NCBI GenBank assembly: GCA_900473045.1
Contig: UCKS01000028.1
Location: forward strand, 1 to 64,000
Source: Hyphomicrobiales bacterium
GTDB taxonomy: Bacteria > Pseudomonadota > Alphaproteobacteria > Rhizobiales > Rhizobiaceae
Reading direction: 5' to 3'
Length of the DNA stretch: 64,000 nucleotides
Shown one piece after another: positions 1 through 64,000 of this stretch. The notes beneath the pieces were generated by a model. It was not told the origin of the DNA. It saw only the letters and a program-made list of their open reading frames with translations, and did not search any database. A program made the position numbers and the translations under genes. Each line of letters opens with the position of its first letter. The first letter of the stretch is position 1.

Positions 1-38
1 CCTGAAATGACCTGGCGGGACGGTCCGGCAAGTTAAAG

Positions 39-59
39 CCCTCCCCCTTGTGGGGAGGG
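39..59. repeat. short palindromic intergenic repeat fragment
   Basis: A C-rich arm (39-47) and a G-rich arm (52-59) form a perfect inverted repeat around a short loop. It resembles one arm of the RIME-like elements seen near 45.7, 52.9 and 57.5 kb. It lies upstream of the Tmm gene and could be a repeat remnant or the terminator of a gene outside the window. Confidence 0.4.
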
Positions 60-121
60 TTGGGAGGGGTCTTTCTCCCACACAATACACGTACGAACAA
101 AAACAAAGGGAACAGACAGAC

Positions 122-1459
122 ATGACCAGAGTAGCCGTGATCGGTGCGGGACCCTCGGGCCTCGCTCAATTGAGAGCCTTCCAGTCCGCCGCCCAGAAGG
201 GCGCTGATATCCCCGAAGTGGTCTGCTTCGAAAAACAGGCCGACTGGGGCGGCCTGTGGAACTATACCTGGCGCACCGGGCTCGACGAATATGGCGAACC
301 GGTCCATGGCAGCATGTACCGTTACCTTTGGTCGAATGGCCCGAAGGAATGCCTGGAATTCGCCGACTACTCCTTCGAGGAACATTTCGGCAAGCCGATC
401 GGCTCCTATCCGCCCCGCGCCGTCCTGTGGGACTATATCAAAGGCCGGGTCGAAAAGGCCGACGTGCGCAAATGGGTGCGCTTCTCGACTCCGGTGCGCA
501 TGGTCCGCTTCGACGAGGAATCCAAGACCTTTACCGTGACCGCCCACGACCGCGTCAACGACGTCATGTATGACGAGATTTTCGACTATGTCGTCGTCGC
601 TTCCGGCCATTTCTCGACACCGAACGTCCCCTATTTCGAAGGCGTCAAGACCTTCGGCGGCCGCGTCCTGCATGCCCATGATTTCCGCGATGCACTGGAA
701 TTCAAGGACAAGGACGTGCTGATCGTCGGCCGCTCCTATTCGGCCGAGGACATCGGCTCGCAATGCTGGAAATACGGTGCCAAGTCGGTGACCACCACCT
801 ACCGCTCCAAGCCGATGGGCTTCAAGTGGCCGGAACGCTTCGAAGAGCGGCCGCTGCTGCAGAAGCTGGTCAACAAGACGGCGCATTTCGCCGATGGATC
901 GACCAAGGAGGTCGATGCATTGATCCTGTGCACCGGTTACCTCCACCACTTCCCATTCCTGCCCGACGACCTGCGCTTGAAGACCGCCAACCGGCTCTGG
1001 TCCGACAATCTCTACAAGGGCGTGGTCTACGAGGACAATCCGCAACTGATGTATATCGGCATGCAGGATCAGTTCTATACCTTCAATATGTTCGACGCCC
1101 AGGCCTGGTTTGCCCGCGACGTCATCATGGACCGCATCAAGCTGCCCTCGAAGGAAGAAATGAAAGCCCATTTCGACACATGGCGCGCCCGCGAAGAGAC
1201 GCTCGAAGATGCCGAGCAGATGATCTGGTTCCAGGGCGACTACGTCATCGAACTGCTGGCAGACACCGACTATCCGAAATTCGACGTCGAAGGCACCAAC
1301 AAGACATTCATGGAATGGGAGCACCACAAGGGCGAAAACATCATGGGCTTCCGCGACAACGCCTACAAATCGCTGATGACCGGCACGATGGCGCCCAAGC
1401 ACCATACGCCATGGCTGGAAGCGCTGGACGATACGCTGGAAGTCTACCTGAAGAACTGA
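122..1459 (+). CDS. tmm: Trimethylamine monooxygenase (flavin-containing monooxygenase)
   Basis: Likely oxidises trimethylamine to trimethylamine N-oxide with FAD, NADPH and O2 in the cytoplasm. The 445-residue protein has the FAD-binding GAGPSG at residues 8-13, the FMO signature FxGxxxHxxxF ([11 protein letters not shown], 178-188) and the NADP motif GRSYSAED near 203, followed by LCTGY. Length and motifs fit bacterial Tmm rather than cyclohexanone-type enzymes. The start at 122 is chosen because the fingerprint [10 protein letters not shown] begins there; the upstream in-frame extension is low-complexity. The pairing with a DUF1989-GcvT protein (Tdm) at 2219-4588 and an APC permease strongly supports a methylated-amine pathway. 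Other FMO substrates, such as DMS or indole, cannot be excluded from sequence. Confidence 0.9.
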
Positions 1460-1480
1460 ATCGCATCTCGCTGATGACAT

Positions 1481-1515
1481 CGCCGAAGGCCAATGCAATG
1501 GCCTTCGGCGCAGCA
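1481..1515 (+). terminator. Rho-independent terminator after tmm
   Basis: A perfect 11-bp inverted repeat (arms 1481-1491 and 1500-1510, 8-nt loop) is followed a few bases later by a run of T. It starts about 20 nt after the tmm stop codon. Confidence 0.75.
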
Positions 1516-1592
1516 ATTTTTAAGTAGCCCACACATTTCCAAGACATATCAATAACCTCCCCACTCGCCCTCCAGCCATCATCGGATTAGCC

Positions 1593-2186
1593 ATGGACTT
1601 CCTGAGCAGCGTTCTCGGCCGCATGAATGGATTTCTCTACCGGTGCCGGGCAGACGAGCACTATACGATGCTCGACATGACAGACGGCATTCAACGGATC
1701 TTCGGCTATCCCACCGACGAAATCGTCGGCAACCGTGTGCGCACCTTTACCTCGATCATGTGCGAGGAGGACGTGCCCGCCATGGACGCGGTGGTCGGCA
1801 AGGCGCTGGAAAACCGCACCGATTGGACGCTCGAATACCGCATCCGTCACAACAGTGGCGATTTCATCTGGGTGACGGAAACCGGCGGTGGTGTCTGGGA
1901 TGAAAACGGCGAACTGCTCTATCTCGAAGGCAGCATCGTCAACATCGAATCGCTCTACCAGCGCATCGACGAACAGACCGCCGACATGCGCGCCACCGCC
2001 TCGCGCACCGCCGAAATCCTGCATTCCCTGCGCTACCTGAAACTGCTCGCCGTCAACGCCGGCATCGAAGCAGCACGCGCCGGAACAGCCGGCGCCGGCT
2101 TTGCCGTCCTCGCCTTGGAAATGCGCACGCTGGCCAACGATTCCGAAGCGGTCGCGCGGCAGATCGCGACTGCGCAGGGCAAATAG
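1593..2186 (+). CDS. PAS-domain protein with short chemoreceptor-like C terminus
   Basis: A 197-residue soluble protein. Residues about 15-125 form a PAS fold (GYPTDEIVG, then an IRHNSGDFIWV core and a PAC-like strand). Residues about 130-195 look like the hairpin tip of a methyl-accepting chemotaxis protein (LLAVNAGIEAARAG, FAVLALEMRTLA). It has no membrane segment, no HAMP domain and only a stub of the signalling domain, so it is far shorter than a normal chemoreceptor. It may be a cytoplasmic sensor that joins chemoreceptor or kinase assemblies. It sits between tmm and the convergent tdm, but nothing in the sequence shows a link to amine metabolism. Confidence 0.7.
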   Translation: MDFLSSVLGRMNGFLYRCRADEHYTMLDMTDGIQRIFGYPTDEIVGNRVRTFTSIMCEEDVPAMDAVVGKALENRTDWTLEYRIRHNSGDFIWVTETGGGVWDENGELLYLEGSIVNIESLYQRIDEQTADMRATASRTAEILHSLRYLKLLAVNAGIEAARAGTAGAGFAVLALEMRTLANDSEAVARQIATAQGK

Positions 2187-2218
2187 GCTCGGGGTCTATC
2201 GTCATCGAAGCTGTGTCG

Positions 2219-4588
2219 TTACGACCGCGGCTTCAGCTTCTGCGGATCGTAATGCGCAAACGGTACGATCCGCGCCGGTAGCCGCTTCTGCTGGCCATCG
2301 AGCTTGCCGATCTCCACCTCAGTACCAATCTCCGAATGCAGCACATCCATCCGCGCCAGCGCGATCGTCTTCTTCAGCAGCGGCGAGCGGGTCGCACTGG
2401 TGACCACGCCGACCTGTGCACGGCCGATATGCACTGTGTCACCATGACCGACAGCGTCATTGGCATCGATATCGAGCCCGACCAGCTTGTAGCGCGGGTT
2501 TTCCTTGCGCTTGATCAGCGCGTCGCGGCCAATGAAATCCTCGGTCTTCGATTTCAAGGGCACGGTGAAGCCGATACCGGCTTCGAACGGGTCGGTCTGG
2601 TCGGAGAAGTCATAATGCGCAAAGACAAGCCCCGCTTCGATGCGCACCATGTCGAGCGCCTCCAGCCCCATCGGCTTCAATCCATGCTTCTGGCCCGCCT
2701 CCCAGACCGCGTCGAACACGGCCAGCGCGTCCTTTGGATGACAGAAGATTTCGTAGCCGAGTTCGCCGGTATAGCCGGTCCTTGAGACGACAACCGGTGC
2801 GCCTTCGAAATGCCCGATGCGGCCGACGGCAAAACGGAACCATTCCAGCTCGCCGATCGATGGCTGCGACGGTGCTGTCCAGATGATCTCCTTGATGATC
2901 TCGCGGCTATTGGGTCCCTGGACGGCGAGATTGTGCATCTGGTCGGTGGAGGAGCGCACCCAGGCCTTGTAGCCCATCTTCTCGGCCTGCTCGCGCAGCC
3001 AGATGCCGCTGATATCGCCGCCGCCGATCCAGCGGAAATTGTTCTCGCCCAGCCGGAACACGGTGCCGTCGTCGATCATGCCGCCATTCTCGTAGCACAT
3101 CGCCGTATAGACCACCTGCCCCGGCGACAGCTTGCGGATATCGCGGGTGACGCAATATTGCAGCAGCGCCTCGGCGTCCGGGCCCGTCACCTCGAATTTC
3201 CTGAGCGGCGACAGGTCCATGACCACGGCCTTTTCGCGGCAGGCCCAGTATTCCTCGATCGGCCCTTCATTGTTGAAGCGGTTCGGCAACCAGTAGCCGC
3301 GATATTCGGTATGGTTTCGCGTCAGTGCCGACAGGCGCGGATGAAAGGCGGTTTCCTGGGTCATTTCGGGCTCTGCATCAGGGGTCATTCGGATGGCGAC
3401 GGCGCGCGAGAATTTTTCCTTGTCCGAATAGGTGCGGACATGGATGTCGGTCGGGTTCCAGGCATTGGCTGCATCGATATCGTCCGGGCAGGACGACGAG
3501 ACGCAGACCAGATCCGTCAGCGCCCGCATCAGCACATAATCGCCCGGCCGCGACCAAGGCTCGTCGAGATAGAGCTGGTTCTGGTGATCGACATTGGTGT
3601 TGTAGAAATAGTTGAGCGCTTCCCAGCCCTTGCGCGGCGCAATGCCGTAGGGCGCCAGCGCATGGTTGAAGTTATCGGTGCAGTTCACATGCCCCGGATA
3701 ACCCATGTCGTCGTAGTAGCGCGAATTGCAGGCGGTGGCGAAAGCGTCATGGCGCCCGACCGTATCCTGGACGATTTCCACCAGCGGCTCGAAATCCCGG
3801 TCGAACGCCTTGGATGGCAGGCCCGGCGTCGGATAGCTGCGCCCCAGCAGCGTGCGTGTCACCGTCGCATCGAGCGCCAGATCCAGCCCCTTGTCGACTT
3901 TGCGGGCCGAAAATGCCTGGAAATCAGTGCATTGCCGGCCGGAAACATCGATAACCTGAATGAACTCGCCGGCCCGCACGAAATAGGCCGAAGCCCGCGC
4001 CGCCCGAATGCGCAGATCCTGCACGGGATCGGCCATCGGCTCCGGCAGCAGCTCTTCGTAAGAACGTTCGATCCTGGAGCGGGTCACGCGCAGTTCGAGC
4101 GCGGTTGCCGTATTCTGTGCTTCCGCATCCATCGGCGGCGCGGGTGCCGCGACAATCAGCAGTCCATCTAGCGCCATCGTCAGCTCAGCCGAAGAGCCCG
4201 GCGAGGAGCTGTCCCCGAACAGAACCAGCGCCTGCGAGCCCGCAGGATCGACGTTGCGCCGCCTCAACGCGCCAAGTGTCCGCCGCGCACTGTCCTCGTC
4301 ACGGGTCAGAATCTCCTGAAGTCCATAGGCGGCCCGCGAAAACCCGACGCCAAGACCGGCCGAATTAAACCGCCCCTGCGCATCGACAAAGCTGACCTCG
4401 CAAAGCTGTCCGCCCTCGATATCCTTGATGGTGATCTTGTCACCGGCCATCACCTTGACGACCGTCGTGCCGCGTCCCTTGACGCGGTAACGCTCGACGC
4501 CTGGGGCAAGCGCCGGGATACCCGGCCGCAGAATCGTGCTGGACCGCGGCGGCATCAAGGTGCCGGCAAATTGTCCGGAATCGGTCAT
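2219..4588 (-). CDS. tdm: Trimethylamine N-oxide demethylase (DUF1989 plus GcvT-type THF domain)
   Basis: Likely converts TMAO to dimethylamine and formaldehyde, the latter captured on tetrahydrofolate. The 789-residue protein joins two DUF1989-like modules (about 20-150 and 185-400) to a GcvT/aminomethyltransferase domain (about 415-780). Three cysteines at about 287, 303 and 367 are spaced 16 and 64 residues apart; my recollection is that the zinc-binding cysteines of Methylocella Tdm have the same spacing. The GcvT part keeps the YTGELGYEIF motif. RBS GGGAG precedes the ATG at 4588. It is transcribed convergently to tmm and divergently from the permease. The alternative, a dimethylglycine or sarcosine GcvT-type demethylase, is less likely because of the DUF1989 half and the tmm neighbour. 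Confidence 0.85.
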   Translation of the reverse strand: MTDSGQFAGTLMPPRSSTILRPGIPALAPGVERYRVKGRGTTVVKVMAGDKITIKDIEGGQLCEVSFVDAQGRFNSAGLGVGFSRAAYGLQEILTRDEDSARRTLGALRRRNVDPAGSQALVLFGDSSSPGSSAELTMALDGLLIVAAPAPPMDAEAQNTATALELRVTRSRIERSYEELLPEPMADPVQDLRIRAARASAYFVRAGEFIQVIDVSGRQCTDFQAFSARKVDKGLDLALDATVTRTLLGRSYPTPGLPSKAFDRDFEPLVEIVQDTVGRHDAFATACNSRYYDDMGYPGHVNCTDNFNHALAPYGIAPRKGWEALNYFYNTNVDHQNQLYLDEPWSRPGDYVLMRALTDLVCVSSSCPDDIDAANAWNPTDIHVRTYSDKEKFSRAVAIRMTPDAEPEMTQETAFHPRLSALTRNHTEYRGYWLPNRFNNEGPIEEYWACREKAVVMDLSPLRKFEVTGPDAEALLQYCVTRDIRKLSPGQVVYTAMCYENGGMIDDGTVFRLGENNFRWIGGGDISGIWLREQAEKMGYKAWVRSSTDQMHNLAVQGPNSREIIKEIIWTAPSQPSIGELEWFRFAVGRIGHFEGAPVVVSRTGYTGELGYEIFCHPKDALAVFDAVWEAGQKHGLKPMGLEALDMVRIEAGLVFAHYDFSDQTDPFEAGIGFTVPLKSKTEDFIGRDALIKRKENPRYKLVGLDIDANDAVGHGDTVHIGRAQVGVVTSATRSPLLKKTIALARMDVLHSEIGTEVEIGKLDGQQKRLPARIVPFAHYDPQKLKPRS

Positions 4589-4880
4589 CTCAGCTCCCGC
4601 CCGAAGGCATAGTCGGTCCAGTGGTCTATAAGCACCACGTTATGCACCGCCAATATGGCCAAACTATCCTATGGGACGCCGTGGAAAGTAAAGAGAGACT
4701 TGACCGAGAAGAAAAAAAATTCACTATGAAGATAAGTTGCGGTCGCGAAATTCAAACGGGAACAGATGGTGACACTGCGAAAACGCAGGCGCCATCCAGC
4801 GAAGAAACCGCAGCGATAACCATCATAAAGGGGACGCGCGGCTACGCGCTTCAAGACAAAACTGGTCGAGGAGACTGTTT
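4589..4880. other. Divergent promoter region between tdm and the APC permease
   Basis: 292 nt without a convincing gene. It is distinctly A-rich around 4685-4745 compared with its surroundings, consistent with divergent promoters. I could not assign -35/-10 boxes or an operator with confidence. Confidence 0.5.
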
Positions 4881-6668
4881 ATGGCATCTATCGTTGAGAC
4901 CGACGGGTCGACCGCTGCGCCCGGCACCGGACTGATCCGCGCGCTGGACTGGAAAGGGGCATTCTGGGTCGCTGCCGGCGTACCGCCGCTGGTGCTCTTC
5001 TCCATTGGCGGCATTGCCGGCACGACAGGCAAGCTCGCCTTCGTGGTCTGGATCATTTCCATGGTCATGGGCTTCCTACAGTCCTTCACCTATGCCGAAA
5101 TTGCCGGCATGTTCGGCAACAAATCGGGCGGCGCATCGATCTACGGCGCCACCGCCTGGCTGCGCTATTCGAAATTCATCGCGCCATTGTCTGTATGGTG
5201 CAACTGGTTCGCCTGGTCGCCGGTTCTGTCGCTCGGCTGCGCCATCGCGGCAGGTTATATCCTCAACGCCCTCTTCCCCATTCCCGGCGCCGATAGCCCG
5301 GCCGTAATGGAGTGGATCAACGCCAACATGGCTACGTTGACGGCGGACAGCCCGCGCGTCGCGGAATGGCTTGCGGCCAATGCCGGCAAGGCGCCGCAGG
5401 ATGCGATATCCGCCCTCCTGTCGACCGATGCGATCGCGGCACTGACGCCAGCGATCCGCAACTGGTCGCTGATCACCTTCGATATCCCCTTCCTCGCCAA
5501 GGCCAATCTCAACGCCACTTTCGTTATCGGCGGCATCCTGATGCTGGTGATCTTCGCGATCCAGCATCGCGGCATCCAGGGAACGGCAAGCGTCCAGAAA
5601 TGGCTCGCCATCATCGTTCTGCTGCCACTGCTGATCATCGGCCTCTACCCGATCTTCTCCGGCCAGATCGACAGCGCCAACATCACCAACCTCGTTCCGC
5701 CAACAGCCGGCTATTCCGGCATTGACGGTATCTGGAGCAATGGCGGCTGGACGCTGTTCCTCGGCGGCCTCTATATCGCCGCCTGGTCGACCTACGGGTT
5801 TGAAACGGCTGTCTGCTACACCCGCGAACTGAAGAACCCGAAGACCGATACCTTCAAGGCCATCTTCTATTCGGGCCTGCTCTGCTGCCTGTTCTTCTTC
5901 CTCATTCCCTTCACCTTCCAGGGCGTTCTCGGCCATGCCGGCATGCTCGCACCTGGCATCGTTGATGGAACGGGTGTTGCGGAAGCTTTGGCAAGCCTCG
6001 TCCATGGCGGCCGCATCGTCACCCAGATCCTCGTCATCCTGATGATCATGGCGCTGTTCCTCGCCATCATGACAGCCATGGCGGGCTCCTCGCGCACCCT
6101 CTACCAGGGTTCGAAGGACGGCTGGCTGCCGAAGTATCTCGACCACGTCAACGAACACGGCGCCCCCACCCGCGCCATGTGGACCGACTTCGCCTTCAAC
6201 CTGATCCTGCTTGCCATCGCCTCCGACGTCGCCGGCTACTTCTTCGTGCTGGCCGTCTCCAATGTCGGCTACATCATCTTCAACTTCCTCAACCTCAACG
6301 CCGGCTGGATCCACCGCATGGACTCCAGCCATATCCAGCGCCCCTGGAAGGCACCGACCTGGCTGATCGGCCTCAATACGGTTCTTGCCTTCGTCAACGC
6401 GCTGTTCCTTGGTGCAGGCGCCAAGGTCTGGGGATACTCCAACGCGCTCTGGGTGGGCTTCATCTTCGCCGCCCTCATCCTGCCGGTCTTCGCCTATCGC
6501 CACTATGTGCGTGACGGCGGCAAATTCCCGGCAGGCGCGATGGAAGATCTCGGCCTCGTCGGCCAGGACCTCGGCGTCAAGAAAGCCGGCATCCTGCCCT
6601 ACGTGGCGCTCGCCGGCGGCCTTGCCGTCGTGCTTGCGGCAAACGCCTATTTCCAGCTGCCTGTCTGA
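4881..6668 (+). CDS. APC-superfamily permease, probable methylated-amine or amino-acid importer
   Basis: A 595-residue inner-membrane protein with about 12 hydrophobic segments, starting after a soluble N terminus of roughly 25 residues. The core resembles APC transporters (GGIAGTTGKLAFVVWIISM in the first helices; a WSTYGFETAVCYTRELKNPK segment near 305). An unusual hydrophilic insertion of about 70 residues, rich in Ala and Asn, lies near residues 135-205. RBS GGAG lies 7 nt before the ATG. Position next to tdm and tmm suggests uptake of trimethylamine, TMAO or a related amine, but the substrate is inferred only from context. Confidence 0.8.
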   Translation: MASIVETDGSTAAPGTGLIRALDWKGAFWVAAGVPPLVLFSIGGIAGTTGKLAFVVWIISMVMGFLQSFTYAEIAGMFGNKSGGASIYGATAWLRYSKFIAPLSVWCNWFAWSPVLSLGCAIAAGYILNALFPIPGADSPAVMEWINANMATLTADSPRVAEWLAANAGKAPQDAISALLSTDAIAALTPAIRNWSLITFDIPFLAKANLNATFVIGGILMLVIFAIQHRGIQGTASVQKWLAIIVLLPLLIIGLYPIFSGQIDSANITNLVPPTAGYSGIDGIWSNGGWTLFLGGLYIAAWSTYGFETAVCYTRELKNPKTDTFKAIFYSGLLCCLFFFLIPFTFQGVLGHAGMLAPGIVDGTGVAEALASLVHGGRIVTQILVILMIMALFLAIMTAMAGSSRTLYQGSKDGWLPKYLDHVNEHGAPTRAMWTDFAFNLILLAIASDVAGYFFVLAVSNVGYIIFNFLNLNAGWIHRMDSSHIQRPWKAPTWLIGLNTVLAFVNALFLGAGAKVWGYSNALWVGFIFAALILPVFAYRHYVRDGGKFPAGAMEDLGLVGQDLGVKKAGILPYVALAGGLAVVLAANAYFQLPV

Positions 6669-6691
6669 TCAAATCGGAGCAAGATGAGACT

Positions 6692-6719
6692 GGGCCGCGC
6701 ATCGAAAGGTGTGCGGCCC
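6692..6719 (+). terminator. Possible terminator after the permease
   Basis: Imperfect inverted repeat with 7-bp GC-rich arms (6692-6698, 6713-6719), 23 nt downstream of the permease stop and followed by a weak T-rich tail. Confidence 0.45.
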
Positions 6720-6827
6720 TGTTCATTTCAGAGTGCGGCTGCCTTTCGGACGCCTTGACACACCCGCCAATTAAACCTGTAATTCATCTGCCCCCCGCAG
6801 GCATGGCACATGCAACGAGATCCCGTC

Positions 6828-7484
6828 ATGACCGATGAAAGCCCGGAAACGAAACTGACGCTGTCGAAGCGGCGCTGGGCCGAGCAAGGCAAGTTCCTGA
6901 CGGGAAAAATCGCCCGCCCGGAGACCGACCGGCTGCCGCCCGGCCAGCATCTGGTCACCAACTGGCCGGTGCTCGATCTCGGCCAACAACCGCTCATCTC
7001 TCCCAGCGAATGGACACTGCAGATCGTCGGCGGTGTTGAAAATCCTGTCAAACTCGATTGGGATGCGTTCCACCGGCTGCCGCAAAGCAAGAAGCTGTCC
7101 GACATCCATTGCGTGACGACATGGTCGCGCTACGACAATCGCTGGCGGGGTGTTTCGACCCACGATCTGCTCGATCTGGTCATGCCAAGGCCGGAAGCCA
7201 ATTTCGTCATGCTGACCAGCTCTGACGGCTACACCACCAACCTGCCGCTCGCCGATTTCGCCTCGGAAGACAGCATACTGGCAACGGCATGGGAGGGTGA
7301 ACCATTGACGCGCGACCATGGCGGCCCGATGCGCCTCGTCATCCCGCATCTCTATTTCTGGAAAAGCGCCAAATGGCTGCGCCGCATCGAATTCCTCGTC
7401 GGCGATCAGGCCGGTTTCTGGGAAAAGAACGGCTATCACATGCTCGGCGATCCCTGGCGCGAGCAACGCTACTCGAACGACTGA
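6828..7484 (+). CDS. Sulfite-oxidase-like molybdopterin-binding oxidoreductase
   Basis: A 218-residue protein made of one oxidoreductase molybdopterin-binding domain (SUOX / MsrP fold). The segment SDIHCVTTWSRYDNRW carries the cysteine expected to ligate molybdenum, followed by WRGV and the HGGPMRLVIPHLYFWKSAKW block near the C terminus. It has no signal peptide or heme domain, so it is probably cytosolic. The ATG at 6828 (MTDESPETKL) fits the family better than the in-frame ATG 18 nt upstream. The natural substrate is unknown. It converges with the cyclase gene, with only 3 nt between stop codons. Confidence 0.8.
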   Translation: MTDESPETKLTLSKRRWAEQGKFLTGKIARPETDRLPPGQHLVTNWPVLDLGQQPLISPSEWTLQIVGGVENPVKLDWDAFHRLPQSKKLSDIHCVTTWSRYDNRWRGVSTHDLLDLVMPRPEANFVMLTSSDGYTTNLPLADFASEDSILATAWEGEPLTRDHGGPMRLVIPHLYFWKSAKWLRRIEFLVGDQAGFWEKNGYHMLGDPWREQRYSND

Positions 7485-7487
7485 TCG

Positions 7488-9461
7488 TCAGGTTTTTAGC
7501 GCAACTTGCGTCTGCGGACAGTCCGCTATCGTCTTCTCGCCGGTAACCTCGTAAAGGTCGAGCGCCGTCGCCCTGCCCTTGACCTGTGCCTCTCCGAGCG
7601 AACGAAAGATAATCGTATCGCCACACAACGCGACCACAGCGCTGCTGGCGAGGATCGCCGTTCCATAGACCTTGTTCATGCCCTCAAGCCGTGATGCCAC
7701 GTTCACGGTATCGCCCATGGCGGTATATTGCAGACGCTCTTTAGCCCCGACACTGCCGACAACTGCCGTACCGGAATGGATACCGAAGCGGGTGCGCAAT
7801 TCCGGCAGCCCCCGCGCCTTCAGATCGGCATTGAACACCTTGAGTTTTCTCTCGACCGCCAGAGCGCAGCGGCAGGCGTTTTCCGCGTGGCGCTCGTCGG
7901 CAACCGGCGCATTCCACATGGCAAACACCGAGTCTCCGAGAAACTGGATGATTTCACCGCCATGCGCGCTGACGGTCTCGTTGAAGATATCGAAATAGTC
8001 CGACAGCAGCGCCACTACCTCTTCCGGAGTCCGCTGCTCGCTCAATGTCGTGAAATCGTAGATGTCGGTAAACCAGGCCGTCACCTCTTGGCGACGCGCA
8101 CCGCGTCCGGCGAATTGCCCGGATTCGATGCCCTTGCGCACCAGGTCCTTCGGCACATAGAGCGCGAAAGTGAAGATCGCATCACGCGCCCGGTTCATTG
8201 CCCGCCCCAGTGTCGATATTTCGGTGACATGCGAGGACACTTGGCTCGGTGCAGAAAAGTCGAGATCCTGCAGCCGGTTTGCGCTGGCGGTCAACTCGCC
8301 GAGCGATTGCGTGATCAGCCGCGCCATGAACAAGGCGCCGAGCAGCCCAAAGATGACGATCGCGCCGGCGATCGCAAGGCCCTGGTAAAGGTTGCGATTG
8401 GCAGTGGCCGTCAGTTCGTCCAGGGGCGCTGCTACCACCGTCCTATGCCCATTGAGCAACAAGACCGACTTCACCGACGTTGCCAGAATGATATAGGTGC
8501 GCCCGCCAATATCAGCAAAACTCACCCCATTGCCCGCCGGAAGGTTGGCCTTGATGCCGGTCAGCAGCGGATCGACCGGTTTGGAAACATCCAGCTCTCC
8601 CTTTTCCTTCTGCACCGTCAAACGCGCCATCAGTCCACGGTCGGAATGCATGATCGGCTTCCCGGCCGCATCCATCACGAAGGCAACGGTATCTGCTGTC
8701 AGGCGTTCGCGCGCCATGAACTCGGTGATCGTCCCAAGATCGATATCGGCACCGATGACGATGCCGCCATTGCCACGATGCGCCTGCGAAATGGTCATGC
8801 CGAGCGCGCCTGTCGTCACCATCGTATAGGGTCCGATCGCCGCCGGCATCGTGCCGTTGACTGCGGCCTGATACCAGGGACGTTTTCTCGGATCGAAGCC
8901 TGTCGGGAGGAGGCGCCGCTCCAATATCTGATTGCCTTCCCAATCGAGAAAGATCAGCCGGTTGCTGCGCTCGCCTGTCGGCTCCACCTGCATCGAACGG
9001 ACTGCGATCGTCGCCATGTCCGGGGCATCGAGCGCTTTGCGCCACGCCGGTGCGCTCAGGTCGACGGCCTGGATGAAGGCCCCATCTGGATAGCCGGCAT
9101 AAATGCCGTCCAGATTGGAAGATTGGGCGATGATTTCGCGCAGCAGTTTGATCTTGTCGCTCATGCGCTCGGGTGGCGGCACGAGAAAAGAGTTGGCGAT
9201 TGAGGCTGTGAACCCCACCAGCGCCGTCGTTCGTCCGGAAAGGATGCCCAACCGGTCGATCAGACGCTCGGAAAAGGCCCGCATGTCAGCCTCAGCGTTG
9301 ATCAGCGCCGCGTCGCGGGCCCGCACATAGCCCAGACTGATCAGCGTCCCGGAAACAGCGATCAGCAGAGCCGCCATCGCAAGCCCGAGAAGCGATCTCA
9401 GCGGTTTGGTCCAGACTGTCGGCCTGCCTTTTGCGGCCGGCGCACCCGTTACTTCCGACAT
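7488..9461 (-). CDS. Membrane adenylate/guanylate cyclase with Cache sensor and HAMP
   Basis: A 657-residue class III cyclase. Domains in order: N-terminal transmembrane helix (about 22-48); a large periplasmic Cache-like sensor (about 50-350); a second transmembrane helix (about 360-385); HAMP (about 385-440); and a catalytic CHD domain from about 455, with the metal-binding FTDIYDFT and FLGDSVFAMW motifs. It should make cAMP in response to a periplasmic ligand; the ligand is unknown. Monocistronic, reading toward the molybdopterin gene. Confidence 0.85.
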   Translation of the reverse strand: MSEVTGAPAAKGRPTVWTKPLRSLLGLAMAALLIAVSGTLISLGYVRARDAALINAEADMRAFSERLIDRLGILSGRTTALVGFTASIANSFLVPPPERMSDKIKLLREIIAQSSNLDGIYAGYPDGAFIQAVDLSAPAWRKALDAPDMATIAVRSMQVEPTGERSNRLIFLDWEGNQILERRLLPTGFDPRKRPWYQAAVNGTMPAAIGPYTMVTTGALGMTISQAHRGNGGIVIGADIDLGTITEFMARERLTADTVAFVMDAAGKPIMHSDRGLMARLTVQKEKGELDVSKPVDPLLTGIKANLPAGNGVSFADIGGRTYIILATSVKSVLLLNGHRTVVAAPLDELTATANRNLYQGLAIAGAIVIFGLLGALFMARLITQSLGELTASANRLQDLDFSAPSQVSSHVTEISTLGRAMNRARDAIFTFALYVPKDLVRKGIESGQFAGRGARRQEVTAWFTDIYDFTTLSEQRTPEEVVALLSDYFDIFNETVSAHGGEIIQFLGDSVFAMWNAPVADERHAENACRCALAVERKLKVFNADLKARGLPELRTRFGIHSGTAVVGSVGAKERLQYTAMGDTVNVASRLEGMNKVYGTAILASSAVVALCGDTIIFRSLGEAQVKGRATALDLYEVTGEKTIADCPQTQVALKT

Positions 9462-9581
9462 GCTTTGCCTCTGACCCCTAATACGCCAATGAAATCCAAA
9501 ACTTGGAGTTGAATGAAGACTAGCAGCCAGTGGTAATTTCGTACAGGAAAACCATCAGGCTGCAGGCGGCCTTGGTGCGGC

Positions 9582-10520
9582 CTACCGGCGCTCGGCCGGA
9601 GCAGCCGAAACCGCGGCCGCGGCCTCCCGGATGGTTTGCATCAGGATCGCCAGCGGCATCGAGGGAATGGCATTGGCCCGCATCGTCAGTCCGACCGGCC
9701 CCTTCGTTTCGCTGGTATCGATCGGCAGCGCCGCCAACACCCCATCCTCGATATCGCCGGCCACCACGCCCGTCGAGATGATCCAGATGGCATCGCTTGC
9801 CCGCACGAAGGCGCGGCCGAACGAATCGGAGACCGTCTCGATCTGGTTGGGCAGGCTGGCAATCCCGTTGGTGATCAGGAAGCGTTCGACGAAGGGCCGG
9901 ATGATCGACGCGCGTGTCGGCATCAGCACCGGATAGACGCCGAGATTGTCGAACACCGATTGTTTGGCCGAGAGCAGCGGGTGGCCACTGCGCACGACGA
10001 AGACGACTTGTTCGGAATAGAGATGCTCGAAGGAAAACCCGGTCATCTGCTCAGGCGCTGCAAGCCGCCCCACGACCAAATCGAGATCGCCAACGCGCAA
10101 CTGTTCCAGCAGCACGGCATTTTCGCCGGTGACGATCTTGATGCGGCTGCGGGTTTCTTCCTTGAGGAAATTCGTCATCGCCTGCGGCATGATCCGGGTG
10201 GAAACCGTCGGAAGCGCACCGATCCTGACCGGCGGTCCATCGCCGGACCGCTCCTGCGACACGGAATCAAGCCCTTGCCGCAGCGCCGTCAGCGCCGCCC
10301 CCGCATGCCGCAGGAAAGCCTCACCGTAGCGGGTTATCTTGATGCCACGGCCGTCACGCTCGAAGACGGAAACGCCCAGAACCTCTTCCAGTTCGCGAAT
10401 GGTCTTGGTCACCGCCGGCTGGCTGACATGCAAAAGGTCAGCCGCCTTCATCACGCTCTTCTGGCGGGCGACCTCGACAAAGGTCTGCAAATGGCGGAAT
10501 TTCACGCGAGCGTCGATCAT
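9582..10520 (-). CDS. pcaQ: LysR-type regulator PcaQ of protocatechuate catabolism
   Basis: A 312-residue LTTR with an N-terminal winged helix-turn-helix (KAADLLHVSQPAVTKTIREL, about 25-45) and a C-terminal effector domain. It is divergent from pcaDCHGB, and the 94-nt intergenic region holds a palindrome matching the known PcaQ box. In Agrobacterium and Sinorhizobium, PcaQ activates pcaDCHGB in response to pathway intermediates such as 3-carboxy-cis,cis-muconate or its lactone. Context and motif make the assignment strong. Confidence 0.92.
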   Translation of the reverse strand: MIDARVKFRHLQTFVEVARQKSVMKAADLLHVSQPAVTKTIRELEEVLGVSVFERDGRGIKITRYGEAFLRHAGAALTALRQGLDSVSQERSGDGPPVRIGALPTVSTRIMPQAMTNFLKEETRSRIKIVTGENAVLLEQLRVGDLDLVVGRLAAPEQMTGFSFEHLYSEQVVFVVRSGHPLLSAKQSVFDNLGVYPVLMPTRASIIRPFVERFLITNGIASLPNQIETVSDSFGRAFVRASDAIWIISTGVVAGDIEDGVLAALPIDTSETKGPVGLTMRANAIPSMPLAILMQTIREAAAAVSAAPAERR

Positions 10521-10528
10521 GGTAACTC

Positions 10529-10544
10529 ATAACTCAGGAGTTAA
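10529..10544 (+). promoter_or_regulatory. PcaQ operator
   Basis: The 16-bp palindrome ATAACTCAGGAGTTAA fits the rhizobial PcaQ consensus (ATAACC-N4-GGTTAA) except for one symmetric base in each half. It lies 8 nt upstream of the pcaQ start and about 70 nt before pcaD, suited to activation of pcaD and autoregulation. Confidence 0.8.
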
Positions 10545-10614
10545 TGATAGGCAATAAAATGTCATTTTACCGAACCAGATTAAAGTTCCAATCTGGCAAC
10601 GGAGGAGAATTCCC

Positions 10615-11427
10615 GTGCAGTTTGCCCGTATCAACGACGTCACGCTTCATTATCAGGTCATTGGTGCTGCCAATGACAAGCCGGTGCTGGTCTTTGCCAA
10701 TTCGCTCGGCACGGATTTCCGTATCTGGCGCGATGTGATCGTCCGTTTCGCTGGCGATTTTGCCATGGTTCTCTATGACAAGCGCGGCCATGGCCTCTCC
10801 GATGTCGGCGACATGCCCTATTCGATGGACCTGCACGTCGCCGATCTCGCCGGCCTGCTCGATCTGCTGTCGGTCAAGCAGGCAATCATCTGCGGCCTGT
10901 CGGTCGGTGGCCTGATCGCGCAGGGCCTCTATTCCGCCCGGCCGGACCTCGTGCGGGCGCTGGCGCTCTGTGACACCGCCCACAAGATCGGCACGGCCGA
11001 CCTCTGGAACACCCGCATCGCCGCCATTGAGCAGAACGGCATCGCCAGCATTACCGACAGCATTCTCGAGCGCTGGTTCACGCCCGCCTTCCGCCGGCCG
11101 GAAAACAACGCCCTGCACGGCTATCGCAACATGCTGATCCGCCAGCCGGTCACCGGTTATACCGGCACCTGCGCGGCGATCCGCGACGCCGATTTCACCG
11201 AGGCAGCCAAGCGCATCGCCGTCCCGACCATCTGCATCGTCGGCGATCAGGATGGCTCGACGCCGCCCGATCTGGTCCTCTCGACCGCAAAACTCATTCC
11301 CGACGCGCACTACGAAGTCATCAAGGATGCCGGCCACATCCCTTGCGTCGAGCAGCCGGAGGCGCTGACCGCCGTGCTGCGCGCCTTCATCGATATCGTC
11401 CTGTCTGGAGAAGAAGCCCATGATTGA
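10615..11427 (+). CDS. pcaD: 3-oxoadipate enol-lactonase
   Basis: Hydrolyses 3-oxoadipate enol-lactone to 3-oxoadipate. A 270-residue alpha/beta hydrolase with the nucleophile elbow CGLSVGGLIAQ near residue 100, acid in IVGDQDGSTPPD near 205-215 and the catalytic His in AGHIPCVEQPE near 244. Translation starts at a GTG (10615) preceded by GGAGGAG at a good distance. First gene of pcaDCHGB; its 3' end overlaps pcaC by 8 nt. Confidence 0.93.
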   Translation: MQFARINDVTLHYQVIGAANDKPVLVFANSLGTDFRIWRDVIVRFAGDFAMVLYDKRGHGLSDVGDMPYSMDLHVADLAGLLDLLSVKQAIICGLSVGGLIAQGLYSARPDLVRALALCDTAHKIGTADLWNTRIAAIEQNGIASITDSILERWFTPAFRRPENNALHGYRNMLIRQPVTGYTGTCAAIRDADFTEAAKRIAVPTICIVGDQDGSTPPDLVLSTAKLIPDAHYEVIKDAGHIPCVEQPEALTAVLRAFIDIVLSGEEAHD

Positions 11428-11824
11428 CGCCACTGCGCCCACCGAACGTTACCGCCAGGGCCTGGCCACGCGCCGCGCCGTGCTCGGAGACCGTCACGTC
11501 GATCGGGCGCAGTCGGCCACTACCGATTTCGACCAGCCGTTTCAGGAATTGATCACCGAAGCCGCCTGGGGCAATCTTTGGTCGCGGCCGACCTGGACGA
11601 AGCGTGAGCGCTCGATGGTGACGATCGCCCTGCTGGCAGCGCTTGGCCATGATGAGGAAGTGGCAATGCACGTGCGCGCCACCGCCAATACCGGCGCCAG
11701 CCGCGACGATATCGGCGAGGCGCTGTTGCATGTGGCGATCTACGCCGGTGTTCCCGCCGCCAACCGGGCGATCAAGATCGCCAAGCAGGTTTTCGAACAG
11801 ATGGACGCCGAACAGGCGGCATGA
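11420..11824 (+). CDS. pcaC: 4-carboxymuconolactone decarboxylase
   Basis: Decarboxylates gamma-carboxymuconolactone to 3-oxoadipate enol-lactone. The 134-residue protein has the family length and the helical CMD core (RSMVTIALLAALGHDEEVAMH, with HVAIYAGVPAANRAI further on). Overlaps the pcaD end by 8 nt, showing translational coupling; pcaH follows after 9 nt. Confidence 0.93.
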   Translation: MIDATAPTERYRQGLATRRAVLGDRHVDRAQSATTDFDQPFQELITEAAWGNLWSRPTWTKRERSMVTIALLAALGHDEEVAMHVRATANTGASRDDIGEALLHVAIYAGVPAANRAIKIAKQVFEQMDAEQAA

Positions 11825-11833
11825 GGAGAGACG

Positions 11834-12583
11834 ATGTCTGATCTTTCCAACAACAAGCCGGAGACCGGTGCATTCTTCCAGCGCGACCGCGCCTGGCATG
11901 CCCCGGCTCTGACGCCCGGCTACAAGACCTCGGTGCTGCGCTCGCCGCAAAAGGCGCTGCTGTCGCTCGACGGCACGATCTCGGAAATCACCGGCCCGGT
12001 CTTCGGCCACTCGATCCTCGGTGACCTCGACAACGACCTGATCCATAATTTTGCGAAGGATGGCGAAAGCGCCATCGGCGAGCGTATCATCGTCCATGGC
12101 CGCGTGCTCGACGAGCGCGGAAAACCTGTTTCCGGCGCACTGCTCGAATTCTGGCAGGCCAATGCGGGGGGGCGTTACCGCCACAAGAAGGAAAGCTATC
12201 TCGCCGCACTCGACCCCAATTTCGGCGGTTGCGGCCGCACCATCACCGGCGAAGACGGCAGCTACCGCTTCCGCACCATCCGGCCCGGCGCCTATCCTTG
12301 GCCGAACGGCGTCAACGACTGGCGCCCGGCCCATATCCACTTCTCGATCTTCGGCCACGGCTTTGCCCAGCGGCTGATCACCCAGATGTATTTCGAAGGC
12401 GACCCGATGATCTGGAAGTGTCCGATCGTCACCACCATCCCCGACAGGAGAGCCATCGAACAATTGATCGCACCGCTCGACTGGGCCAACACCATCCCGA
12501 TGGATGCTCGCGCCTACAAATTCGACATCGTCTTGCGCGGCCGCCGCTCGACGCTGTTTGAAAACCGGATGGAGGGCAACTGA
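11834..12583 (+). CDS. pcaH: Protocatechuate 3,4-dioxygenase beta subunit
   Basis: Iron-bearing subunit of the intradiol dioxygenase that opens protocatechuate to 3-carboxy-cis,cis-muconate. The 249-residue protein keeps the expected Fe(III) ligands: Tyr in GRYRHK, Tyr in GAYPWPN, and the two His of RPAHIHF (about residues 160-165). RBS GAGGAG precedes the ATG. The stop codon overlaps the pcaG start by one base (TGATG). Confidence 0.95.
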
Positions 12584-13197
12584 TGGTCCAGGATCTCGGC
12601 TACCTCAAGGAATCGCCATCGCAGACCGCCGGCCCTTACGTTCATATCGGCTGCACCCCGAATTTCGCCGGTATCACCGGCGTCTATGAGACCGATCTCG
12701 GCACCACCATGGTCAACGACAGGACGCTGGGAGAACGTATCACCGTGCGCGGCCGCGTCATCGACGGCGCCGGGGTCCCTCTCAAGGACGCGCTTGTCGA
12801 AATCTGGCAGGCTGACGCGGCCGGTTTCTACAACAGCCCGTCGGACCTGCGCGGCACCGCCGATCCCAATTTCACCGGCTGGGGCCGCTGCCCGACCGGC
12901 GCCGATGACGGTATCTTCACCTTCGAAACCATCAAGCCCGGCCGTGCGCCCTACAAGGACGGGCGAAAGATGGCGCCGCACATCACCGTCTGGATCGTCG
13001 CCCGCGGCATCAATATCGGCCTGCACACCCGCATGTATTTCGCCGACGAGGCGGAGGCTAACGCGGAAGACCCGCTGCTCGCCCGCATCGAGCACCGCCA
13101 CCGCGTTGCGACGCTGGTCGCGCCGCGCGAGGGATCGGTCTATACGTTCGATATCCATCTACAGGGCGACAAGGAAACCGTGTTCCTCGATATCTAG
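12583..13197 (+). CDS. pcaG: Protocatechuate 3,4-dioxygenase alpha subunit
   Basis: A 204-residue partner of PcaH with the same beta-sandwich fold (IRGRVIDGAG-type strand, EIWQADAAG). It lacks the HxH iron ligands, having MAPHITVWIVARG at that place, as expected for the alpha subunit. One-base overlap with pcaH implies coupled translation and 1:1 stoichiometry. Confidence 0.94.
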   Translation: MVQDLGYLKESPSQTAGPYVHIGCTPNFAGITGVYETDLGTTMVNDRTLGERITVRGRVIDGAGVPLKDALVEIWQADAAGFYNSPSDLRGTADPNFTGWGRCPTGADDGIFTFETIKPGRAPYKDGRKMAPHITVWIVARGINIGLHTRMYFADEAEANAEDPLLARIEHRHRVATLVAPREGSVYTFDIHLQGDKETVFLDI

Positions 13198-13230
13198 CAG
13201 CGGCCCCTCGCCCCGGAACCAAGGACAGAT

Positions 13231-14283
13231 ATGACCGCTTCGGCCTTCGACCATCCCTATCTCTCGGGCCTTCTCGGCGACGAGGAAATCTCCGCCTTCT
13301 TTTCGGCCGACGCGGATATCCGCGCCATGCTGTCCTTCGAGGCGGCCTTAGCGAAGGCAGAGGCCAGACACGGGATTGTTGCGAAGGAAGCGGCCGCCCG
13401 TATCACCGAAACATGCGCCACGTTTCAACCCGACGTCCTTGCTTTGCGCCACGCCGTTGCAAGTGATGGCGTGGTGATCCCCGAGCTTGTCAGGCAATTG
13501 CGCAAGGCGGTTGGTGGGGAGGCAGCAGAAAAAGTCCATTACGGCGCCACCAGCCAGGATGTCATCGACACAAGCCTGATGCTGCGGCTGAAGGCGTCCT
13601 GCGCCATCCTTTCACATCGATTGTCACAGCTGCTTGGCTGCTTTGAGAATCTTGGCGGCGATTGGGGCCGGCACCAGCTGATGGGCCACACTCGCATGCA
13701 AGCGGCCATCCCGATCACCGTTGCTGACCGCATCGCCGCCTGGTCATCGCCGCTTGCCGATTATCGTGACAGGCTGCAGGAAACGTCATTCCCGGTGCAG
13801 TTCGGCGGAGCCGCAGGAACACTTGAGAAACTGGGCGATAAGGCCGGCGCCGTTCGGACAACGCTGGCCGAAAACCTCGGCCTTTCCGATCGCCCGCAAT
13901 GGCAAAGCCAGCGCGCTATCATTGCCGATATCGCCCATCTGCTATCGCTGATCTCGGGCAGTTTGGGAAAATTCGGCCAGGACATCGCCCTGCTCGCTCA
14001 GGCCGGTGACGAAATCGCGCTTTCGGGCGGCGGCGGCTCATCCGCCATGCCGCACAAACAGAACCCGGTGGCCGCCGAAACGCTGGTCTCGCTCGCCCGC
14101 TTCAACGCCGTCCAGCTTTCCGGCATTCACCAGTCGATGGTGCACGAACAGGAACGCTCCGGCGCTGCCTGGACGCTCGAGTGGATGATCCTGCCGCAGA
14201 TGGTCATCGCCTGCGGCGACAGCATACGGCTCGCCTCCACGCTTGCCGGCCAGATCAAGCGGCTTGGTGCAGCCGGCGCCTAA
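13231..14283 (+). CDS. pcaB: 3-carboxy-cis,cis-muconate cycloisomerase
   Basis: Cyclises 3-carboxy-cis,cis-muconate to gamma-carboxymuconolactone. A 350-residue member of the fumarase/aspartase superfamily: HYGATSQDVIDT near residue 105 and the signature GGGSSAMPHKQNP near 270. This is the short form, lacking the C-terminal extension of about 100 residues seen in Pseudomonas PcaB; I believe this is normal in rhizobia. Last gene of the operon, followed by a terminator 20 nt later. Confidence 0.93.
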   Translation: MTASAFDHPYLSGLLGDEEISAFFSADADIRAMLSFEAALAKAEARHGIVAKEAAARITETCATFQPDVLALRHAVASDGVVIPELVRQLRKAVGGEAAEKVHYGATSQDVIDTSLMLRLKASCAILSHRLSQLLGCFENLGGDWGRHQLMGHTRMQAAIPITVADRIAAWSSPLADYRDRLQETSFPVQFGGAAGTLEKLGDKAGAVRTTLAENLGLSDRPQWQSQRAIIADIAHLLSLISGSLGKFGQDIALLAQAGDEIALSGGGGSSAMPHKQNPVAAETLVSLARFNAVQLSGIHQSMVHEQERSGAAWTLEWMILPQMVIACGDSIRLASTLAGQIKRLGAAGA

Positions 14284-14304
14284 ACCAAGCATTCTCTTCA
14301 AACG

Positions 14305-14338
14305 AAAAACCCGCGCATCTTTCGATACGCGGGTTTTT
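14305..14338 (+). terminator. Strong terminator after pcaB
   Basis: Perfect 11-bp inverted repeat (arms 14305-14315 and 14328-14338) with A-run and T-run flanks, so it may act in both directions. It closes the pca operon; the convergent helicase gene ends at 14383. Confidence 0.85.
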
Positions 14339-14382
14339 CAGTCTCTGGCGAGCAGGCTGTGCCCATTCACCCCAAAAAACAA

Positions 14383-16299
14383 TCAGTTCGTCTTGTTCTT
14401 GAACGGCTTGCGCTTGACGCCCTCGGTCGCTGGCTTGTCAAACTTCGGCTTGTCGAATTTCGGTTTATCGAATTTCGGCTTGTCGAAAGCCGGCTTGCCG
14501 GCCTTCTTCACCCAGGGCTTGCTGTCGGTCTTTTCAGCCGGGCGGTTGTCGGCCTTGGCAAAATCGGGCTTGCCCTCAAACTTCCGCTTAGGCTTCTCAC
14601 CGTTCCAGTCGGCAGTCTTGGCCGGATAAGGCTTCTTGCCGGCAAAGCCGCCGGAGAGGTTCGGCATGCCGTCGAGCTGCGTCACGGTGATGCCTTTTTC
14701 AAGCGCCCGCTTCGGCCCGACCGCCTCGACGAAACGGTCAACCCACTCGCGGGCGATCTCGACATAGGTTTCTTCGGTCTGCATCTTGATCGCACCGATT
14801 TCCTGCTTGGTGATCTTGCCGATGCGGCACAGCATCGGGATCAGCCAGCGCGGCTCGACATTCTGCTTGCGGCCAGCCGACAGCGAGAACCAGACGCTGT
14901 CGCCAAAATCGCCACGCGGAGCACGCGGTTCGCTGCGTTCCGGGCGGTCGCCACGGTCCGGGCGATCACCCGACGGCGTGTAGGACGGCGTATCCATCAG
15001 GTCTTCCGGGGCCGAACGGCCGGCCCGTGCCTGCCGCAGGAAAGCCGCAGCCACCTGGTCGGCACCGTGCTTCTCCAGCAGTTCGCGGATGAAATCGGCC
15101 TCGTCGGGCGTGATCGCTTCGGTCAGTGCCGGATCGGCCAGAACCCGCTCGTCATCGCGGCGGCTGACTTCGTCGGCCGAAGGCGGGCGGCCCCATTCGG
15201 CATTGATGTTGGCATCGCGCAGCAAGCGTTCGGCCTTGCGGCGGGCGCTGTTCGGCACGATCAGTGCGCTGACGCCCTTGCGTCCGGCGCGGCCCGTGCG
15301 GCCACTCCGGTGCAGCAGCGTATCGGGATTGGTCGGCAGATCGGCATGAACCACCAGCTCGAGGCCCGGCAGATCGATACCGCGCGCGGCGACATCGGTG
15401 GCGATGCAGACGCGGGCGCGTCCGTCACGCATCGCCTGCAGCGCGTGGGTGCGCTCGTTCTGGCTGAGTTCGCCGGACATGGCCACAACAGCGAAACCGC
15501 GATTGTTGAAGCGCGCGGTCAGATGGTTGACGGCAGCACGGGTCGAGCAGAACACCAGCGCATTCTTCGCCTCATAGAAACGCAGCACGTTGATGATCGC
15601 ATTTTCGCGATCGGACGGCGCGACGGTCAGCGCCCGGTATTCGATATCCAGATGCTGCTTCTGCTCGGCCTGGGTCGAGATCCGAATGGCATCTTTCTGG
15701 TAGCTCTTCGCCAGATTGGCGATCGAGCGCGGTACAGTCGCCGAAAACATCAACGTGCGGCGGTCGGCCGGTGCGGCCTCGAGAATGAATTCGAGGTCTT
15801 CGCGGAAGCCCAGATCGAGCATCTCGTCGGCTTCGTCGAGAACGACGGCCTTCAGGCTCGACATGTCGAGGCCGTTGCGGCGGATATGGTCGCAGAGACG
15901 GCCGGGGGTACCGACAACGATATGGGCGCCGCGATCGAGCGCGCGCCGTTCGCTGCGCATGTCCATGCCACCGACGCAGGAGACGACGGTCGCGCCGGTC
16001 AGTTCATAGAGCCATTCCAGTTCGCGCTTGACCTGCAGCGCGAGTTCCCGGGTCGGTGCGACGGCGAGCGCCAAAGGCGCGCCGGGCTGGCCGAAACGGT
16101 CTTTGCCTTCGAGCAGTGTCGAGGCAAGCGCCAGGCCGAAGGCCACGGTCTTTCCCGAACCGGTCTGCGCCGAGACCAGAGCGTCCCGTCCTTCGAGTTC
16201 AGGGCCCAAAACAGCCTTCTGAACCGGCGTCAACTCTGAATAACCGCGCTTGCTCAATGCCTGAGCGATCGCCGGAGCGATGCCGTCTAACTCTACCAT
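14383..16299 (-). CDS. DEAD-box RNA helicase with DbpA-type RNA-binding domain and FDKPK tail
   Basis: ATP-dependent RNA helicase, probably acting in cold-shock RNA remodelling or ribosome assembly (DeaD/CsdA-like). The start is placed at 16299 (MVELDGIAPAI); the in-frame upstream segment looks non-coding. The 638-residue protein has motifs SAQTGSGKT (I), PTRELA (Ia), DEADEM (II), SAT (III) and HRSGRTGRAG (VI), then a DbpA-like RRM domain at about 455-535. A basic tail of about 80 residues holds four near-identical FDKP(K) units encoded by a 15-bp tandem repeat around 14435-14490. Such tails bind RNA nonspecifically. Confidence 0.88.
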   Translation of the reverse strand: MVELDGIAPAIAQALSKRGYSELTPVQKAVLGPELEGRDALVSAQTGSGKTVAFGLALASTLLEGKDRFGQPGAPLALAVAPTRELALQVKRELEWLYELTGATVVSCVGGMDMRSERRALDRGAHIVVGTPGRLCDHIRRNGLDMSSLKAVVLDEADEMLDLGFREDLEFILEAAPADRRTLMFSATVPRSIANLAKSYQKDAIRISTQAEQKQHLDIEYRALTVAPSDRENAIINVLRFYEAKNALVFCSTRAAVNHLTARFNNRGFAVVAMSGELSQNERTHALQAMRDGRARVCIATDVAARGIDLPGLELVVHADLPTNPDTLLHRSGRTGRAGRKGVSALIVPNSARRKAERLLRDANINAEWGRPPSADEVSRRDDERVLADPALTEAITPDEADFIRELLEKHGADQVAAAFLRQARAGRSAPEDLMDTPSYTPSGDRPDRGDRPERSEPRAPRGDFGDSVWFSLSAGRKQNVEPRWLIPMLCRIGKITKQEIGAIKMQTEETYVEIAREWVDRFVEAVGPKRALEKGITVTQLDGMPNLSGGFAGKKPYPAKTADWNGEKPKRKFEGKPDFAKADNRPAEKTDSKPWVKKAGKPAFDKPKFDKPKFDKPKFDKPATEGVKRKPFKNKTN

Positions 16300-16492
16300 A
16301 TGTTTATCTTTCGGAATTCGGATGTCATGCGTTCCTCGGTCGATGAGGGTAATCGCAGTCCCCGCAGCCGGCACGTCGCCAGCCAATACATGCGCGCCTC
16401 ATACTGCGCCTGAGCGCAATTGTACAGAGCGTCACGATGCTGCACTGCAAAAACGCGGCAGAATAGCACCAAACAGACGGATTGATAGACGT

Positions 16493-16529
16493 GAAAACGG
16501 CCATATCTCCGTCATGGACATATGGCCGT
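16493..16529 (-). terminator. Terminator after the TadG-like gene
   Basis: Perfect 10-bp inverted repeat (16497-16506 / 16520-16529). Read on the minus strand it is followed by a short T-run and lies 37 nt past the stop of the vWA gene. Confidence 0.65.
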
Positions 16530-16565
16530 GCAGTTTCCGGTATCCGGTGTTGGCGCAGGCGCGGC

Positions 16566-17936
16566 TCAACTGGTGAGACGCGGTGTCCGGATCACCTTGT
16601 TGAACAGCGCCTTCATGGCGGTTTCGATGCCTTGGGTTGGACTGACCTCGAAATAGAAGCCGGGCGATGCGCAATCCTGCATGCGTGTGCCGATCTCGGT
16701 TTGGAACGGCGCTATCCAACTGTTGTACCAGGAATTGTTCGGCAGCGGCAGGTAGGTCGTATAAAGGACGGCGATCTTGATGCCGCGGTCTTTCAAGGTC
16801 TTGCAATAGGTAATGTCGATTGGTTCCTGACAGCGGCTACCCGTCAGCTTTTTGGTGCAGCCCTTGGGCTTGTTGCTGTCGCCCACGCCGTCGGACACGA
16901 AAAACACCACCTTTTCCGGATTGGCCGAGGTCGTGCCAGAGCCCGGAGCGCTGATTTCCGCGTTGATCTTGGTCAGCGCACTGTCAAAACTTGTCTGCTG
17001 GTCGTTGTTGTAACCCTGATACGGAATGCTCATCAGCTTGATGTTCTGCGTGCCGGTCTTCACCTTGGAGAGATCGGCGGTCAGTTCTGCCACCTTGAGC
17101 AGCTTCACGTCCTGTGCCGTCTCGCCAAAGGTATAGGCAGCCATACGAAACTGGTTGGCATAGCTCTGCTGGCGTTCTGCTTCATCGGTCAGAGCCTTGA
17201 CGGCCTTTGCAACGACATCGATGCGAATGGCGACCCCGTTGGTCTTTGCGACGAAATAGTTGCTGTTGGCATTGATGTCGCCGTTTTCGGCGACGATGTG
17301 GCAGGCAAACGCACAGTTTCTGGAACCGGCATCCGAAACATTCTTGGTCGCGGCAATCATCTTGTCGACATCAGCAGGCGTCGCAGCCACCCCCATGGAT
17401 GGGGTATTGTCGAGCAGCATATAGAAGTCCATGAAGGACTGCGTTTGGTAGACGGCGCTGGCGCTGCCCGAAACCGTAATGCTGTCCTTGCCGATAATGC
17501 GCAGGAAAGATGTCTTCAAGGTAACCTGATAGGTCAGCTTGGCTTTGATATCCTTGCCGTCCTTGGTAACGGACGCTTTGACGAGGTCGAGTTTTACGTC
17601 CTGTGATGCGGCTTTTTCCACCTCAGTCCCTTCCTCCGCCACGCCACTCAATGCGCCTCCGCTTTGAGCCTTGAAGAACGCCTCCGCTTCCGCCTCGCTG
17701 AGGGGAACGGGACCATTCGTGGTCATGCCGACGGCCTGCGCGACACCTGCGGACCTTTCAGCGATCGATCCAAGCACCGCCATGTCGGCGGCATCCTGCA
17801 ACTTCGATTTCAGGTCCATGGCGCGGCTGAAATCCACCGCCATGCCGGCGGAGCCGAGGATGGGAACGATGGCAATGGCGCCCATAATGGCGAAATTGCC
17901 GGCCCGGTCGGCAAAAAGCTTCTTCAATATGCGCAC
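16566..17936 (-). CDS. TadG/TadE-like pilus-assembly protein with vWA domain
   Basis: A 456-residue envelope protein. The N terminus (ADRAGNFAIMGAIAIVPILG) is the typical TadE/TadG hydrophobic segment after a short basic leader. From about residue 175 a von Willebrand A domain begins (FYMLLDNTPSMG; a MIDAS-like DxTxS), with VFFVSDGVGDS near 340. Proteins of this type are found beside Flp/Tad pilus loci or as orphans; no other tad gene is nearby, so this looks like an orphan. An AT-rich promoter region lies upstream. Confidence 0.8.
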   Translation of the reverse strand: MRILKKLFADRAGNFAIMGAIAIVPILGSAGMAVDFSRAMDLKSKLQDAADMAVLGSIAERSAGVAQAVGMTTNGPVPLSEAEAEAFFKAQSGGALSGVAEEGTEVEKAASQDVKLDLVKASVTKDGKDIKAKLTYQVTLKTSFLRIIGKDSITVSGSASAVYQTQSFMDFYMLLDNTPSMGVAATPADVDKMIAATKNVSDAGSRNCAFACHIVAENGDINANSNYFVAKTNGVAIRIDVVAKAVKALTDEAERQQSYANQFRMAAYTFGETAQDVKLLKVAELTADLSKVKTGTQNIKLMSIPYQGYNNDQQTSFDSALTKINAEISAPGSGTTSANPEKVVFFVSDGVGDSNKPKGCTKKLTGSRCQEPIDITYCKTLKDRGIKIAVLYTTYLPLPNNSWYNSWIAPFQTEIGTRMQDCASPGFYFEVSPTQGIETAMKALFNKVIRTPRLTS

Positions 17937-18309
17937 TGTGATCCCCTTGTCCCCACATCAGCCACCCCTGGCATCGATGTATTCCTCAGACAAAGGACAG
18001 TACTTCCGAAACTCTAAACGGCGGTAAAAAGCAGTAGTTAATCGAAACGTAATTCAGCATAACGTTATTTTACTAAAATATTGAACAGCACGATCAATTT
18101 ACAACCCAATACCGCATGTAGCTCGCCACACGGGCGGCGCATCCATCCGGAAAGAAAAGAATACAAGCCATCGCAAGATCACACCAATAAATATACGTTA
18201 TACAACAAGCGCAACCCTGGATTTATTCTTGACTCTGGGAGGCCTGCACGTCGATGGGTTCGCGTCGGACGCGAATTCCAACTGCCGCAGCGCTAAAAGA
18301 ATAGCGATC
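17937..18309. other. AT-rich intergenic region
   Basis: 373 nt between the TadG-like gene and the uxuB stop. It is markedly AT-rich around 18015-18110, plausibly the promoter of the TadG-like gene. No convincing coding sequence or structured RNA was seen. Confidence 0.5.
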
Positions 18310-19785
18310 TCACCTGACCGGCCCCTTCCACGCAGCCAGTTCGACGGCGGCCCCCTTTAAGAGCAGACGCGACACACCGTCAGCAAGTGCTGCCCGGAAG
18401 CCCGCATCCCGGTTAAGATCCTCGGCGAAGACCTCGGTTATGCTCAGAAATGCCGCGACGATCTCTTCCGGATCTTCGAGCCCTTGCGTCAATGCCGCGA
18501 TCCGCCCGGCCAGCGGATCACGGACATCGATCGCCTCTCCGGCCTCATCGAGGCCGCGTGCATAAGACATCCATGCGGCAACCCCGAGCGCCAGCCGATC
18601 ATAGGAAGCCCCTGCCCGCATGCGGTCGCGAATCGTTCCGAGCAGCCGTTGCGGCAGCTTTTGCGATCCGTCCATGGCGATCTGCCAGGTGCGATGGCGC
18701 AGTGCCGCATTGTTGAAGCGGGCGATCAGCGCTTCCCGATAGCCTGCCAGATCGAAGCCGGCGAGCGGTGGCAGCGTCGGAGAAACCTCTTCGCGCATCA
18801 GTCCGTCGATCAGCACCTTCATGCCTGGCAAGGCCATCGCGTCCGCCACGGTTTCGGCACCGGCAAGAAAGCCCAGATAGGCAAGTGTCGAATGACTGCC
18901 GTTGAGAAGCCGCAGTTTCATCGTCTCGAAGGCGGAAACCTCGGGGACGAAGACGGCGCCCGCCTCCTCCCATGCCGGCCGTCCCAGCGGAAAATGATCC
19001 TCCAAGACCCACTGCCGGAACGGCTCGCTCACCACCGGCCAGGCATCGTCGACACCAAGCGAAACCGCAATGGCAGCGCGGTCTGCATCAGTTGTTGCCG
19101 GCACGATCCGGTCGATCATGGTCGATGGCGAAGCGACATCGGCGACGAAAGCGGCCAGTCCCGGATCGCGCAGCTCGGCAAAACGGCTGACGACGCGCTT
19201 CAGCACATGACCGTTCGACGGAAGATTGTCACACGATAACAGCGTGAACGCAGCCACCCCCGTTGCCCGCCTTCGCGCCAGAGCTTCGACAATGAAGCCG
19301 ACGGCCGATCTCGGTTTTCCCGGATTCTGCAGATCGTGGAGCACATCCGGATGGTTTTCATCCAGCCGGCCTGTCGCCGGATTGTGGCAATAGCCCTTTT
19401 CAGTCACCGTCAACGAGACGATGCGTGTCGCCGGATCAGCCATCCGCGCCAGAACAGCATGCGGGTCCTCCGGTGCAACGAGGGTTTCGATCACACTGCC
19501 GATGATGCGCAGTGTCTCGCCCTCTCCATCCTGCACCTTCAGCGTATAGAGCCCGTCCTGCGGTGCCAGCGCATCGCGGGTCTCAGTGCTGCGCAGCGAA
19601 ACCCCGCAAATCCCCCAGGTCGGATCGCGCGCCAGAACCTCGTCGGTAAACACCGCCTGATGTGCGCGGTGGAAGGCGCCGATCCCCAGATGAACGATGC
19701 CAACCGTCACCTTCGTCCGGTCGTAGTCCGGTTTTTCGATCGCTTCCGGCAGATGCGGCAGGGTTTCATTCGATAATCGGGTCAT
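18310..19785 (-). CDS. uxuB: Fructuronate reductase / mannitol dehydrogenase family protein
   Basis: Likely reduces D-fructuronate to D-mannonate with NADH. The 491-residue protein has the polyol dehydrogenase features GIVHLGIGAFHRAHQA near residue 30 and KLRLLNGSHSTLAYLG near 285. The start at 19785 (MTRLSNETL) overlaps the stop of the upstream permease as ATGA; reading further upstream in this frame only shadows the permease. The operon with uxaC and ABC genes and the divergent uxuA define the hexuronate route and favour UxuB over mannitol dehydrogenase or UxaB. Confidence 0.85.
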   Translation of the reverse strand: MTRLSNETLPHLPEAIEKPDYDRTKVTVGIVHLGIGAFHRAHQAVFTDEVLARDPTWGICGVSLRSTETRDALAPQDGLYTLKVQDGEGETLRIIGSVIETLVAPEDPHAVLARMADPATRIVSLTVTEKGYCHNPATGRLDENHPDVLHDLQNPGKPRSAVGFIVEALARRRATGVAAFTLLSCDNLPSNGHVLKRVVSRFAELRDPGLAAFVADVASPSTMIDRIVPATTDADRAAIAVSLGVDDAWPVVSEPFRQWVLEDHFPLGRPAWEEAGAVFVPEVSAFETMKLRLLNGSHSTLAYLGFLAGAETVADAMALPGMKVLIDGLMREEVSPTLPPLAGFDLAGYREALIARFNNAALRHRTWQIAMDGSQKLPQRLLGTIRDRMRAGASYDRLALGVAAWMSYARGLDEAGEAIDVRDPLAGRIAALTQGLEDPEEIVAAFLSITEVFAEDLNRDAGFRAALADGVSRLLLKGAAVELAAWKGPVR

Positions 19786-20624
19786 GATGCTGGCTGCTGT
19801 TTGGCGCGGGCAACGATCTGCGACGGATTGACGAATTGCAGGGCAAGGATCAACCAGAACAGCGTTGTCACCATGTAGATCACCGCCATGGCATCGATCG
19901 ATTGTCCGGCCCGAACGCCGGCGGCAAAGACGGCGTAGTAAAGCGAAACAACCAGCGTCTGGCTCGTCGGCCCGGCGATCAGGAAGGTCAGCTCGAACAT
20001 CGCAATCGTGCGCACCAATACCAAAAGCAATGCCGCCAGCATGCCGGGCAGCAGGAGTGGCAAGAGGATACGCAGAAACAGGCTGCCGGTGCCTGCCCCG
20101 AAGACGCGCGCCGCGGCCTCGATGCGCGGGTCGATCTGCTCGATGAACGGGATCATCACGAGAACGACGAAGGGTAGCGAGGGCACGAGATTGATCAAGA
20201 CGACACCCCAGAACGAACCGCCGAGACCAATCTGGTACAGCACCGTCGCCAGCGGAATGCCGTAGGTCAGCGGCGGAATCAGCAAAGGCAAAAGGAACAG
20301 GAGGACGACGAGGCGCTTGCCCGGAAAATCCCGCCGCGCCAGCGCATAGGCCGTGGTGACCCCAAGAATGCCGGAAATGATCACCACGGTAAAGACGATC
20401 TGGAACGTGACGAACACCACGCTCGACAGCTGAAACTCCTTCCAAGCGCTAAAATACCACTTTGTCGTCAGGCCGACCGGCAGCCAGGTTCCGAGCCAGC
20501 GGGTGGCAAAGGAATTGACCACCACGGCGGCAATGACGCCAATAAGGTTGAGAATGAATAGCCCGGCCACCGCCCAGACGGCCAGACGCCAGATTTTCGA
20601 CACGAGGCCCTGATCGCGGATCAT
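19782..20624 (-). CDS. ABC transporter permease (PotI/PotC-like)
   Basis: A 280-residue inner-membrane subunit with about six hydrophobic segments and the EAA-type loop (EAAARVFGAGTGSLFLRIL) that contacts the ATPase. The start at 20624 (MIRDQGLVSK) has a GGGAG RBS at 8 nt. It forms the channel with the permease at 20677-21555. The importer's operon position implies import of a hexuronate or a small oligouronide. Confidence 0.85.
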   Translation of the reverse strand: MIRDQGLVSKIWRLAVWAVAGLFILNLIGVIAAVVVNSFATRWLGTWLPVGLTTKWYFSAWKEFQLSSVVFVTFQIVFTVVIISGILGVTTAYALARRDFPGKRLVVLLFLLPLLIPPLTYGIPLATVLYQIGLGGSFWGVVLINLVPSLPFVVLVMIPFIEQIDPRIEAAARVFGAGTGSLFLRILLPLLLPGMLAALLLVLVRTIAMFELTFLIAGPTSQTLVVSLYYAVFAAGVRAGQSIDAMAVIYMVTTLFWLILALQFVNPSQIVARAKQQPAS

Positions 20625-20676
20625 AGCGGCATCTCCCGGAACAACGAGGGGTGGAGCGCAGGATTTGTCATCGTCA

Positions 20677-21555
20677 TCATCCCTTCGTCCCCCCGGTAGG
20701 GCCGCGGTAGAACATCGAGCGCGCGCCAAGAACGGCCAAAACGACGACCAGTTCCACCGCACCCATGATCATCGCGATCGCCGTACCCAGCGAGTGGTCA
20801 TATTGTTCGAAGGCCGCCTGGTAGGCGGCAATCGAAATCACCCGTGTCGGCCCAGCCGGCGCCCCGAGCAGAACAGCGGACGGAAAGACGGCGAAGGCCT
20901 GGACGAAGGCGAGGCAGAAGGTGACGGCAAGCCCCGGCACCAGCAGCGGCAGGAAGACTTTCGTGAACCGCTGGCGGGCGTTGGCGCCGAGGGTTGCGGC
21001 TGCCTGTTCGATCGCCGGATCAATGCCGGTCACATAAGACAGCGTCAAAAGGAACGCGAAGGGGAAACCGGTGATCACCAGCGAGGCAAAGACGCCCCAG
21101 TAATTGTTGGTGAGCTTCACGGGTGCATCCAGCAGCCCGACAAGCACCAGCACGCGATTGAACCAGCCCTGCGGCCCGAGAAACGTCAAAAGCCCGTCGG
21201 CCACGAATACCGTGCCGAGCGTGATCGGCAGGACGAGGATGGTGGTCAGCAGCCGTTGCCGCGTCATCAACCGGACGCGGAAAGCAATCGGCACGGCAAA
21301 GGCCAGATTGACGATCGTCACCGGCAGCGCCAGCCAGAGCGTCGATGCAATCGTGCGGTATTGAAAGGGGTCTCTGAAGAAGGTCACATAGTTGGCATAC
21401 CAGGCGCCTTCTTTCGGCATGATCGAATCGGCAAGCCCGTAGAAGAACGGATAGATGAACAGCCCGAGCATGACGGCGAGCCCCGGCAGGATCAGCAACG
21501 TCGTGCCATCAAAACCGCGCGCGGCAAGCCGGGTGCGAAGCGACGGCGTGCTCAT
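20677..21555 (-). CDS. ABC transporter permease (PotH/PotB-like)
   Basis: A 292-residue permease with about six membrane helices and an EQAAATLGANARQRFTKVFL coupling loop. Its start overlaps the stop of the ATPase gene by 4 nt. Together with the second permease, the ATPase and the binding protein it forms a complete polyamine/iron-type importer. Confidence 0.85.
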   Translation of the reverse strand: MSTPSLRTRLAARGFDGTTLLILPGLAVMLGLFIYPFFYGLADSIMPKEGAWYANYVTFFRDPFQYRTIASTLWLALPVTIVNLAFAVPIAFRVRLMTRQRLLTTILVLPITLGTVFVADGLLTFLGPQGWFNRVLVLVGLLDAPVKLTNNYWGVFASLVITGFPFAFLLTLSYVTGIDPAIEQAAATLGANARQRFTKVFLPLLVPGLAVTFCLAFVQAFAVFPSAVLLGAPAGPTRVISIAAYQAAFEQYDHSLGTAIAMIMGAVELVVVLAVLGARSMFYRGPTGGTKG

Positions 21556-22667
21556 GCCCCCGCCCCCTTAAACAGCAGCGCCCGGCCGGCGGCCGGCTGC
21601 AATGTCGCCAATGCGCCACGGGGCAAAGCCTGTTCGGCGCGGAAATAGAGATCGGAACCATCGGCGGACTTGGCCAGCCCGAAAAAGGCACGTCCGCGAT
21701 ATTCCATGTTGACGACCGTCGCAGGCATGCCGCTGCCGTCCTCGACGGCGACAAGATCTTCCGGCCGCACCGACAGCACCGCCGCATCGCCAACGGCGAG
21801 CGGTTCGCGCATCGTGCCCGTCAGCTGCGCCCCTGCCACATCAATCCGGGCCTCGTCACCGGATACACTGGTGACCCGGCCCGCGATGCGGGTGCGAAAA
21901 CCCATGAAATCGGCGACGTCGATATGGTTTGGCCGCTGGTAGAGGTCCTGCGGCGAGCCGATCTGCATGATGCGGCCCTGGTTCATCACGACGATCCGGT
22001 CGGCCAACGACAGCGCTTCGTCCTGATCATGCGTCACGTAAATGGTCGTCGAGCCGATCTGGTCATGGATACCGCGAATTTCGGCGCGCATCTCCAGCCG
22101 CAGCTTGGCATCGAGATTGGACAGCGGTTCATCCATCAACACGACCGGCGGCCGGATGACGATCGCCCGGGCAATCGCCACGCGCTGCTGTTGTCCGCCG
22201 GACAGTTGCCCCGGCAGCTTGTCGATCTGGCTTTCCAGCCGGACGAGTGCGAGCGCCTGTTCGATGCGCCGGTCGGCTTCCGAGCCGCGAATACCCTGCA
22301 TGGTCAGCCCGAAGCCGACATTGCGGCGCACGCTCATATGCGGAAACAACGCGTAACTCTGGAACACCATGCCGAAGCCGCGCTTCTCCGGCTCCAGCTG
22401 GTCGATGCGCTCGCCACCCAGCCGGATTTCGCCACCCGATAGGGCTAGAAGCCCAGCCACGCAATTCAGCGCCGTCGATTTGCCGCAACCCGACGGTCCG
22501 AGAAGGGCGATGAATTCGCCGGGCTCGATGGAAAGGTCGATGCCGTCAAGCGCGGTATAGGCGCCGAACGAGCGGCGCAGGCCATCCAGCTCAAGGCGGG
22601 CCGTCTGTTTGGGCGAAAGCACCGCCGCTGCGGTCTGAACCGGCAAATTCAAGGTCGTCTCCTCCAC
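21552..22667 (-). CDS. ABC transporter ATP-binding protein (PotA/UgpC-like)
   Basis: A 371-residue ATPase: Walker A GPSGCGKST near residue 57, signature LSGGQQQRVAIARA near 155, Walker B VVLMDEPLSNLD near 175, switch His in YVTHDQDEA, and a C-terminal TOBE domain (about 270-365) as in sugar and polyamine importers. Part of the uxaC-uxuB operon. Confidence 0.9.
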   Translation of the reverse strand: MEETTLNLPVQTAAAVLSPKQTARLELDGLRRSFGAYTALDGIDLSIEPGEFIALLGPSGCGKSTALNCVAGLLALSGGEIRLGGERIDQLEPEKRGFGMVFQSYALFPHMSVRRNVGFGLTMQGIRGSEADRRIEQALALVRLESQIDKLPGQLSGGQQQRVAIARAIVIRPPVVLMDEPLSNLDAKLRLEMRAEIRGIHDQIGSTTIYVTHDQDEALSLADRIVVMNQGRIMQIGSPQDLYQRPNHIDVADFMGFRTRIAGRVTSVSGDEARIDVAGAQLTGTMREPLAVGDAAVLSVRPEDLVAVEDGSGMPATVVNMEYRGRAFFGLAKSADGSDLYFRAEQALPRGALATLQPAAGRALLFKGAGA

Positions 22668-22724
22668 ATCGATAGGCAGTTCGAAACGGCGGCGAGACCG
22701 CCGCCGTTTCAGGTCCCGTCAGGT

Positions 22725-23900
22725 TCAGCCCTTGGATGCGCCGATCTGCTCGTCCCAGATCCGGAAAGCTTCGACGATCCGAGCCGGCTCAAGCGGCACT
22801 TCCAGCGGATTGTTGGCGATCCAGTCGGCATATTCCGGACGGCCGAACTCCTTGATGGCGTCCTGGCTTTCCTGCGGTGCCATCTCGATCGTCACGTCCT
22901 TCACGGCCGGACCCGGGTAGAAATAACCCTGGTCATAGGCGATGGCCTGCTGCTGCGGCTGCAGCATGAAGTTGATGATGTCGAGCAGAACGGCGACCTT
23001 CTCTTCGGATACGCCCTTTGGAATGACCGCATAATGCGCATCCGTCACCCAATGGAAGCCTTCGAGCTTGCCGACCTTGGCTTCAGCCGGAACGATGCCG
23101 AGTGCACGCGGGTTGATATCCCAGCCGGTCGTTGAGACGACGATGTCGCGGGTACCCTCGCCGAGTTCCTTCATCACCTGCGTCGTACCGGTGCCGTAAT
23201 ATTCGACGTTCTCACCCAGAGCCTTGAGATATTCCCAGGTCTTCGTCCAGCCTTTGACCGGATCGCGCGGGTCACTGTCGCCCAGAATATAGGGAAGCCC
23301 CATCAGAAAGGTGCGGCCGGGACCGGAATTGGCCGGACGGGCATACATGAACTTGTTCGGATTGGCCTTCGACCATTCCAGCAATTCCTGAGCCGTCTTC
23401 GGCGGTGTCGCAACCCGGTCAGGCATATATTCGATCAGCGGCCCGGATGGATAATAAGTAACGACGACACCCTGCTCCTTGGCGAGCGCCTGCATCTTGA
23501 ATGCCTGCGGCAAAAGGATGCTTTCCAGATTGGGTAGGTCGCCCTTATGTGCTGCAAGATCGATCCAAAGGCCTTGATCGAGGCCGGCTGCAAGCACATC
23601 CGTTCCGGTCAACACCAGATCGATATCGACCTTGCCGGCGGCCTGCTGTGCCTTGATCTTGGCCGGCAGTTCCGGTGCCGGGGCCTTGGTAAAGGCAAAG
23701 CTCGATACCCATTCCGGCTTTGCCGCCGCGTAGGCCTCGAGCATGCCCTGTGTCAGGGCAAGATTGCCGGCAACATCCACCACCGTGATGGTGACGGGGC
23801 TTGCCGGCGCCTTGAGCTGTGCAAAAAGACGGCCGGGCAAAAGCCCCAGACCGGCCAGGCCGGCAACCCCGCCGACAAAAGTCCTGCGTGTAACGTTCAT
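22725..23900 (-). CDS. ABC transporter periplasmic substrate-binding protein
   Basis: A 391-residue extracellular solute-binding protein. The N terminus carries a Tat-type signal (RRTFVGGVAGLAGLG) ending near LFAQ. The fold resembles the spermidine/putrescine or iron binding-protein class. Sitting between uxaC and the ATPase gene, it most likely delivers glucuronate, galacturonate or an oligouronide; the ligand cannot be read from sequence. Confidence 0.85.
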   Translation of the reverse strand: MNVTRRTFVGGVAGLAGLGLLPGRLFAQLKAPASPVTITVVDVAGNLALTQGMLEAYAAAKPEWVSSFAFTKAPAPELPAKIKAQQAAGKVDIDLVLTGTDVLAAGLDQGLWIDLAAHKGDLPNLESILLPQAFKMQALAKEQGVVVTYYPSGPLIEYMPDRVATPPKTAQELLEWSKANPNKFMYARPANSGPGRTFLMGLPYILGDSDPRDPVKGWTKTWEYLKALGENVEYYGTGTTQVMKELGEGTRDIVVSTTGWDINPRALGIVPAEAKVGKLEGFHWVTDAHYAVIPKGVSEEKVAVLLDIINFMLQPQQQAIAYDQGYFYPGPAVKDVTIEMAPQESQDAIKEFGRPEYADWIANNPLEVPLEPARIVEAFRIWDEQIGASKG

Positions 23901-23959
23901 GTCGTTCTCCTCCCTTGTTGTGCAGCGGGCGCCTCCTCAGCCGCCCGTCTGCCAGATAG

Positions 23960-25360
23960 TCACAGTCGATAGGCCCTCTTCGCCAGTCCGTAGGCGAGTT
24001 CACGCGCCAGACCGAACGCCTCCTCCTCATCAAGGCGGTGATCCGCCACGAGCCGGGCGAGATAGGCGCAGTCCACACGCCGCGCCATGTCGTGCCGGGC
24101 CGGGATCGACAGATAGGCGCGGGTGTCGTCGTTGAAGCCGACCGTATTGTAGAACCCGGCGGTCTCCGTCGTCGTCTCGCGGTAGCGGCGCATACCCTCG
24201 GGACTATCGAAGAACCACCATGCAGGTCCGAGCTTCAAGGCCGGATAATGGCCCGCAAGCGGTGCCAGTTCGCGCGAATAGGCGGTTTCATCGAGCGTGA
24301 AGAGGATCACCGTCAGCGCCGGGTTATTGCCGACCGCATCGAGCAGCGGTCTCAATGCCTGCACATAGCCGGTGGCCTGCGGGATATCCGCGCCCTTGTC
24401 CGGTCCGAAATCCGCAAACAGCGACGGATTGTGGTTGCGATAGGATCCCGGATGGATCTGCATCACCAGCCCGTCATCCCGGCTCATCCGCGCCATTTCC
24501 GTCAGCATCTGGCCGCGGAAGGCATCGGCTTCCGACGCGTCCGCGTGACCTGAAAGCACTTTGTCGAAGAGTGCCGCCGCATCGCGCGAAGACAGGTTTT
24601 CCGTCCGGGCGGTGGCATGACCATGATCCGTCGCAGTTGCACCGCGTTGCTTGAAGAAGGCACGCCGCGCCCGATGTGCATTCAGATAACCAGCCCATGT
24701 CGCCGCCTCCCCGGTCATGGCAAGGAAACGTTCAAGGTTATTGGCAAATCCAAGCACCTGCGGATCGACCACCGCATCCGGCCGGTACGTGGGCACCACG
24801 CGCCCATGCCATCCCGAATTTCGCACCGCGTCATGATGCTTGAGATCGTCAAGCGCGCTGTCCGTGGTGGCGATCACCTCAATGCCAAAACGATCGAACA
24901 GGGCACGCGGCCGCATTTCCGGCGTCGGGATCGCAGCCTCGATCCGGTCGAACAGGGCGTCCGCCGTTTTGGGCGAAAGGCGCTCGGTGAGCCCGAACAC
25001 AGTCTCCATCGAATGCTCGAACCAGATGCGCGTTGGCGTTCCGGCAAACAGATGAAAATGCTTGGCAAACAGTCGCCATATCGTGCGTGGATCCGCCTCG
25101 ACCGGCGCGCCGTCACGCCGGGCCACACCCAGGTCTTCCAGCCGCACGCCCTGCGAATAGAGCATGCGCGTCGCATAATGGTCCGGGGTGATGAACAGCG
25201 CTGCAGGGTCCGAAAACGGCTTGTCTTCCGCATACCAGGACGGATCCGTATGGCCATGCGGCGATATGATCGGCAGTCCGGCAACGGTCTCGTAAAGCTG
25301 CCTTGCGATCGCCCGTGTTCCGGGGTCGGCAGGAAACAGCCTGTCGGGGTTCAATGCCAT
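23960..25360 (-). CDS. uxaC: Glucuronate (uronate) isomerase
   Basis: Interconverts D-glucuronate/D-fructuronate and D-galacturonate/D-tagaturonate. The 466-residue protein fits the UxaC family: LPIISPHGHTDPSWYA near residue 30 (metal-binding HxH), HFHLFAGTPTRIWFEH near 95, and an IHPGSYRNHNPS segment. The start at 25360 (MALNPDRLF) is chosen for GGGAGGAG at a good distance. First gene of the operon uxaC-SBP-ATPase-permeases-uxuB, divergent from gntR. Confidence 0.9.
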   Translation of the reverse strand: MALNPDRLFPADPGTRAIARQLYETVAGLPIISPHGHTDPSWYAEDKPFSDPAALFITPDHYATRMLYSQGVRLEDLGVARRDGAPVEADPRTIWRLFAKHFHLFAGTPTRIWFEHSMETVFGLTERLSPKTADALFDRIEAAIPTPEMRPRALFDRFGIEVIATTDSALDDLKHHDAVRNSGWHGRVVPTYRPDAVVDPQVLGFANNLERFLAMTGEAATWAGYLNAHRARRAFFKQRGATATDHGHATARTENLSSRDAAALFDKVLSGHADASEADAFRGQMLTEMARMSRDDGLVMQIHPGSYRNHNPSLFADFGPDKGADIPQATGYVQALRPLLDAVGNNPALTVILFTLDETAYSRELAPLAGHYPALKLGPAWWFFDSPEGMRRYRETTTETAGFYNTVGFNDDTRAYLSIPARHDMARRVDCAYLARLVADHRLDEEEAFGLARELAYGLAKRAYRL

Positions 25361-25396
25361 TCCTGTCGCTCCTCCCGCTTCACGTCTTGGCAACGC

Positions 25397-25423
25397 TGTG
25401 AAACTGATATACTAGTATTCACA
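25397..25423 (+). promoter_or_regulatory. Probable GntR-type operator in the uxaC/gntR intergenic region
   Basis: The perfect 10-bp palindrome ATACTAGTAT (25409-25418) sits in the 89-nt gap between the uxaC and gntR starts, flanked by TGTGAA (25397) and TTCACA (25418). The location suits repression by the divergent FadR-type regulator; this role is inferred. Confidence 0.55.
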
Positions 25424-25449
25424 ACAGTGTCAACGCTTCGAGAGACCTC

Positions 25450-26172
25450 ATGCCGTCATCGCCCCAGAGCCCCGTCGTCGCACCCCTTCTTGCCGAGCCT
25501 GCGACAGCAAAGCTCCGGCGCGTCACCGCTGGATCGGCGATCTATGAAAGGCTGCATTCGGCCATCTCCTCGCTGCAGATGCCGCCCGGCATGCCATTGC
25601 AGGAGAAAAAGATCGCCGAGGAATTCGGCGTCAGCCGGACGCCGGTGCGCGAGGCGCTGCTGCGGCTGGCGGAGGCAGGGCTTGTCGATATCTTTCCCCA
25701 GTCCGGCACCTTCGTATCGCTGGTTCCGGTCGCGGCCATTCCCGAGGCGGTGGTGATCCGCAAGTCGCTGGAGGGAACGACGGTCGTATCGGCAACAGCA
25801 ATCGCAAACCTTTCCGACATCGCCCGGCTGGACGCCATCATCGCCCGCCAGCGTGTGCATGCCGCCCATAACGAGACGTCCCTGTTCCACGAACAGGACG
25901 AAGCCTTCCACGAGACGATTGCCGGCATCGCCGGCTATCCCGGCATCTGGGCCATCCTGAAAACCGTCAAGATCCAGATAGACCGCGCCCGGCGCCTGAC
26001 ACTGCCAGCGCTCGGACGCATGGAAAGCGTGATTGAAGAGCATGTAACGATCCGCAATGCCATCGCCGCTCATGACGTCGAAGGCGCCCGCACTGCGATG
26101 ATGCACCATCTGAGCGCCGTCATTCCCGACGTTGCCGAATTGCGCGTCATGCATCCCGGCTATTTTTGCTGA
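25450..26172 (+). CDS. GntR/FadR-family (FCD) regulator of the hexuronate genes
   Basis: A 240-residue regulator with an N-terminal winged helix (KKIAEEFGVSRTPVREALLR, about 57-76) and a C-terminal all-helical FCD ligand domain with metal-binding His (about 95-225). UxuR and ExuR of enterobacteria belong to the same subfamily. It is divergent from uxaC and just upstream of uxuA, so it probably represses both operons until a uronate intermediate binds. Confidence 0.85.
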   Translation: MPSSPQSPVVAPLLAEPATAKLRRVTAGSAIYERLHSAISSLQMPPGMPLQEKKIAEEFGVSRTPVREALLRLAEAGLVDIFPQSGTFVSLVPVAAIPEAVVIRKSLEGTTVVSATAIANLSDIARLDAIIARQRVHAAHNETSLFHEQDEAFHETIAGIAGYPGIWAILKTVKIQIDRARRLTLPALGRMESVIEEHVTIRNAIAAHDVEGARTAMMHHLSAVIPDVAELRVMHPGYFC

Positions 26173-26221
26173 ACAACGACACCGAACAACAATACCCAAT
26201 AAACCGGAGGAAGAAGCAGGC

Positions 26222-27409
26222 ATGCGTCAGGGATGGAGATGGTTCGGGCCGGATGCGCCGGTGACGCTGGACGATGTGCGCCAGACCGGGGCGACCAACA
26301 TCGTTTCGGCGCTGCATCAGGTACCGATCGGCAGGGCGTGGACTGAGAGCGAAGTCCGCGAGCGCCAAGCCCTGATCGAGACCACCCCGGCTGGACGCTC
26401 GCCACTCACCTGGTCCGTCGTCGAGAGCATCCCCATTCCCGATGCCGTCAAGCGCACCGGCGGAAAAGCCAAGGGCGAGATCGAGGCCTGGATAGCCAGC
26501 CTCGAGGCCGTCGCTGCCTGCGGCATCAACATCATCTGCTACAACTTCATGCCCGTCGTCGACTGGACGCGCACGGAACTGGATTTCGTCACTCCGACCG
26601 GCGCCACCGCCATGCGCTTCGACCATGACCGTTTTGCCGCCTTTGACCTGTTCGTCCTCAAGCGTCCCGGCGCCGAGAACGACTATTCGGACGAAGACCG
26701 CAAGCGCGCCAAAACCGTTTTCGAGGCGATGCCGGAAGCCGAGATGGCCGAGATCACCCGCATCATCACCTCCGCCCTGCCCGGCTCCACCACCGAGCCG
26801 ATGACGGTCCCTGGCTTTCGCGAACGCCTCGCCGCCTATAGCGGCATCGACGCCAGCCGTTTTCGCCAGAACCTGATCGAATTCCTTGAAGCCGTCACCC
26901 CTGCGGCAGAGGCGCTCGGCGTGAAGCTGACCCTGCATCCGGACGATCCGCCACGCCCGCTGTTCGGCCTGCCGCGCATCGCTTCGACCGCGGACGATTA
27001 TGCTGCCCTGTTCGACGCGGTGCCCTCGCCCGCCAACGGCATGTGCTTTTGCACCGGCAGCCTCGGGGTACGCGCCGACAACGATCTGCCCGCCATTGCC
27101 CGCCGCTTCGCCGCGCGCATCCATTTCGCCCATCTGCGCGCCACAACCCGTGAAGGCGACGGCCACAGCTTCCATGAAAGCGCCCATCTCGACGGCGACG
27201 TCGACATGGTGGCGGTGCTGAGGGAACTGGTCACCGAGGATCGCCGCCGCGCGCCCGAGAACACCATCATCTTCCGCTCCGACCACGGCCACCGCATGCT
27301 CGACGACCTCGAAAAGACCGTCACCCCCGGCTACCCCTCCATCGGCCGCCTGCGCGGTTTGGCTGAGTTGCGTGGTATCCTGCATGCGCTGGATGCGCGG
27401 CCGACATAA
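26222..27409 (+). CDS. uxuA: Mannonate dehydratase
   Basis: Dehydrates D-mannonate to 2-keto-3-deoxygluconate. The 395-residue TIM-barrel protein begins MRQGWRWFGPDAPVTLDDVR and contains the metal-site blocks LTLHPDDPP, FCTGSLGVR and HFAHLR, with RSDHGHRMLDD near the C terminus. RBS GGAGGAAG lies before the ATG at 26222, 49 nt after gntR. It completes the route uronate to fructuronate (UxaC), mannonate (UxuB) and KDG (UxuA). Confidence 0.93.
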   Translation: MRQGWRWFGPDAPVTLDDVRQTGATNIVSALHQVPIGRAWTESEVRERQALIETTPAGRSPLTWSVVESIPIPDAVKRTGGKAKGEIEAWIASLEAVAACGINIICYNFMPVVDWTRTELDFVTPTGATAMRFDHDRFAAFDLFVLKRPGAENDYSDEDRKRAKTVFEAMPEAEMAEITRIITSALPGSTTEPMTVPGFRERLAAYSGIDASRFRQNLIEFLEAVTPAAEALGVKLTLHPDDPPRPLFGLPRIASTADDYAALFDAVPSPANGMCFCTGSLGVRADNDLPAIARRFAARIHFAHLRATTREGDGHSFHESAHLDGDVDMVAVLRELVTEDRRRAPENTIIFRSDHGHRMLDDLEKTVTPGYPSIGRLRGLAELRGILHALDARPT

Positions 27410-27541
27410 ATGTAGCGGGACAAGGCCGCGTCAGGTCCAACGCGATCGAATTGCGGGCGTCTATGAATTTCCTGCCGAAGCCCTTTGGCCTCGACATTAT
27501 CGCCGGGTATTTCAAAGCCCCTTCGCGGGGCCAGGCACTGG

Positions 27542-28546
27542 CTACGACGACAATCGACCTCCGTCGATATGCAATTTCACAAGCAGGCCGTCTTTCGACC
27601 AGTCGTAATCGAGAGTACCACCAAGATGGCCCGCCAGGGTCCGGTGAAGAAGCTTGTTGCCATATCCGCCAGGGCCATCGGGTTTAACCACGTCGGGACC
27701 ACCACGCTCGGACCACTGAATGTCGACGGTGTCACCGGAGATCGTACCGGAAACATCAAGCGTCCCTTCAGCGACAGACAACGCGCCGTATTTCATCGCG
27801 TTGGTGGCCAACTCGTGAATCACCAACGCAAGTCCTGTAGCGGCCGTCTCGCCTACACCCAACCGTGGGACAGCGACCCTGATCCTGCCTGCGAACGCGC
27901 CCTCGTCGTCATACGGGGCCAGAAGAACGGTAAAAATGTCGCCGAGCAATGCCGCGTTGCCCTGCCCGTTTGGCAAAGGCCGGAGGAGGTCATGCGCACG
28001 CCCGAGTGCAGTCAGACGGCTGGTCAGCCGTTGTGTCATGGCCTGGACGGAATCCGAAGATCGCGACGTGATCTGCGTCAGGCCTGCCGCGATCGCCAAC
28101 AGGTTCTTCACCCGGTGGCTCATCTCACCTGCCAGGAGTTCATGGCTTCCCTCGGCGTTTTTCCGCCCGGTGACATCCAGAAAGATACCCGTCATCTTCC
28201 GGTCTTTGATGCCCGCATCGCTGCCGCGTCCCCGTGCCGATATCCAGCGCACATCCGGACCAACGATTATCCGGAAGTCAGTCTCGTACGGTCCGACAAC
28301 GGCTCTGGTGGCAGCAAAAGCCGCCCGAACCCTGTCCCGGTCAGCCGGATGTATCTTGTCCGAAAGCCGCTCGAACGTCAGCGGTTCCGCTTTGGTCACT
28401 CCCCAAAGCGTGTAGCCATGACTGTCCATGAGAAGATCGTCGCTGTCCACGTGCCAGGACCAGAGCGCCACCCCTGCCGCCTCAAGCGCCCCGCGAAGTT
28501 CGCCGGGCGACCAGTCGGAGTGATTGAAGCTGTGGTCTTCTGTCAT
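27542..28546 (-). CDS. PAS-HWE histidine kinase
   Basis: A 334-residue soluble sensor kinase. A PAS/PAC domain (about 15-130) precedes an HWE-type dimerisation and ATPase region: EMSHRVKNLLAIAAGLTQIT near residue 145 carries the phospho-accepting His, and HELATNAMKYGALS near 245 is the N-box. HWE kinases are abundant in rhizobia and often signal in the general stress response. There is no partner response regulator nearby. Its start lies 2 nt after the stop of the small gene upstream. Confidence 0.87.
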   Translation of the reverse strand: MTEDHSFNHSDWSPGELRGALEAAGVALWSWHVDSDDLLMDSHGYTLWGVTKAEPLTFERLSDKIHPADRDRVRAAFAATRAVVGPYETDFRIIVGPDVRWISARGRGSDAGIKDRKMTGIFLDVTGRKNAEGSHELLAGEMSHRVKNLLAIAAGLTQITSRSSDSVQAMTQRLTSRLTALGRAHDLLRPLPNGQGNAALLGDIFTVLLAPYDDEGAFAGRIRVAVPRLGVGETAATGLALVIHELATNAMKYGALSVAEGTLDVSGTISGDTVDIQWSERGGPDVVKPDGPGGYGNKLLHRTLAGHLGGTLDYDWSKDGLLVKLHIDGGRLSS

Positions 28547-28548
28547 GC

Positions 28549-28764
28549 TCAGGCCCTCTTGCGGGTTTTCACGGCTTTCGTCGAAGCACTGAGACGATCC
28601 TGCTCTTCCTTGGCGAGCCGCGCCTCCCGTAGACGGGATGTCTTTTCTTCACGCGACCGGATCACATGATCCATTTCCTCGACCGCGCTGCCGCGCGCGA
28701 AGAACTGTGACTGAAGATGGCTGAATGCAGCTTGGGCATGCTCGCGGGATTTGGTAACGGACAT
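28549..28764 (-). CDS. Small conserved charged protein of unknown function
   Basis: A 71-residue, Arg/Glu/Lys-rich, probably helical protein (MSVTKSREHAQAAFSHLQSQ..., then REEKTSRLREARLAKEEQ). The start at 28764 is supported by GGAGG 4 nt upstream. I recall similar small proteins in other rhizobia, but no function. It is followed after 2 nt by the HWE kinase, suggesting co-transcription. Confidence 0.65.
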   Translation of the reverse strand: MSVTKSREHAQAAFSHLQSQFFARGSAVEEMDHVIRSREEKTSRLREARLAKEEQDRLSASTKAVKTRKRA

Positions 28765-28791
28765 TGGTCCTCCAGTCGTCATGCTGAAAAC

Positions 28792-28827
28792 GGAAAAGGC
28801 CGGACAAACGTCCGGCCTTCCAAAAAA
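28792..28827 (-). terminator. Terminator after cspA
   Basis: Perfect 10-bp inverted repeat (28796-28805 / 28810-28819, 4-nt loop) with A-run and T-run flanks, downstream of cspA on the minus strand. Confidence 0.8.
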
Positions 28828-28878
28828 CGAGCTTCCAGCGATGCCAGTACATCCGTGGTCAGGCGGAAGCCGTTCAAA

Positions 28879-29088
28879 TTATGCAGCCTGGAGATTGGTG
28901 GCCGACATCTTGCCCGACTTCTTGTCGCGCTCCAGTTCGTAAGAAATCTTCTGGCCTTCGACGATTTCGCGCATTCCGGCGCGTTCGACGGCCGAGATGT
29001 GAACGAAGGCATCTTCGCCGCCGGTGTCAGGCTGAATGAAGCCGAAGCCCTTGGTGGAATTGAACCATTTTACTGTGCCTGTGGTCAT
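28879..29088 (-). CDS. Cold-shock domain protein (CspA family)
   Basis: A 69-residue RNA/ssDNA chaperone. RNP1 (KGFGFIQPD) and RNP2 (DAFVHISAV) motifs are intact. The start at 29088 (MTTGTVKWFNSTKG) is canonical, with an AAAGGG RBS. The untranslated region upstream is long and AT-richer, as usual for thermoregulated csp leaders. A strong terminator follows. Confidence 0.95.
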   Translation of the reverse strand: MTTGTVKWFNSTKGFGFIQPDTGGEDAFVHISAVERAGMREIVEGQKISYELERDKKSGKMSATNLQAA

Positions 29089-29372
29089 GATGAACCCTTT
29101 CAAAGCATGCGTGGTGAATCGCACGGGAAAGTCCTATGCGAGGAGGATAACGATAGTTTTGAAGGAAAGTTCGTTCAGGCACGGTGCCAATCGCGCAGTA
29201 ACCAAAGTTCAGCAAGCAAAAGATCGATAAACCGTTGATAGAGGAAAGAATGGCCAGGGTCAACTTTTAGTTTTACGCAACCGCGAGCACCGGCTGATTG
29301 CCTGCTTGTTCCGGCATTGGCCGACCGGTACGGGCCACCGGCAACGCTACCGGGAGCGACCTGCACGCCAAA

Positions 29373-29523
29373 CGAAAAAGCCTGCCGCGGGAGGAGGTGC
29401 GGCAGGCTTTAAAAACTCGAACAGCGACCGGGAGGAGGAGTGCCGCTGTTCTTTGAGGGCATCCCTGGGAGGAGGATGGGATGCCCAACCCGAAGCGGTG
29501 CGGGAGGAGGTGCACGGCTTCGA
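29373..29523 (-). ncRNA. Array of four CCUCCUCCC-loop hairpins (alpha-r14 / cuckoo / CcsR-type small RNA)
   Basis: On the minus strand, four successive stem-loops each expose CCTCCTCCC, the anti-Shine-Dalgarno sequence (GGGAGGAGG on the plus strand at 29389, 29430, 29467 and 29502). Stems: 29491-29501/29512-29522 (one mismatch), 29457-29465/29478-29486 (9 bp), 29419-29426/29444-29451 (8 bp) and 29378-29389/29399-29410 (12 bp). The last is followed by a T-run and is a rho-independent terminator, fixing the strand and 3' end. Known alphaproteobacterial RNAs of this type (NfeR1/alpha-r14, cuckoo RNAs, Rhodobacter CcsR) usually have two or three such loops. I could not define the promoter. Confidence 0.8.
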
Positions 29524-29670
29524 TGAACAATACTTAAGGGATTGCCGGGCTGCGCGGAAGCGGTTTTACCGCACTGCAGCATTGCGCTCGACGCATGGGT
29601 TGCGAAGGTTCCGAACGTCTTGGCCACCTCGCGGTTGCTTCACAAACGAAATCTCAAACCGGGGTTGGCA

Positions 29671-29877
29671 ATGCCTCATCCAAAAACAAACACCGCCGAA
29701 CTCGCCGCAAACGACATCACGCCCGGCGGAACGGGCCTCGGCAAACTTGACGACAACGTTATCGAGACACGGCAATGGGACGACGAGCCGCCGCAAGCCT
29801 CAGCATTCTGGACAGACCATATCGAGCCCCTGCCCACCGAGAAGCGGCGAGAGGTGGAAACCAATCTCCCGCGATGA
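29671..29877 (+). CDS. Small hypothetical protein
   Basis: A 68-residue acidic protein (MPHPKTNTAELAANDITPGG..., RQWDDEPPQASAFW). The codon pattern and clean start (GGGGTT about 7 nt before ATG) look coding. No domain was recognised. It lies between the small-RNA array and tRNA-Ile. Confidence 0.55.
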   Translation: MPHPKTNTAELAANDITPGGTGLGKLDDNVIETRQWDDEPPQASAFWTDHIEPLPTEKRREVETNLPR

Positions 29878-29978
29878 ATTCCAAGTCACGCGGTACATCG
29901 TTGAACCGAACTGGAAACCAATGGCTCGTTGGGTAGTGGAGATCGGCGCGGTAGGTTGGTGGCGCGCTAGAGAATAAA

Positions 29979-30054
29979 TGGTGGGCCCGGAGGGACTCGA
30001 ACCCCCAACCAAGCGGTTATGAGCCGCCGGCTCTAACCATTGAGCTACAGGCCC
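29979..30054 (-). tRNA. tRNA-Ile2 (anticodon CAU)
   Basis: Complete cloverleaf on the minus strand with encoded CCA. The acceptor stem begins GGGCCTG, the D-arm is AGCTCAATGGTTAGAGC, and the anticodon loop is CTCATAA. The pattern GGCGGCTCATAACCGCTTGG matches tRNA-Ile2, whose CAU anticodon is modified to lysidine by TilS, rather than initiator or elongator Met tRNA. Confidence 0.92.
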
Positions 30055-30212
30055 TGCCGGAGGTATCCGGTGCACCGCGGGTCAATGGCAGACCGCGGTT
30101 GGGACTGGCTCTAGCGGAAAACTGTTTTCCCCACAAGACGTTGCCGCAATCCCTACACAATCAATGATCAATAAGGGTGCAGGGACGAAACACAACTGGA
30201 GAGAACCCATCC

Positions 30213-30956
30213 ATGACATCCACCTATTTCCCCCGCCGCCTCAAGACCGTCGTTCTGGCCGCCGCTTTTGCGGGTATTGCCGGCACATCGGCTTTTGCGC
30301 AGGACAACACGCCGCGTGAGGCCGTGATCACCGTTTCCGGCGAAGGCCATGCCAGCGTGGCACCGGATATGGCGATCCTGTCGTTCAGCGTCGTCAAGGA
30401 TGCCAAGACCGCCAAGGAAGCGCTTGATGCCAACAACAAGGCGATGGCCGACGTGCTGAACGCCCTGAAGACCGGTGGCATTGCCGACCGCGACCTGCAG
30501 ACCGCCGGTTTCGCCGTCAATCCGCAGTACCAGTATCCCGACAACAGCGACGGCGGCAATCGCCAGCCGGTGCTGACCGGTTACCAGGTGGCCAACGCGC
30601 TGACCATCAAGGTGCGCGACCTGGCCAAGCTCGGCGAAATCATTGACCAGTCGGTGACGCTCGGCGTCAACCAGGGCGGCTCGATCCAGTTTTCCAACGA
30701 CAAGCCGGAAGCAACGATCACCGAAGCCCGCAAGTCGGCAGTGACGGATGCCGTTGCCAAGGCCAAGGTGCTGTCGGAAGCTGCCGGCGTGTCGATTGGC
30801 CGTATCGTCGAGATTTCAGAGAACGCGTCGCGGCCTGAACCGATGCCGATGATGCGCACCATGGCAAAAGAATATGCCGCTGATGCCGTACCGATCGCGA
30901 CGGGTGAAAACAGCTATAACGTCACCGTCAACGTCACCTTCGCGATCAAGCAATAA
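30213..30956 (+). CDS. SIMPL-domain (DUF541) periplasmic protein
   Basis: A 247-residue exported protein. The signal peptide (basic TYFPRRLKT, hydrophobic VVLAAAFAGIAG, AFAQ cleavage) is followed by the SIMPL domain, which starts VITVSGEGHASVAPDMA. This family is linked to envelope or oxidative stress but its biochemical role is unclear. The start at 30213 has GGAGAG upstream. Monocistronic with its own terminator. Confidence 0.85.
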   Translation: MTSTYFPRRLKTVVLAAAFAGIAGTSAFAQDNTPREAVITVSGEGHASVAPDMAILSFSVVKDAKTAKEALDANNKAMADVLNALKTGGIADRDLQTAGFAVNPQYQYPDNSDGGNRQPVLTGYQVANALTIKVRDLAKLGEIIDQSVTLGVNQGGSIQFSNDKPEATITEARKSAVTDAVAKAKVLSEAAGVSIGRIVEISENASRPEPMPMMRTMAKEYAADAVPIATGENSYNVTVNVTFAIKQ

Positions 30957-30985
30957 TAGCACATCGCCAGGCACCGTGGACAATC

Positions 30986-31012
30986 AAACCCCGCTCCAGC
31001 GGGGTTTTTTTA
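30986..31012 (+). terminator. Terminator after the SIMPL gene
   Basis: Ten-base-pair inverted repeat (30986-30995 / 30998-31007) ending in a run of seven T, 30 nt after the stop. Confidence 0.85.
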
Positions 31013-31054
31013 TGCCGGCAGTGTTGCCGCGGCTTTCGGTGCCCTAAACGAAAA

Positions 31055-31082
31055 CACCCCCCGCGGAAAACCGCGAGGGGTG
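31055..31082 (-). terminator. Terminator after the secreted RDRDR-rich protein gene
   Basis: Nearly perfect 12-bp inverted repeat (31055-31066 / 31071-31082). On the minus strand it is followed by TTTTCGTTT. Confidence 0.75.
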
Positions 31083-31137
31083 AAACTTTCCGCCGGCCGG
31101 GGGAGACAAGACGGAAAGAATCGAATGACCGGCGTGC

Positions 31138-31524
31138 TTAACGGCCAATCACCGGGCAACCACGGGCGTTGGCGAAGACGATGCTGCGATAGTTGCCGCG
31201 GCGCATGCCTTCGACGACGACCCGGCGGGGCGACACATCGACGACGCGGGCGCGGCGCATGCCGAAATCGCGGGCCTTTTCCTTGGCAAGCCAGGGATCG
31301 CAGCGGCCACGGCGCTGATCGCCCCAGCCCGGGCGGTGACGGCGGTCGCGATCCCAGTCGCGCTCATCGCCGTACCGGTCGCGGTCGCGGTACTGGACAT
31401 CGACGACACCGCCGGAATGGATGCCGAAGGTCAGCGTGTCGGCGGCGGCCGGTGCGAGCGTGGCACCAAAGCCGGTCAGACCGATCATGCCGGCAAGGGC
31501 CAGCTTTGCAAAAATCTGTTTCAT
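31138..31524 (-). CDS. Secreted basic hypothetical protein
   Basis: A 128-residue protein with a clear signal peptide (MKQIFAKLALAGMIGLTGFG, cleavage near APAAADT). The mature part opens with an Arg/Asp-rich low-complexity stretch and then a compact domain with two Cys (RCDPWLAKEKARDFGMRRA; ARGCPVIGR). I recall this type of small periplasmic protein in rhizobia, without known function. Own terminator downstream. Confidence 0.75.
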   Translation of the reverse strand: MKQIFAKLALAGMIGLTGFGATLAPAAADTLTFGIHSGGVVDVQYRDRDRYGDERDWDRDRRHRPGWGDQRRGRCDPWLAKEKARDFGMRRARVVDVSPRRVVVEGMRRGNYRSIVFANARGCPVIGR

Positions 31525-31696
31525 GACTGTTTCTCCTTATGGGGCCTAAACCTTGAGACGTCCGCCCGCCTCTTGTTCCGGGGCATGGACGAGACCCTAA
31601 TCCGGCATGGCTGAACGGAACCCGAATCTGCCGTTCATCCAAGGTTCAGCCGAAGCAAGACCGTGCTGGAATGGCAGGAAAAAGGCGGTGGGTTCT

Positions 31697-32101
31697 TCAG
31701 CGGGCGAGCATCTCTTCAAAGACGCGGATATTGCGGTAATGGCTGAGGCGGGTGACAGCGCCGTTTTCGAACTCGAAGACGAAGACGCTCGGGATCGAAT
31801 AGGACTGGCCGCTGGCCTCGGCAAAGCCCGGCATGGTTTCGCGGTAATGGCCGCGCGCGGTGGCATCGACGGCAACACGCTGGCCAAGAGCATCGTGCAT
31901 CAGCACCATGTCGCTAAAGCTCTCGTCGAAATGGCGGAAATAGGTCATCACCCCCATGCGCAACGGACCGGCACCGATGGTGCGCTGGCCGGTCAGGCTA
32001 TCCAGCGCCACATCCTCGTCAAGAAACGTGCCGATCGTGTCGAAATCCCGTTCGTTGAGCGCCTGCATGAAGCGGCTGGCGATGGTCTGCGCGTCGGTCA
32101 C
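31697..32101 (-). CDS. SnoaL/NTF2-like (ketosteroid-isomerase fold) protein
   Basis: A 134-residue protein with an NTF2-like cone fold: an N-terminal helix IASRFMQALNERDFDTIGTFL, then strands ending in VFVFEFENGAVTRLSHYRN. I chose a GTG start at 32101 (VTDAQTIAS) because AAGGAT lies 7 nt upstream and the longer upstream reading is not protein-like. Substrate and role are unknown. A palindromic repeat element lies just upstream. Confidence 0.7.
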   Translation of the reverse strand: MTDAQTIASRFMQALNERDFDTIGTFLDEDVALDSLTGQRTIGAGPLRMGVMTYFRHFDESFSDMVLMHDALGQRVAVDATARGHYRETMPGFAEASGQSYSIPSVFVFEFENGAVTRLSHYRNIRVFEEMLAR

Positions 32102-32186
32102 TGTTTTATCCTTTGCCTTGCTGGCCGGTGTGGTTGGGAGCGGCTGCGTATGGTCCCTGCGTGTGACTGGAACGGCCCCACATTCT

Positions 32187-32324
32187 TCCGTCATTCCTGT
32201 CCTCGGGCTCGACCCGAGGGATGTCCCAGAACTCCAGTCACGCGAGGTCCGTCGCGTGAAAGAGTCTTTTCACGGCGCGGACGCGCCGTGACTGGATCCC
32301 CGCCACAAGGGCGAGGATGACGGA
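32187..32324. repeat. Palindromic intergenic repeat element (MITE-like)
   Basis: A 138-nt element bounded by 8-bp terminal inverted repeats TCCGTCAT / ATGACGGA (32187-32194, 32317-32324). It contains further palindromes, including CCTCGGG-CTCGA-CCCGAGG at 32201-32219. Such GTCAT...ATGAC elements are common non-coding repeats in alphaproteobacterial genomes. Confidence 0.7.
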
Positions 32325-32411
32325 GAAAGGAGGCCTGAACTCGGCAATCAATCGAAATCCTGTAACTCCAAACACCTGTTTTGTTCCTGTAATTTCAACA
32401 CCATCACCACC

Positions 32412-32834
32412 TCATCCCCCCAGATGCAGCACCACCTCGCGGCGGTGGGGGCGGTCGCGGTGTTCGAAGAGGTAGAGGCCCTGCCAGGTACCGAGCAGCA
32501 AGCGCCCCTGCCCGACAGGAATGCCGATCGAGACCTGCGTCAGCGCTGCCTTGATATGGGCAGGCATGTCGTCCGGACCCTCGGCAGTGTGGATGACCCA
32601 GCCCATCGACGGATCGCTGGTCGGCGGCACAAGGTGTTTGAAGAACTGGTCAAGATCCCGCCGGACGTCGGGATCGGCGTTTTCCTGGATCAGCAGCGAG
32701 CAGGACGTGTGGCGCACGAACACGGTCAAAAGCCCCTCGTCCACACCGGCGGTGCGGACGAAAGCCTGCACCTCGCCGGTAAACTCGTAGAGGCCGGCGC
32801 CGCGCGTCGGCAGGCTGATGATCGTCTGGGGCAT
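32412..32834 (-). CDS. YjbQ family protein (UPF0047)
   Basis: A 140-residue single-domain protein with the conserved VRHTSCSLLIQENADPDVRRDL region and ending in LFEHRDRPHRREVVLHLGG, the usual YjbQ C terminus with metal-binding His. E. coli YjbQ has weak thiamine-phosphate synthase activity; the physiological role is uncertain. Length is typical. Confidence 0.88.
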   Translation of the reverse strand: MPQTIISLPTRGAGLYEFTGEVQAFVRTAGVDEGLLTVFVRHTSCSLLIQENADPDVRRDLDQFFKHLVPPTSDPSMGWVIHTAEGPDDMPAHIKAALTQVSIGIPVGQGRLLLGTWQGLYLFEHRDRPHRREVVLHLGG

Positions 32835-32882
32835 CCAATCCTTTCAGGCCGGTTCGTCCTGCCGGCGTAGCGGTTTGTGGCG

Positions 32883-33236
32883 TTACAATTCCAGAAAACT
32901 CCTGAAGCCGCCATAGATCATCCGCTTGCCATCGAAAGGCATGGTCAAGTTGTCCATGCTGAGGCGCGGATCGGCCATGACCTTTCTGTTGATCTCGTCG
33001 CGTTCCTCGCGTGAGGGATAGGTGATCCAGGAAAAGATCACCACCTCGTCATCGGTGGCCTGCACGGCGCGGGGAAAGGAGGTGAGCTCGCCGTAGGGTA
33101 CATCGTCGCCGATACACTCGACATAGGAGAGCGCGCCATATTCCTTCCAGACCTTGCCTGCGGTGCGCGCCAGGTCCTTGTAGGCTTCGAGATTGTCCTT
33201 TGGAACGGCAACGATAAATCCATCGACATAGGGCAT
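32883..33236 (-). CDS. DUF1428 family protein
   Basis: A 117-residue dimeric alpha/beta-barrel type protein (MPYVDGFIVAVPKDNLEAYK; VECIGDDVPYGELTSFPRAV; FDGKRMIYGGFRSF). Family function is unknown. It starts one base after the stop of the Cys-rich gene upstream, so the two are probably co-translated. Confidence 0.85.
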   Translation of the reverse strand: MPYVDGFIVAVPKDNLEAYKDLARTAGKVWKEYGALSYVECIGDDVPYGELTSFPRAVQATDDEVVIFSWITYPSREERDEINRKVMADPRLSMDNLTMPFDGKRMIYGGFRSFLEL

Positions 33237-33237
33237 G

Positions 33238-33729
33238 TCAGTCTCCTCCTAGAGATATGCCTTTTTCACCAGTGCTTGCACACCGCCCCTCCACGGAAGC
33301 CTGCACCGCATCGAGCAGATCCCGCGTCAGGCCCGAGCGTGCGGCCGCCGGTGCTTCGTCCTGCTCATCGACATAGATGGAAACCGGCCATTGCTCGTCA
33401 AGGGCAAGCAGGCTGCGAACCGCCTCTGGCGGACGGACGCGGCCGAAATAATCTTCCCGGCACAGGATCCATTCAAGCACGAATGCGCGAAACCAGGAAT
33501 CATCGGCACCGGCGATACAGGCAGGCAGCAGGGCATCGACATCGGTAAAGCCACGAAAGCAGCTTGGGATTTCGCGCAGCTTCAGCTTGCCCGTGCATTC
33601 CTCCTGCCGGCCGCAGCGCCGGACCCGGCAGAAGGAGGGAATATCCATCCTCTCCACCGCAGCGCGGCAAAGCGCCTCGAACAGTTCGGGACGGAGTGGC
33701 AGATCTTCAGGTCCACAGATCGCAGGCAT
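33238..33729 (-). CDS. Cys-rich hypothetical protein
   Basis: A 163-residue protein of unknown function. The N-terminal half holds several cysteines (CGPEDLP, ALCRAAVERM, FCRVRRCGRQEECTG, SCFRG), which could bind a metal; the C-terminal half is helical. Start ATG 33729 with GGAGAA upstream. It pairs with the DUF1428 gene. It is the last gene before the accessory island. Confidence 0.65.
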   Translation of the reverse strand: MPAICGPEDLPLRPELFEALCRAAVERMDIPSFCRVRRCGRQEECTGKLKLREIPSCFRGFTDVDALLPACIAGADDSWFRAFVLEWILCREDYFGRVRPPEAVRSLLALDEQWPVSIYVDEQDEAPAAARSGLTRDLLDAVQASVEGRCASTGEKGISLGGD

Positions 33730-34088
33730 GTGTTTCTCCTTTTCAAGGTGGGGATCGAAACGATCGACGCAGATTTTCCGTCACGCGGCGGCTTTTCCGT
33801 CCGTGGTTTGAAACATCTGCAGGTTCGCCAGGGTCTTGCCTGGCGGAATTGGCCGGGGCACATCGGGTGCCGCAGTAGATAGTAGTAGGTGACACACGAT
33901 GTGCCCCGTTTCAGTGTCTTTTGCCTCGCTTCTCAGGTTCTTCTGCGCTTTCCTCTCTGACAGGAAAGCCTCCAATGTGTAGCGCGCAAAATCGAATGGC
34001 AGTTCGCGCAAGATCGGATGGCAACAGTTTTTGCTCTGGTACGGCGCTTGCGTGAAGCAGAGCGGCGGTACCGCGGAACGCGGTCCAT
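33730..34088. other. Left edge of the accessory island, no clear gene
   Basis: 359 nt. No reading frame resembles a known protein. At 33780-33801 there is a 22-nt copy of the sequence found at 38479-38504, with 4 nt missing. This is an imperfect direct repeat around the island. Base composition becomes more AT-rich to the right. Confidence 0.5.
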
Positions 34089-35000
34089 TTAGGCTGGGTA
34101 AAATCTCGAAGGGGTGGGATCGATCTTTTTCCGGTTGTCCGTATCGGAGATCTGGCGAACCACCTCGGCGACCAAAAATTGTGCGCCCATAGTCATCAAA
34201 CCAACCTCTCTCTTTCCCGGCTGCTCTTTTGAATATCGGTTGACGACATATTGCGGTTGCGCTGCTAAGACCCTCTTCACCCGTGCTACTTCGAAGGATG
34301 GGCATTTCTCGCCGATGAAGTCGGCGATTTTATCCGTCCGGTGAGAATACTCAGTCCTCATCCCATCCTCCGTTTTACCATGAGCAGCCGCACCTGCTTT
34401 CAACGCCAGTTCGCTTGCGAGCAGTGCGCTCTGGACTGCCCCACGATAGTCGTATCCACCTGTCAGGATCGCGGAGGCGGCATGCAAATGGAGCCGTGCC
34501 AAATCGATGTATCTCACTGCCAATTCGATCGCCGCTACCTGCTTGTTTAGCCTGCTGATGCCATCTTGAATATCAGAGACGTCCACGAACTGATCGATGA
34601 ACGTTTTCATCTCATCAGGCTCGGTTTGAATGATCCGAAGTTGTACGCGGGTTAGATCGACGAATTCCCAAGGATTGTATTTAACCTGTCCGAAAACCAT
34701 CGGTGGGCTGAAGCGTGCGAAGATGTCGCGGTACATGAACATGCCAATGTGCCCACCCATCGCAAGATCCCGCTTGCGGTAAATAGAGTTGAACGCACTC
34801 TCGATCCGCTGAAATATTTCAGACGTTCCAACACCAGCGATAACAAAGCCGCTCCGGTATCCCAAGTCCTTCATAACCTGTGAGGGAACCTCATAGGCAC
34901 GCGTTTTAACATTCATGCCTTCTTCGAATAACTTTCGATCGGTTTGAGCCACCATGTACAGCAGATCTTCATCGTGAATGTCGTCACCTGAGTTCGGCAT
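34089..35000 (-). CDS. HEPN-like protein partner of the SIR2-like gene
   Basis: A 303-residue protein. The N-terminal half (about 1-140) has no recognised domain. Residues about 150-285 resemble a HEPN helical bundle: SALLASELALKAGAAAHGK near 190-209, R215-TEYS-H220 fitting the R-x4-6-H nuclease motif, and VNRYS near 253, comparable to the RYP-type end of many HEPN domains. HEPN proteins are often RNases or toxins in defence systems. RBS GGAG overlaps the end of the SIR2-like gene, whose stop lies one base before this ATG, so the two are a coupled operon. Codon usage is more AT-rich than neighbours. HEPN assignment is by eye and moderate. Confidence 0.6.
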   Translation of the reverse strand: MPNSGDDIHDEDLLYMVAQTDRKLFEEGMNVKTRAYEVPSQVMKDLGYRSGFVIAGVGTSEIFQRIESAFNSIYRKRDLAMGGHIGMFMYRDIFARFSPPMVFGQVKYNPWEFVDLTRVQLRIIQTEPDEMKTFIDQFVDVSDIQDGISRLNKQVAAIELAVRYIDLARLHLHAASAILTGGYDYRGAVQSALLASELALKAGAAAHGKTEDGMRTEYSHRTDKIADFIGEKCPSFEVARVKRVLAAQPQYVVNRYSKEQPGKREVGLMTMGAQFLVAEVVRQISDTDNRKKIDPTPSRFYPA

Positions 35001-35001
35001 T

Positions 35002-36126
35002 CTAGTCCTCTCCTAATTCAACCAAGTGATTGAGGCTTTCAGAATCGGCTCCGTGAATTACCCGCTGGGTGAACGCTGCCAACTCCATGCCATATGCCTC
35101 AAACAGCTCCTTGCACCCCAGGCCATTGGCCACGTGAAATGGTTTCCTCCACATCGCATGTTTTGTCGCGTAGAGGTCTAATACTCTGCGGCGGATCGTG
35201 GCGTTTATGGCATCGGGTGTGTTCCACCCAGTGGTGAAGACAGGTCGCTGTGCAATCGATTTTGCTAAAGACTTGATCCGAAGTAGATCGAGGTTCTGGT
35301 TGTTGAAGCCAAATCCCAAGAAGATAAGTTGGCTGCAGTGTTCAACGGCGTCGTGGATTTTTTTAATCGCTTGGTCATCCTGCATTCGTTCAGTGTAGGT
35401 GCGGATCGACTTGCCAACTTCGAAAGGGTCAAAACGATGGTCGAGTTCAGGTCCGAACGGCAACAATCCTGGCCCATAACCGATTAGCCCCTCGGGCAGT
35501 GTTCCGAGCGTGCCGTATGGATGGATGATATTCATACGATAGACGATGTCATGAGCGTCGCTTCGCGTGATCCTAAAGGCTTTAATCAACGCTTCGCGAA
35601 GGTAGAACTCTATACACCGGTCGTAGTTAAAACAGATGATGCTAACGTCGTTGCCGACCAATTGAGGGTCCTCTACGCCGTCTAATAGAATGCGGAGGAA
35701 AGATCCTATCCACGTTTGGTCCAAGTCAGACCGGTCCAGCCCTTGACCCATCTCTTCCGACATGAACATCGAGCTGCCCCGTTCAGCCTTCGCGATCTCC
35801 AACGCGATCAGCGCTTTGCCCATCTCCTCGATCGCACTGTCGCTACGATGACGGTGGATGAAAGCATCAATGCTCACGGCCGTGAAGATGCCGCTGTGAA
35901 TCGCGTCAAGTGCGCTTGAACGTGATTGTCGATCCGTGATGTTGGGAAAACGCCCCAGAAGCTTGTCAGCAAAGAAATCGTCACCGAAGCGTTGTGTTTG
36001 TCCGTAGCTACCGTGCCGAAATAAGGCGCTTTCTTTAATACGCTTGGCAAGACCTGCACCCGCAGGAAGGCCAAATTCGGTGCTTGCACCTGCACCTATG
36101 ACAAACGTTGTATTGCGTCGAAACAT
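35002..36126 (-). CDS. SIR2-like domain protein, candidate NAD+-consuming defence effector
   Basis: A 374-residue protein with SIR2-superfamily features in order: TTFVIGAGASTEFGLP (residues 6-21, nucleotide-binding), FNYDR (166-170, catalytic-type Asn167), HPYGTLG (202-208, candidate catalytic His202) and IFLGFGFNNQN (268-278). It lacks the zinc-finger Cys pairs of classic deacetylase sirtuins. This layout fits SIR2_2-type defence effectors such as those in Thoeris or SIR2-HerA, which degrade NAD+ to abort infection. It leads a two-gene operon with the HEPN-like gene, in an island beside prophage genes. The defence role is inferred. Confidence 0.75.
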   Translation of the reverse strand: MFRRNTTFVIGAGASTEFGLPAGAGLAKRIKESALFRHGSYGQTQRFGDDFFADKLLGRFPNITDRQSRSSALDAIHSGIFTAVSIDAFIHRHRSDSAIEEMGKALIALEIAKAERGSSMFMSEEMGQGLDRSDLDQTWIGSFLRILLDGVEDPQLVGNDVSIICFNYDRCIEFYLREALIKAFRITRSDAHDIVYRMNIIHPYGTLGTLPEGLIGYGPGLLPFGPELDHRFDPFEVGKSIRTYTERMQDDQAIKKIHDAVEHCSQLIFLGFGFNNQNLDLLRIKSLAKSIAQRPVFTTGWNTPDAINATIRRRVLDLYATKHAMWRKPFHVANGLGCKELFEAYGMELAAFTQRVIHGADSESLNHLVELGED

Positions 36127-36249
36127 GCAGTGAGTCTCCGTGGATTCGGAAGATCATTACGCTTAAAACGTGCAAGTCCAAGTGACTGTTCATTGCTAAT
36201 CCACATAACGGTCCTCCCAATGCCTGCCTGCAGCAAAGCAACTCAAACA

Positions 36250-36275
36250 TGAGGCGCCGGATTAGCGGCGCCTCA
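36250..36275 (-). terminator. Hairpin downstream of the C5 methyltransferase
   Basis: Perfect 10-bp inverted repeat (36250-36259 / 36266-36275), 8 nt past the methyltransferase stop on the minus strand. The T-run is weak. Confidence 0.55.
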
Positions 36276-36283
36276 AGGGGCAT

Positions 36284-37195
36284 TTAAAGCGACTTCAAAT
36301 GGGCAGCTTTGAGAGTTCGCCACGCATACGCTGCAGCCAGACTGACCACTCCGTTACCGGCCGCGTCGGATCGGTCCATCCGATCGGCCATCCCATGATC
36401 CAGTCCGAAAAGCTCGGGTTGAAGCTCAGGTCGTTGATCGAGGATCGGGGCCCAGCGTTCAAAGTGAGATGGAGGGGGCGGGAATGAGGGAAGCTGAATG
36501 GTTCCGTCGGCCGAGCACCGCAGGCCTTCATCAGCATCCAGATTTGCGTCCAGAGCCTTGCCACCTTCCCCAGGGCCAGTTGTGATCCTGTCTGGCTCGG
36601 ATCGTCCCTCAGTCGAAAGCAACCGTCCACCAGCTCCATCTCGATCTTGTTGCAATAGAGGGACTTTGTTGGAGTGGGCCACAATGAAGAGCCTTCGCCG
36701 AATATGGCTCGCACCGGTTTCGAGCGCGCTGAACAGGCCCGCTTTGACCGCAAAGCCCATTCCCTGAAGGTCCCTGAAGACGGCGTCGGCTCCCAGGGAC
36801 ATGTGCCCTTCGACGTTTTCGAAGAAACACCATTCCGGGTCGAGATCTTCGATGATCCGTCCGATGTGTGGCCAGAGGTGCCTGGGATCGTCTTCGCCCC
36901 GCCGCAGTCCGGAGAATGAAAACGGCTGGCAGGGATATCCGCCAGTGAGGATATGAACCTTGCCACGCCACGGGCGGCCGTCGAAGGTGGTAACATCATC
37001 CCAGACAGGCGCTTGATCCAGGGCTTCGTCTTCCATCCTCGCCACGAGGGTGGCTGCAGGGAAGGCTTCCCGCTCGACGTAACAAACAGTGCGATATTCG
37101 GGTTCTGCGATGTGCAGGCCGAGCTCCAGTCCGCCGACGCCGGCGCAAAGGGCAATTCCGTTGAGAGTATCATTTCGGGAGGTACGTAGAGCCAC
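36284..37195 (-). CDS. Phage-type DNA (cytosine-5) methyltransferase
   Basis: A 303-residue C5 methyltransferase: motif I LCAGVGGLELGL (about 16-27), motif IV GGYPCQPFSFSG with the catalytic Cys (about 84-95), motif VI ENVEGH near 126 and motif VIII-like IRRRLFIVAHS near 165. The target-recognition region is short. No restriction endonuclease is adjacent, so it is a solitary, probably protective prophage enzyme. Its 5' end overlaps the upstream com-like gene by 26 nt, suggesting translational control. Confidence 0.88.
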   Translation of the reverse strand: MALRTSRNDTLNGIALCAGVGGLELGLHIAEPEYRTVCYVEREAFPAATLVARMEDEALDQAPVWDDVTTFDGRPWRGKVHILTGGYPCQPFSFSGLRRGEDDPRHLWPHIGRIIEDLDPEWCFFENVEGHMSLGADAVFRDLQGMGFAVKAGLFSALETGASHIRRRLFIVAHSNKVPLLQQDRDGAGGRLLSTEGRSEPDRITTGPGEGGKALDANLDADEGLRCSADGTIQLPSFPPPPSHFERWAPILDQRPELQPELFGLDHGMADRMDRSDAAGNGVVSLAAAYAWRTLKAAHLKSL

Positions 37196-37364
37196 ACGAG
37201 TCGTTCCTTTTTGGTCGCTCTTGGCGATCGGTAAAGGGCTCTGTTGGCCTCAGATGATTGACGGTGCCGCATCGGCGGCACTTGATTTCGATATCGTTGC
37301 TGATGGCATTCTGTCGAGCCCTAAAAAGAAGCGCCCGACAGGAGCCACATCGAATATTTTCCAT
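37170..37364 (-). CDS. Mu Com-like zinc-binding translational regulator
   Basis: A 64-residue protein with two CxxC pairs (MENIRCGSCRALLF; IEIKCRRCGTVNHLRP), closely resembling phage Mu Com. In Mu, Com binds mRNA and permits translation of the DNA-modification gene mom. Here the next gene is a C5 methyltransferase that starts inside com, so Com may control methyltransferase translation by the same logic. Confidence 0.8.
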   Translation of the reverse strand: MENIRCGSCRALLFRARQNAISNDIEIKCRRCGTVNHLRPTEPFTDRQERPKRNDSCGSTYLPK

Positions 37365-37513
37365 ATTTCAAAAAGCCCACGACTCAGTCACTGAGAGCCC
37401 GCCCTGCAGGGTACGGGTGTGACGGTTGTGTAATTCCGCTGTCAGATGGGTCCGCCGGCAAAAGTAGGCCCATCTCCGGAGCGGGTGACCGCTCCGGGCA
37501 CCTGGTGTCTGGC

Positions 37514-37924
37514 CTATTGCCAGTATTGATCGGCCGTGAAATCGGCCGGTATCGTCTCCATCGCCTGAAGCATGAAGCTGGCCTTCCAGATTGGCTGGCG
37601 GAATTGGCCGGCCGCGACAAGGATTGCCTGCCATTCGATCGCATACATCTCGACGGGGCCGGTATCGGTCACAGCGGTGATTTTGGTAGTGGTGTCACCC
37701 AGCGCGATCAGCGCGTTCGAAAGGGTCGTGACTTCGCTCCAGCCGATCTGGTCCACATCTGTCGTGCCGATCCGGTGAATGCCACGAGCACTCCCGAAAT
37801 CATAATCGAACCCGGCCGCAAGCCGCCGAGTGCGCTCTGCCACAATGCCAGCCAGCGCGATGTCTCTGGCGCGCTCGGCCTTGTGTTCGGCGGTGACTGC
37901 CTGCGAAAAATCAATCTTGCTCAT
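37514..37924 (-). CDS. Prophage tail-region protein (DUF4376-like)
   Basis: A 136-residue protein starting MSKIDFSQAVTAEHKAERAR. Such DUF4376-type proteins lie next to tail-fibre genes in rhizobial and other prophages. Its start overlaps the end of the upstream gene by 14 nt. The region between this gene and com holds two hairpins (about 37445-37476 and 37477-37495) of unknown role. Confidence 0.65.
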   Translation of the reverse strand: MSKIDFSQAVTAEHKAERARDIALAGIVAERTRRLAAGFDYDFGSARGIHRIGTTDVDQIGWSEVTTLSNALIALGDTTTKITAVTDTGPVEMYAIEWQAILVAAGQFRQPIWKASFMLQAMETIPADFTADQYWQ

Positions 37925-38261
37925 CGGGGACCTCCGCTTGCGCTGGCAACGCATTGACATCGATCGGTAGCGCCACGGGGCCATCGCCTTGCGTGACAAT
38001 GGGCTGCGGAAAGGCGACGTTCTGTGATGGATTGCAGCCATGCGGAAGCAACAACGTCAGTCTCAGGCTGCCATTCTCGCGTGAAACGGTACCGGCAAAC
38101 CACTCGCTATCAATCGAACCGCGTGGCAGCGTTGCGCCTTCTGCAAGCGGCCCGAAATCGAACGCCTCGCCATTGACCGTCACCACGTCGCCGGCCACAG
38201 AAACTGCCAGCGCCTCATCCCGCCTTTGCGGGGAAAGCTTGATGTGCATTAGTTGAACCAT
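37911..38261 (-). CDS. Prophage hypothetical protein
   Basis: A 116-residue beta-rich protein (MHIKLSPQRRDEALAVSVAG..., VTVNGEAFDFGPLAEGATLP) of a type that precedes DUF4376 proteins in prophage tail regions. Function is unknown. Translation may start at 38261 or four codons later. It is the right-most intact gene of the prophage remnant. Confidence 0.65.
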   Translation of the reverse strand: MVQLMHIKLSPQRRDEALAVSVAGDVVTVNGEAFDFGPLAEGATLPRGSIDSEWFAGTVSRENGSLRLTLLLPHGCNPSQNVAFPQPIVTQGDGPVALPIDVNALPAQAEVPDEQD

Positions 38262-38353
38262 CTCCCTATTGCGAAGCAGTCGTAGGCAAGGCTCGACGCG
38301 CTTGTTTGATATGAATAGACACGGCTGGTCATGGACGTTGCCGAAACCGAAAG

Positions 38354-38491
38354 GTCAGCGCGGCGATCTATCTCAGCCCGCCTGTCACCATGCTCTGGGC
38401 CTGGGCGCTGTTTTCCGAACCGCTGACACCGGCGATGTTCATCGGGCTGGCGGTAACGCTGGTGGGCGTCTGGATCACGTCACGCGGCTGA
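38354..38491 (+). pseudogene. 3' fragment of an EamA/DMT-family transporter
   Basis: Forty-five codons plus stop read VSAAIYLSPPVTMLWAWALF...VTLVGVWITSRG, the characteristic last two helices of an EamA (RhaT/YedA-type) permease. There is no start codon and the homology ends abruptly at about 38354, at the island edge. The rest of the gene is not in the window, so the island insertion or a deletion removed it. Confidence 0.75.
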
Positions 38492-38518
38492 CGGCTTTTC
38501 CGTCGCTCGCCGCGTGAC
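38479..38518. terminator. Nested inverted repeat between the EamA remnant and metG
   Basis: Outer arms GTCACGCGG / CCGCGTGAC (38479-38487, 38510-38518) and inner arms GACGG / CCGTC (38490-38494, 38500-38504). It overlaps the EamA stop and lies next to the metG stop, suiting a bidirectional terminator. Its left half recurs at 33780-33801. Confidence 0.65.
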
Positions 38519-38519
38519 G

Positions 38520-40103
38520 TCACATCGCCGCCCTATCCATCGGAAACAGCGGAGCCCCGGCGGTGATCGTCGCTCCGGCCAAATACGGACGCCGACTGTC
38601 ATCCCCCTCTTGCAACCCGAGCTTTTGCAACAACTGGGCGCAGACTGATGGCATGAACGGGGCGAGTGCCGCGGCGATGATCTGAAGCGTCCAGGCGATG
38701 CTGTAGAGGCTGTCGTTCAGGCGGTTGGCTGCCTCCTGTCTTTCATCCGCCGTCTGCGCCACCGCCACCGCCTTGGCATGCGCCCATGGCTGCTGATCGG
38801 CGACATATTTGTTGGCCTCGGCCACTAGCTTCCAGATCGCATCCAGCGCCCGGTCGAAGGCATAGGCGTTCAGATGGGCGGTGACGGTTTCCGGCAGGCC
38901 GAGCGCCTGCGGGATCAGCGGATCGTGTTCAGCAAATTCTGGCGATGGTTCGCACAGGGTACCGCCGCAATAGCGTTCGATCATGCTCAGCGCGCGGTGG
39001 ACAAGGTTTCCAAGCTGTCCGGCCAGTTCGGATTTGTAGGCCTTCTCGAAACGCTCGAGCGAGATATCGCCGTCTTCCGTCGTGCGGATATGGCGCAACA
39101 GAAAGTAGCGCAGGGCGTCCGTGCCGAAGCGTTGGGCATAGACGGTTGGGTCGATGGCGTTGCCGAGCGATTTGCTGATCTTGCGGCCTTCTGTCGTCAG
39201 ATAGCCATGGACGAGGATGCGGGTCGGCAAAGGCAGGCCGGCCGACAGCAGAATGGCTGGCCAGTAGACCGCGTGAAACCGGGTGATGCCCTTGCCGATG
39301 ACATGGTCGCGGGCACCTGTTCCTGTCCAATAGCGTGCGAGCCCCGCCTCATCGCTGCCGTAGCCCAGTGCCGTGATGTAATTGGCGAGCGCATCGAACC
39401 AGACATAGATCACCTGGCCGGGATCGCCGGGAACCGGGATGCCCCAGCCCCGCGCCCGTTCGGCACTTCGCGAAATGCTGAAATCTTCCAGACCGCGCTC
39501 GATCAGGGCGGAAATCTCGTTCTGGCGGGCATGCGGCACGACCCTGATCGTGCCCTTCCTATAGAGATCGCGCAGCCGGCCGGTATAGTTCGACAGGCGG
39601 AAGAACCAGTTTTCCTCCTCGATCTCTTCCAGCGGCGCATCATGTTCGGGGCAGCGGCCGTCGATCAGTTCATCGGGCCTGTAGAACTGCTCGCAACCGA
39701 CACAGTAAAGGCCCTTGTAGGACCGTTTGTAGATATCGCCGTTGTCGCAGCACATCTGCCAGAGCTTTGTCACGCCCGGAGTGTGGCGAGGGTCGACGCT
39801 GGTGCGGATGAAGTCGTCATAGGAGAGGTTGAGGCTTTTGGGCAAAGCCTGGAAACGCGCGGCGTTACGCGCAACGAAGTCTGCGACGCTGTCTCCTGCA
39901 GCCTCCGCTGCCCGGACATTCTTGATGCTGTTCTCGTCGGTTCCGGCCAAAAAGCGCACGTCCTCCCCCCGCTGCCGGTGGAAGCGGGCGAGCGTATCGG
40001 CCTGGATGACTTCGAGCGCAAAGCCCAGATGCGGGGCGGCGTTGACGAACGGGATGGCGGTGGTGATGTAGCGGACCGGCGAACGATTGGCTGTTTGGGT
40101 CAA
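38520..40103 (-). CDS. metG: Divergent second-type methionyl-tRNA synthetase
   Basis: Charges tRNA-Met. The 527-residue class I synthetase has the HIGH-type PHLG motif near residue 25, a zinc knuckle CVGC...CPEH (about 130-150), the KMSKS-type KISKS near 300 and an anticodon-binding helical domain. The start is a TTG at 40103 with GAGGAG 8 nt upstream; no ATG exists nearby. It stands alone, not in the tmk-holB-metG-tatD context usual in rhizobia, and its sequence differs clearly from my recollection of the alphaproteobacterial housekeeping MetG (CxxC knuckle, PFVNAAPHLG). It is therefore probably a second, inducible synthetase. Upstream lies a Met-codon attenuator (see 40144-40310). Confidence 0.88.
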   Translation of the reverse strand: MTQTANRSPVRYITTAIPFVNAAPHLGFALEVIQADTLARFHRQRGEDVRFLAGTDENSIKNVRAAEAAGDSVADFVARNAARFQALPKSLNLSYDDFIRTSVDPRHTPGVTKLWQMCCDNGDIYKRSYKGLYCVGCEQFYRPDELIDGRCPEHDAPLEEIEEENWFFRLSNYTGRLRDLYRKGTIRVVPHARQNEISALIERGLEDFSISRSAERARGWGIPVPGDPGQVIYVWFDALANYITALGYGSDEAGLARYWTGTGARDHVIGKGITRFHAVYWPAILLSAGLPLPTRILVHGYLTTEGRKISKSLGNAIDPTVYAQRFGTDALRYFLLRHIRTTEDGDISLERFEKAYKSELAGQLGNLVHRALSMIERYCGGTLCEPSPEFAEHDPLIPQALGLPETVTAHLNAYAFDRALDAIWKLVAEANKYVADQQPWAHAKAVAVAQTADERQEAANRLNDSLYSIAWTLQIIAAALAPFMPSVCAQLLQKLGLQEGDDSRRPYLAGATITAGAPLFPMDRAAM

Positions 40104-40143
40104 TGGCGGAACTCCTCGGAAAGGTTTCGGGAGGCGGTTCCAC

Positions 40144-40233
40144 AAAAAAAGCCGCCTCGGATGAAGCGGCTTGGGCGTCTGGCGATATTATCTCAGATCA
40201 CGCAAAAGGGTCCGCTTCTCGGATGGAGAGCGG
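40144..40233 (-). promoter_or_regulatory. Predicted Met-codon transcription attenuator of metG
   Basis: On the minus strand three competing helices are visible. Segment 1 (CCGCTCTC, 40233-40226) directly follows the three Met codons and pairs with segment 2 (GAGAAGCGG, 40220-40212). Segment 2 (GAAGCGG, 40218-40212) is also perfectly complementary to segment 3 (CCGCTTC, 40169-40163). Segment 3 (AAGCCGC, 40172-40166) pairs with segment 4 (GCGGCTT, 40155-40149) to form a terminator followed by seven T (40150-40144). A ribosome stalled on the Met codons would cover segment 1, allow 2:3 and block termination. The logic is that of trp-type attenuators. Confidence 0.75.
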
Positions 40234-40275
40234 CATCATCATGCGCGAAAGCGTGTTGATCGGCAGATTGGTCAT
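40198..40275 (-). CDS. Met-rich leader peptide of the metG attenuator
   Basis: A 25-codon reading frame, MTNLPINTLSRMMMPLSIRE followed by ADPFA. Met codons 12-14 (40242-40234) are consecutive and sit immediately before segment 1 of the attenuator. The predicted transcription start coincides with the A of the ATG, so the mRNA would be leaderless, as reported for rhizobial trpL. The stop codon lies between segments 2 and 3, as in classical leader peptides. Confidence 0.7.
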   Translation of the reverse strand: MTNLPINTLSRMMMPLSIREADPFA

Positions 40276-40281
40276 GGGTTG

Positions 40282-40310
40282 AGATAAAACACGCGGAGGT
40301 GACCTGTCAA
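40282..40310 (-). promoter_or_regulatory. Sigma-70 promoter of the metG leader
   Basis: Minus strand TTGACA (40310-40305), 17-nt spacer, TTATCT (40287-40282). The predicted +1 is 40275, the first base of the leader-peptide ATG. The -35 box is a perfect consensus match and the spacing is optimal. Confidence 0.75.
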
Positions 40311-40345
40311 CAGGGCGGGCGAACGGCTTGGCGTCCGGCATCGGC

Positions 40346-41593
40346 TTACCGGAACGCCACTTCCAGATTTTGCCGGTCCTGCGCAATCACCTGGCAGCGG
40401 GTCTCAAAGCCTTCGCCCTTGATCGACAGGAGAAATTCGGCGGGAATGCCGGCGGAATTGGAAACCGACAGGCCGGCGCTGTCGCTGCCGAGCGACTTGA
40501 CGGTACAGTCGATGGAGGAGCGCCGGTCGTTGAAGACGATCGAGCCGGCCTTCAGTACCCGCCGCCGGGCGCCCGCTGCCTGATCGGCCGGCAGGGAACT
40601 CCACGCCACACAACGATTGCGGCCGGTGTTCTTGGCCTTGTACATCGCGGCATCGGCCTGGGCGAGCAGGGTCTCGATATCCTTGCCGACGATCGACAGC
40701 GCCGAGATGCCAAAGCTTGCCGTGACCGTCAACTGCCGCTCCCCGACGGTATGGGCGGCAATCAGGCTCCTCACCTTTTCGGCGGCCGCAACCGCACCGT
40801 CCCTGTCCACATGCGGCAACAGCATGGCGAACTCCTCGCCGCCGAGGCGGCCGAACAGGTCGCCTGCGCGCAACGCCGCCTTGCAGGTCGCAGCGACGCT
40901 TTTCAGCACCTCGTCTCCGGCGGCATGGCCATGGCTATCGTTGACGGTCTTGAAATGATCGACATCGAGAACGATGCAGGCGACATCATGCTGGTGGCGC
41001 AGGGCCAGCGAAATCAGCTGGTCCGCCTCCTGCTTGAAGGCGCGCCGGGTCAGCGCTTCGGTCAGGCCGTCGGTCGCAGCCGATTGCAGCAGGGAAATCC
41101 GGTCCATCGCGACGCCGGCAAGTTCGGTGAGGATGGTCAGATCACGGTTGCCGAAGGATCGCGGCTGGCGATCGATGGCGCAGACCGTTCCGATCGTATG
41201 ACCGGCCCTGGTTCGCAGCGGCACGCCGGCATAGAAGCGGATATGGCCCTCGCCGGTCACGGCCGGGTGCTGTGCAAACCTTGCATCCCGGGTGGCATCC
41301 TGAACGATGATGGCTTCTTCGCTATCGACGACATAACGGCAGAACGTGTCCTGGCGCGGCATCTCATCGAAGGGAAGGCCCGAACATGACTTGTACCATT
41401 GGCGATGGGCATCGATCAGCGAGACGATGCCGATCTCGACGGTAAAAATTTCCTTGATCAACCCGACCACGCGGTCGAGACCTTCGTCATGGGGGGTATC
41501 GAGAAGATCGAAAGCTTCCAGCGCCGCCAAACGATCGATTTCGCGCCGGATCAGGTCGGTGGATGATTTTCCGAATGTGCGTATGACAGCCAT
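40346..41593 (-). CDS. Diguanylate cyclase with GAF and PilZ domains
   Basis: A 415-residue soluble protein: N-terminal GAF domain (about 20-165), GGDEF domain (about 175-330) with an active-site RLGGEEFAMLLP and metal-binding DVDHFKTVND, and a C-terminal PilZ-like segment (about 335-415; RRRVLKAGSI, NDRRSSIDCTVKSL). It should make c-di-GMP and may sense its product through PilZ. The start ATG 41593 (MAVIRTFGKS) has GGAG about 10 nt upstream; a GTG two codons earlier is possible. Confidence 0.85.
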   Translation of the reverse strand: MAVIRTFGKSSTDLIRREIDRLAALEAFDLLDTPHDEGLDRVVGLIKEIFTVEIGIVSLIDAHRQWYKSCSGLPFDEMPRQDTFCRYVVDSEEAIIVQDATRDARFAQHPAVTGEGHIRFYAGVPLRTRAGHTIGTVCAIDRQPRSFGNRDLTILTELAGVAMDRISLLQSAATDGLTEALTRRAFKQEADQLISLALRHQHDVACIVLDVDHFKTVNDSHGHAAGDEVLKSVAATCKAALRAGDLFGRLGGEEFAMLLPHVDRDGAVAAAEKVRSLIAAHTVGERQLTVTASFGISALSIVGKDIETLLAQADAAMYKAKNTGRNRCVAWSSLPADQAAGARRRVLKAGSIVFNDRRSSIDCTVKSLGSDSAGLSVSNSAGIPAEFLLSIKGEGFETRCQVIAQDRQNLEVAFR

Positions 41594-41804
41594 TGGCACC
41601 TGTCTCCTTGCGTCGGCGCATCATGATAGATCACAATCCGCCGAAGACCTGACTACAGTCCTGGGGGTACGGCTGCAATTGGCGAAAACTTGCCATTGAA
41701 ATCTGTGGGCGTTTTTGGCAAGGGCCAGGCCATGCAGCAGAAGCAGAGCCGCGACCGCAGACATCGTGGGTGTCCGCAGGCCGCAGCGTTGGTTTCAAGG
41801 CCTG

Positions 41805-42617
41805 TCAGCCCTCGTTGTGGTTCTCATGGAAACCGGCACTGCCCTTGCGCCAATAGCCGGCGGCCCTGATCCACGAGCGGTTGTGGCCGCGCTCTTCGAC
41901 CAGATGCCTGCGCAGGATCTTGACCGTGTCGTTTTCACCGGCGATCCAGATATAGCCGTCGCCTGCAGGGAGCGAGAGGGACTTGACGGCATCGAGCAGC
42001 AACGCGGGGTCACTGGCAGCGTCGAGCGGGCGGTGCACCCAGCGGGCGTCGAGGCGGGTGGCGGTTTGGAAAGTCTGCTGTTCTTCAGCCCCGGCGACGG
42101 TGACGATGACGATCGCGGGCACATCCGCGCGCAGCTCTTCCAGCCTGCGGCCGATGGCAGGGAGCGCCGTTTCATCGCCGATCAGCAGGTACCAGTCGAA
42201 ATCATCGCTGACGACGAAAGAGCCGCGCGGGCCGGCGACGCCGAGCCTGGTACCGGGTTTGGCGATTGCGGCCCATTCGGTGGCGGGGCCTGCCGCATGG
42301 ATGGCGAAATCAAGCACCAGTTCGCCCCTTTCCGGATCATGACGGCGCGGGGTGAAATCCCGCATCGGCGAGGTGACGGTGCCTTCCGGCAGGGCGGGAG
42401 CATCCGGTCCAGCAGGCCAGACGGGAGCGTCCTGCCCGGCGAACGGCAGGCACAGCTTGACGTGATCGTCGTAGCCGGCACTGACGAAGCCCTGGAGGTC
42501 GTCGCCGGTCAGCGTGACGCGAACCATCTGCGGGGTGAGCCGCTCGGCCGTCTTCACAGTGAGAAGACGGCGGCGCAACTCGTGGCGGACGCGCGCGGTA
42601 GCATGTCTTTCAGTCAT
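41805..42617 (-). CDS. Siderophore-interacting FAD-binding ferric reductase (YqjH/ViuB-like)
   Basis: A 270-residue NADPH-dependent ferric-siderophore reductase. FAD-binding block MRDFTPRRHD followed by LDFAIHAAGPATEWA (about 95-125), then a NADPH-binding half (LLIGDETALPAIGRRLEEL) and a C-terminal GYWRKGSAGFHENHNEG. The start at 42617 (MTERHATARV) follows the His-rich PadR gene by 25 nt. The pair mirrors E. coli yqjI-yqjH. Confidence 0.87.
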   Translation of the reverse strand: MTERHATARVRHELRRRLLTVKTAERLTPQMVRVTLTGDDLQGFVSAGYDDHVKLCLPFAGQDAPVWPAGPDAPALPEGTVTSPMRDFTPRRHDPERGELVLDFAIHAAGPATEWAAIAKPGTRLGVAGPRGSFVVSDDFDWYLLIGDETALPAIGRRLEELRADVPAIVIVTVAGAEEQQTFQTATRLDARWVHRPLDAASDPALLLDAVKSLSLPAGDGYIWIAGENDTVKILRRHLVEERGHNRSWIRAAGYWRKGSAGFHENHNEG

Positions 42618-42642
42618 GGAAAATCCTTCAACAGGGGCGGCG

Positions 42643-43281
42643 CTAACCGCGATTGATCTCGTCGACGGCGCGCCGGAGAATATCCGCGAGCCGTGTCGCC
42701 TCCTCGGAGGAACAGCCGCGTTTGTGGAACAGCGAGGCCTTGATCGCCTGGCGGGCAATTTCCAGCGCGTGGTGGCCATGGGCTTCCGGATCTTCGCCCG
42801 GAACCTGCCCCCGGCCCTCCATGACATCGCGCACCGCATCCATTTTCGAGCCGATACGGCCAAGGCCTTCGATGATGCGGTCGGCCCCTGCCCGGTCGGC
42901 CTCCAGGGCGGCGCGGCCCGCGTCGGTGATGGTGAACAACTTCTTGTTGCCGTCGGCTTCCGCCACCGCATGACCGATTTCATCGAGATAGGTCAAAGCC
43001 GGATAGATCATGCCGGGGCTCGGCACATAAAAGCCGCCGGAGATTTCCTCGATGGTGCGGATGAGTTCGTAGCCATGGGCGGGTTGGCGGGCCAAGAGCG
43101 CCAGGATCAGCAATTGCAGATCAATCGAAGACAGTTTGCGCCCGGCACGAAAACCGTCGCGGGAAGCAAAGCCGCCTTCGAAACGGCCGGGCCCATGGCG
43201 GCCATGGCCGCCATGGGCATGCCGCTCGCGGCAGGATTCATCGTGATTGCGGTGCTCGTGACCGCGGTGACGTCCAAACAT
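42643..43281 (-). CDS. PadR-family regulator with His-rich N terminus (YqjI-like)
   Basis: A 212-residue regulator. The first 38 residues carry ten His (MFGRHRGHEHRNHDE... HAHGGHGRHGPGR), like the nickel-binding N terminus of E. coli YqjI. The PadR winged helix follows (LQLLILALLARQPAHGYELI, about 60-80), then a C-terminal helical dimerisation part. RBS GAAGGAAG precedes ATG 43281. It likely represses itself and the downstream ferric reductase in response to metal; palindromes lie just upstream. Confidence 0.83.
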   Translation of the reverse strand: MFGRHRGHEHRNHDESCRERHAHGGHGRHGPGRFEGGFASRDGFRAGRKLSSIDLQLLILALLARQPAHGYELIRTIEEISGGFYVPSPGMIYPALTYLDEIGHAVAEADGNKKLFTITDAGRAALEADRAGADRIIEGLGRIGSKMDAVRDVMEGRGQVPGEDPEAHGHHALEIARQAIKASLFHKRGCSSEEATRLADILRRAVDEINRG

Positions 43282-43294
43282 GGGATCTTCCTTC

Positions 43295-43322
43295 GTAAGA
43301 TATAACTCTAGATGTATCTTAC
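43295..43322 (-). promoter_or_regulatory. Palindromic operator upstream of the PadR gene
   Basis: Perfect 8-bp arms GTAAGATA (43295-43302) and TATCTTAC (43315-43322) with a 12-nt AT-rich spacer, 13 nt before the start codon. A second partial repeat follows to about 43340. AT-rich inverted repeats fit a YqjI-type autoregulatory site. Confidence 0.6.
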
Positions 43323-43382
43323 GATATATTTTTCGATAAGCAATATCTTTCTGAAGGGTCTTTTGACACGCCAAAACTCAGA

Positions 43383-43425
43383 TCGCCGGATCCCGCCACA
43401 AGGATGAAGATGAGGATGATTGGGT
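43383..43425. repeat. Degraded intergenic repeat fragment
   Basis: The stretch containing GGATCCCGCCACAAGG and AGGATGA resembles the right end of the palindromic element at 32187-32324. It appears to be a decayed copy. Confidence 0.35.
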
Positions 43426-43485
43426 GCGGCTGTCGCCAGACAATCGTTTTCACACCTTGTCAGGCGTCCATAGGCTCAATGCGCC

Positions 43486-43809
43486 CTACCCTTCCAGATC
43501 GCCCTTCAGCCGCCCGAGCAGATTGACGGCGTGGGCGGCATAGGGGCCGATCCAGCGGTCGTGGATATCCTTGATCGGCAATGGATTGAGATAGTTCCAG
43601 CGTTCCCGCCCCTGGCGCTTGACGATGACCAGATCGGCCGCTTCGAGAACCTTCAGGTGCTGCATCACCGTGCAGCGGTCAAGGCCGGGAAACCGCGCGC
43701 ACAAATCCCCGGTCGTCTGCGGTTGGTCTTTCAGTATATCGAGCATGGCGCGCCGGCTGGACGCGGCCAAAGCCTTGAAGATCTTATCATTTTTATCGTC
43801 GGTTGACAT
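43486..43809 (-). CDS. ArsR-family regulator
   Basis: A 107-residue winged-helix repressor (FKALAASSRRAMLDILKDQP; DRCTVMQHLKVLEAADLVIV recognition helix). No metal-binding Cys motif of ArsR/SmtB type is visible. It is divergent from an SRPBCC (AHSA1-like) gene, a very common pairing in which the ArsR protein controls the SRPBCC gene. Confidence 0.87.
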   Translation of the reverse strand: MSTDDKNDKIFKALAASSRRAMLDILKDQPQTTGDLCARFPGLDRCTVMQHLKVLEAADLVIVKRQGRERWNYLNPLPIKDIHDRWIGPYAAHAVNLLGRLKGDLEG

Positions 43810-43867
43810 GTTGTTTTTTTATAACATAATGGATTCCAAGACAAGCACAAAAACAGGAGGAAAGAAC

Positions 43868-44329
43868 ATGGAACTGAAATTCAGGGTCGCCGGACGCATT
43901 GCCAAGCCGGTCTCGGAGGTTTTCGAAGCCGTGGTCAACCCGGAGCAGCTGTCGCGCTATTTCACCACCGGCGGCGCCAAGGGCAGGCTTGAGACGGGCG
44001 CCACCGTCTCGTGGGATTTCCACGATTTCCCCGGCGCCTTCCCCGTCAAGGTGATCGAAGTGATCAAGGATGAAAAGATCGTCTTCCAGTGGGCGGCGGA
44101 TGAGGGCAAAGGCTCGGACGCACCGAAATACGACACCACGGTGACCATGGCCTTCGAACCCGTCGATACCGGCCGCACGCTGGTGACGATATCTGAAGAA
44201 GGCTGGCGCCAGACACAAACCGGACTCAAAAGCTCCTACGGCAATTGCGAGGGCTGGACGGGCGCACTGTGCGCCATGAAAGCCTGGCTGGAGCACGGCA
44301 TCAACCTGCGCGAAGGATTCTACAAGTAA
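43868..44329 (+). CDS. SRPBCC / AHSA1-like domain protein
   Basis: A 153-residue START-like protein (MELKFRVAGRIAKPVSEVFE; LSRYFTTGGAKGRLETGATV; WTGALCAMKAWLEHGINLRE). RBS AGGAGGAAAG precedes ATG 43868. Ligand unknown. The 58-nt gap to the divergent ArsR gene, with a run of T and ATAACATAAT, probably holds both promoters. Confidence 0.85.
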   Translation: MELKFRVAGRIAKPVSEVFEAVVNPEQLSRYFTTGGAKGRLETGATVSWDFHDFPGAFPVKVIEVIKDEKIVFQWAADEGKGSDAPKYDTTVTMAFEPVDTGRTLVTISEEGWRQTQTGLKSSYGNCEGWTGALCAMKAWLEHGINLREGFYK

Positions 44330-44356
44330 CCGATTGAGAACAGCAGGCGCGGCACG

Positions 44357-45577
44357 TCAGTTCTTCGGAAACCGCCGCGCCTGCCACTGGCTTTTCGGCA
44401 CCGCACCGCCGACCGCAAAACTGAAGGCGGTGATCCCGTTAACATCGGAGTTGACGGAGCATTTGAAGTCGACATCGATCCACCCCTGCGCGGTCTTGTA
44501 GGCGGCACCCGTGGCCGTCATCACCTGCCCGGAAATGGGAGACCCGTTGCGCGGATCGAAAAACAGCCCTTGCGGCACGGTATCCGGACGGGCACGGCGC
44601 ACCTGCTCCAGCGTTTCGATCATGCACATCTGCACGATCCGCCGGTCCCTGGGCAGCTGGCCAAGCGCCTGGCGGACACGCGGATCGGACAGCGTATCGG
44701 CGGAATAGAGTTCGCTGGCCTTCTTCAACTCCGATGGCGGGCGGCTGGGTCTGGTGTCGGAGCCATCCGCAGACGCAACCTTTTGCGGATCGGACACCGC
44801 AACATCCACCGGCCGGTCCTGCGGCTTGGCTCGCGGGATCGGCACGGTCTCGATCAGTGCCTCGCCTTCGTTGAGCACCGGATTGGCATGGGTCGACTCG
44901 GGAAGATTGAGCTCTGGCAACTTGGCGGCAGCCGGGGTCTCGGCCGGTTTGTCCAGCGGGTTGCGCAGTTGCGGATCGATCTCTTCCGGTGCCTGCTCGC
45001 TCGCCAATGGAGCGGCGCGTTCAGCGCGCGGCTCCGGCTCGGCCTGTTTTTCCGGCTCCGAAGGACGGTCTCCGCCTGCGTCCTTGCCACCCTCCTTGGC
45101 TGCGGATTCGAGGGCCTGCGGCTGAAGCGGCGGGATATTTGCGGTTTCGCTTTTTTCGGTTTCGGCTTTCTGGGCCGCGGCTTTCCGGTCGTCGGCCTGC
45201 CCAGCCTCCGGTTTATCCGCAGGCTGCTGCTCAGGCTGCTCTTCCGCCTTCTCCGCCGGCTCTTCGATCGGCGTCTCGATCGGCCTGGCGTCTTCCTGCG
45301 GTTTCTTGTCCGGCTCAGGCTTGGCTTCAGGCTTTTCTTCCGGCTCGGGCTTCTTCTCCGGTTCCGGCTTCTTCTCCGGCTCTGGCTTTTTTTCAGGCTC
45401 CGGTTTCTTTTCCGGCTCCGGAACCATCTCGACCTTGACCACCTCCTCCTCTGCAGGTTTTGGCGGCGTCACCGGCAGCTGGAAAAGCAGAAATGCGGCA
45501 ACGGCCACATGCACGGCCACGGACGCAAACAGCCCCGCCCCGAATGTACCCCGCCGTTTTTCCGAATTCTGCTGCAT
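44357..45577 (-). CDS. DUF930 protein with TonB-like N terminus and EPEKKP repeats
   Basis: A 406-residue envelope protein. One N-terminal transmembrane helix (GAGLFASVAVHVAVAAFLLF, about 13-33) is followed by a Pro/Glu/Lys-rich spacer with several tandem EPEKKP units (about 52-85) resembling the TonB periplasm-spanning arm. The C-terminal DUF930 domain (about 290-406) ends AFSFAVGGAVPKSQWQARR. There is no TonB C-terminal domain. It is probably anchored in the inner membrane and reaches across the periplasm; function unknown. Confidence 0.82.
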   Translation of the reverse strand: MQQNSEKRRGTFGAGLFASVAVHVAVAAFLLFQLPVTPPKPAEEEVVKVEMVPEPEKKPEPEKKPEPEKKPEPEKKPEPEEKPEAKPEPDKKPQEDARPIETPIEEPAEKAEEQPEQQPADKPEAGQADDRKAAAQKAETEKSETANIPPLQPQALESAAKEGGKDAGGDRPSEPEKQAEPEPRAERAAPLASEQAPEEIDPQLRNPLDKPAETPAAAKLPELNLPESTHANPVLNEGEALIETVPIPRAKPQDRPVDVAVSDPQKVASADGSDTRPSRPPSELKKASELYSADTLSDPRVRQALGQLPRDRRIVQMCMIETLEQVRRARPDTVPQGLFFDPRNGSPISGQVMTATGAAYKTAQGWIDVDFKCSVNSDVNGITAFSFAVGGAVPKSQWQARRFPKN

Positions 45578-45731
45578 AGGATGGTCGATAGAGCCGGATA
45601 CTGACCGGATCGTGACCGGCGGACAATGAGACGGTGGAGATCGCCAGCCTCAACGGTTGACGGCTCTTCCTACTGCATAACACCTTAAACCGGAACCGAT
45701 TTAAGGAGGAGGTATTTCTGTATCAGGGTTG

Positions 45732-45842
45732 CCCTCACCCTAGCCCTCTCCCCGCACGCGGGGAGAGGGGACGACAGAGACGGCCGCTTGTTTCCTTCTC
45801 CCCGCCTGCGGGGAGAAGGTGCCCGATAGGGCGGATGAGGGG
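45732..45842. repeat. RIME-like intergenic mosaic element, copy A
   Basis: A 111-nt element with two GC-rich hairpins (CTCTCCCCGC...GCGGGGAGAG and CTTCTCCCCGC...GCGGGGAGAAG). It is nearly identical to copy B at 52940-53049 and related to copy C at 57507-57634. This is typical of rhizobial RIME elements. Confidence 0.8.
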
Positions 45843-45876
45843 CCGTTGCCGGGTGCGGCGCGCTGCAGACACCAAC

Positions 45877-46248
45877 TCAAGCGCCCGTGATCTCGAAACG
45901 ATCGGCATAGAAAGCCAGATGGTCCTTGATCTCGGCAACCGCGTCATAGGGCGCCTCGTAGGACCAGACGGCATTCTCCAGCTGGGCGCCATCCGCAAGC
46001 ACGCTGAAATAGGACGCTTGACCCTTATAGGGGCAATAACTGGCATGATCCGTCCGTTTAAGCCGCGCCATGTCGACATCGGCGCGGGGGATGTATTGCA
46101 CCGCCGGATAGGCGGCTTCGCGCAATGTCAGCGCACGCCTGGTATCGGCAAGAGTCTTCCCGCCTTGCCGAACGACGACGCGCCCTGGATTGGCTGTGAT
46201 GATGATCGGATGATCAGTCCCTGGAATTCTCACCGGTTTTTCGGGCAT
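45877..46248 (-). CDS. DUF427 family protein
   Basis: A 123-residue small beta-rich protein with the family pattern YCPYKGQASYFSV near residue 75 and AVWSYEAPYDAVAEIKDHLAFY near the C terminus. Function is unknown; length is typical. Confidence 0.87.
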   Translation of the reverse strand: MPEKPVRIPGTDHPIIITANPGRVVVRQGGKTLADTRRALTLREAAYPAVQYIPRADVDMARLKRTDHASYCPYKGQASYFSVLADGAQLENAVWSYEAPYDAVAEIKDHLAFYADRFEITGA

Positions 46249-46292
46249 GCAACGTTCCTCGCAAGGGGCTTGTATCGCGGCTGCAGTATCGC

Positions 46293-46586
46293 CTATCCGA
46301 GCGAACTGACAAGCTCGCGATAGGCGGCCTCCGGAAAGGCCTTCAGGGTGCGGGTGCGCACATTGCCGCCCATGCCGAGCGACAGGGCAAACCGGGCCAT
46401 CACCGCATCATCCGGCGCCTCGCAGATCGCCACCATGTCATGTTCGCCCATGGTCAGGTAAAAATCCTTGAACGATCCGCCCATGTCCTTCAGCAATTTC
46501 TTGGACGCATCGAGGCGCTTGGCTGAATCCCGGACGCTCTTTGCCCCCTGCTCCGTCCAGTCGATCAGCATCACATATGTGGTCAT
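46293..46586 (-). CDS. GYD-domain protein
   Basis: A 97-residue protein (MTTYVMLIDWTEQGAKSVRD; FYLTMGEHDMVAICEAPDDA; VRTRTLKAFPEAAYRELV) of the GYD family, a ferredoxin-like dimeric fold of unknown function. The start at 46586 has GGGAGGT at 7 nt. Confidence 0.87.
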   Translation of the reverse strand: MTTYVMLIDWTEQGAKSVRDSAKRLDASKKLLKDMGGSFKDFYLTMGEHDMVAICEAPDDAVMARFALSLGMGGNVRTRTLKAFPEAAYRELVSSLG

Positions 46587-46743
46587 TGCACACCTCCCAT
46601 GCGGCGCGATCGTCATGACGGGCGGCGTCCGATCGCCTGATACGTGCAGTATAATCCCGGCGGGCCGGGCGAACAAGAAATGACGCAAGCGCAGCCGCGC
46701 AGGTGAACCGCAGCGCTAGGTCAGGTGCAGCGGCCAGACAACG

Positions 46744-46775
46744 AAAAACCCGGCCAGTTTTCACTGACCGGGTTT
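46744..46775 (-). terminator. Terminator after rpoD
   Basis: Inverted repeat AAACCCGG.CAG with CTG.CCGGGTTT and a 4-5-nt loop, ending in a T-run on the minus strand 27 nt past the rpoD stop. Confidence 0.8.
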
Positions 46776-46801
46776 GATGTGCATTCGAAAAATGCCGACG
46801 C

Positions 46802-48853
46802 CTAGCTGTCAAGGAACGAGCGCAGCTTGCGCGAGCGGCTCGGGTGCTTGAGCTTGCGCAGCGCCTTGGCTTCGATCTGACGGATACGTTCGCGGGTAAC
46901 CGAGAACTGCTGGCCGACTTCTTCGAGCGTGTGGTCGGTGTTCATGCCGATGCCGAAGCGCATGCGCAGCACGCGCTCTTCGCGCGGCGTCAGCGAGGCG
47001 AGAACACGGGTCGTCGTTTCGCGCAGGTTCGCCTGGATGGCGGCGTCGATCGGCAGCAGCGCGTTCTTGTCCTCGATGAAATCGCCGAGGTGGCTGTCTT
47101 CTTCGTCACCCACAGGGGTTTCGAGCGAGATCGGCTCCTTGGCGATCTTCAGGACCTTGCGGACCTTTTCGAGCGGCATGGCGAGCTTCTCGGCCAGTTC
47201 TTCCGGGGTCGGCTCGCGGCCGATCTCGTGCAGCATCTGGCGCGATGTGCGGACAATCTTGTTGATCGTCTCGATCATGTGCACCGGAATACGGATCGTG
47301 CGGGCCTGGTCGGCGATCGAGCGGGTAATCGCCTGCCTGATCCACCAGGTCGCATAGGTCGAGAACTTGTAACCACGGCGGTATTCGAACTTGTCGACCG
47401 CCTTCATGAGACCAATGTTGCCTTCCTGGATGAGATCGAGGAACTGCAGGCCACGGTTGGTGTACTTCTTGGCGATCGAGATGACGAGGCGAAGGTTTGC
47501 CTCGACCATTTCCTTCTTGGCGATGCGGGCTTCGCGTTCGCCCTTCTGCACCATCGAGACGATGCGGCGGAATTCGAAGATCGAGATACCGGTTTCCGTG
47601 GCCAGATTCTGGATCTCGCCGCGAATGTTGCGGATCATCGTGCCTTCGTTCTTGGCAAATTCCTTCCAGCCCTTGGCGGCCAGGTTGGCGATCGACTTCA
47701 TCCAGTTCGGATCAAGCTCGGCGCCGGCATACTGTTCCAGGAAGCTGTCGCGCTTGACGCCGTAGGATTCGGCCAGGCGCAACAGGCGGCCTTCGTTCTG
47801 CATCAGGCGCTTGGAGATGTCGTAGAGCTGCTCGACCAGGCTATCGACGCGGTTCTGGTTGAGCGACAGCGATTTTACCGCCGTGATCAGCTCGTCCTTC
47901 AGCTCCTTGTAGCGGCGTTCCTGGGCGGGCGACAGCGTGCCGGTCGCAGCCAGGCGGGCTTCGACCTGCTGGTCCTGCAGCTTGCGCAGCTTCTTGTAGG
48001 TCTCGGCGATGATGTCGAGCGTTTCCATGACCTGCGGGCGCAGTTCCGCTTCCATCGCTGCCAGCGACAGGTTGGACTCGTCGTCGTCCTCTTCCTCTTC
48101 CTCGTGCGGCTGACCTTCGCCGCCGACATTGGTCACGTCGTCGTCGCCAACACGCGGCTTGCGGTTCTTTTCCTTTTCCTCGGCCGCCTTGCGGTCAGCC
48201 TCGATCTTCTCAGGACTTTGGAACTGCGGAGCAGCCTTGGCTTCCGGACCGGAATAGGTTGTTTCGAGATCGATGATCTCGCGCAGAAGCGTGTTGCCCT
48301 CGTTGAGTTCGTCGCGCCAGATGATGATGGCCTGGAACGTCAGCGGGCTCTCGCACAGACCGGCGATCATCGTTTCGCGGCCAGCCTCGATGCGCTTGGC
48401 AATGGCGATTTCGCCCTCGCGCGACAAAAGCTCCACCGAGCCCATTTCGCGCAGGTACATGCGCACCGGGTCATCGGTGCGGTCGGTCGGTTCTTTCTTT
48501 TTGGCGGTTGCCAAGGCCGTGCCGCTCGAAGGCGCGAGTTCGCCGCCTTCGCTCTCGCCATCGGCATCGTTGTCCTCTTCCTCGGACGCGGCCGGGCCCT
48601 CGTCGGCCTCCTCGTCCTCGACGACGTTGATGCCCATTTCGCTGAGCATCGCCATGATGTCTTCGATACGGTCGGGGTCAACCTGATCGGACGGCAGAAC
48701 CTCGTTCAGCTCGTCCATGGTCACATAGCCGCGCTTCTTGGCGGCCTTGATCATCTTCTTGACCGCGTCATCCGAGAGGTCAAGAAGCGGGCCGTCGGGT
48801 GCGCCTTCGCGTTCGGCTTCTGCTTCTTCGTTCTCTTTGACTTTGGTTGCCAT
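46802..48853 (-). CDS. rpoD: RNA polymerase primary sigma factor (sigma-70)
   Basis: The 683-residue housekeeping sigma factor. Region 1.1 ([20 protein letters not shown]) is followed by an acidic linker, the large non-conserved region, region 2 ([39 protein letters not shown]), region 3 and region 4.2 ([20 protein letters not shown]). Length and the acidic N-terminal insert are typical of alphaproteobacteria. dnaG is not next to it in this window. Confidence 0.97.
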
Positions 48854-49303
48854 TTATATCGTCGCTTTCCTTGGACAGCACTCAACGCGTGCGCGGTGCA
48901 AAACTCGTTCGAGGCTCGGGCGCGTCAAGCGCTCCCACCGCGAATCATTACCCCTGACGTAACGGGATGATCTTTAATTCCTGATTAACCACGACAGTCA
49001 CCGCAGTTAAACCGGCCGACTGCGACAGCAGCGCCGTTTTGACATCGCTCGCATGATGGATCTGTCCGCCGTACCCATTTCACTCACTGTATCAGAAATG
49101 GTGATTCCCACAATTTTCGGTCCCGTCAAGCATTTCCGGTGAAAAACCGTTCAAATCGGCAAAAAAGACTGAATCCAGCGAGGGGCTTCAAAGATTCACA
49201 TCCATGGCAGAAATGTAGGAACTGTTGATGGAAAGACAAGGGCCAACGGAATCTCTGCTTGCAGATGCGGCCCCGCTTCAACCATCAGCGCTTTCCTCCA
49301 GCA
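48854..49303. other. rpoD upstream region
   Basis: 450 nt between rpoD and the GFA gene, AT-richer around 48970-49230, presumably carrying the rpoD promoter(s). No gene or clear regulatory motif was recognised. Confidence 0.5.
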
Positions 49304-49651
49304 TCAAAAACTCCGTCCATCGACCTTGGTGATCGTCAAGCTATCGAGATCGACGTCCGGCAAACAGCGGACATTGACGGCGGCCATCGGGCCGGTTTTG
49401 CCTTCGCCATCGGCATAAGGCGCAATTCCACAATTTGCACAGAAATGATGCTGGATAACGTGCTTGTTGAACTGATAGGTCGACACGGCCGAGGCGGGCG
49501 TCTGAAGCTTGAAGGTTTCGCGCGGCACGAAGGCCAGCAGTCCGCCACGCCGGCGGCACATCGAACAATTGCAATCCATCGCCTGCGTAATATCGGCCTC
49601 GACCTCAAAGGCGATGGCGCCGCAATGACAACTTCCCGAATAGATCATCAA
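49304..49651 (-). CDS. GFA-family (glutathione-dependent formaldehyde-activating fold) protein
   Basis: A 115-residue zinc protein with Cys motifs SGSCHCGAIAFE, CNCSMC and HHFCANCGIAPYA, the Zn-binding pattern of the Gfa/CENP-V family. The catalytic role in formaldehyde-glutathione adduct formation is disputed for most members. Monocistronic. Confidence 0.88.
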   Translation of the reverse strand: MMIYSGSCHCGAIAFEVEADITQAMDCNCSMCRRRGGLLAFVPRETFKLQTPASAVSTYQFNKHVIQHHFCANCGIAPYADGEGKTGPMAAVNVRCLPDVDLDSLTITKVDGRSF

Positions 49652-49756
49652 ACCCTCCCAAGTCCGGCTGGCTGAGAGATGATGCGCCGGGTGGCGATGT
49701 CAAGGTCTTGACGGCATCGCCACCCCAAAAGGCACAAATTCCATGGCCGGCTATGG

Positions 49757-50469
49757 CTAGGCCATCGTCGCGCCGATCACCAGGATTTCGGTGCGGTTGG
49801 GCACCCGGTCGTGGAGATCGATCACATCCTGATTGAGCATGCGCACGCAGCCGGACGACACCGATTTGCCGATCGTCCACCATTCCGGCGAACCGTGGAT
49901 GCGGTAGATCGTATCGACGCCGTCCTTGAAGATATAGAGCGCGCGGGCACCGAGCGGGTTTTTCAGGCCCGGGTCCATGCCGCCATTGGCGATGCTGTAG
50001 GGTTCCAGATCGGGGCGGCGCGCCACCATCTCGTCGGGCGGCGTCCAGCGCGGCCATTTGCGCTTGTACTGAATGACGCCGCGGCCCGACCACTCGAAGC
50101 CCGCACGGCCAAGCCCGACGCCGTAGCGCATCGCCTTGCCGTTCTCGTATGTCAGGTAGAGGAAATGATTGGCGGTATCGACGACCAGCGTGCCGGGACG
50201 CTCGCCGGTGGTGTTGTCGACCCACTGACGGCGAAACCGTGCTGGGACCTTTTGGTACGGGACGGCCGGCAGCGGGAACTGCTCTTCGGGCCGTGCGCTG
50301 TACATTTCGCTTTCGGCGGTGGGCAGCACGATGGGTTCGCTTTCACCGGGGCGACGACGGGCTGAGCAGTGGTGGCGCAACCGGCAAGACCGAGCGCGGC
50401 AAAGGCGCCGCCCGCCTGAAGGAGGGCTCGGCGGGACACATTCAAATCAATCAATCGGGGAAACCTCAT
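49757..50469 (-). pseudogene. Frameshifted L,D-transpeptidase (YkuD/ErfK) lipoprotein
   Basis: The 5' part (from ATG 50469) encodes a Tat/lipoprotein-like leader: SRRALLQAGGAFAALGLAGC, then ATTAQPVVAP. The 3' part in another frame encodes a YkuD domain with the catalytic motif HGSPEWWTIGKSVSSGCVRM. The frames join at a run of four G (plus strand 50349-50352): a fifth base would give a continuous VVAPGESEPIVLP. All catalytic residues remain, so this is either a recent single-base deletion or a sequence error. If intact, it would cross-link peptidoglycan or attach outer-membrane proteins. Confidence 0.75.
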
Positions 50470-50737
50470 CTGCTTGTCGAAGGTCCCCCGCTTCGCATGC
50501 GCGGGCTGGCATGGGAAGCCACCTAACGCAAACGTGAACGGCATGTGAGGGTGTGGCCGGGCCTCTGCAAGAGACGGATTAGGCGGTACTGGAAGGCCGC
50601 GTACGGGCCTGCGCTCACCTGCCGCACCCAAATTCTCGCAGGGGCAATCTTTACCTTCTGATAACGTTCCGGCGGTTCACTAAGGGCGCTTTCCCGCCTG
50701 CCCGGCAGGCCCATTCCCCTTGAACGACGGAGATCAG

Positions 50738-51232
50738 ATGTCCCTCAACCGACATATCCTCGCCGCCCTGGCCCTTGCCAGCACCATCTTGCCAGCCCAG
50801 GCGCAGCCGGTGATGGTCAAGACTTTCGGCCATTGGGGTGTCTATTCCTACGACAACAACGGCACGACCGCCTGCTACGCCTTGACCATGCCGCGCGAGG
50901 CACAGCCAGCCGAAGTCAACCATGGCAACAACTTCCTGCTGGTCGCGCCGAAGGGCGCCGGCGGCTACATGCCGCAAGCGCAGATGGGCTACGGCCTGAA
51001 GGCCGGATCCGAGGTCACGGCAAAGGTCGGCGGCGAGGCTTTTGCCATGACCCCGCGCGGAAACGTCGCATGGTCGAGCCGCGAAGATCGCGACGAGGCG
51101 CTGGTCGCAGCGATGAAATCCGGAAGCACGCTGACGCTTCAGGCAACCTCCAGCCGTGGCACGAGCACCCAATATGCCTTCTCGCTGGAGGGGGTGACGG
51201 CGGCGCTGAAAAGGGCCCGCGCGTGCCAATGA
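50738..51232 (+). CDS. IalB-like (invasion-associated locus B) periplasmic protein
   Basis: A 164-residue exported protein: signal peptide (NRHILAALALASTILPAQAQ) then an IalB-type beta domain (VKTFGHWGVYSYDNNGTTAC; CYALTMPRE; LTLQATSSRGTSTQYAFSLE) ending in a Cys. The ATG at 50738 has GGAG upstream. Function outside Bartonella is unclear. The SH3 gene follows 46 nt later. Confidence 0.8.
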   Translation: MSLNRHILAALALASTILPAQAQPVMVKTFGHWGVYSYDNNGTTACYALTMPREAQPAEVNHGNNFLLVAPKGAGGYMPQAQMGYGLKAGSEVTAKVGGEAFAMTPRGNVAWSSREDRDEALVAAMKSGSTLTLQATSSRGTSTQYAFSLEGVTAALKRARACQ

Positions 51233-51278
51233 GCAGGCTGCCGACGGCAGGTACAACCCGCGGCAGGAGACAGGGCGA

Positions 51279-51830
51279 ATGAAGGCAGCTATCGTGTTTC
51301 TTGCCGCCTGTGCGGCGATGGCGCATCCAGCGGTGGCGGCGCCCGCGCACATGACGGCGGATGACGCCGTCGCGACGTCCAGCCGCAATACCGGACGCGT
51401 CGCCGGGCTGAAAATTCCGCGTTTCGTATCGCTGAAAAGCGAGACGGCCCGCATGCGCGTCGGCCCGTCCACCGATTACGCCGTGCGGTTCGTCTACATG
51501 GTCGCGGGCCTGCCGCTGGAACTGATCGAGGAATGGGGCAACTGGCGGCTGGTGCGCGATCACGATGGATCGTCCGGCTGGATGCACGCGGCCCTGCTGT
51601 CGGGCCAGCGCACCGCCATGATCGCGCCATGGCTGAAGCAAGGCGCCAGCCTCCGGCGCACCCCTGCCCGGAACGCCGGGATCACGGCCCTCATGCAGCC
51701 GGGCGTCATCGTGAAGATCAGCGAGTGTAGCGGCGCTTGGTGTCACGTCGCCATACAACGGCCACGGCTCAGCGGCTACGTCGCCCAGGCAAAGCTCTGG
51801 GGCGTCTATCCCAGGGAAGTCATCGAATAG
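51279..51830 (+). CDS. Secreted protein with two SH3-like domains
   Basis: A 183-residue exported protein. Signal peptide (MKAAIVFLAACAAMAHPAVA) followed by two bacterial SH3-type repeats (RFVSLKSETARMRVGPSTDY... WMHAALLSG and a second starting ASLRRTPARNAG... GYVAQAKLWGVYP). Such domains bind peptidoglycan or partner proteins. Probably co-transcribed with the IalB-like gene. Confidence 0.85.
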   Translation: MKAAIVFLAACAAMAHPAVAAPAHMTADDAVATSSRNTGRVAGLKIPRFVSLKSETARMRVGPSTDYAVRFVYMVAGLPLELIEEWGNWRLVRDHDGSSGWMHAALLSGQRTAMIAPWLKQGASLRRTPARNAGITALMQPGVIVKISECSGAWCHVAIQRPRLSGYVAQAKLWGVYPREVIE

Positions 51831-51866
51831 AGTGCCGCACCGCGTCACCACGGTGCGGGCAAAGCC

Positions 51867-52901
<1,035 letters not shown>

Positions 52902-52939
52902 GTCTTATGTCCTTAAACTTTTCAAGCGCTGCGCGCTGC

Positions 52940-53049
52940 CCCTCACCCTAGCCCTCTCCCCGCTTGCGGGGAGAGGGGACGACAGAGTTTGCCGCTTGTC
53001 CCTTCTCCCTGCCTGCGGGGAGAAGGTGCCCGACAGGGCGGATGAGGGG
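52940..53049. repeat. RIME-like intergenic mosaic element, copy B
   Basis: About 110 nt, nearly identical to copy A at 45732-45842, with the same two hairpins. It lies inside the kbl-tdh operon, so the transcript would carry both stem-loops between the two cistrons. Confidence 0.82.
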
Positions 53050-53063
53050 CAAACCTCCGCTCG

Positions 53064-54251
53064 TCAAATCACACCCAACTCTTTGCCAACCTCTTCGAAC
53101 ACGGCGATCGCCCGGCGCACATCCGCCTCGCTGTGGGCGGCCGACATCTGGGTGCGGATACGGGCCTGGCCCTTGGGCACCACGGGGAAGGAAAAGCCGA
53201 CGACATAGACGCCCTTCTCCAGCATCCTTGCCGCAAAAGCCTGCGCCAGCGACGCATCCCCGAGCATCACCGGGATGATCGGATGGCCTTCACCGGCCAG
53301 CGTAAAGCCGAGACTGCTCATTTCGGTGCGAAACAAGGCGGCGTTGGCTTCCAGGCGGGCGCGCAAGGCATCGCCATTGTCGATCAGGTCGAAGACCTTG
53401 AACGACGCAGCCGCAATGACCGGGGCCAGCGTGTTGGAGAACAGATAGGGGCGCGAGCGCTGACGCAGCCACTCGACCACTTCTCGTCTTGCCGAAGTAT
53501 ATCCGCCGGACGCGCCGCCCAGCGCCTTGCCGAGCGTGCCGGTGATGATATCCACCCTGCCCTCGACGCCGCAATATTCGGCCGAGCCACGGCCATGTTT
53601 GCCGACGAAGCCGACGGCATGGCTGTCATCGACCATGACCATGGCGCCGTATTTGTCGGCGAGATCGCACACACCCTTGAGATTGGCGATGATGCCGTCC
53701 ATCGAAAAGACGCCGTCGGTGGCGATCAGCTTGAAGCGCGAGCCCTCGGCCTTCTTCAGTTCTTCTTCGAGCGCTGCCATGTCATTGTTGGCATAGCGGA
53801 AGCGTTTGGCCTTCGACAGCCGCACGCCGTCGATGATCGAGGCATGGTTGAGCGCATCGGAGATGATGGCGTCTTCCTCGTTCAGCAGCGTCTCGAACAG
53901 ACCGCCATTGGCGTCGAAGCAGGAGGAATAGAGGATGGTGTCTTCCATGCCCAGGAACGACGAGATCCGCGCTTCCAGCTGCTTGTGCTCTTCCTGCGTG
54001 CCGCAGATGAACCGCACCGAGGCCATGCCATAGCCATAGCGATCCAGCGCCCGTTTGCCGGCCTCGATCAGTTCGGCGTTGTCGGCAAGGCCGAGATAAT
54101 TGTTGGCGCAGAAGTTCAAAACCTTCGCACCCGACGCAACCTCGATCTCGCCAGCCTGCTTGGACACAATCACCCGCTCAGACTTGTAAAGCCCGGCAGA
54201 CTTCAGACCAGCGAGTTCGGAGGAAAGGTGAGTGATGAAGGCTGACGTCAT
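53064..54251 (-). CDS. kbl: 2-amino-3-ketobutyrate CoA ligase (glycine C-acetyltransferase)
   Basis: Cleaves 2-amino-3-ketobutyrate with CoA to glycine and acetyl-CoA using PLP. The 395-residue alpha-oxoamine synthase has NYLGLADN near residue 53, the PLP-contacting [16 protein letters not shown] near 210 and the Schiff-base lysine in [14 protein letters not shown] near 245. Start MTSAFITHL at 54251. Operon kbl-tdh completes threonine to glycine. Confidence 0.95.
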
Positions 54252-54521
54252 GGAGGCCGCTTTCCAGGATTTGAGATCGGTTTGCGATGGAGACCTATCA
54301 TATTCCGATCCATATGACAGCGAAAGACAGCGCCAGTGCGCGCCGTTTGCACGACAGGATGACCTGCCATCTTGTCCATCCGCGACGCGGATTGTTTCAA
54401 ACGGACGCAGTCTCCCGCAGCGGGAAACCCAATCAATGAGTTATTCCCGATACATCCGGTGATTGTCTGGACTGTTTTCGCCAGGACGTCCAATGTGGAA
54501 GAGCCACCAAGGGAGGGATTC

Positions 54522-54926
54522 ATGAAACATGTCATTCTGTCTGCCGCGCTGGCATTGTTCGCAAGCGGAACCGCACAGGCCGCCGACGATTGCGCCAATG
54601 CGCAGGATCAGACGACAATGGATGTTTGCGCCAGCGACGCATTCAAGAAGTCAGACAAGCAGTTGAACGATGTCTACAAGCAGATCGGGACGCGGCTGAA
54701 GGATGACGCCGACAAAACCAAGCTTCTGGTGACGGCGCAACGCGCCTGGGTTGCCTTCCGCGATGCCGAATGCGCCTTTTCATCCTCGGGCGTCACCGGC
54801 GCCAGCGTCTATCCGATGATCCATTCCATCTGCCTCGACGGCTTGACGCAGACGCGGACAAAGGATCTGCAGGTCTATCTTGCCTGCGAAGAGGGTGACA
54901 TGAGCTGCCCGGTTCCCTCGGAATAA
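54522..54926 (+). CDS. LprI/DUF1311-family secreted protein
   Basis: A 134-residue exported protein: signal peptide (KHVILSAALALFASGTAQAA) and a lysozyme-inhibitor LprI-like domain with paired Cys (DDCANAQDQTTMDVCASDAF; QRAWVAFRDAECAF). RBS GGGAGGG precedes ATG 54522. Probably a periplasmic stress or lysozyme-binding protein. Confidence 0.85.
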   Translation: MKHVILSAALALFASGTAQAADDCANAQDQTTMDVCASDAFKKSDKQLNDVYKQIGTRLKDDADKTKLLVTAQRAWVAFRDAECAFSSSGVTGASVYPMIHSICLDGLTQTRTKDLQVYLACEEGDMSCPVPSE

Positions 54927-54947
54927 CAAGCAGCAATCGAAAGCGGC

Positions 54948-54976
54948 ACCGGAGGGCGGCGCGCCCCCCCTCCGGT
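54948..54976. terminator. Bidirectional terminator between convergent genes
   Basis: Perfect 9-bp inverted repeat ACCGGAGGG / CCCTCCGGT (54948-54956, 54968-54976) between the LprI-like and BASS stop codons; a T-rich tail follows on the plus strand. Confidence 0.7.
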
Positions 54977-54982
54977 CTTGTC

Positions 54983-55945
54983 TTATTTCACCAAGGCGGG
55001 CTTTGCCGCTTGCGGCTCGTCCTCGACACGACGGGAAAAATAATTGGCCAGCAGCGCGCCGGAAATATTGTGCCAGACACTGAAGATCGCGCTCGGAACG
55101 GCAGCGACCGGTGAGAAATAGGCATTGGCGAGCGCTGCACCGAGACCGCTGTTCTGCATGCCGACCTCGATGGCGATCGCCTTGCGCTTGGCAAGCGACA
55201 GGCCGCTGGCACGAGCAGCGAAGTAACCCAGCAGATAGCCAAGACCATTGTGCAGAACGACGACGGCGAAGATCATCAGGCCGGACGTGGCAATGGCCGG
55301 CTTGCTTGCGCCGACGACCGCCGAAACGATCAGCACGATGCCGGCGACGCTGACCAGCGGCAGGGCCGGAACGGCTGCCTTGACGAGGCCCGGCAACAGC
55401 TTCTGCAGGGCAAAACCGAGCGCCAGGGGCACCAGCACGACCTTGACGATGCTGAGGAACATCGCCCAGCCATCGACTGGCAGATACTGGCTGGCAAACA
55501 TCCAGACCAGGAACGGTGTGACCAGCGGTGCCGCCAGCGTCGTGACGCTGGTGCAGGCGACCGAGAGCGCCACGTCGCCCTTGGACAGATAGGTCATCAC
55601 ATTCGACGAGGTGCCGCCGGGGCAGCAGCCGACGAGGATGACACCGGCGGCGACTTCCGGAGACATCGGGATGATCTTCGTCAGGATGACGGCCAGCAGC
55701 GGCATGATGATGAACTGGGCAAAGACGCCGATGGCCACATCGAACGGACGGCGCGCAACCTCGCGGAAATCGCCAACCGAGATCGTCAGGCCCATGCCGA
55801 ACATGATGATCGCCAGAAGCGTGACGATATAAGGCGCGATCTGCTTGAACGTGTCGGGAAAGAAGAAGCCGAGAACCGCGAACAGAATGACCCAGATGGC
55901 GAATGTCTTGCCGACAAATGCCGAGAACGATGCAACAGCCTTCAA
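54983..55945 (-). CDS. Bile acid:sodium symporter (BASS) family transporter
   Basis: A 320-residue inner-membrane protein with about nine to ten hydrophobic segments. Family marks: FGMGLTISVGDF near residue 50, GCCPGGTSSNVMTYLSKGD near 105 and IEVGMQNSGLGAALA near 255 (the sodium-site helices). Bacterial members carry organic acids such as pantoate or taurocholate; substrate here is unknown. The last 15-20 residues are charged and cytosolic. Confidence 0.87.
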   Translation of the reverse strand: MKAVASFSAFVGKTFAIWVILFAVLGFFFPDTFKQIAPYIVTLLAIIMFGMGLTISVGDFREVARRPFDVAIGVFAQFIIMPLLAVILTKIIPMSPEVAAGVILVGCCPGGTSSNVMTYLSKGDVALSVACTSVTTLAAPLVTPFLVWMFASQYLPVDGWAMFLSIVKVVLVPLALGFALQKLLPGLVKAAVPALPLVSVAGIVLIVSAVVGASKPAIATSGLMIFAVVVLHNGLGYLLGYFAARASGLSLAKRKAIAIEVGMQNSGLGAALANAYFSPVAAVPSAIFSVWHNISGALLANYFSRRVEDEPQAAKPALVK

Positions 55946-56142
55946 AGCGGCTTCCTCCCAAAAATGAACTGAACGGCCGGTTTAGCCGCCGAGCCCCGGG
56001 TGTCAAGAACGCAAGTCCTTGGCAGCGTGGCAAAATTTAGCCTTTCTGGTGGAAAACGCGTCGATCCGCGCAATGAAAGCCGTCTTGGCATTTTCGGGCG
56101 GTTTTCTCCTCAGCGAGACACGCCCGGGCTGATGATCGCAGC

Positions 56143-56637
56143 ATGGTCAGACACGGTCTTGCAACACGACACCACTCAACTTACATCCGCGCAAGGGAAG
56201 CAACCATAGAGAGTGTCGTCTCTTTGAAAAACAACGGCCTCATCACCCTGTGTGCCAGTCTCGGCATCGTTGGCGTTTTTTTGGTATTTGCCAGCCAGTT
56301 CACCGGTCAGCAGGTCGACTTTTCAGATCCAGCCGGGCTAACGGAACAACAGTGGTTGGGAAAGATCGATGATCTTCGCGTTAACCGCCTGCGGCTCGCG
56401 CGCACCATCGGCGCCTGCGAACGCGACCTTAACGACAAGCTGAACGACGGCACGATGTCTCAAGCCGCCCTTGAAAAGCTCGCCACGGACCTCAAGGTTC
56501 GGCCGGTGCAGGCAATGCGGGCCTTTTGCGGACGGTTTATTGAAACCGTCGTCGAGCGGAACATGCCCTTGAAGGATTATTTATGGGCCATCGCAGCACC
56601 TCCTTCCGAGGTGTTGCAGGCGCTCTCTCAGCGATAG
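56143..56637 (+). CDS. Hypothetical single-pass membrane protein
   Basis: One transmembrane segment (GLITLCASLGIVGVFLVFAS) followed by a soluble helical domain with two Cys (RLARTIGACERDLNDKLNDG; MRAFCGRFIETVVERN). No family was recognised. The start is uncertain: ATG 56143 gives 164 residues, but the first 27 residues look non-coding and a TTG near 56221 is possible. Confidence 0.55.
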   Translation: MVRHGLATRHHSTYIRAREATIESVVSLKNNGLITLCASLGIVGVFLVFASQFTGQQVDFSDPAGLTEQQWLGKIDDLRVNRLRLARTIGACERDLNDKLNDGTMSQAALEKLATDLKVRPVQAMRAFCGRFIETVVERNMPLKDYLWAIAAPPSEVLQALSQR

Positions 56638-56726
56638 CGCCCCTTGCTATTGTCCGCAGACGCGTGCCTTGCATAAGATGCTGAGGCATCCGCCAAGCCT
56701 CAAGAATCGATTGCAAGGAAGACGAC

Positions 56727-57497
56727 ATGGCTATTTTCGACAGGTTTTCCCTTCGTGGGCGGGTCGCACTTGTGACCGGCAGCGGGCGCGGACTGGGGCT
56801 GGAGATCGCCAGGGCACTGGCCGAGGCGGGTGCCCATGTCGTCGTCAGCGGGCGCACAGCGGCAACACTGGAGAAGGCCGTGGCGTCGATCGCAGCAGCA
56901 GGCGGCAGCGCCGAGGCTGCTGCCTTCGACATTGCCGATCGGGAGGCGCAGCGAGCAACACTCGCCGGCATCGACCAGCAGCACGGGCGGCTGGATATTC
57001 TCGTCAACAATGTCGGTGCCCGCGACCGGCGGCCGCTGGCCGAATTCGACGATGACGCGATCCTGGCGCTCATCCAGACCGACCTGATCGCCGCCACGAC
57101 CCTTTCGCGCGATGCGGCCGCGATCATGAAGAAGAACGGACACGGACGGCTGATCTCGATCACCTCGATCAACGGCCAGGTGGCAATGCCGGGCGACGGC
57201 ATCTATCCGGTTGCCAAGCAGGGGCTGACTGGCCTGATGCGCGCGATGGCGGTGGAATTCGGACCGCACGGCATCACCAGCAATGCGATTGCACCGGGCT
57301 GGTTTGCCACAGAGACCAATGCTGCGATGGCCGCCGACGAGGACCTGATGCCTTTTGTGCGCCAGCGCATCCCGGCACAACGCTGGGGACGCCCGGACGA
57401 GATCGCCGGTGCCGCCCTGTTCCTCGCCAGCGACGCCGCATCCTTCGTCAACGGCCATGTGCTGACGGTCGATGGCGGCATGACGGTCAGGATGTAG
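56727..57497 (+). CDS. Short-chain dehydrogenase/reductase (gluconate 5-dehydrogenase-like)
   Basis: A 256-residue classical SDR: NAD(P) motif [12 protein letters not shown] near residue 18, [11 protein letters not shown] near 94, catalytic Ser in ISITSINGQ and YPVAK near 160. The sequence resembles gluconate 5-dehydrogenase and related sugar-acid SDRs. Substrate is not certain. Confidence 0.83.
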
Positions 57498-57506
57498 GTG
57501 ATTTTT

Positions 57507-57634
57507 CCCCTTCTCCCCTGCGGGGAGAAGTGCCGAGCGCATGCGAAGCGATGAGGGGGTGGTCCGGCACGTTCTCAGCTTGCTGCCCCCTCATCCGCCC
57601 TGCGGGCACCTTCTCCCCATTGGGGAGAAGAGGA
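57507..57634. repeat. RIME-like intergenic mosaic element, copy C (variant)
   Basis: Contains CTTCTCCCC-TGC-GGGGAGAAG and a second arm pair CTTCTCCCCATTGGGGAGAAG, with internal CCCCTCAT and ATGAGGGGG inverted segments. Related to copies A and B but differently arranged. Lies between the SDR and the convergent recQ. Confidence 0.75.
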
Positions 57635-57643
57635 AGAAGCCCG

Positions 57644-59500
57644 TCAATCAAATCCGCGGATGACATCCAGGAAAGCATCGCCATAGCGTTCCAGCTTCGA
57701 CTGGCCGACGCCGGAAATGCCGAGCAGAGCGTCGTGGTCCTGCGGGCGGGCGGTGGCGAAAGCGATGAGCGTCGTATCGGGGAACACGACATAGGGTGGC
57801 ACGCCGAGCTCCTTGGCAATGCCGGAGCGCGTCCGGCGCAAAGCCTCGAACAGTTCCGCATCCGAACCGGACAAAGCCGATTTGACACCGGATGCGGCCG
57901 ATTGCCGGGCATTCTTGCCCTTGCCGCTGACCGGGCGGTCCTTGCGGAACCGGACCTCGCGCTCGCGCTTGAACACAGTGCGCGCGTCCGGTTCCAGCTT
58001 CAGCGCGCCAAAGGCTTCGTGATCGACGCTGATCAGGCCGGCGGCGAGAAGCTGGCGATAGACCGACTGCCAGGTTTTCGACGGGATGTCCTTGCCGGCT
58101 CCAAAGACCGGCATCTTGCTATGGCCAAAACGCTCGGTCTTTTCGTTTTCGGTGCCCAAGAGCACATCGATCAGATGGCCGGTGCCAAAGCGTTCGCCGG
58201 TGCGGTAGATCGCCGCCAGCGCCTTGATCGCAGCATCGGTCCCGTCCCAGGTTTCGACCGGATTGATACAGGTATCGCAATTGCCGCACTGACCGCCATG
58301 CGCCTCGCCGAAATGCGCAAGGATCGATTGCCGCCGGCAGCCGGGGGTTTCGCAGATGGCCAGCAGCGCATTCAGCTTGGCGCGCTCGACCCGCTTGATA
58401 TCGTCGCCCGAGGTGCCGCCATCGATCATCCGGCCGCGCTGGATGACGTCGGCCATGCCATAGGCCATCCAGACATCCGACGGCAGGCCGTCGCGTCCGG
58501 CGCGGCCGGTCTCCTGGTAATAGGCCTCCACCGAGCCCGGCAGATCGAGATGGGCGACATAGCGCACATTCGGCTTGTCGATGCCCATGCCGAAGGCGAC
58601 GGTTGCCACCAGGCAGAGGTCTTCTTCCTTGAGGAAGGCATCCTGATTGGCATCGCGCACGGCGCGGTCCATGCCGGCATGGTAGGCAAGCGACCGGATA
58701 CCCTGCCCGTTCAGCCATTCGGCGGTGTCCTCGACCTTGGCGCGCGACAGGCAATAGACGATGCCGCTGGACCCCTTGTGGCGCGACAGGAAACGCAGGA
58801 GCTGCTGGCGCGGCTGGTCGCGCTCGACGATTTCATAGGCGATGTTGGGTCGGTCGAACGAGGTGGTGAAGACTTCGGCCGAGCGCAGGCCGAGCTTGTC
58901 GATAATGTCTTCGCGGGTATGCGGATCGGCCGTTGCCGTCAGCGCCAAACGCGGCACGCCGGGATACTGCGCGGCGAGCTGGCCCAACTCCCGGTATTCC
59001 GGGCGAAAATCATGGCCCCACTGCGAGACGCAATGGGCTTCGTCGATGGCAAACAGCGAAATCTTCGCGTTGCCGATCATCTCCTTGAAGCCCGGCGTGA
59101 CGATGCGCTCCGGCGTCACATAAAGAAGATCGAGATCGCCAGAAGCGATCGCCCGGCGGACATCGACGAATTCTTCGCGCGACAGCGAGGAATTCAGCGC
59201 TGCGGCCCTGACCCCAAGCTGCTTGAGCGCCTCCACCTGATCGCGCATCAGGGCAATCAGCGGCGACACGACGATGCCGACGCCATCGCGGCAAAGGGCT
59301 GGGATCTGGAAGCAGAGCGACTTGCCGGCACCGGTCGGAAACAGCACCACGGCATCGCCACCCGACACCACACGCTCCACGACAGCAGCCTGCTTGCCGC
59401 GAAAAGCGGGATAACCGTAGACCCGTTTCAGTACGGACAGCGGATTTTTGGCACCATCAGTGTCAAACAGGGGATCGATACGGTCTTTGGTCTGCAGCAT
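57644..59500 (-). CDS. recQ: ATP-dependent DNA helicase RecQ
   Basis: A 3'-5' helicase for recombination and fork repair. The 618-residue protein has Walker [13 protein letters not shown] near residue 55, DEAH-box [17 protein letters not shown] near 150, helicase motif [12 protein letters not shown] near 330, an RQC zinc site ([16 protein letters not shown]) and a C-terminal HRDC domain (residues 540-618). All domains are present and length is normal. Confidence 0.95.
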
Positions 59501-59688
59501 GGAATCGCTTTCGTGGGGAAAGCGGACTATGGCACAGGTCGGGTGGCCGGTGCGAGGGCTGAGTGCCCAGCCCTCGTCAAAGGCGATCTGGCTTTACCGC
59601 ATCGTCCATATGACTTTGCCGTAGCAAAGCAGAGGCGGACGACACCAGCTGAGCGATCCATTGTCCGCTTGGCCAAGGGAACGAGCGT

Positions 59689-61086
59689 TTACAGCTCGCG
59701 CCCCGCTTGCCCCGAAAGCAGCCCGGAACGGAGGCTTTTCCGCCTCGCTGCCTGCCAGAGAACAATAGCCGTTACGGCAAGCAGCAGGACCTCCGCGGCC
59801 GGGGTGGCAAACCAGATTCCCCTTTCTCCGAAGGCAATTGCGAGCAGGATGACCAGTGGCATGGTGAACAGGTAGGGCTTCGCCAGACCGAGGATTGCAG
59901 CACGCCTGGCATCGCCGATCGCCTGGAAATAACTTGCCGTCATCATCAGCGGTCCGGAGAGGAAATAGGCCATCACCATCAGCGGCATGATCCGCGAAAT
60001 ATCGCCAATAATGGTTTGATCACTGACGAAGAACGAGCCGATCGGACGGGCGAAGAAGGTCAGCAGCATTTCAACGATGAGGCAATAGAGGAACGAGACG
60101 ATGACGGCGAGACGCAGCGTCATATCCGAGCGTTGCCACAGGCCTGCTCCCCTGTTGTTGCCGACGATCGCCTGCATGGCCTGCCCCATGCCCAACAGTG
60201 GCAGGAATGCGAAGGTCATGATGCGGGTGACGATGCCGTAGGCCGAAATGACGGCATCATAGGTCTGGGCTGCGACGCTCTGCAAGGTGACGATGATGGT
60301 GGCCGAGACCAGAGCCATGCCGATGAAACCGAGACTTTGCGGCGCGCCAAGGGCAACGATGCTTCCCCAAGCGGAAAACGGATTGCTTCGCAGCACCGCG
60401 GCAAGCGGCAAGGTGGTTTTCCCGGAGAGACGGAAGACCACGAGAAGGCCAAGCGCCAGCCCTTGCGCCAGCACCGTCGCATAGGCCGATCCCGCAACAC
60501 CAAGCCCCAGCGATGCGATGAGGACATAGTTCAGGCCGAGATTTGCCAGCGAGATGAAAAGGCTGAGCAGCGCCATCAATCCCACCCGCCCTTCACAGCG
60601 CAAGGCATCCGCATTGGCCGATAGGAGCAGTTGCAGCGGGCAGGACAAGGCGATGACGGCGATATAGCTATAGGCCATCTCAGCCAGAGGTCCCGGTCCA
60701 TTCGCCACGGCCAGAACCAAAGCCTTGCCGAGCAGGAGAAACAGCACGGCGAATCCGGCGCCGATCGCCAGGGCAAGACCATGGGCGCTGGCGAACACCG
60801 CGCGCGCATTGGCGAAGTCCCCGGCCCCGATGGAGCGGGCAAGAAGACTTGCCATGCCACTGCCGACCAATGTCGAGAGCGCCACAAGCAGCATGAAGAC
60901 CGGAAACACGGAGGCGACAGCGCCGACCGCTTCGGGACCGACGTAGAGGCCAAGCATCATCGCGTCGACGATGGTGAGCAGCCCGTTCATGCTCATGACA
61001 AAGATGATGGGAAGTGCCGTCCTGGCAAAAACAGCACCAAGCGGGGCAGTCAGAAACGCGTTGTTACCGGAGGTGTCCACAGACAT
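59689..61086 (-). CDS. MATE-family efflux transporter
   Basis: A 465-residue inner-membrane protein with 12 hydrophobic segments in two homologous halves. MATE features: ALPIIFVMSMNGLLTIVDAM at the start, VGSGMASLLARSIGAGD near 80 and the second-half MGQAMQAIVGNNRGAG near 300. It probably exports cationic drugs or metabolites using Na+ or H+. Monocistronic. Confidence 0.88.
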   Translation of the reverse strand: MSVDTSGNNAFLTAPLGAVFARTALPIIFVMSMNGLLTIVDAMMLGLYVGPEAVGAVASVFPVFMLLVALSTLVGSGMASLLARSIGAGDFANARAVFASAHGLALAIGAGFAVLFLLLGKALVLAVANGPGPLAEMAYSYIAVIALSCPLQLLLSANADALRCEGRVGLMALLSLFISLANLGLNYVLIASLGLGVAGSAYATVLAQGLALGLLVVFRLSGKTTLPLAAVLRSNPFSAWGSIVALGAPQSLGFIGMALVSATIIVTLQSVAAQTYDAVISAYGIVTRIMTFAFLPLLGMGQAMQAIVGNNRGAGLWQRSDMTLRLAVIVSFLYCLIVEMLLTFFARPIGSFFVSDQTIIGDISRIMPLMVMAYFLSGPLMMTASYFQAIGDARRAAILGLAKPYLFTMPLVILLAIAFGERGIWFATPAAEVLLLAVTAIVLWQAARRKSLRSGLLSGQAGREL

Positions 61087-61340
61087 CTCACTCTCCTCAT
61101 TATCGCATTTCGAACAGAAGGAGGGGAGCTCGCATTGCCCACCACACGAAATGCTTCGAGGGCGAGAAGATTGTCCATGTCAGGATTTCACCGGAAGTCT
61201 GCGAGCGGCAGGTAGCCTGAACCTGTCTCCGGCAATATCGTCAAACGCAGGGACGGTCAAGCATGCGGCCATATCCAGCCAAAACCGTCGATGATCGCCC
61301 CGTCTTTCGAGCCGCCTTACCCGCTGAACCTTTGCTTTCC

Positions 61341-62936
61341 TCACCCCGCGGCCGCCTGGATGACCTCCGGCGCCGCGCCGTATTTTTCCTTCGTATGCCG
61401 GTGATAGGCAATGAAGTCGGCGGCCGGCAGGGCCTTGGAGAAGAGCCAACCCTGCCCGAAATCGACGCCGTGGGTTTTCAGGTAGTCGGCCTGGTCCTCG
61501 GTTTCGACGCCCTCGGCCACTGAAAAAAGGCCGAGCGATTGCGACATATCGATGATGTGGGAGGTGACTGAGCTGGTCGCCGTATCCCTGCCGATCGTAT
61601 CGATGAAGGATTTGTCGATCTTCAGCGCGTCGAGAGGCAGGCGTTGAAGATATTGAAGGCTGGAATAGCCGGTGCCGAAATCATCGATGGCGACCGAATG
61701 GCCGCGTTCACGGGCCTTGGCCAGCGTCACGCTGGCCGCATCAATATCCATGAAGCCACGCTCGGTCGCCTCCAGCCATATCTGCTCGGTTCGAATGCCG
61801 GTGTTGGCGAGCCTGTCCTCGAGTACGGCGAGGATGCGGCCGGACTTGATATCGGCGGCGCAGAGGTTGATGGCGATGTGCAGGGTGCGGTCCCCGACGA
61901 GCATGCTGTTCAGATCAAGGATCACCGCCTCGATGACCTGATCGGTGATCGGCTCGATCAGGCCGCTTTGTTCTGCCAGCGGGATGAACAGGTCCGGACT
62001 GACGAGCGAGCCGTCCGGCCTGCGCCAGCGCACCAGTGCTTCCGCGCCGATGCAGATGCCGGTTTTCAGCTCCACGATCGGTTGGTAGTGCACGATGAAT
62101 TCGCGGTTGCGGACGGCGGTCTCAAGCTCGGCCAGCGGCGACAGGCGTTTCCTCGACAGCCAGATCACCACGGCGACGATGAAGGCGGCGATGAACACGC
62201 CGACGGGCAGGAGCAGCATCTGCTCGGTTCTGAGACTTGCCGCGATCTTCGACTTCGGCTCGGTCGCGACCGCAAGCAGGCCATCGCCACGCGCCGTGGC
62301 AAAGAGGTCGCTGTCCGTCATTCCCTTGCCGGGTGCCGCGACAAGCGAGCGAACCAAACCGATGTCCGGCGTGTTCAGCGTATTGATGATCGTACCCTGC
62401 CCGGTCGCCAGGGCAATCGACATGCCGTCATCGATCAGGACATCGACAAGCCGTGACGGCGCCACGAGAACATTGTAATTGCCAGAATGCAGGGCCATCA
62501 TCGGCTTGCCGCCGCTGACCAGAGGCTGCATCCGTATCGACACTTCAATGCCATCCGGCGTGACATAGTCGATGCCCGAGCGGGTGACTGCGCCGGCGGT
62601 TACACCCCAGGAGGTGCATTTGAGCAGGCCGTCTTCAAAATAACCCATCTCTTCGATGGAGCGCGTGTTAACCGTCAGCGCGCGCATGTGCTCGATGTGG
62701 GCTTCCGAGCAGGGTATATCGGAGGTTGCGGCGATCGTATCGAGCGCGCCTTTGGCGTCAGCGAACGTGTTCGTCGCCCGCAGGAGTGTCACGCGGGAGA
62801 CCAGCGCCAGACGATCCTGCTTCCTCTCAACGGCAATGGCCCATGACATATAAGCCATGGCCGCGATCGGGATCGCCGCCCCAAGAAGACCCAGAATACC
62901 AGCCACCGCAATAATGCGGGAACGCCGCCTATCCAA
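61341..62936 (-). CDS. Membrane-bound EAL phosphodiesterase with CSS sensor
   Basis: A 531-residue c-di-GMP phosphodiesterase. Transmembrane helix (about 10-32); a periplasmic CSS-motif domain with Cys in IPCSEAHIEHMR and CTSWG; a second helix (about 240-262); and an EAL domain from about 275 with GAEALVRWRRPDG, DDFGTGYSSLQYL and KIDKSFID. All catalytic motifs are intact, so it should be active; CSS-EAL enzymes are controlled by disulfide formation in the periplasm. Confidence 0.9.
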   Translation of the reverse strand: MDRRRSRIIAVAGILGLLGAAIPIAAMAYMSWAIAVERKQDRLALVSRVTLLRATNTFADAKGALDTIAATSDIPCSEAHIEHMRALTVNTRSIEEMGYFEDGLLKCTSWGVTAGAVTRSGIDYVTPDGIEVSIRMQPLVSGGKPMMALHSGNYNVLVAPSRLVDVLIDDGMSIALATGQGTIINTLNTPDIGLVRSLVAAPGKGMTDSDLFATARGDGLLAVATEPKSKIAASLRTEQMLLLPVGVFIAAFIVAVVIWLSRKRLSPLAELETAVRNREFIVHYQPIVELKTGICIGAEALVRWRRPDGSLVSPDLFIPLAEQSGLIEPITDQVIEAVILDLNSMLVGDRTLHIAINLCAADIKSGRILAVLEDRLANTGIRTEQIWLEATERGFMDIDAASVTLAKARERGHSVAIDDFGTGYSSLQYLQRLPLDALKIDKSFIDTIGRDTATSSVTSHIIDMSQSLGLFSVAEGVETEDQADYLKTHGVDFGQGWLFSKALPAADFIAYHRHTKEKYGAAPEVIQAAAG

Positions 62937-63063
62937 TTTTCACAACCCCGCGATGAACTCAAGGACAGTCATGCCAAGGTTGCATTAAGAATTTCTGTCG
63001 GCTTTTTGCGGCATTCTAGCGAACCGACAGCAGCCGGAATACCGGATGCACTCCCGCCAATGA

Positions 63064-63699
63064 TCAAGTGCTGGCGCGCCGGTAAAATGCCAGCGACCCG
63101 GCGAGCGCCAGCAGTGCACCGCCACAAATCCGATCGAGCCACAGCGCACCGGATTTCTTCAGCACCCTGACGGCCTGCGAACCGAGCGCAGCGTAAGCGC
63201 CCATGACCAGGAAATCGATCGAGGCGAAGACCAGCGCCAGAAGTGCATATTGCGGGATTTGCGGCTCTGATGACACGATGAACTGCGGCAGGAAGGCCGA
63301 GAAGAACAGATACCCCTTGGGATTGGTCACGGCCACAAGAAAGCTTTTCAGAAAGATCGCCCGCGCCGAGCCCGAGCCGTTCTCCGCCGTTGCGTGCAGT
63401 GTTTCGCTGAGCGTGCCTTTCGAGCGCAACAGCATGATGCCGAGAAAGGCGAGATAACCGGCGCCGATCCACTTGACGACCGAGAACCAGAATTCGGATG
63501 CCGCAAGCAGCGCACCGAGACCGAGCGCCACGGCGCCGATCAGGACGAAATCGGACAGGACCGCACCGATCATGCCGATCAGCGCCCGGCGAACGCCGAA
63601 ACGCGAACCGTTGGTCAAAGCCAGAAGCACGGTCGGACCGGGCGTGGCGATACCGATGAACGAAACGAGCGCAAAAGCCAGCAAGGTGATTTCAGTCAT
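63064..63699 (-). CDS. LysE-family exporter
   Basis: A 211-residue inner-membrane protein with six hydrophobic segments and the family signature IATPGPTVLLALTNGSRFG near residue 20. The start at 63699 has AGGAGGGGG upstream. LysE/RhtB proteins export amino acids or homoserine lactones; substrate unknown. Confidence 0.87.
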   Translation of the reverse strand: MTEITLLAFALVSFIGIATPGPTVLLALTNGSRFGVRRALIGMIGAVLSDFVLIGAVALGLGALLAASEFWFSVVKWIGAGYLAFLGIMLLRSKGTLSETLHATAENGSGSARAIFLKSFLVAVTNPKGYLFFSAFLPQFIVSSEPQIPQYALLALVFASIDFLVMGAYAALGSQAVRVLKKSGALWLDRICGGALLALAGSLAFYRRAST

Positions 63700-63859
63700 G
63701 GTTCCCCCTCCTGCGAATGGGCGGACCAAATGCCCAGCCCTATCGGCGACAACCGGACTTTTGCAATTGCAGGGCGCGATGGCAAGAGGCTCGCAAATTC
63801 CACCCGCGCCGGGCTTCGCATGGCCGTTCAGGTCGAAATCCCGTACCGGCTGATGCTGC

Positions 63860-64000
63860 CTACTTGCCCGCCGGCCCCTTCACGCGGCCCGACAACACCC
63901 CAAACCCGTCGATGATGGCCTCCTGGTTTTCAAGCCGCGTCACCTCCAGCTGGACCTCCTGCAGATTGCGCAGGATCTGGCTGACAGTGTCGTCGTCGCC
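63860..64000 (-). CDS. 3' end of a gene running off the window
   Basis: The last 46 codons and stop (TAG at 63862-63860) of a minus-strand gene. The visible tail (DDDTVSQILRNLQEVQLEV, then TRLENQEAIIDGFG and RVKGPAGK) looks helical, possibly a coiled coil. No family can be assigned from this fragment. Confidence 0.6.
   Translation of the reverse strand, partial: GDDDTVSQILRNLQEVQLEVTRLENQEAIIDGFGVLSGRVKGPAGK

Follow-up and report, generated by a model that had tools for sequence, protein, structure and literature searches.

What controls the methionyl-tRNA synthetase (MetRS) gene metG2, which lies on the minus strand of a 64,000-nucleotide stretch of a Hyphomicrobiales bacterium genome (hereafter the window), and could its expression be set by a ribosome that reads methionine codons? 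Leader-peptide attenuators have been described for Trp, His, Leu, Ile/Val, Phe and Thr; a Met attenuator is paradoxical, since every peptide also begins with Met. A first-pass annotation of the window proposed such a device upstream of a gene that it took for a second MetRS. From the anatomy of the locus, its conservation, its association with one MetRS subfamily and its switching in silico with ribosome position, we conclude that this region very probably contains a ribosome-mediated transcription attenuator that reads Met codons and controls an auxiliary MetRS.

The identity of the downstream gene was borne out. metG2 (38520-40103, minus strand) encodes a 527-aa protein from a TTG start, preceded at a distance of 8 nt by a Shine-Dalgarno (SD) sequence, AGGAG (40112-40116). 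The protein matches NCBIfam TIGR00398 above its cut-off; as expected of an attenuator that reads Met codons, the gene downstream thus acts in methionine metabolism. Another MetRS gene, 45% identical to metG2, is found on contig C46 of the same genome, and it has no Met-run leader within 300 nt (locus L002).

Upstream of metG2, the minus strand from 40310 to 40144 contains each element that the annotation had described. A candidate promoter consists of TTGACA (40310-40305), a 17-nt spacer and TTATCT (40287-40282), and it ends 6 nt before a leader ATG at 40275. A promoter scan did not list this promoter (40282-40310), since its TTATCT fits the E. coli -10 pattern poorly; its support comes from conservation rather than from the scan, as the arrangement TTGACA-17-TTATCT/TTATTT-6-ATG is kept in 5/5 window-type loci (the window counted among them). 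The ATG, at the predicted +1, opens a 25-codon frame (40198-40275) that would encode the peptide MTNLPINTLSRMMMPLSIREADPFA from a predicted leaderless transcript, and codons 12-14 (40234-40242) are the three consecutive Met codons that we designate the sensor codons. Segment 1, CCGCTCTC (40226-40233), begins with the next base after the Met run. Segment 2, GAGAAGCGG (40212-40220), can pair with segment 1 or with segment 3, AAGCCGCTTC (40163-40172), and its core GAAGCGG (40218-40212) forms a perfect 7-bp helix with the segment 3 core CCGCTTC (40169-40163). Segment 3 pairs either with segment 2, as an antiterminator, or with segment 4, GAGGCGGCTT (40158-40149), which together with the rest of a seven-T tract reaching 40144 makes up the downstream half (40144-40158) of an intrinsic terminator; helices 1:2, 2:3 and 3:4 are thus mutually exclusive. 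Helix 3:4 has 10 pairs, the largest number at any of the six terminator-scan sites in the 38-42 kb interval; the count of six sites is itself close to what chance would give (expected 4.0, sd 1.9). The RNA from 40266 to 40146 folds with -43.8 kcal/mol (z -3.6), and equal stability was reached in 0/200 shuffles.

These helices switch with ribosome position when the leader is folded in silico. The 3' edge of a ribosome lies 15 nt past the first P-site base, and we set it there in these calculations. When any one of the three Met codons is occupied by a ribosome, the RNA as far as segment 3 has its lowest energy as the antiterminator (-18.7). Placed at the leader stop codon, a ribosome covers segment 2, and with no ribosome helices 1:2 and 3:4 (the terminator) form. 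In the full-length RNA the terminator is more stable even with a stalled ribosome, and the choice between antiterminator and terminator would therefore have to be kinetic.

We examined the spread of metG2 among 101 genomes, comprising the window's own and 100 relatives. Four species of the window's genus have the gene with 85-89% identity, and it was also present at 60% in a member of another family (G097), at 51% and with one TGA in frame in a further genome of the same genus (G001), and split over two frames in another family (G064). In the last case (L105, 1501-3023) the metG2 pieces are 72% and 57% identical although the leader and hairpins look intact; either the gene is disrupted or the sequence contains an error. 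In all seven relatives, metG2 is preceded by a Met-run leader and by a terminator-like hairpin. The leader ends in MMMPLSIREADPFA in the window type and reads MISNVSTIISTMMMPLSILEAERFGM in G064, MPTHPASSSRFTMMPLSQIEVARVVV in G097 and MNKNATNATMMMPRS in G001. Within the genus metG2 is sporadic, occurring in 6/26 genomes (E up to 1e-128). A sample of 397 genomes of the order gave nine matches at E up to 1e-120, three of the metG2 kind (G000, G097 and G479) and six MetRS at 44-46% identity without a leader. Among 289 genomes of the class, metG2 was found nowhere except in the window's own genome.

Plasmids also carry the system. Six copies (L151-L156), drawn from 10 of the 34 plasmid records found, occur in Rhizobium, Sinorhizobium and Agrobacterium and are 50-53% identical to metG2; five of their leaders end in MMMPRS, MMMLRS or MMMPRL, and that of L156 is MMMPSRKSGGFCAW. 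There are three Met codons in each of the six plasmid copies, in the other four window-type loci and in G064, G001 and G479, and two in G097. In Rhizobium sp. T1473 and Agrobacterium vaccinii, plasmids carry MetRS2 pieces without the 5' part (L159, L160), which suggests turnover of metG2 on plasmids.

Two RNA models, R1 and R2, were run over 297 genomes of the window's family. With the E limit at 0.01, there were matches to R1 in 28 genomes and to R2 in 120, and the weak ones among them were not counted. Above background, R1 found only G000, G011 and G024, all three in its training alignment; R2 found only G1240 clear of background, and this genome was absent from its training. The latter locus (L195), found by R2 alone, scored 76.5 bits against 30.6 for the next best, and it has, by eye, the leader MNWNLINVTMMMLRS followed by a metG2 that is 52% identical.

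Beyond the rhizobia, a Met-run leader was found in 21/80 loci from a named genome collection, among the matches listed, and 20 of these are actinobacterial (examples: MITLSPQHWMMPRRRGC, MICAPTRRMMRPSRGC and MFERTHQALMMALVPGPVGVR). For an overall count we set aside 25 repeat loci, two other class I synthetases (L003, L004) and the two plasmid pieces without a 5' end (L159, L160), and we scored as a leader any frame that has at least two adjacent Met codons beyond its start and lies 100-190 nt upstream, a range chosen after inspection of the data. Such a leader was present at 38/131 distinct MetRS places, upstream of metG2-type MetRS, in agreement with the conservation of the Met run that the annotation's reading predicts. 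The other 93 places had a Met run in 0/93 cases at 100-190 nt and in 3/93 elsewhere within 300 nt. From their sequences, these observations support an attenuator common to rhizobia, on chromosome and plasmid, and to Actinobacteria.

The leaders follow one branch of the MetRS family. In an 81-row MetRS tree of 37 leader rows (L105 left out) and 44 of the 93 others, picked for spread, 36/37 leader rows fell in one group free of leader-less rows (SH-aLRT 80, not starred), with alphaproteobacterial and actinobacterial parts each at SH-aLRT 99. The leader label changes twice on this tree, compared with 27 changes in shuffles. The remaining row, L031 (Candidatus Aegiribacteria), has a Met run, yet it lies outside the leader group, where its branch is long and its neighbours are two rows that have no leader. 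A later sample of 296 actinobacterial genomes yielded four new MetRS (L161-L164). In an 86-row tree, L161 and L162 fall inside the leader group (support 93), as does L195, and L163 and L164 fall outside. By eye, L161 and L162 have the leaders ...RRMAMPSPG... and ...TRMRMPVLP..., with Met-x-Met instead of a Met pair, so that the criterion behind the 38 would not admit them; no Met run was seen by eye upstream of L163 or L164. Adjacent Met codons thus occur in 37/39 leader-group rows of the 86-row tree, and the remaining two are L161 and L162. In the later samples (296 actinobacterial and 297 family genomes, with stricter filters), no strong match stood before another gene.

Residues 25-28 of metG2 are HLGF instead of the class I HIGH motif, and HxGF replaces HIGH in 30/38 leader-bearing MetRS compared with 6/93 others. 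Searched with a MetRS family model, 10/12 carrier genomes proved to have one or more additional MetRS genes or large pieces of one, which makes metG2 auxiliary in most of those genomes; single MetRS remained in G108 and G115. We dropped an earlier candidate reading, in which metG2 was the sole MetRS (15/25 genomes at first), on the result of this search. The metG2-type MetRS is a so far uncharacterised auxiliary subfamily, and the distribution of leaders among the sequences supports an attenuator tied to this one subfamily rather than to metG in general.

The spacing between promoter and leader is likewise conserved. TANNNT ends 5-8 nt before the candidate leader start codon in 23/38 loci, whereas 1000 random shifts gave 0.5 loci on average and never more than 3. 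These 23 are 22/22 actinobacterial rows and L105; the five window-type loci, in which six bases separate TTATCT or TTATTT from the ATG, stand outside this count. Loci with MMMPRS-like leaders show nearly but not exactly leaderless spacing, no -10-like site at leaderless spacing was found in L089, and L031 has an SD-like AGGAG rather than such spacing. Promoter spacing therefore supports the prediction, made for the window by the annotation, of a leaderless transcript that would start at the leader start codon.

Might the Met run and hairpins be fortuitous, or act in the DNA itself, for example as an operator? Chance Met runs do exist, as the 3/93 other MetRS places show. We consider this explanation extremely improbable, given that a Met run or Met-x-Met was present in all members sampled from a MetRS group that spans two phyla, that the promoter-start distance is fixed in many loci, and that pairing is kept with different sequences.

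The pairing itself was assessed locus by locus. In many loci of Actinobacteria, a first automatic hairpin search read the antiterminator as helix 1:2, and it was redone with compact-hairpin limits; the automatic choice of helices is still doubtful in L012, L013, L016, L017, L024 and L158. Helix 1:2 starts 0-1 nt past the Met run in 34/38 loci, in a search limited to 0-5 nt. Its mean stability was -8.8 compared with -2.7 for shuffles in seven alphaproteobacterial representatives and -8.2 compared with -5.3 in 15 actinobacterial ones, with hairpins weaker than the shuffle mean in L012 and L017. The covariation that the annotation's reading predicts was seen in part. Pairing 2:3 is stronger within than between loci overall (0/5000 permutations, a test that mixes groups differing in composition) and within the seven alphaproteobacterial representatives (84/20000 permutations), but it is not significant within the 12 actinobacterial representatives alone (1820/20000). 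In the window group of five sequences, 2:3 is paired in 35/35 cells, compared with 29-64% when slid by 1-3 columns; its one double and one single change were equalled in 105/500 column shuffles, which places its covariation at chance, and 3:4 is fully paired with no change on both sides.

Most actinobacterial terminator-like hairpins have no T tract, and the output step may therefore differ there. This feature bears on an alternative in which the output is translational: a hairpin would hide the SD of metG2, pairing of segment 4 would free it, and the leader would sense Met-tRNA or translation in general. In the window, a hairpin between the terminator and metG2 (40104-40140, minus strand) does hide the SD, with unexceptional stability (z -1.05). 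Folding predictions leave little of the SD unpaired (mean unpaired 0.26 in 32 of the 38 loci, three having been excluded beforehand and three having no recognised SD), and in a permutation of all 38 loci segment 4 finds a partner past the terminator more strongly within a locus than between loci (2/5000). This pairing (4:5) is not locus-specific within groups, however (alphaproteobacteria 18790/20000, Actinobacteria 1802/20000), making segment 4 available raised SD exposure in 6/32 loci and lowered it in 2/32, and the window terminator has its seven T. On this evidence we regard translational output as unlikely. A second, translational tier, in which segment 4 and a fifth segment free the SD, was tried as a separate candidate, having appeared promising on inspection and in the permutation of all loci, and was rejected when it failed both within groups and in an ensemble calculation.

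A further alternative is that the function lies in trans, with the leader peptide or the terminated RNA as its product and attenuation secondary. Sinorhizobium meliloti offers a precedent, in that the trp attenuator's leader peptide peTrpL and the attenuator RNA rnTrpL are described as acting in trans (PMC7298713). In the loci studied here, the peptide differs between groups beyond the Met run and adjacent residues while the Met run and hairpin are kept, and we consider a primary role in trans very unlikely.

We therefore favor transcription attenuation, for which we propose the following course of events. Transcription would start at or next to the leader AUG. When charged elongator Met-tRNA is plentiful, a ribosome translating the leader would pass the three Met codons, reach the stop codon and cover segment 2, and the 3:4 terminator would then form and end transcription before metG2. 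The presumed physiological signal is scarcity of charged elongator Met-tRNA, brought about by methionine starvation or by a housekeeping MetRS that is inhibited or overloaded. Under scarcity the ribosome would stall on the Met codons and cover segment 1, segments 2 and 3 would pair, the terminator would not form in time, and read-through would allow metG2 to be transcribed. A point against this scheme is that the leader start needs initiator Met-tRNA, which is also charged by MetRS, and a severe shortage of Met-tRNA should therefore also block leader initiation and switch the device off. With about 40 loci and one genetic partner, the way in which cells discriminate a shortage of elongator Met-tRNA from one of initiator Met-tRNA becomes directly testable.

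Other features of the window were recorded. The sole tRNA gene found in it (29979-30054, minus strand) was called tRNA-Met (CAT) by ARAGORN, and its anticodon arm resembles that of tRNA-Ile2 of the lysidine type. Near this gene lies an Rfam match to ar14, an alphaproteobacterial sRNA (29373-29493, minus strand; 106.8 bits). At 35002-37195 (minus strand), a SIR2-like match below the Pfam cut-off adjoins a C-5 cytosine DNA methylase gene, and the two may together form a small locus for defence or modification.

How does the proposed device compare with known systems? T-box riboswitches of MetRS genes couple tRNA-Met charging to synthetase transcription, and they differ from the window device by binding the tRNA directly with no leader peptide. 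At gathering scores, Rfam gave no match of any kind, T-box and SAM riboswitches included, either in the window leader region or in a scan of 12 loci; with E relaxed to 10, the window leader region had one weak match, to isrK (11.9 bits). Methionine-related RNA control is described in rhizobia for metA and metZ of S. meliloti, by SAM-II riboswitches that, unlike the window device, sense SAM (PMC9373788). For Actinobacteria, a 2005 survey that included synthetase operons describes T-boxes of ileS as well as structures for genes of Trp, Cys and Leu, with none for methionine operons in the sections drawn on here (PMC1262725). In Streptomyces lividans, a survey gives leaders for leuS, thrS, alaS and trpS, with none for a MetRS gene in the same table, and it proposes a Met-containing leaderless leader peptide, metL, upstream of metNIQ (PMC8079986). 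As presented there, metL differs from the leaders described here in having scattered Met residues with no run, no typical terminator, and a transporter operon rather than a MetRS gene downstream. Searches of an open-access library found no Met-codon attenuator of MetRS; subscription journals were mostly outside this scope, and an earlier description is possible. Two reviews (PMC12123629, PMC11467909) are, in the parts drawn on, unrelated to Met-codon attenuation of MetRS.

The trpL attenuator of S. meliloti, which is leaderless and controls trpE(G) (PMC7298713, PMC10117765), resembles the window device in being rhizobial, in a transcript that begins at the leader ATG (a prediction in our case), in consecutive sensor codons, and in exclusive structures with a terminator. 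It differs in sensing Trp and in controlling trpE(G).

By analogy, the window attenuator is most likely the Met counterpart of the trpRS1 case of Streptomyces. That gene reportedly encodes an auxiliary, antibiotic-resistant TrpRS under ribosome-mediated transcription attenuation at Trp codons. In both cases, an auxiliary synthetase would be controlled by attenuation on codons of its own amino acid. We know of no inhibitor of metG2-type MetRS. A backup role of metG2 under MetRS stress is likely, and the analogy with the Trp case may point to natural MetRS stress in soil. More tentatively, and in our judgment conceivable rather than probable, the MetRS subfamily and its elongator-Met-tRNA attenuator might together form a mobile, self-contained Met-tRNA alarm that travels across phyla and on plasmids, stays off as long as the resident MetRS works, comes on when that enzyme fails, for instance under a natural MetRS inhibitor, and acts as a band-pass sensor. 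Because starting the leader takes initiator Met-tRNA, such a sensor would respond only where undercharging affects the elongator tRNA and spares the initiator. TrpRS1 of Streptomyces is associated with indolmycin resistance (PMC9437257). Unlike the trpRS1 case, the metG2 device uses Met codons and MetRS, and it is present in rhizobia too.
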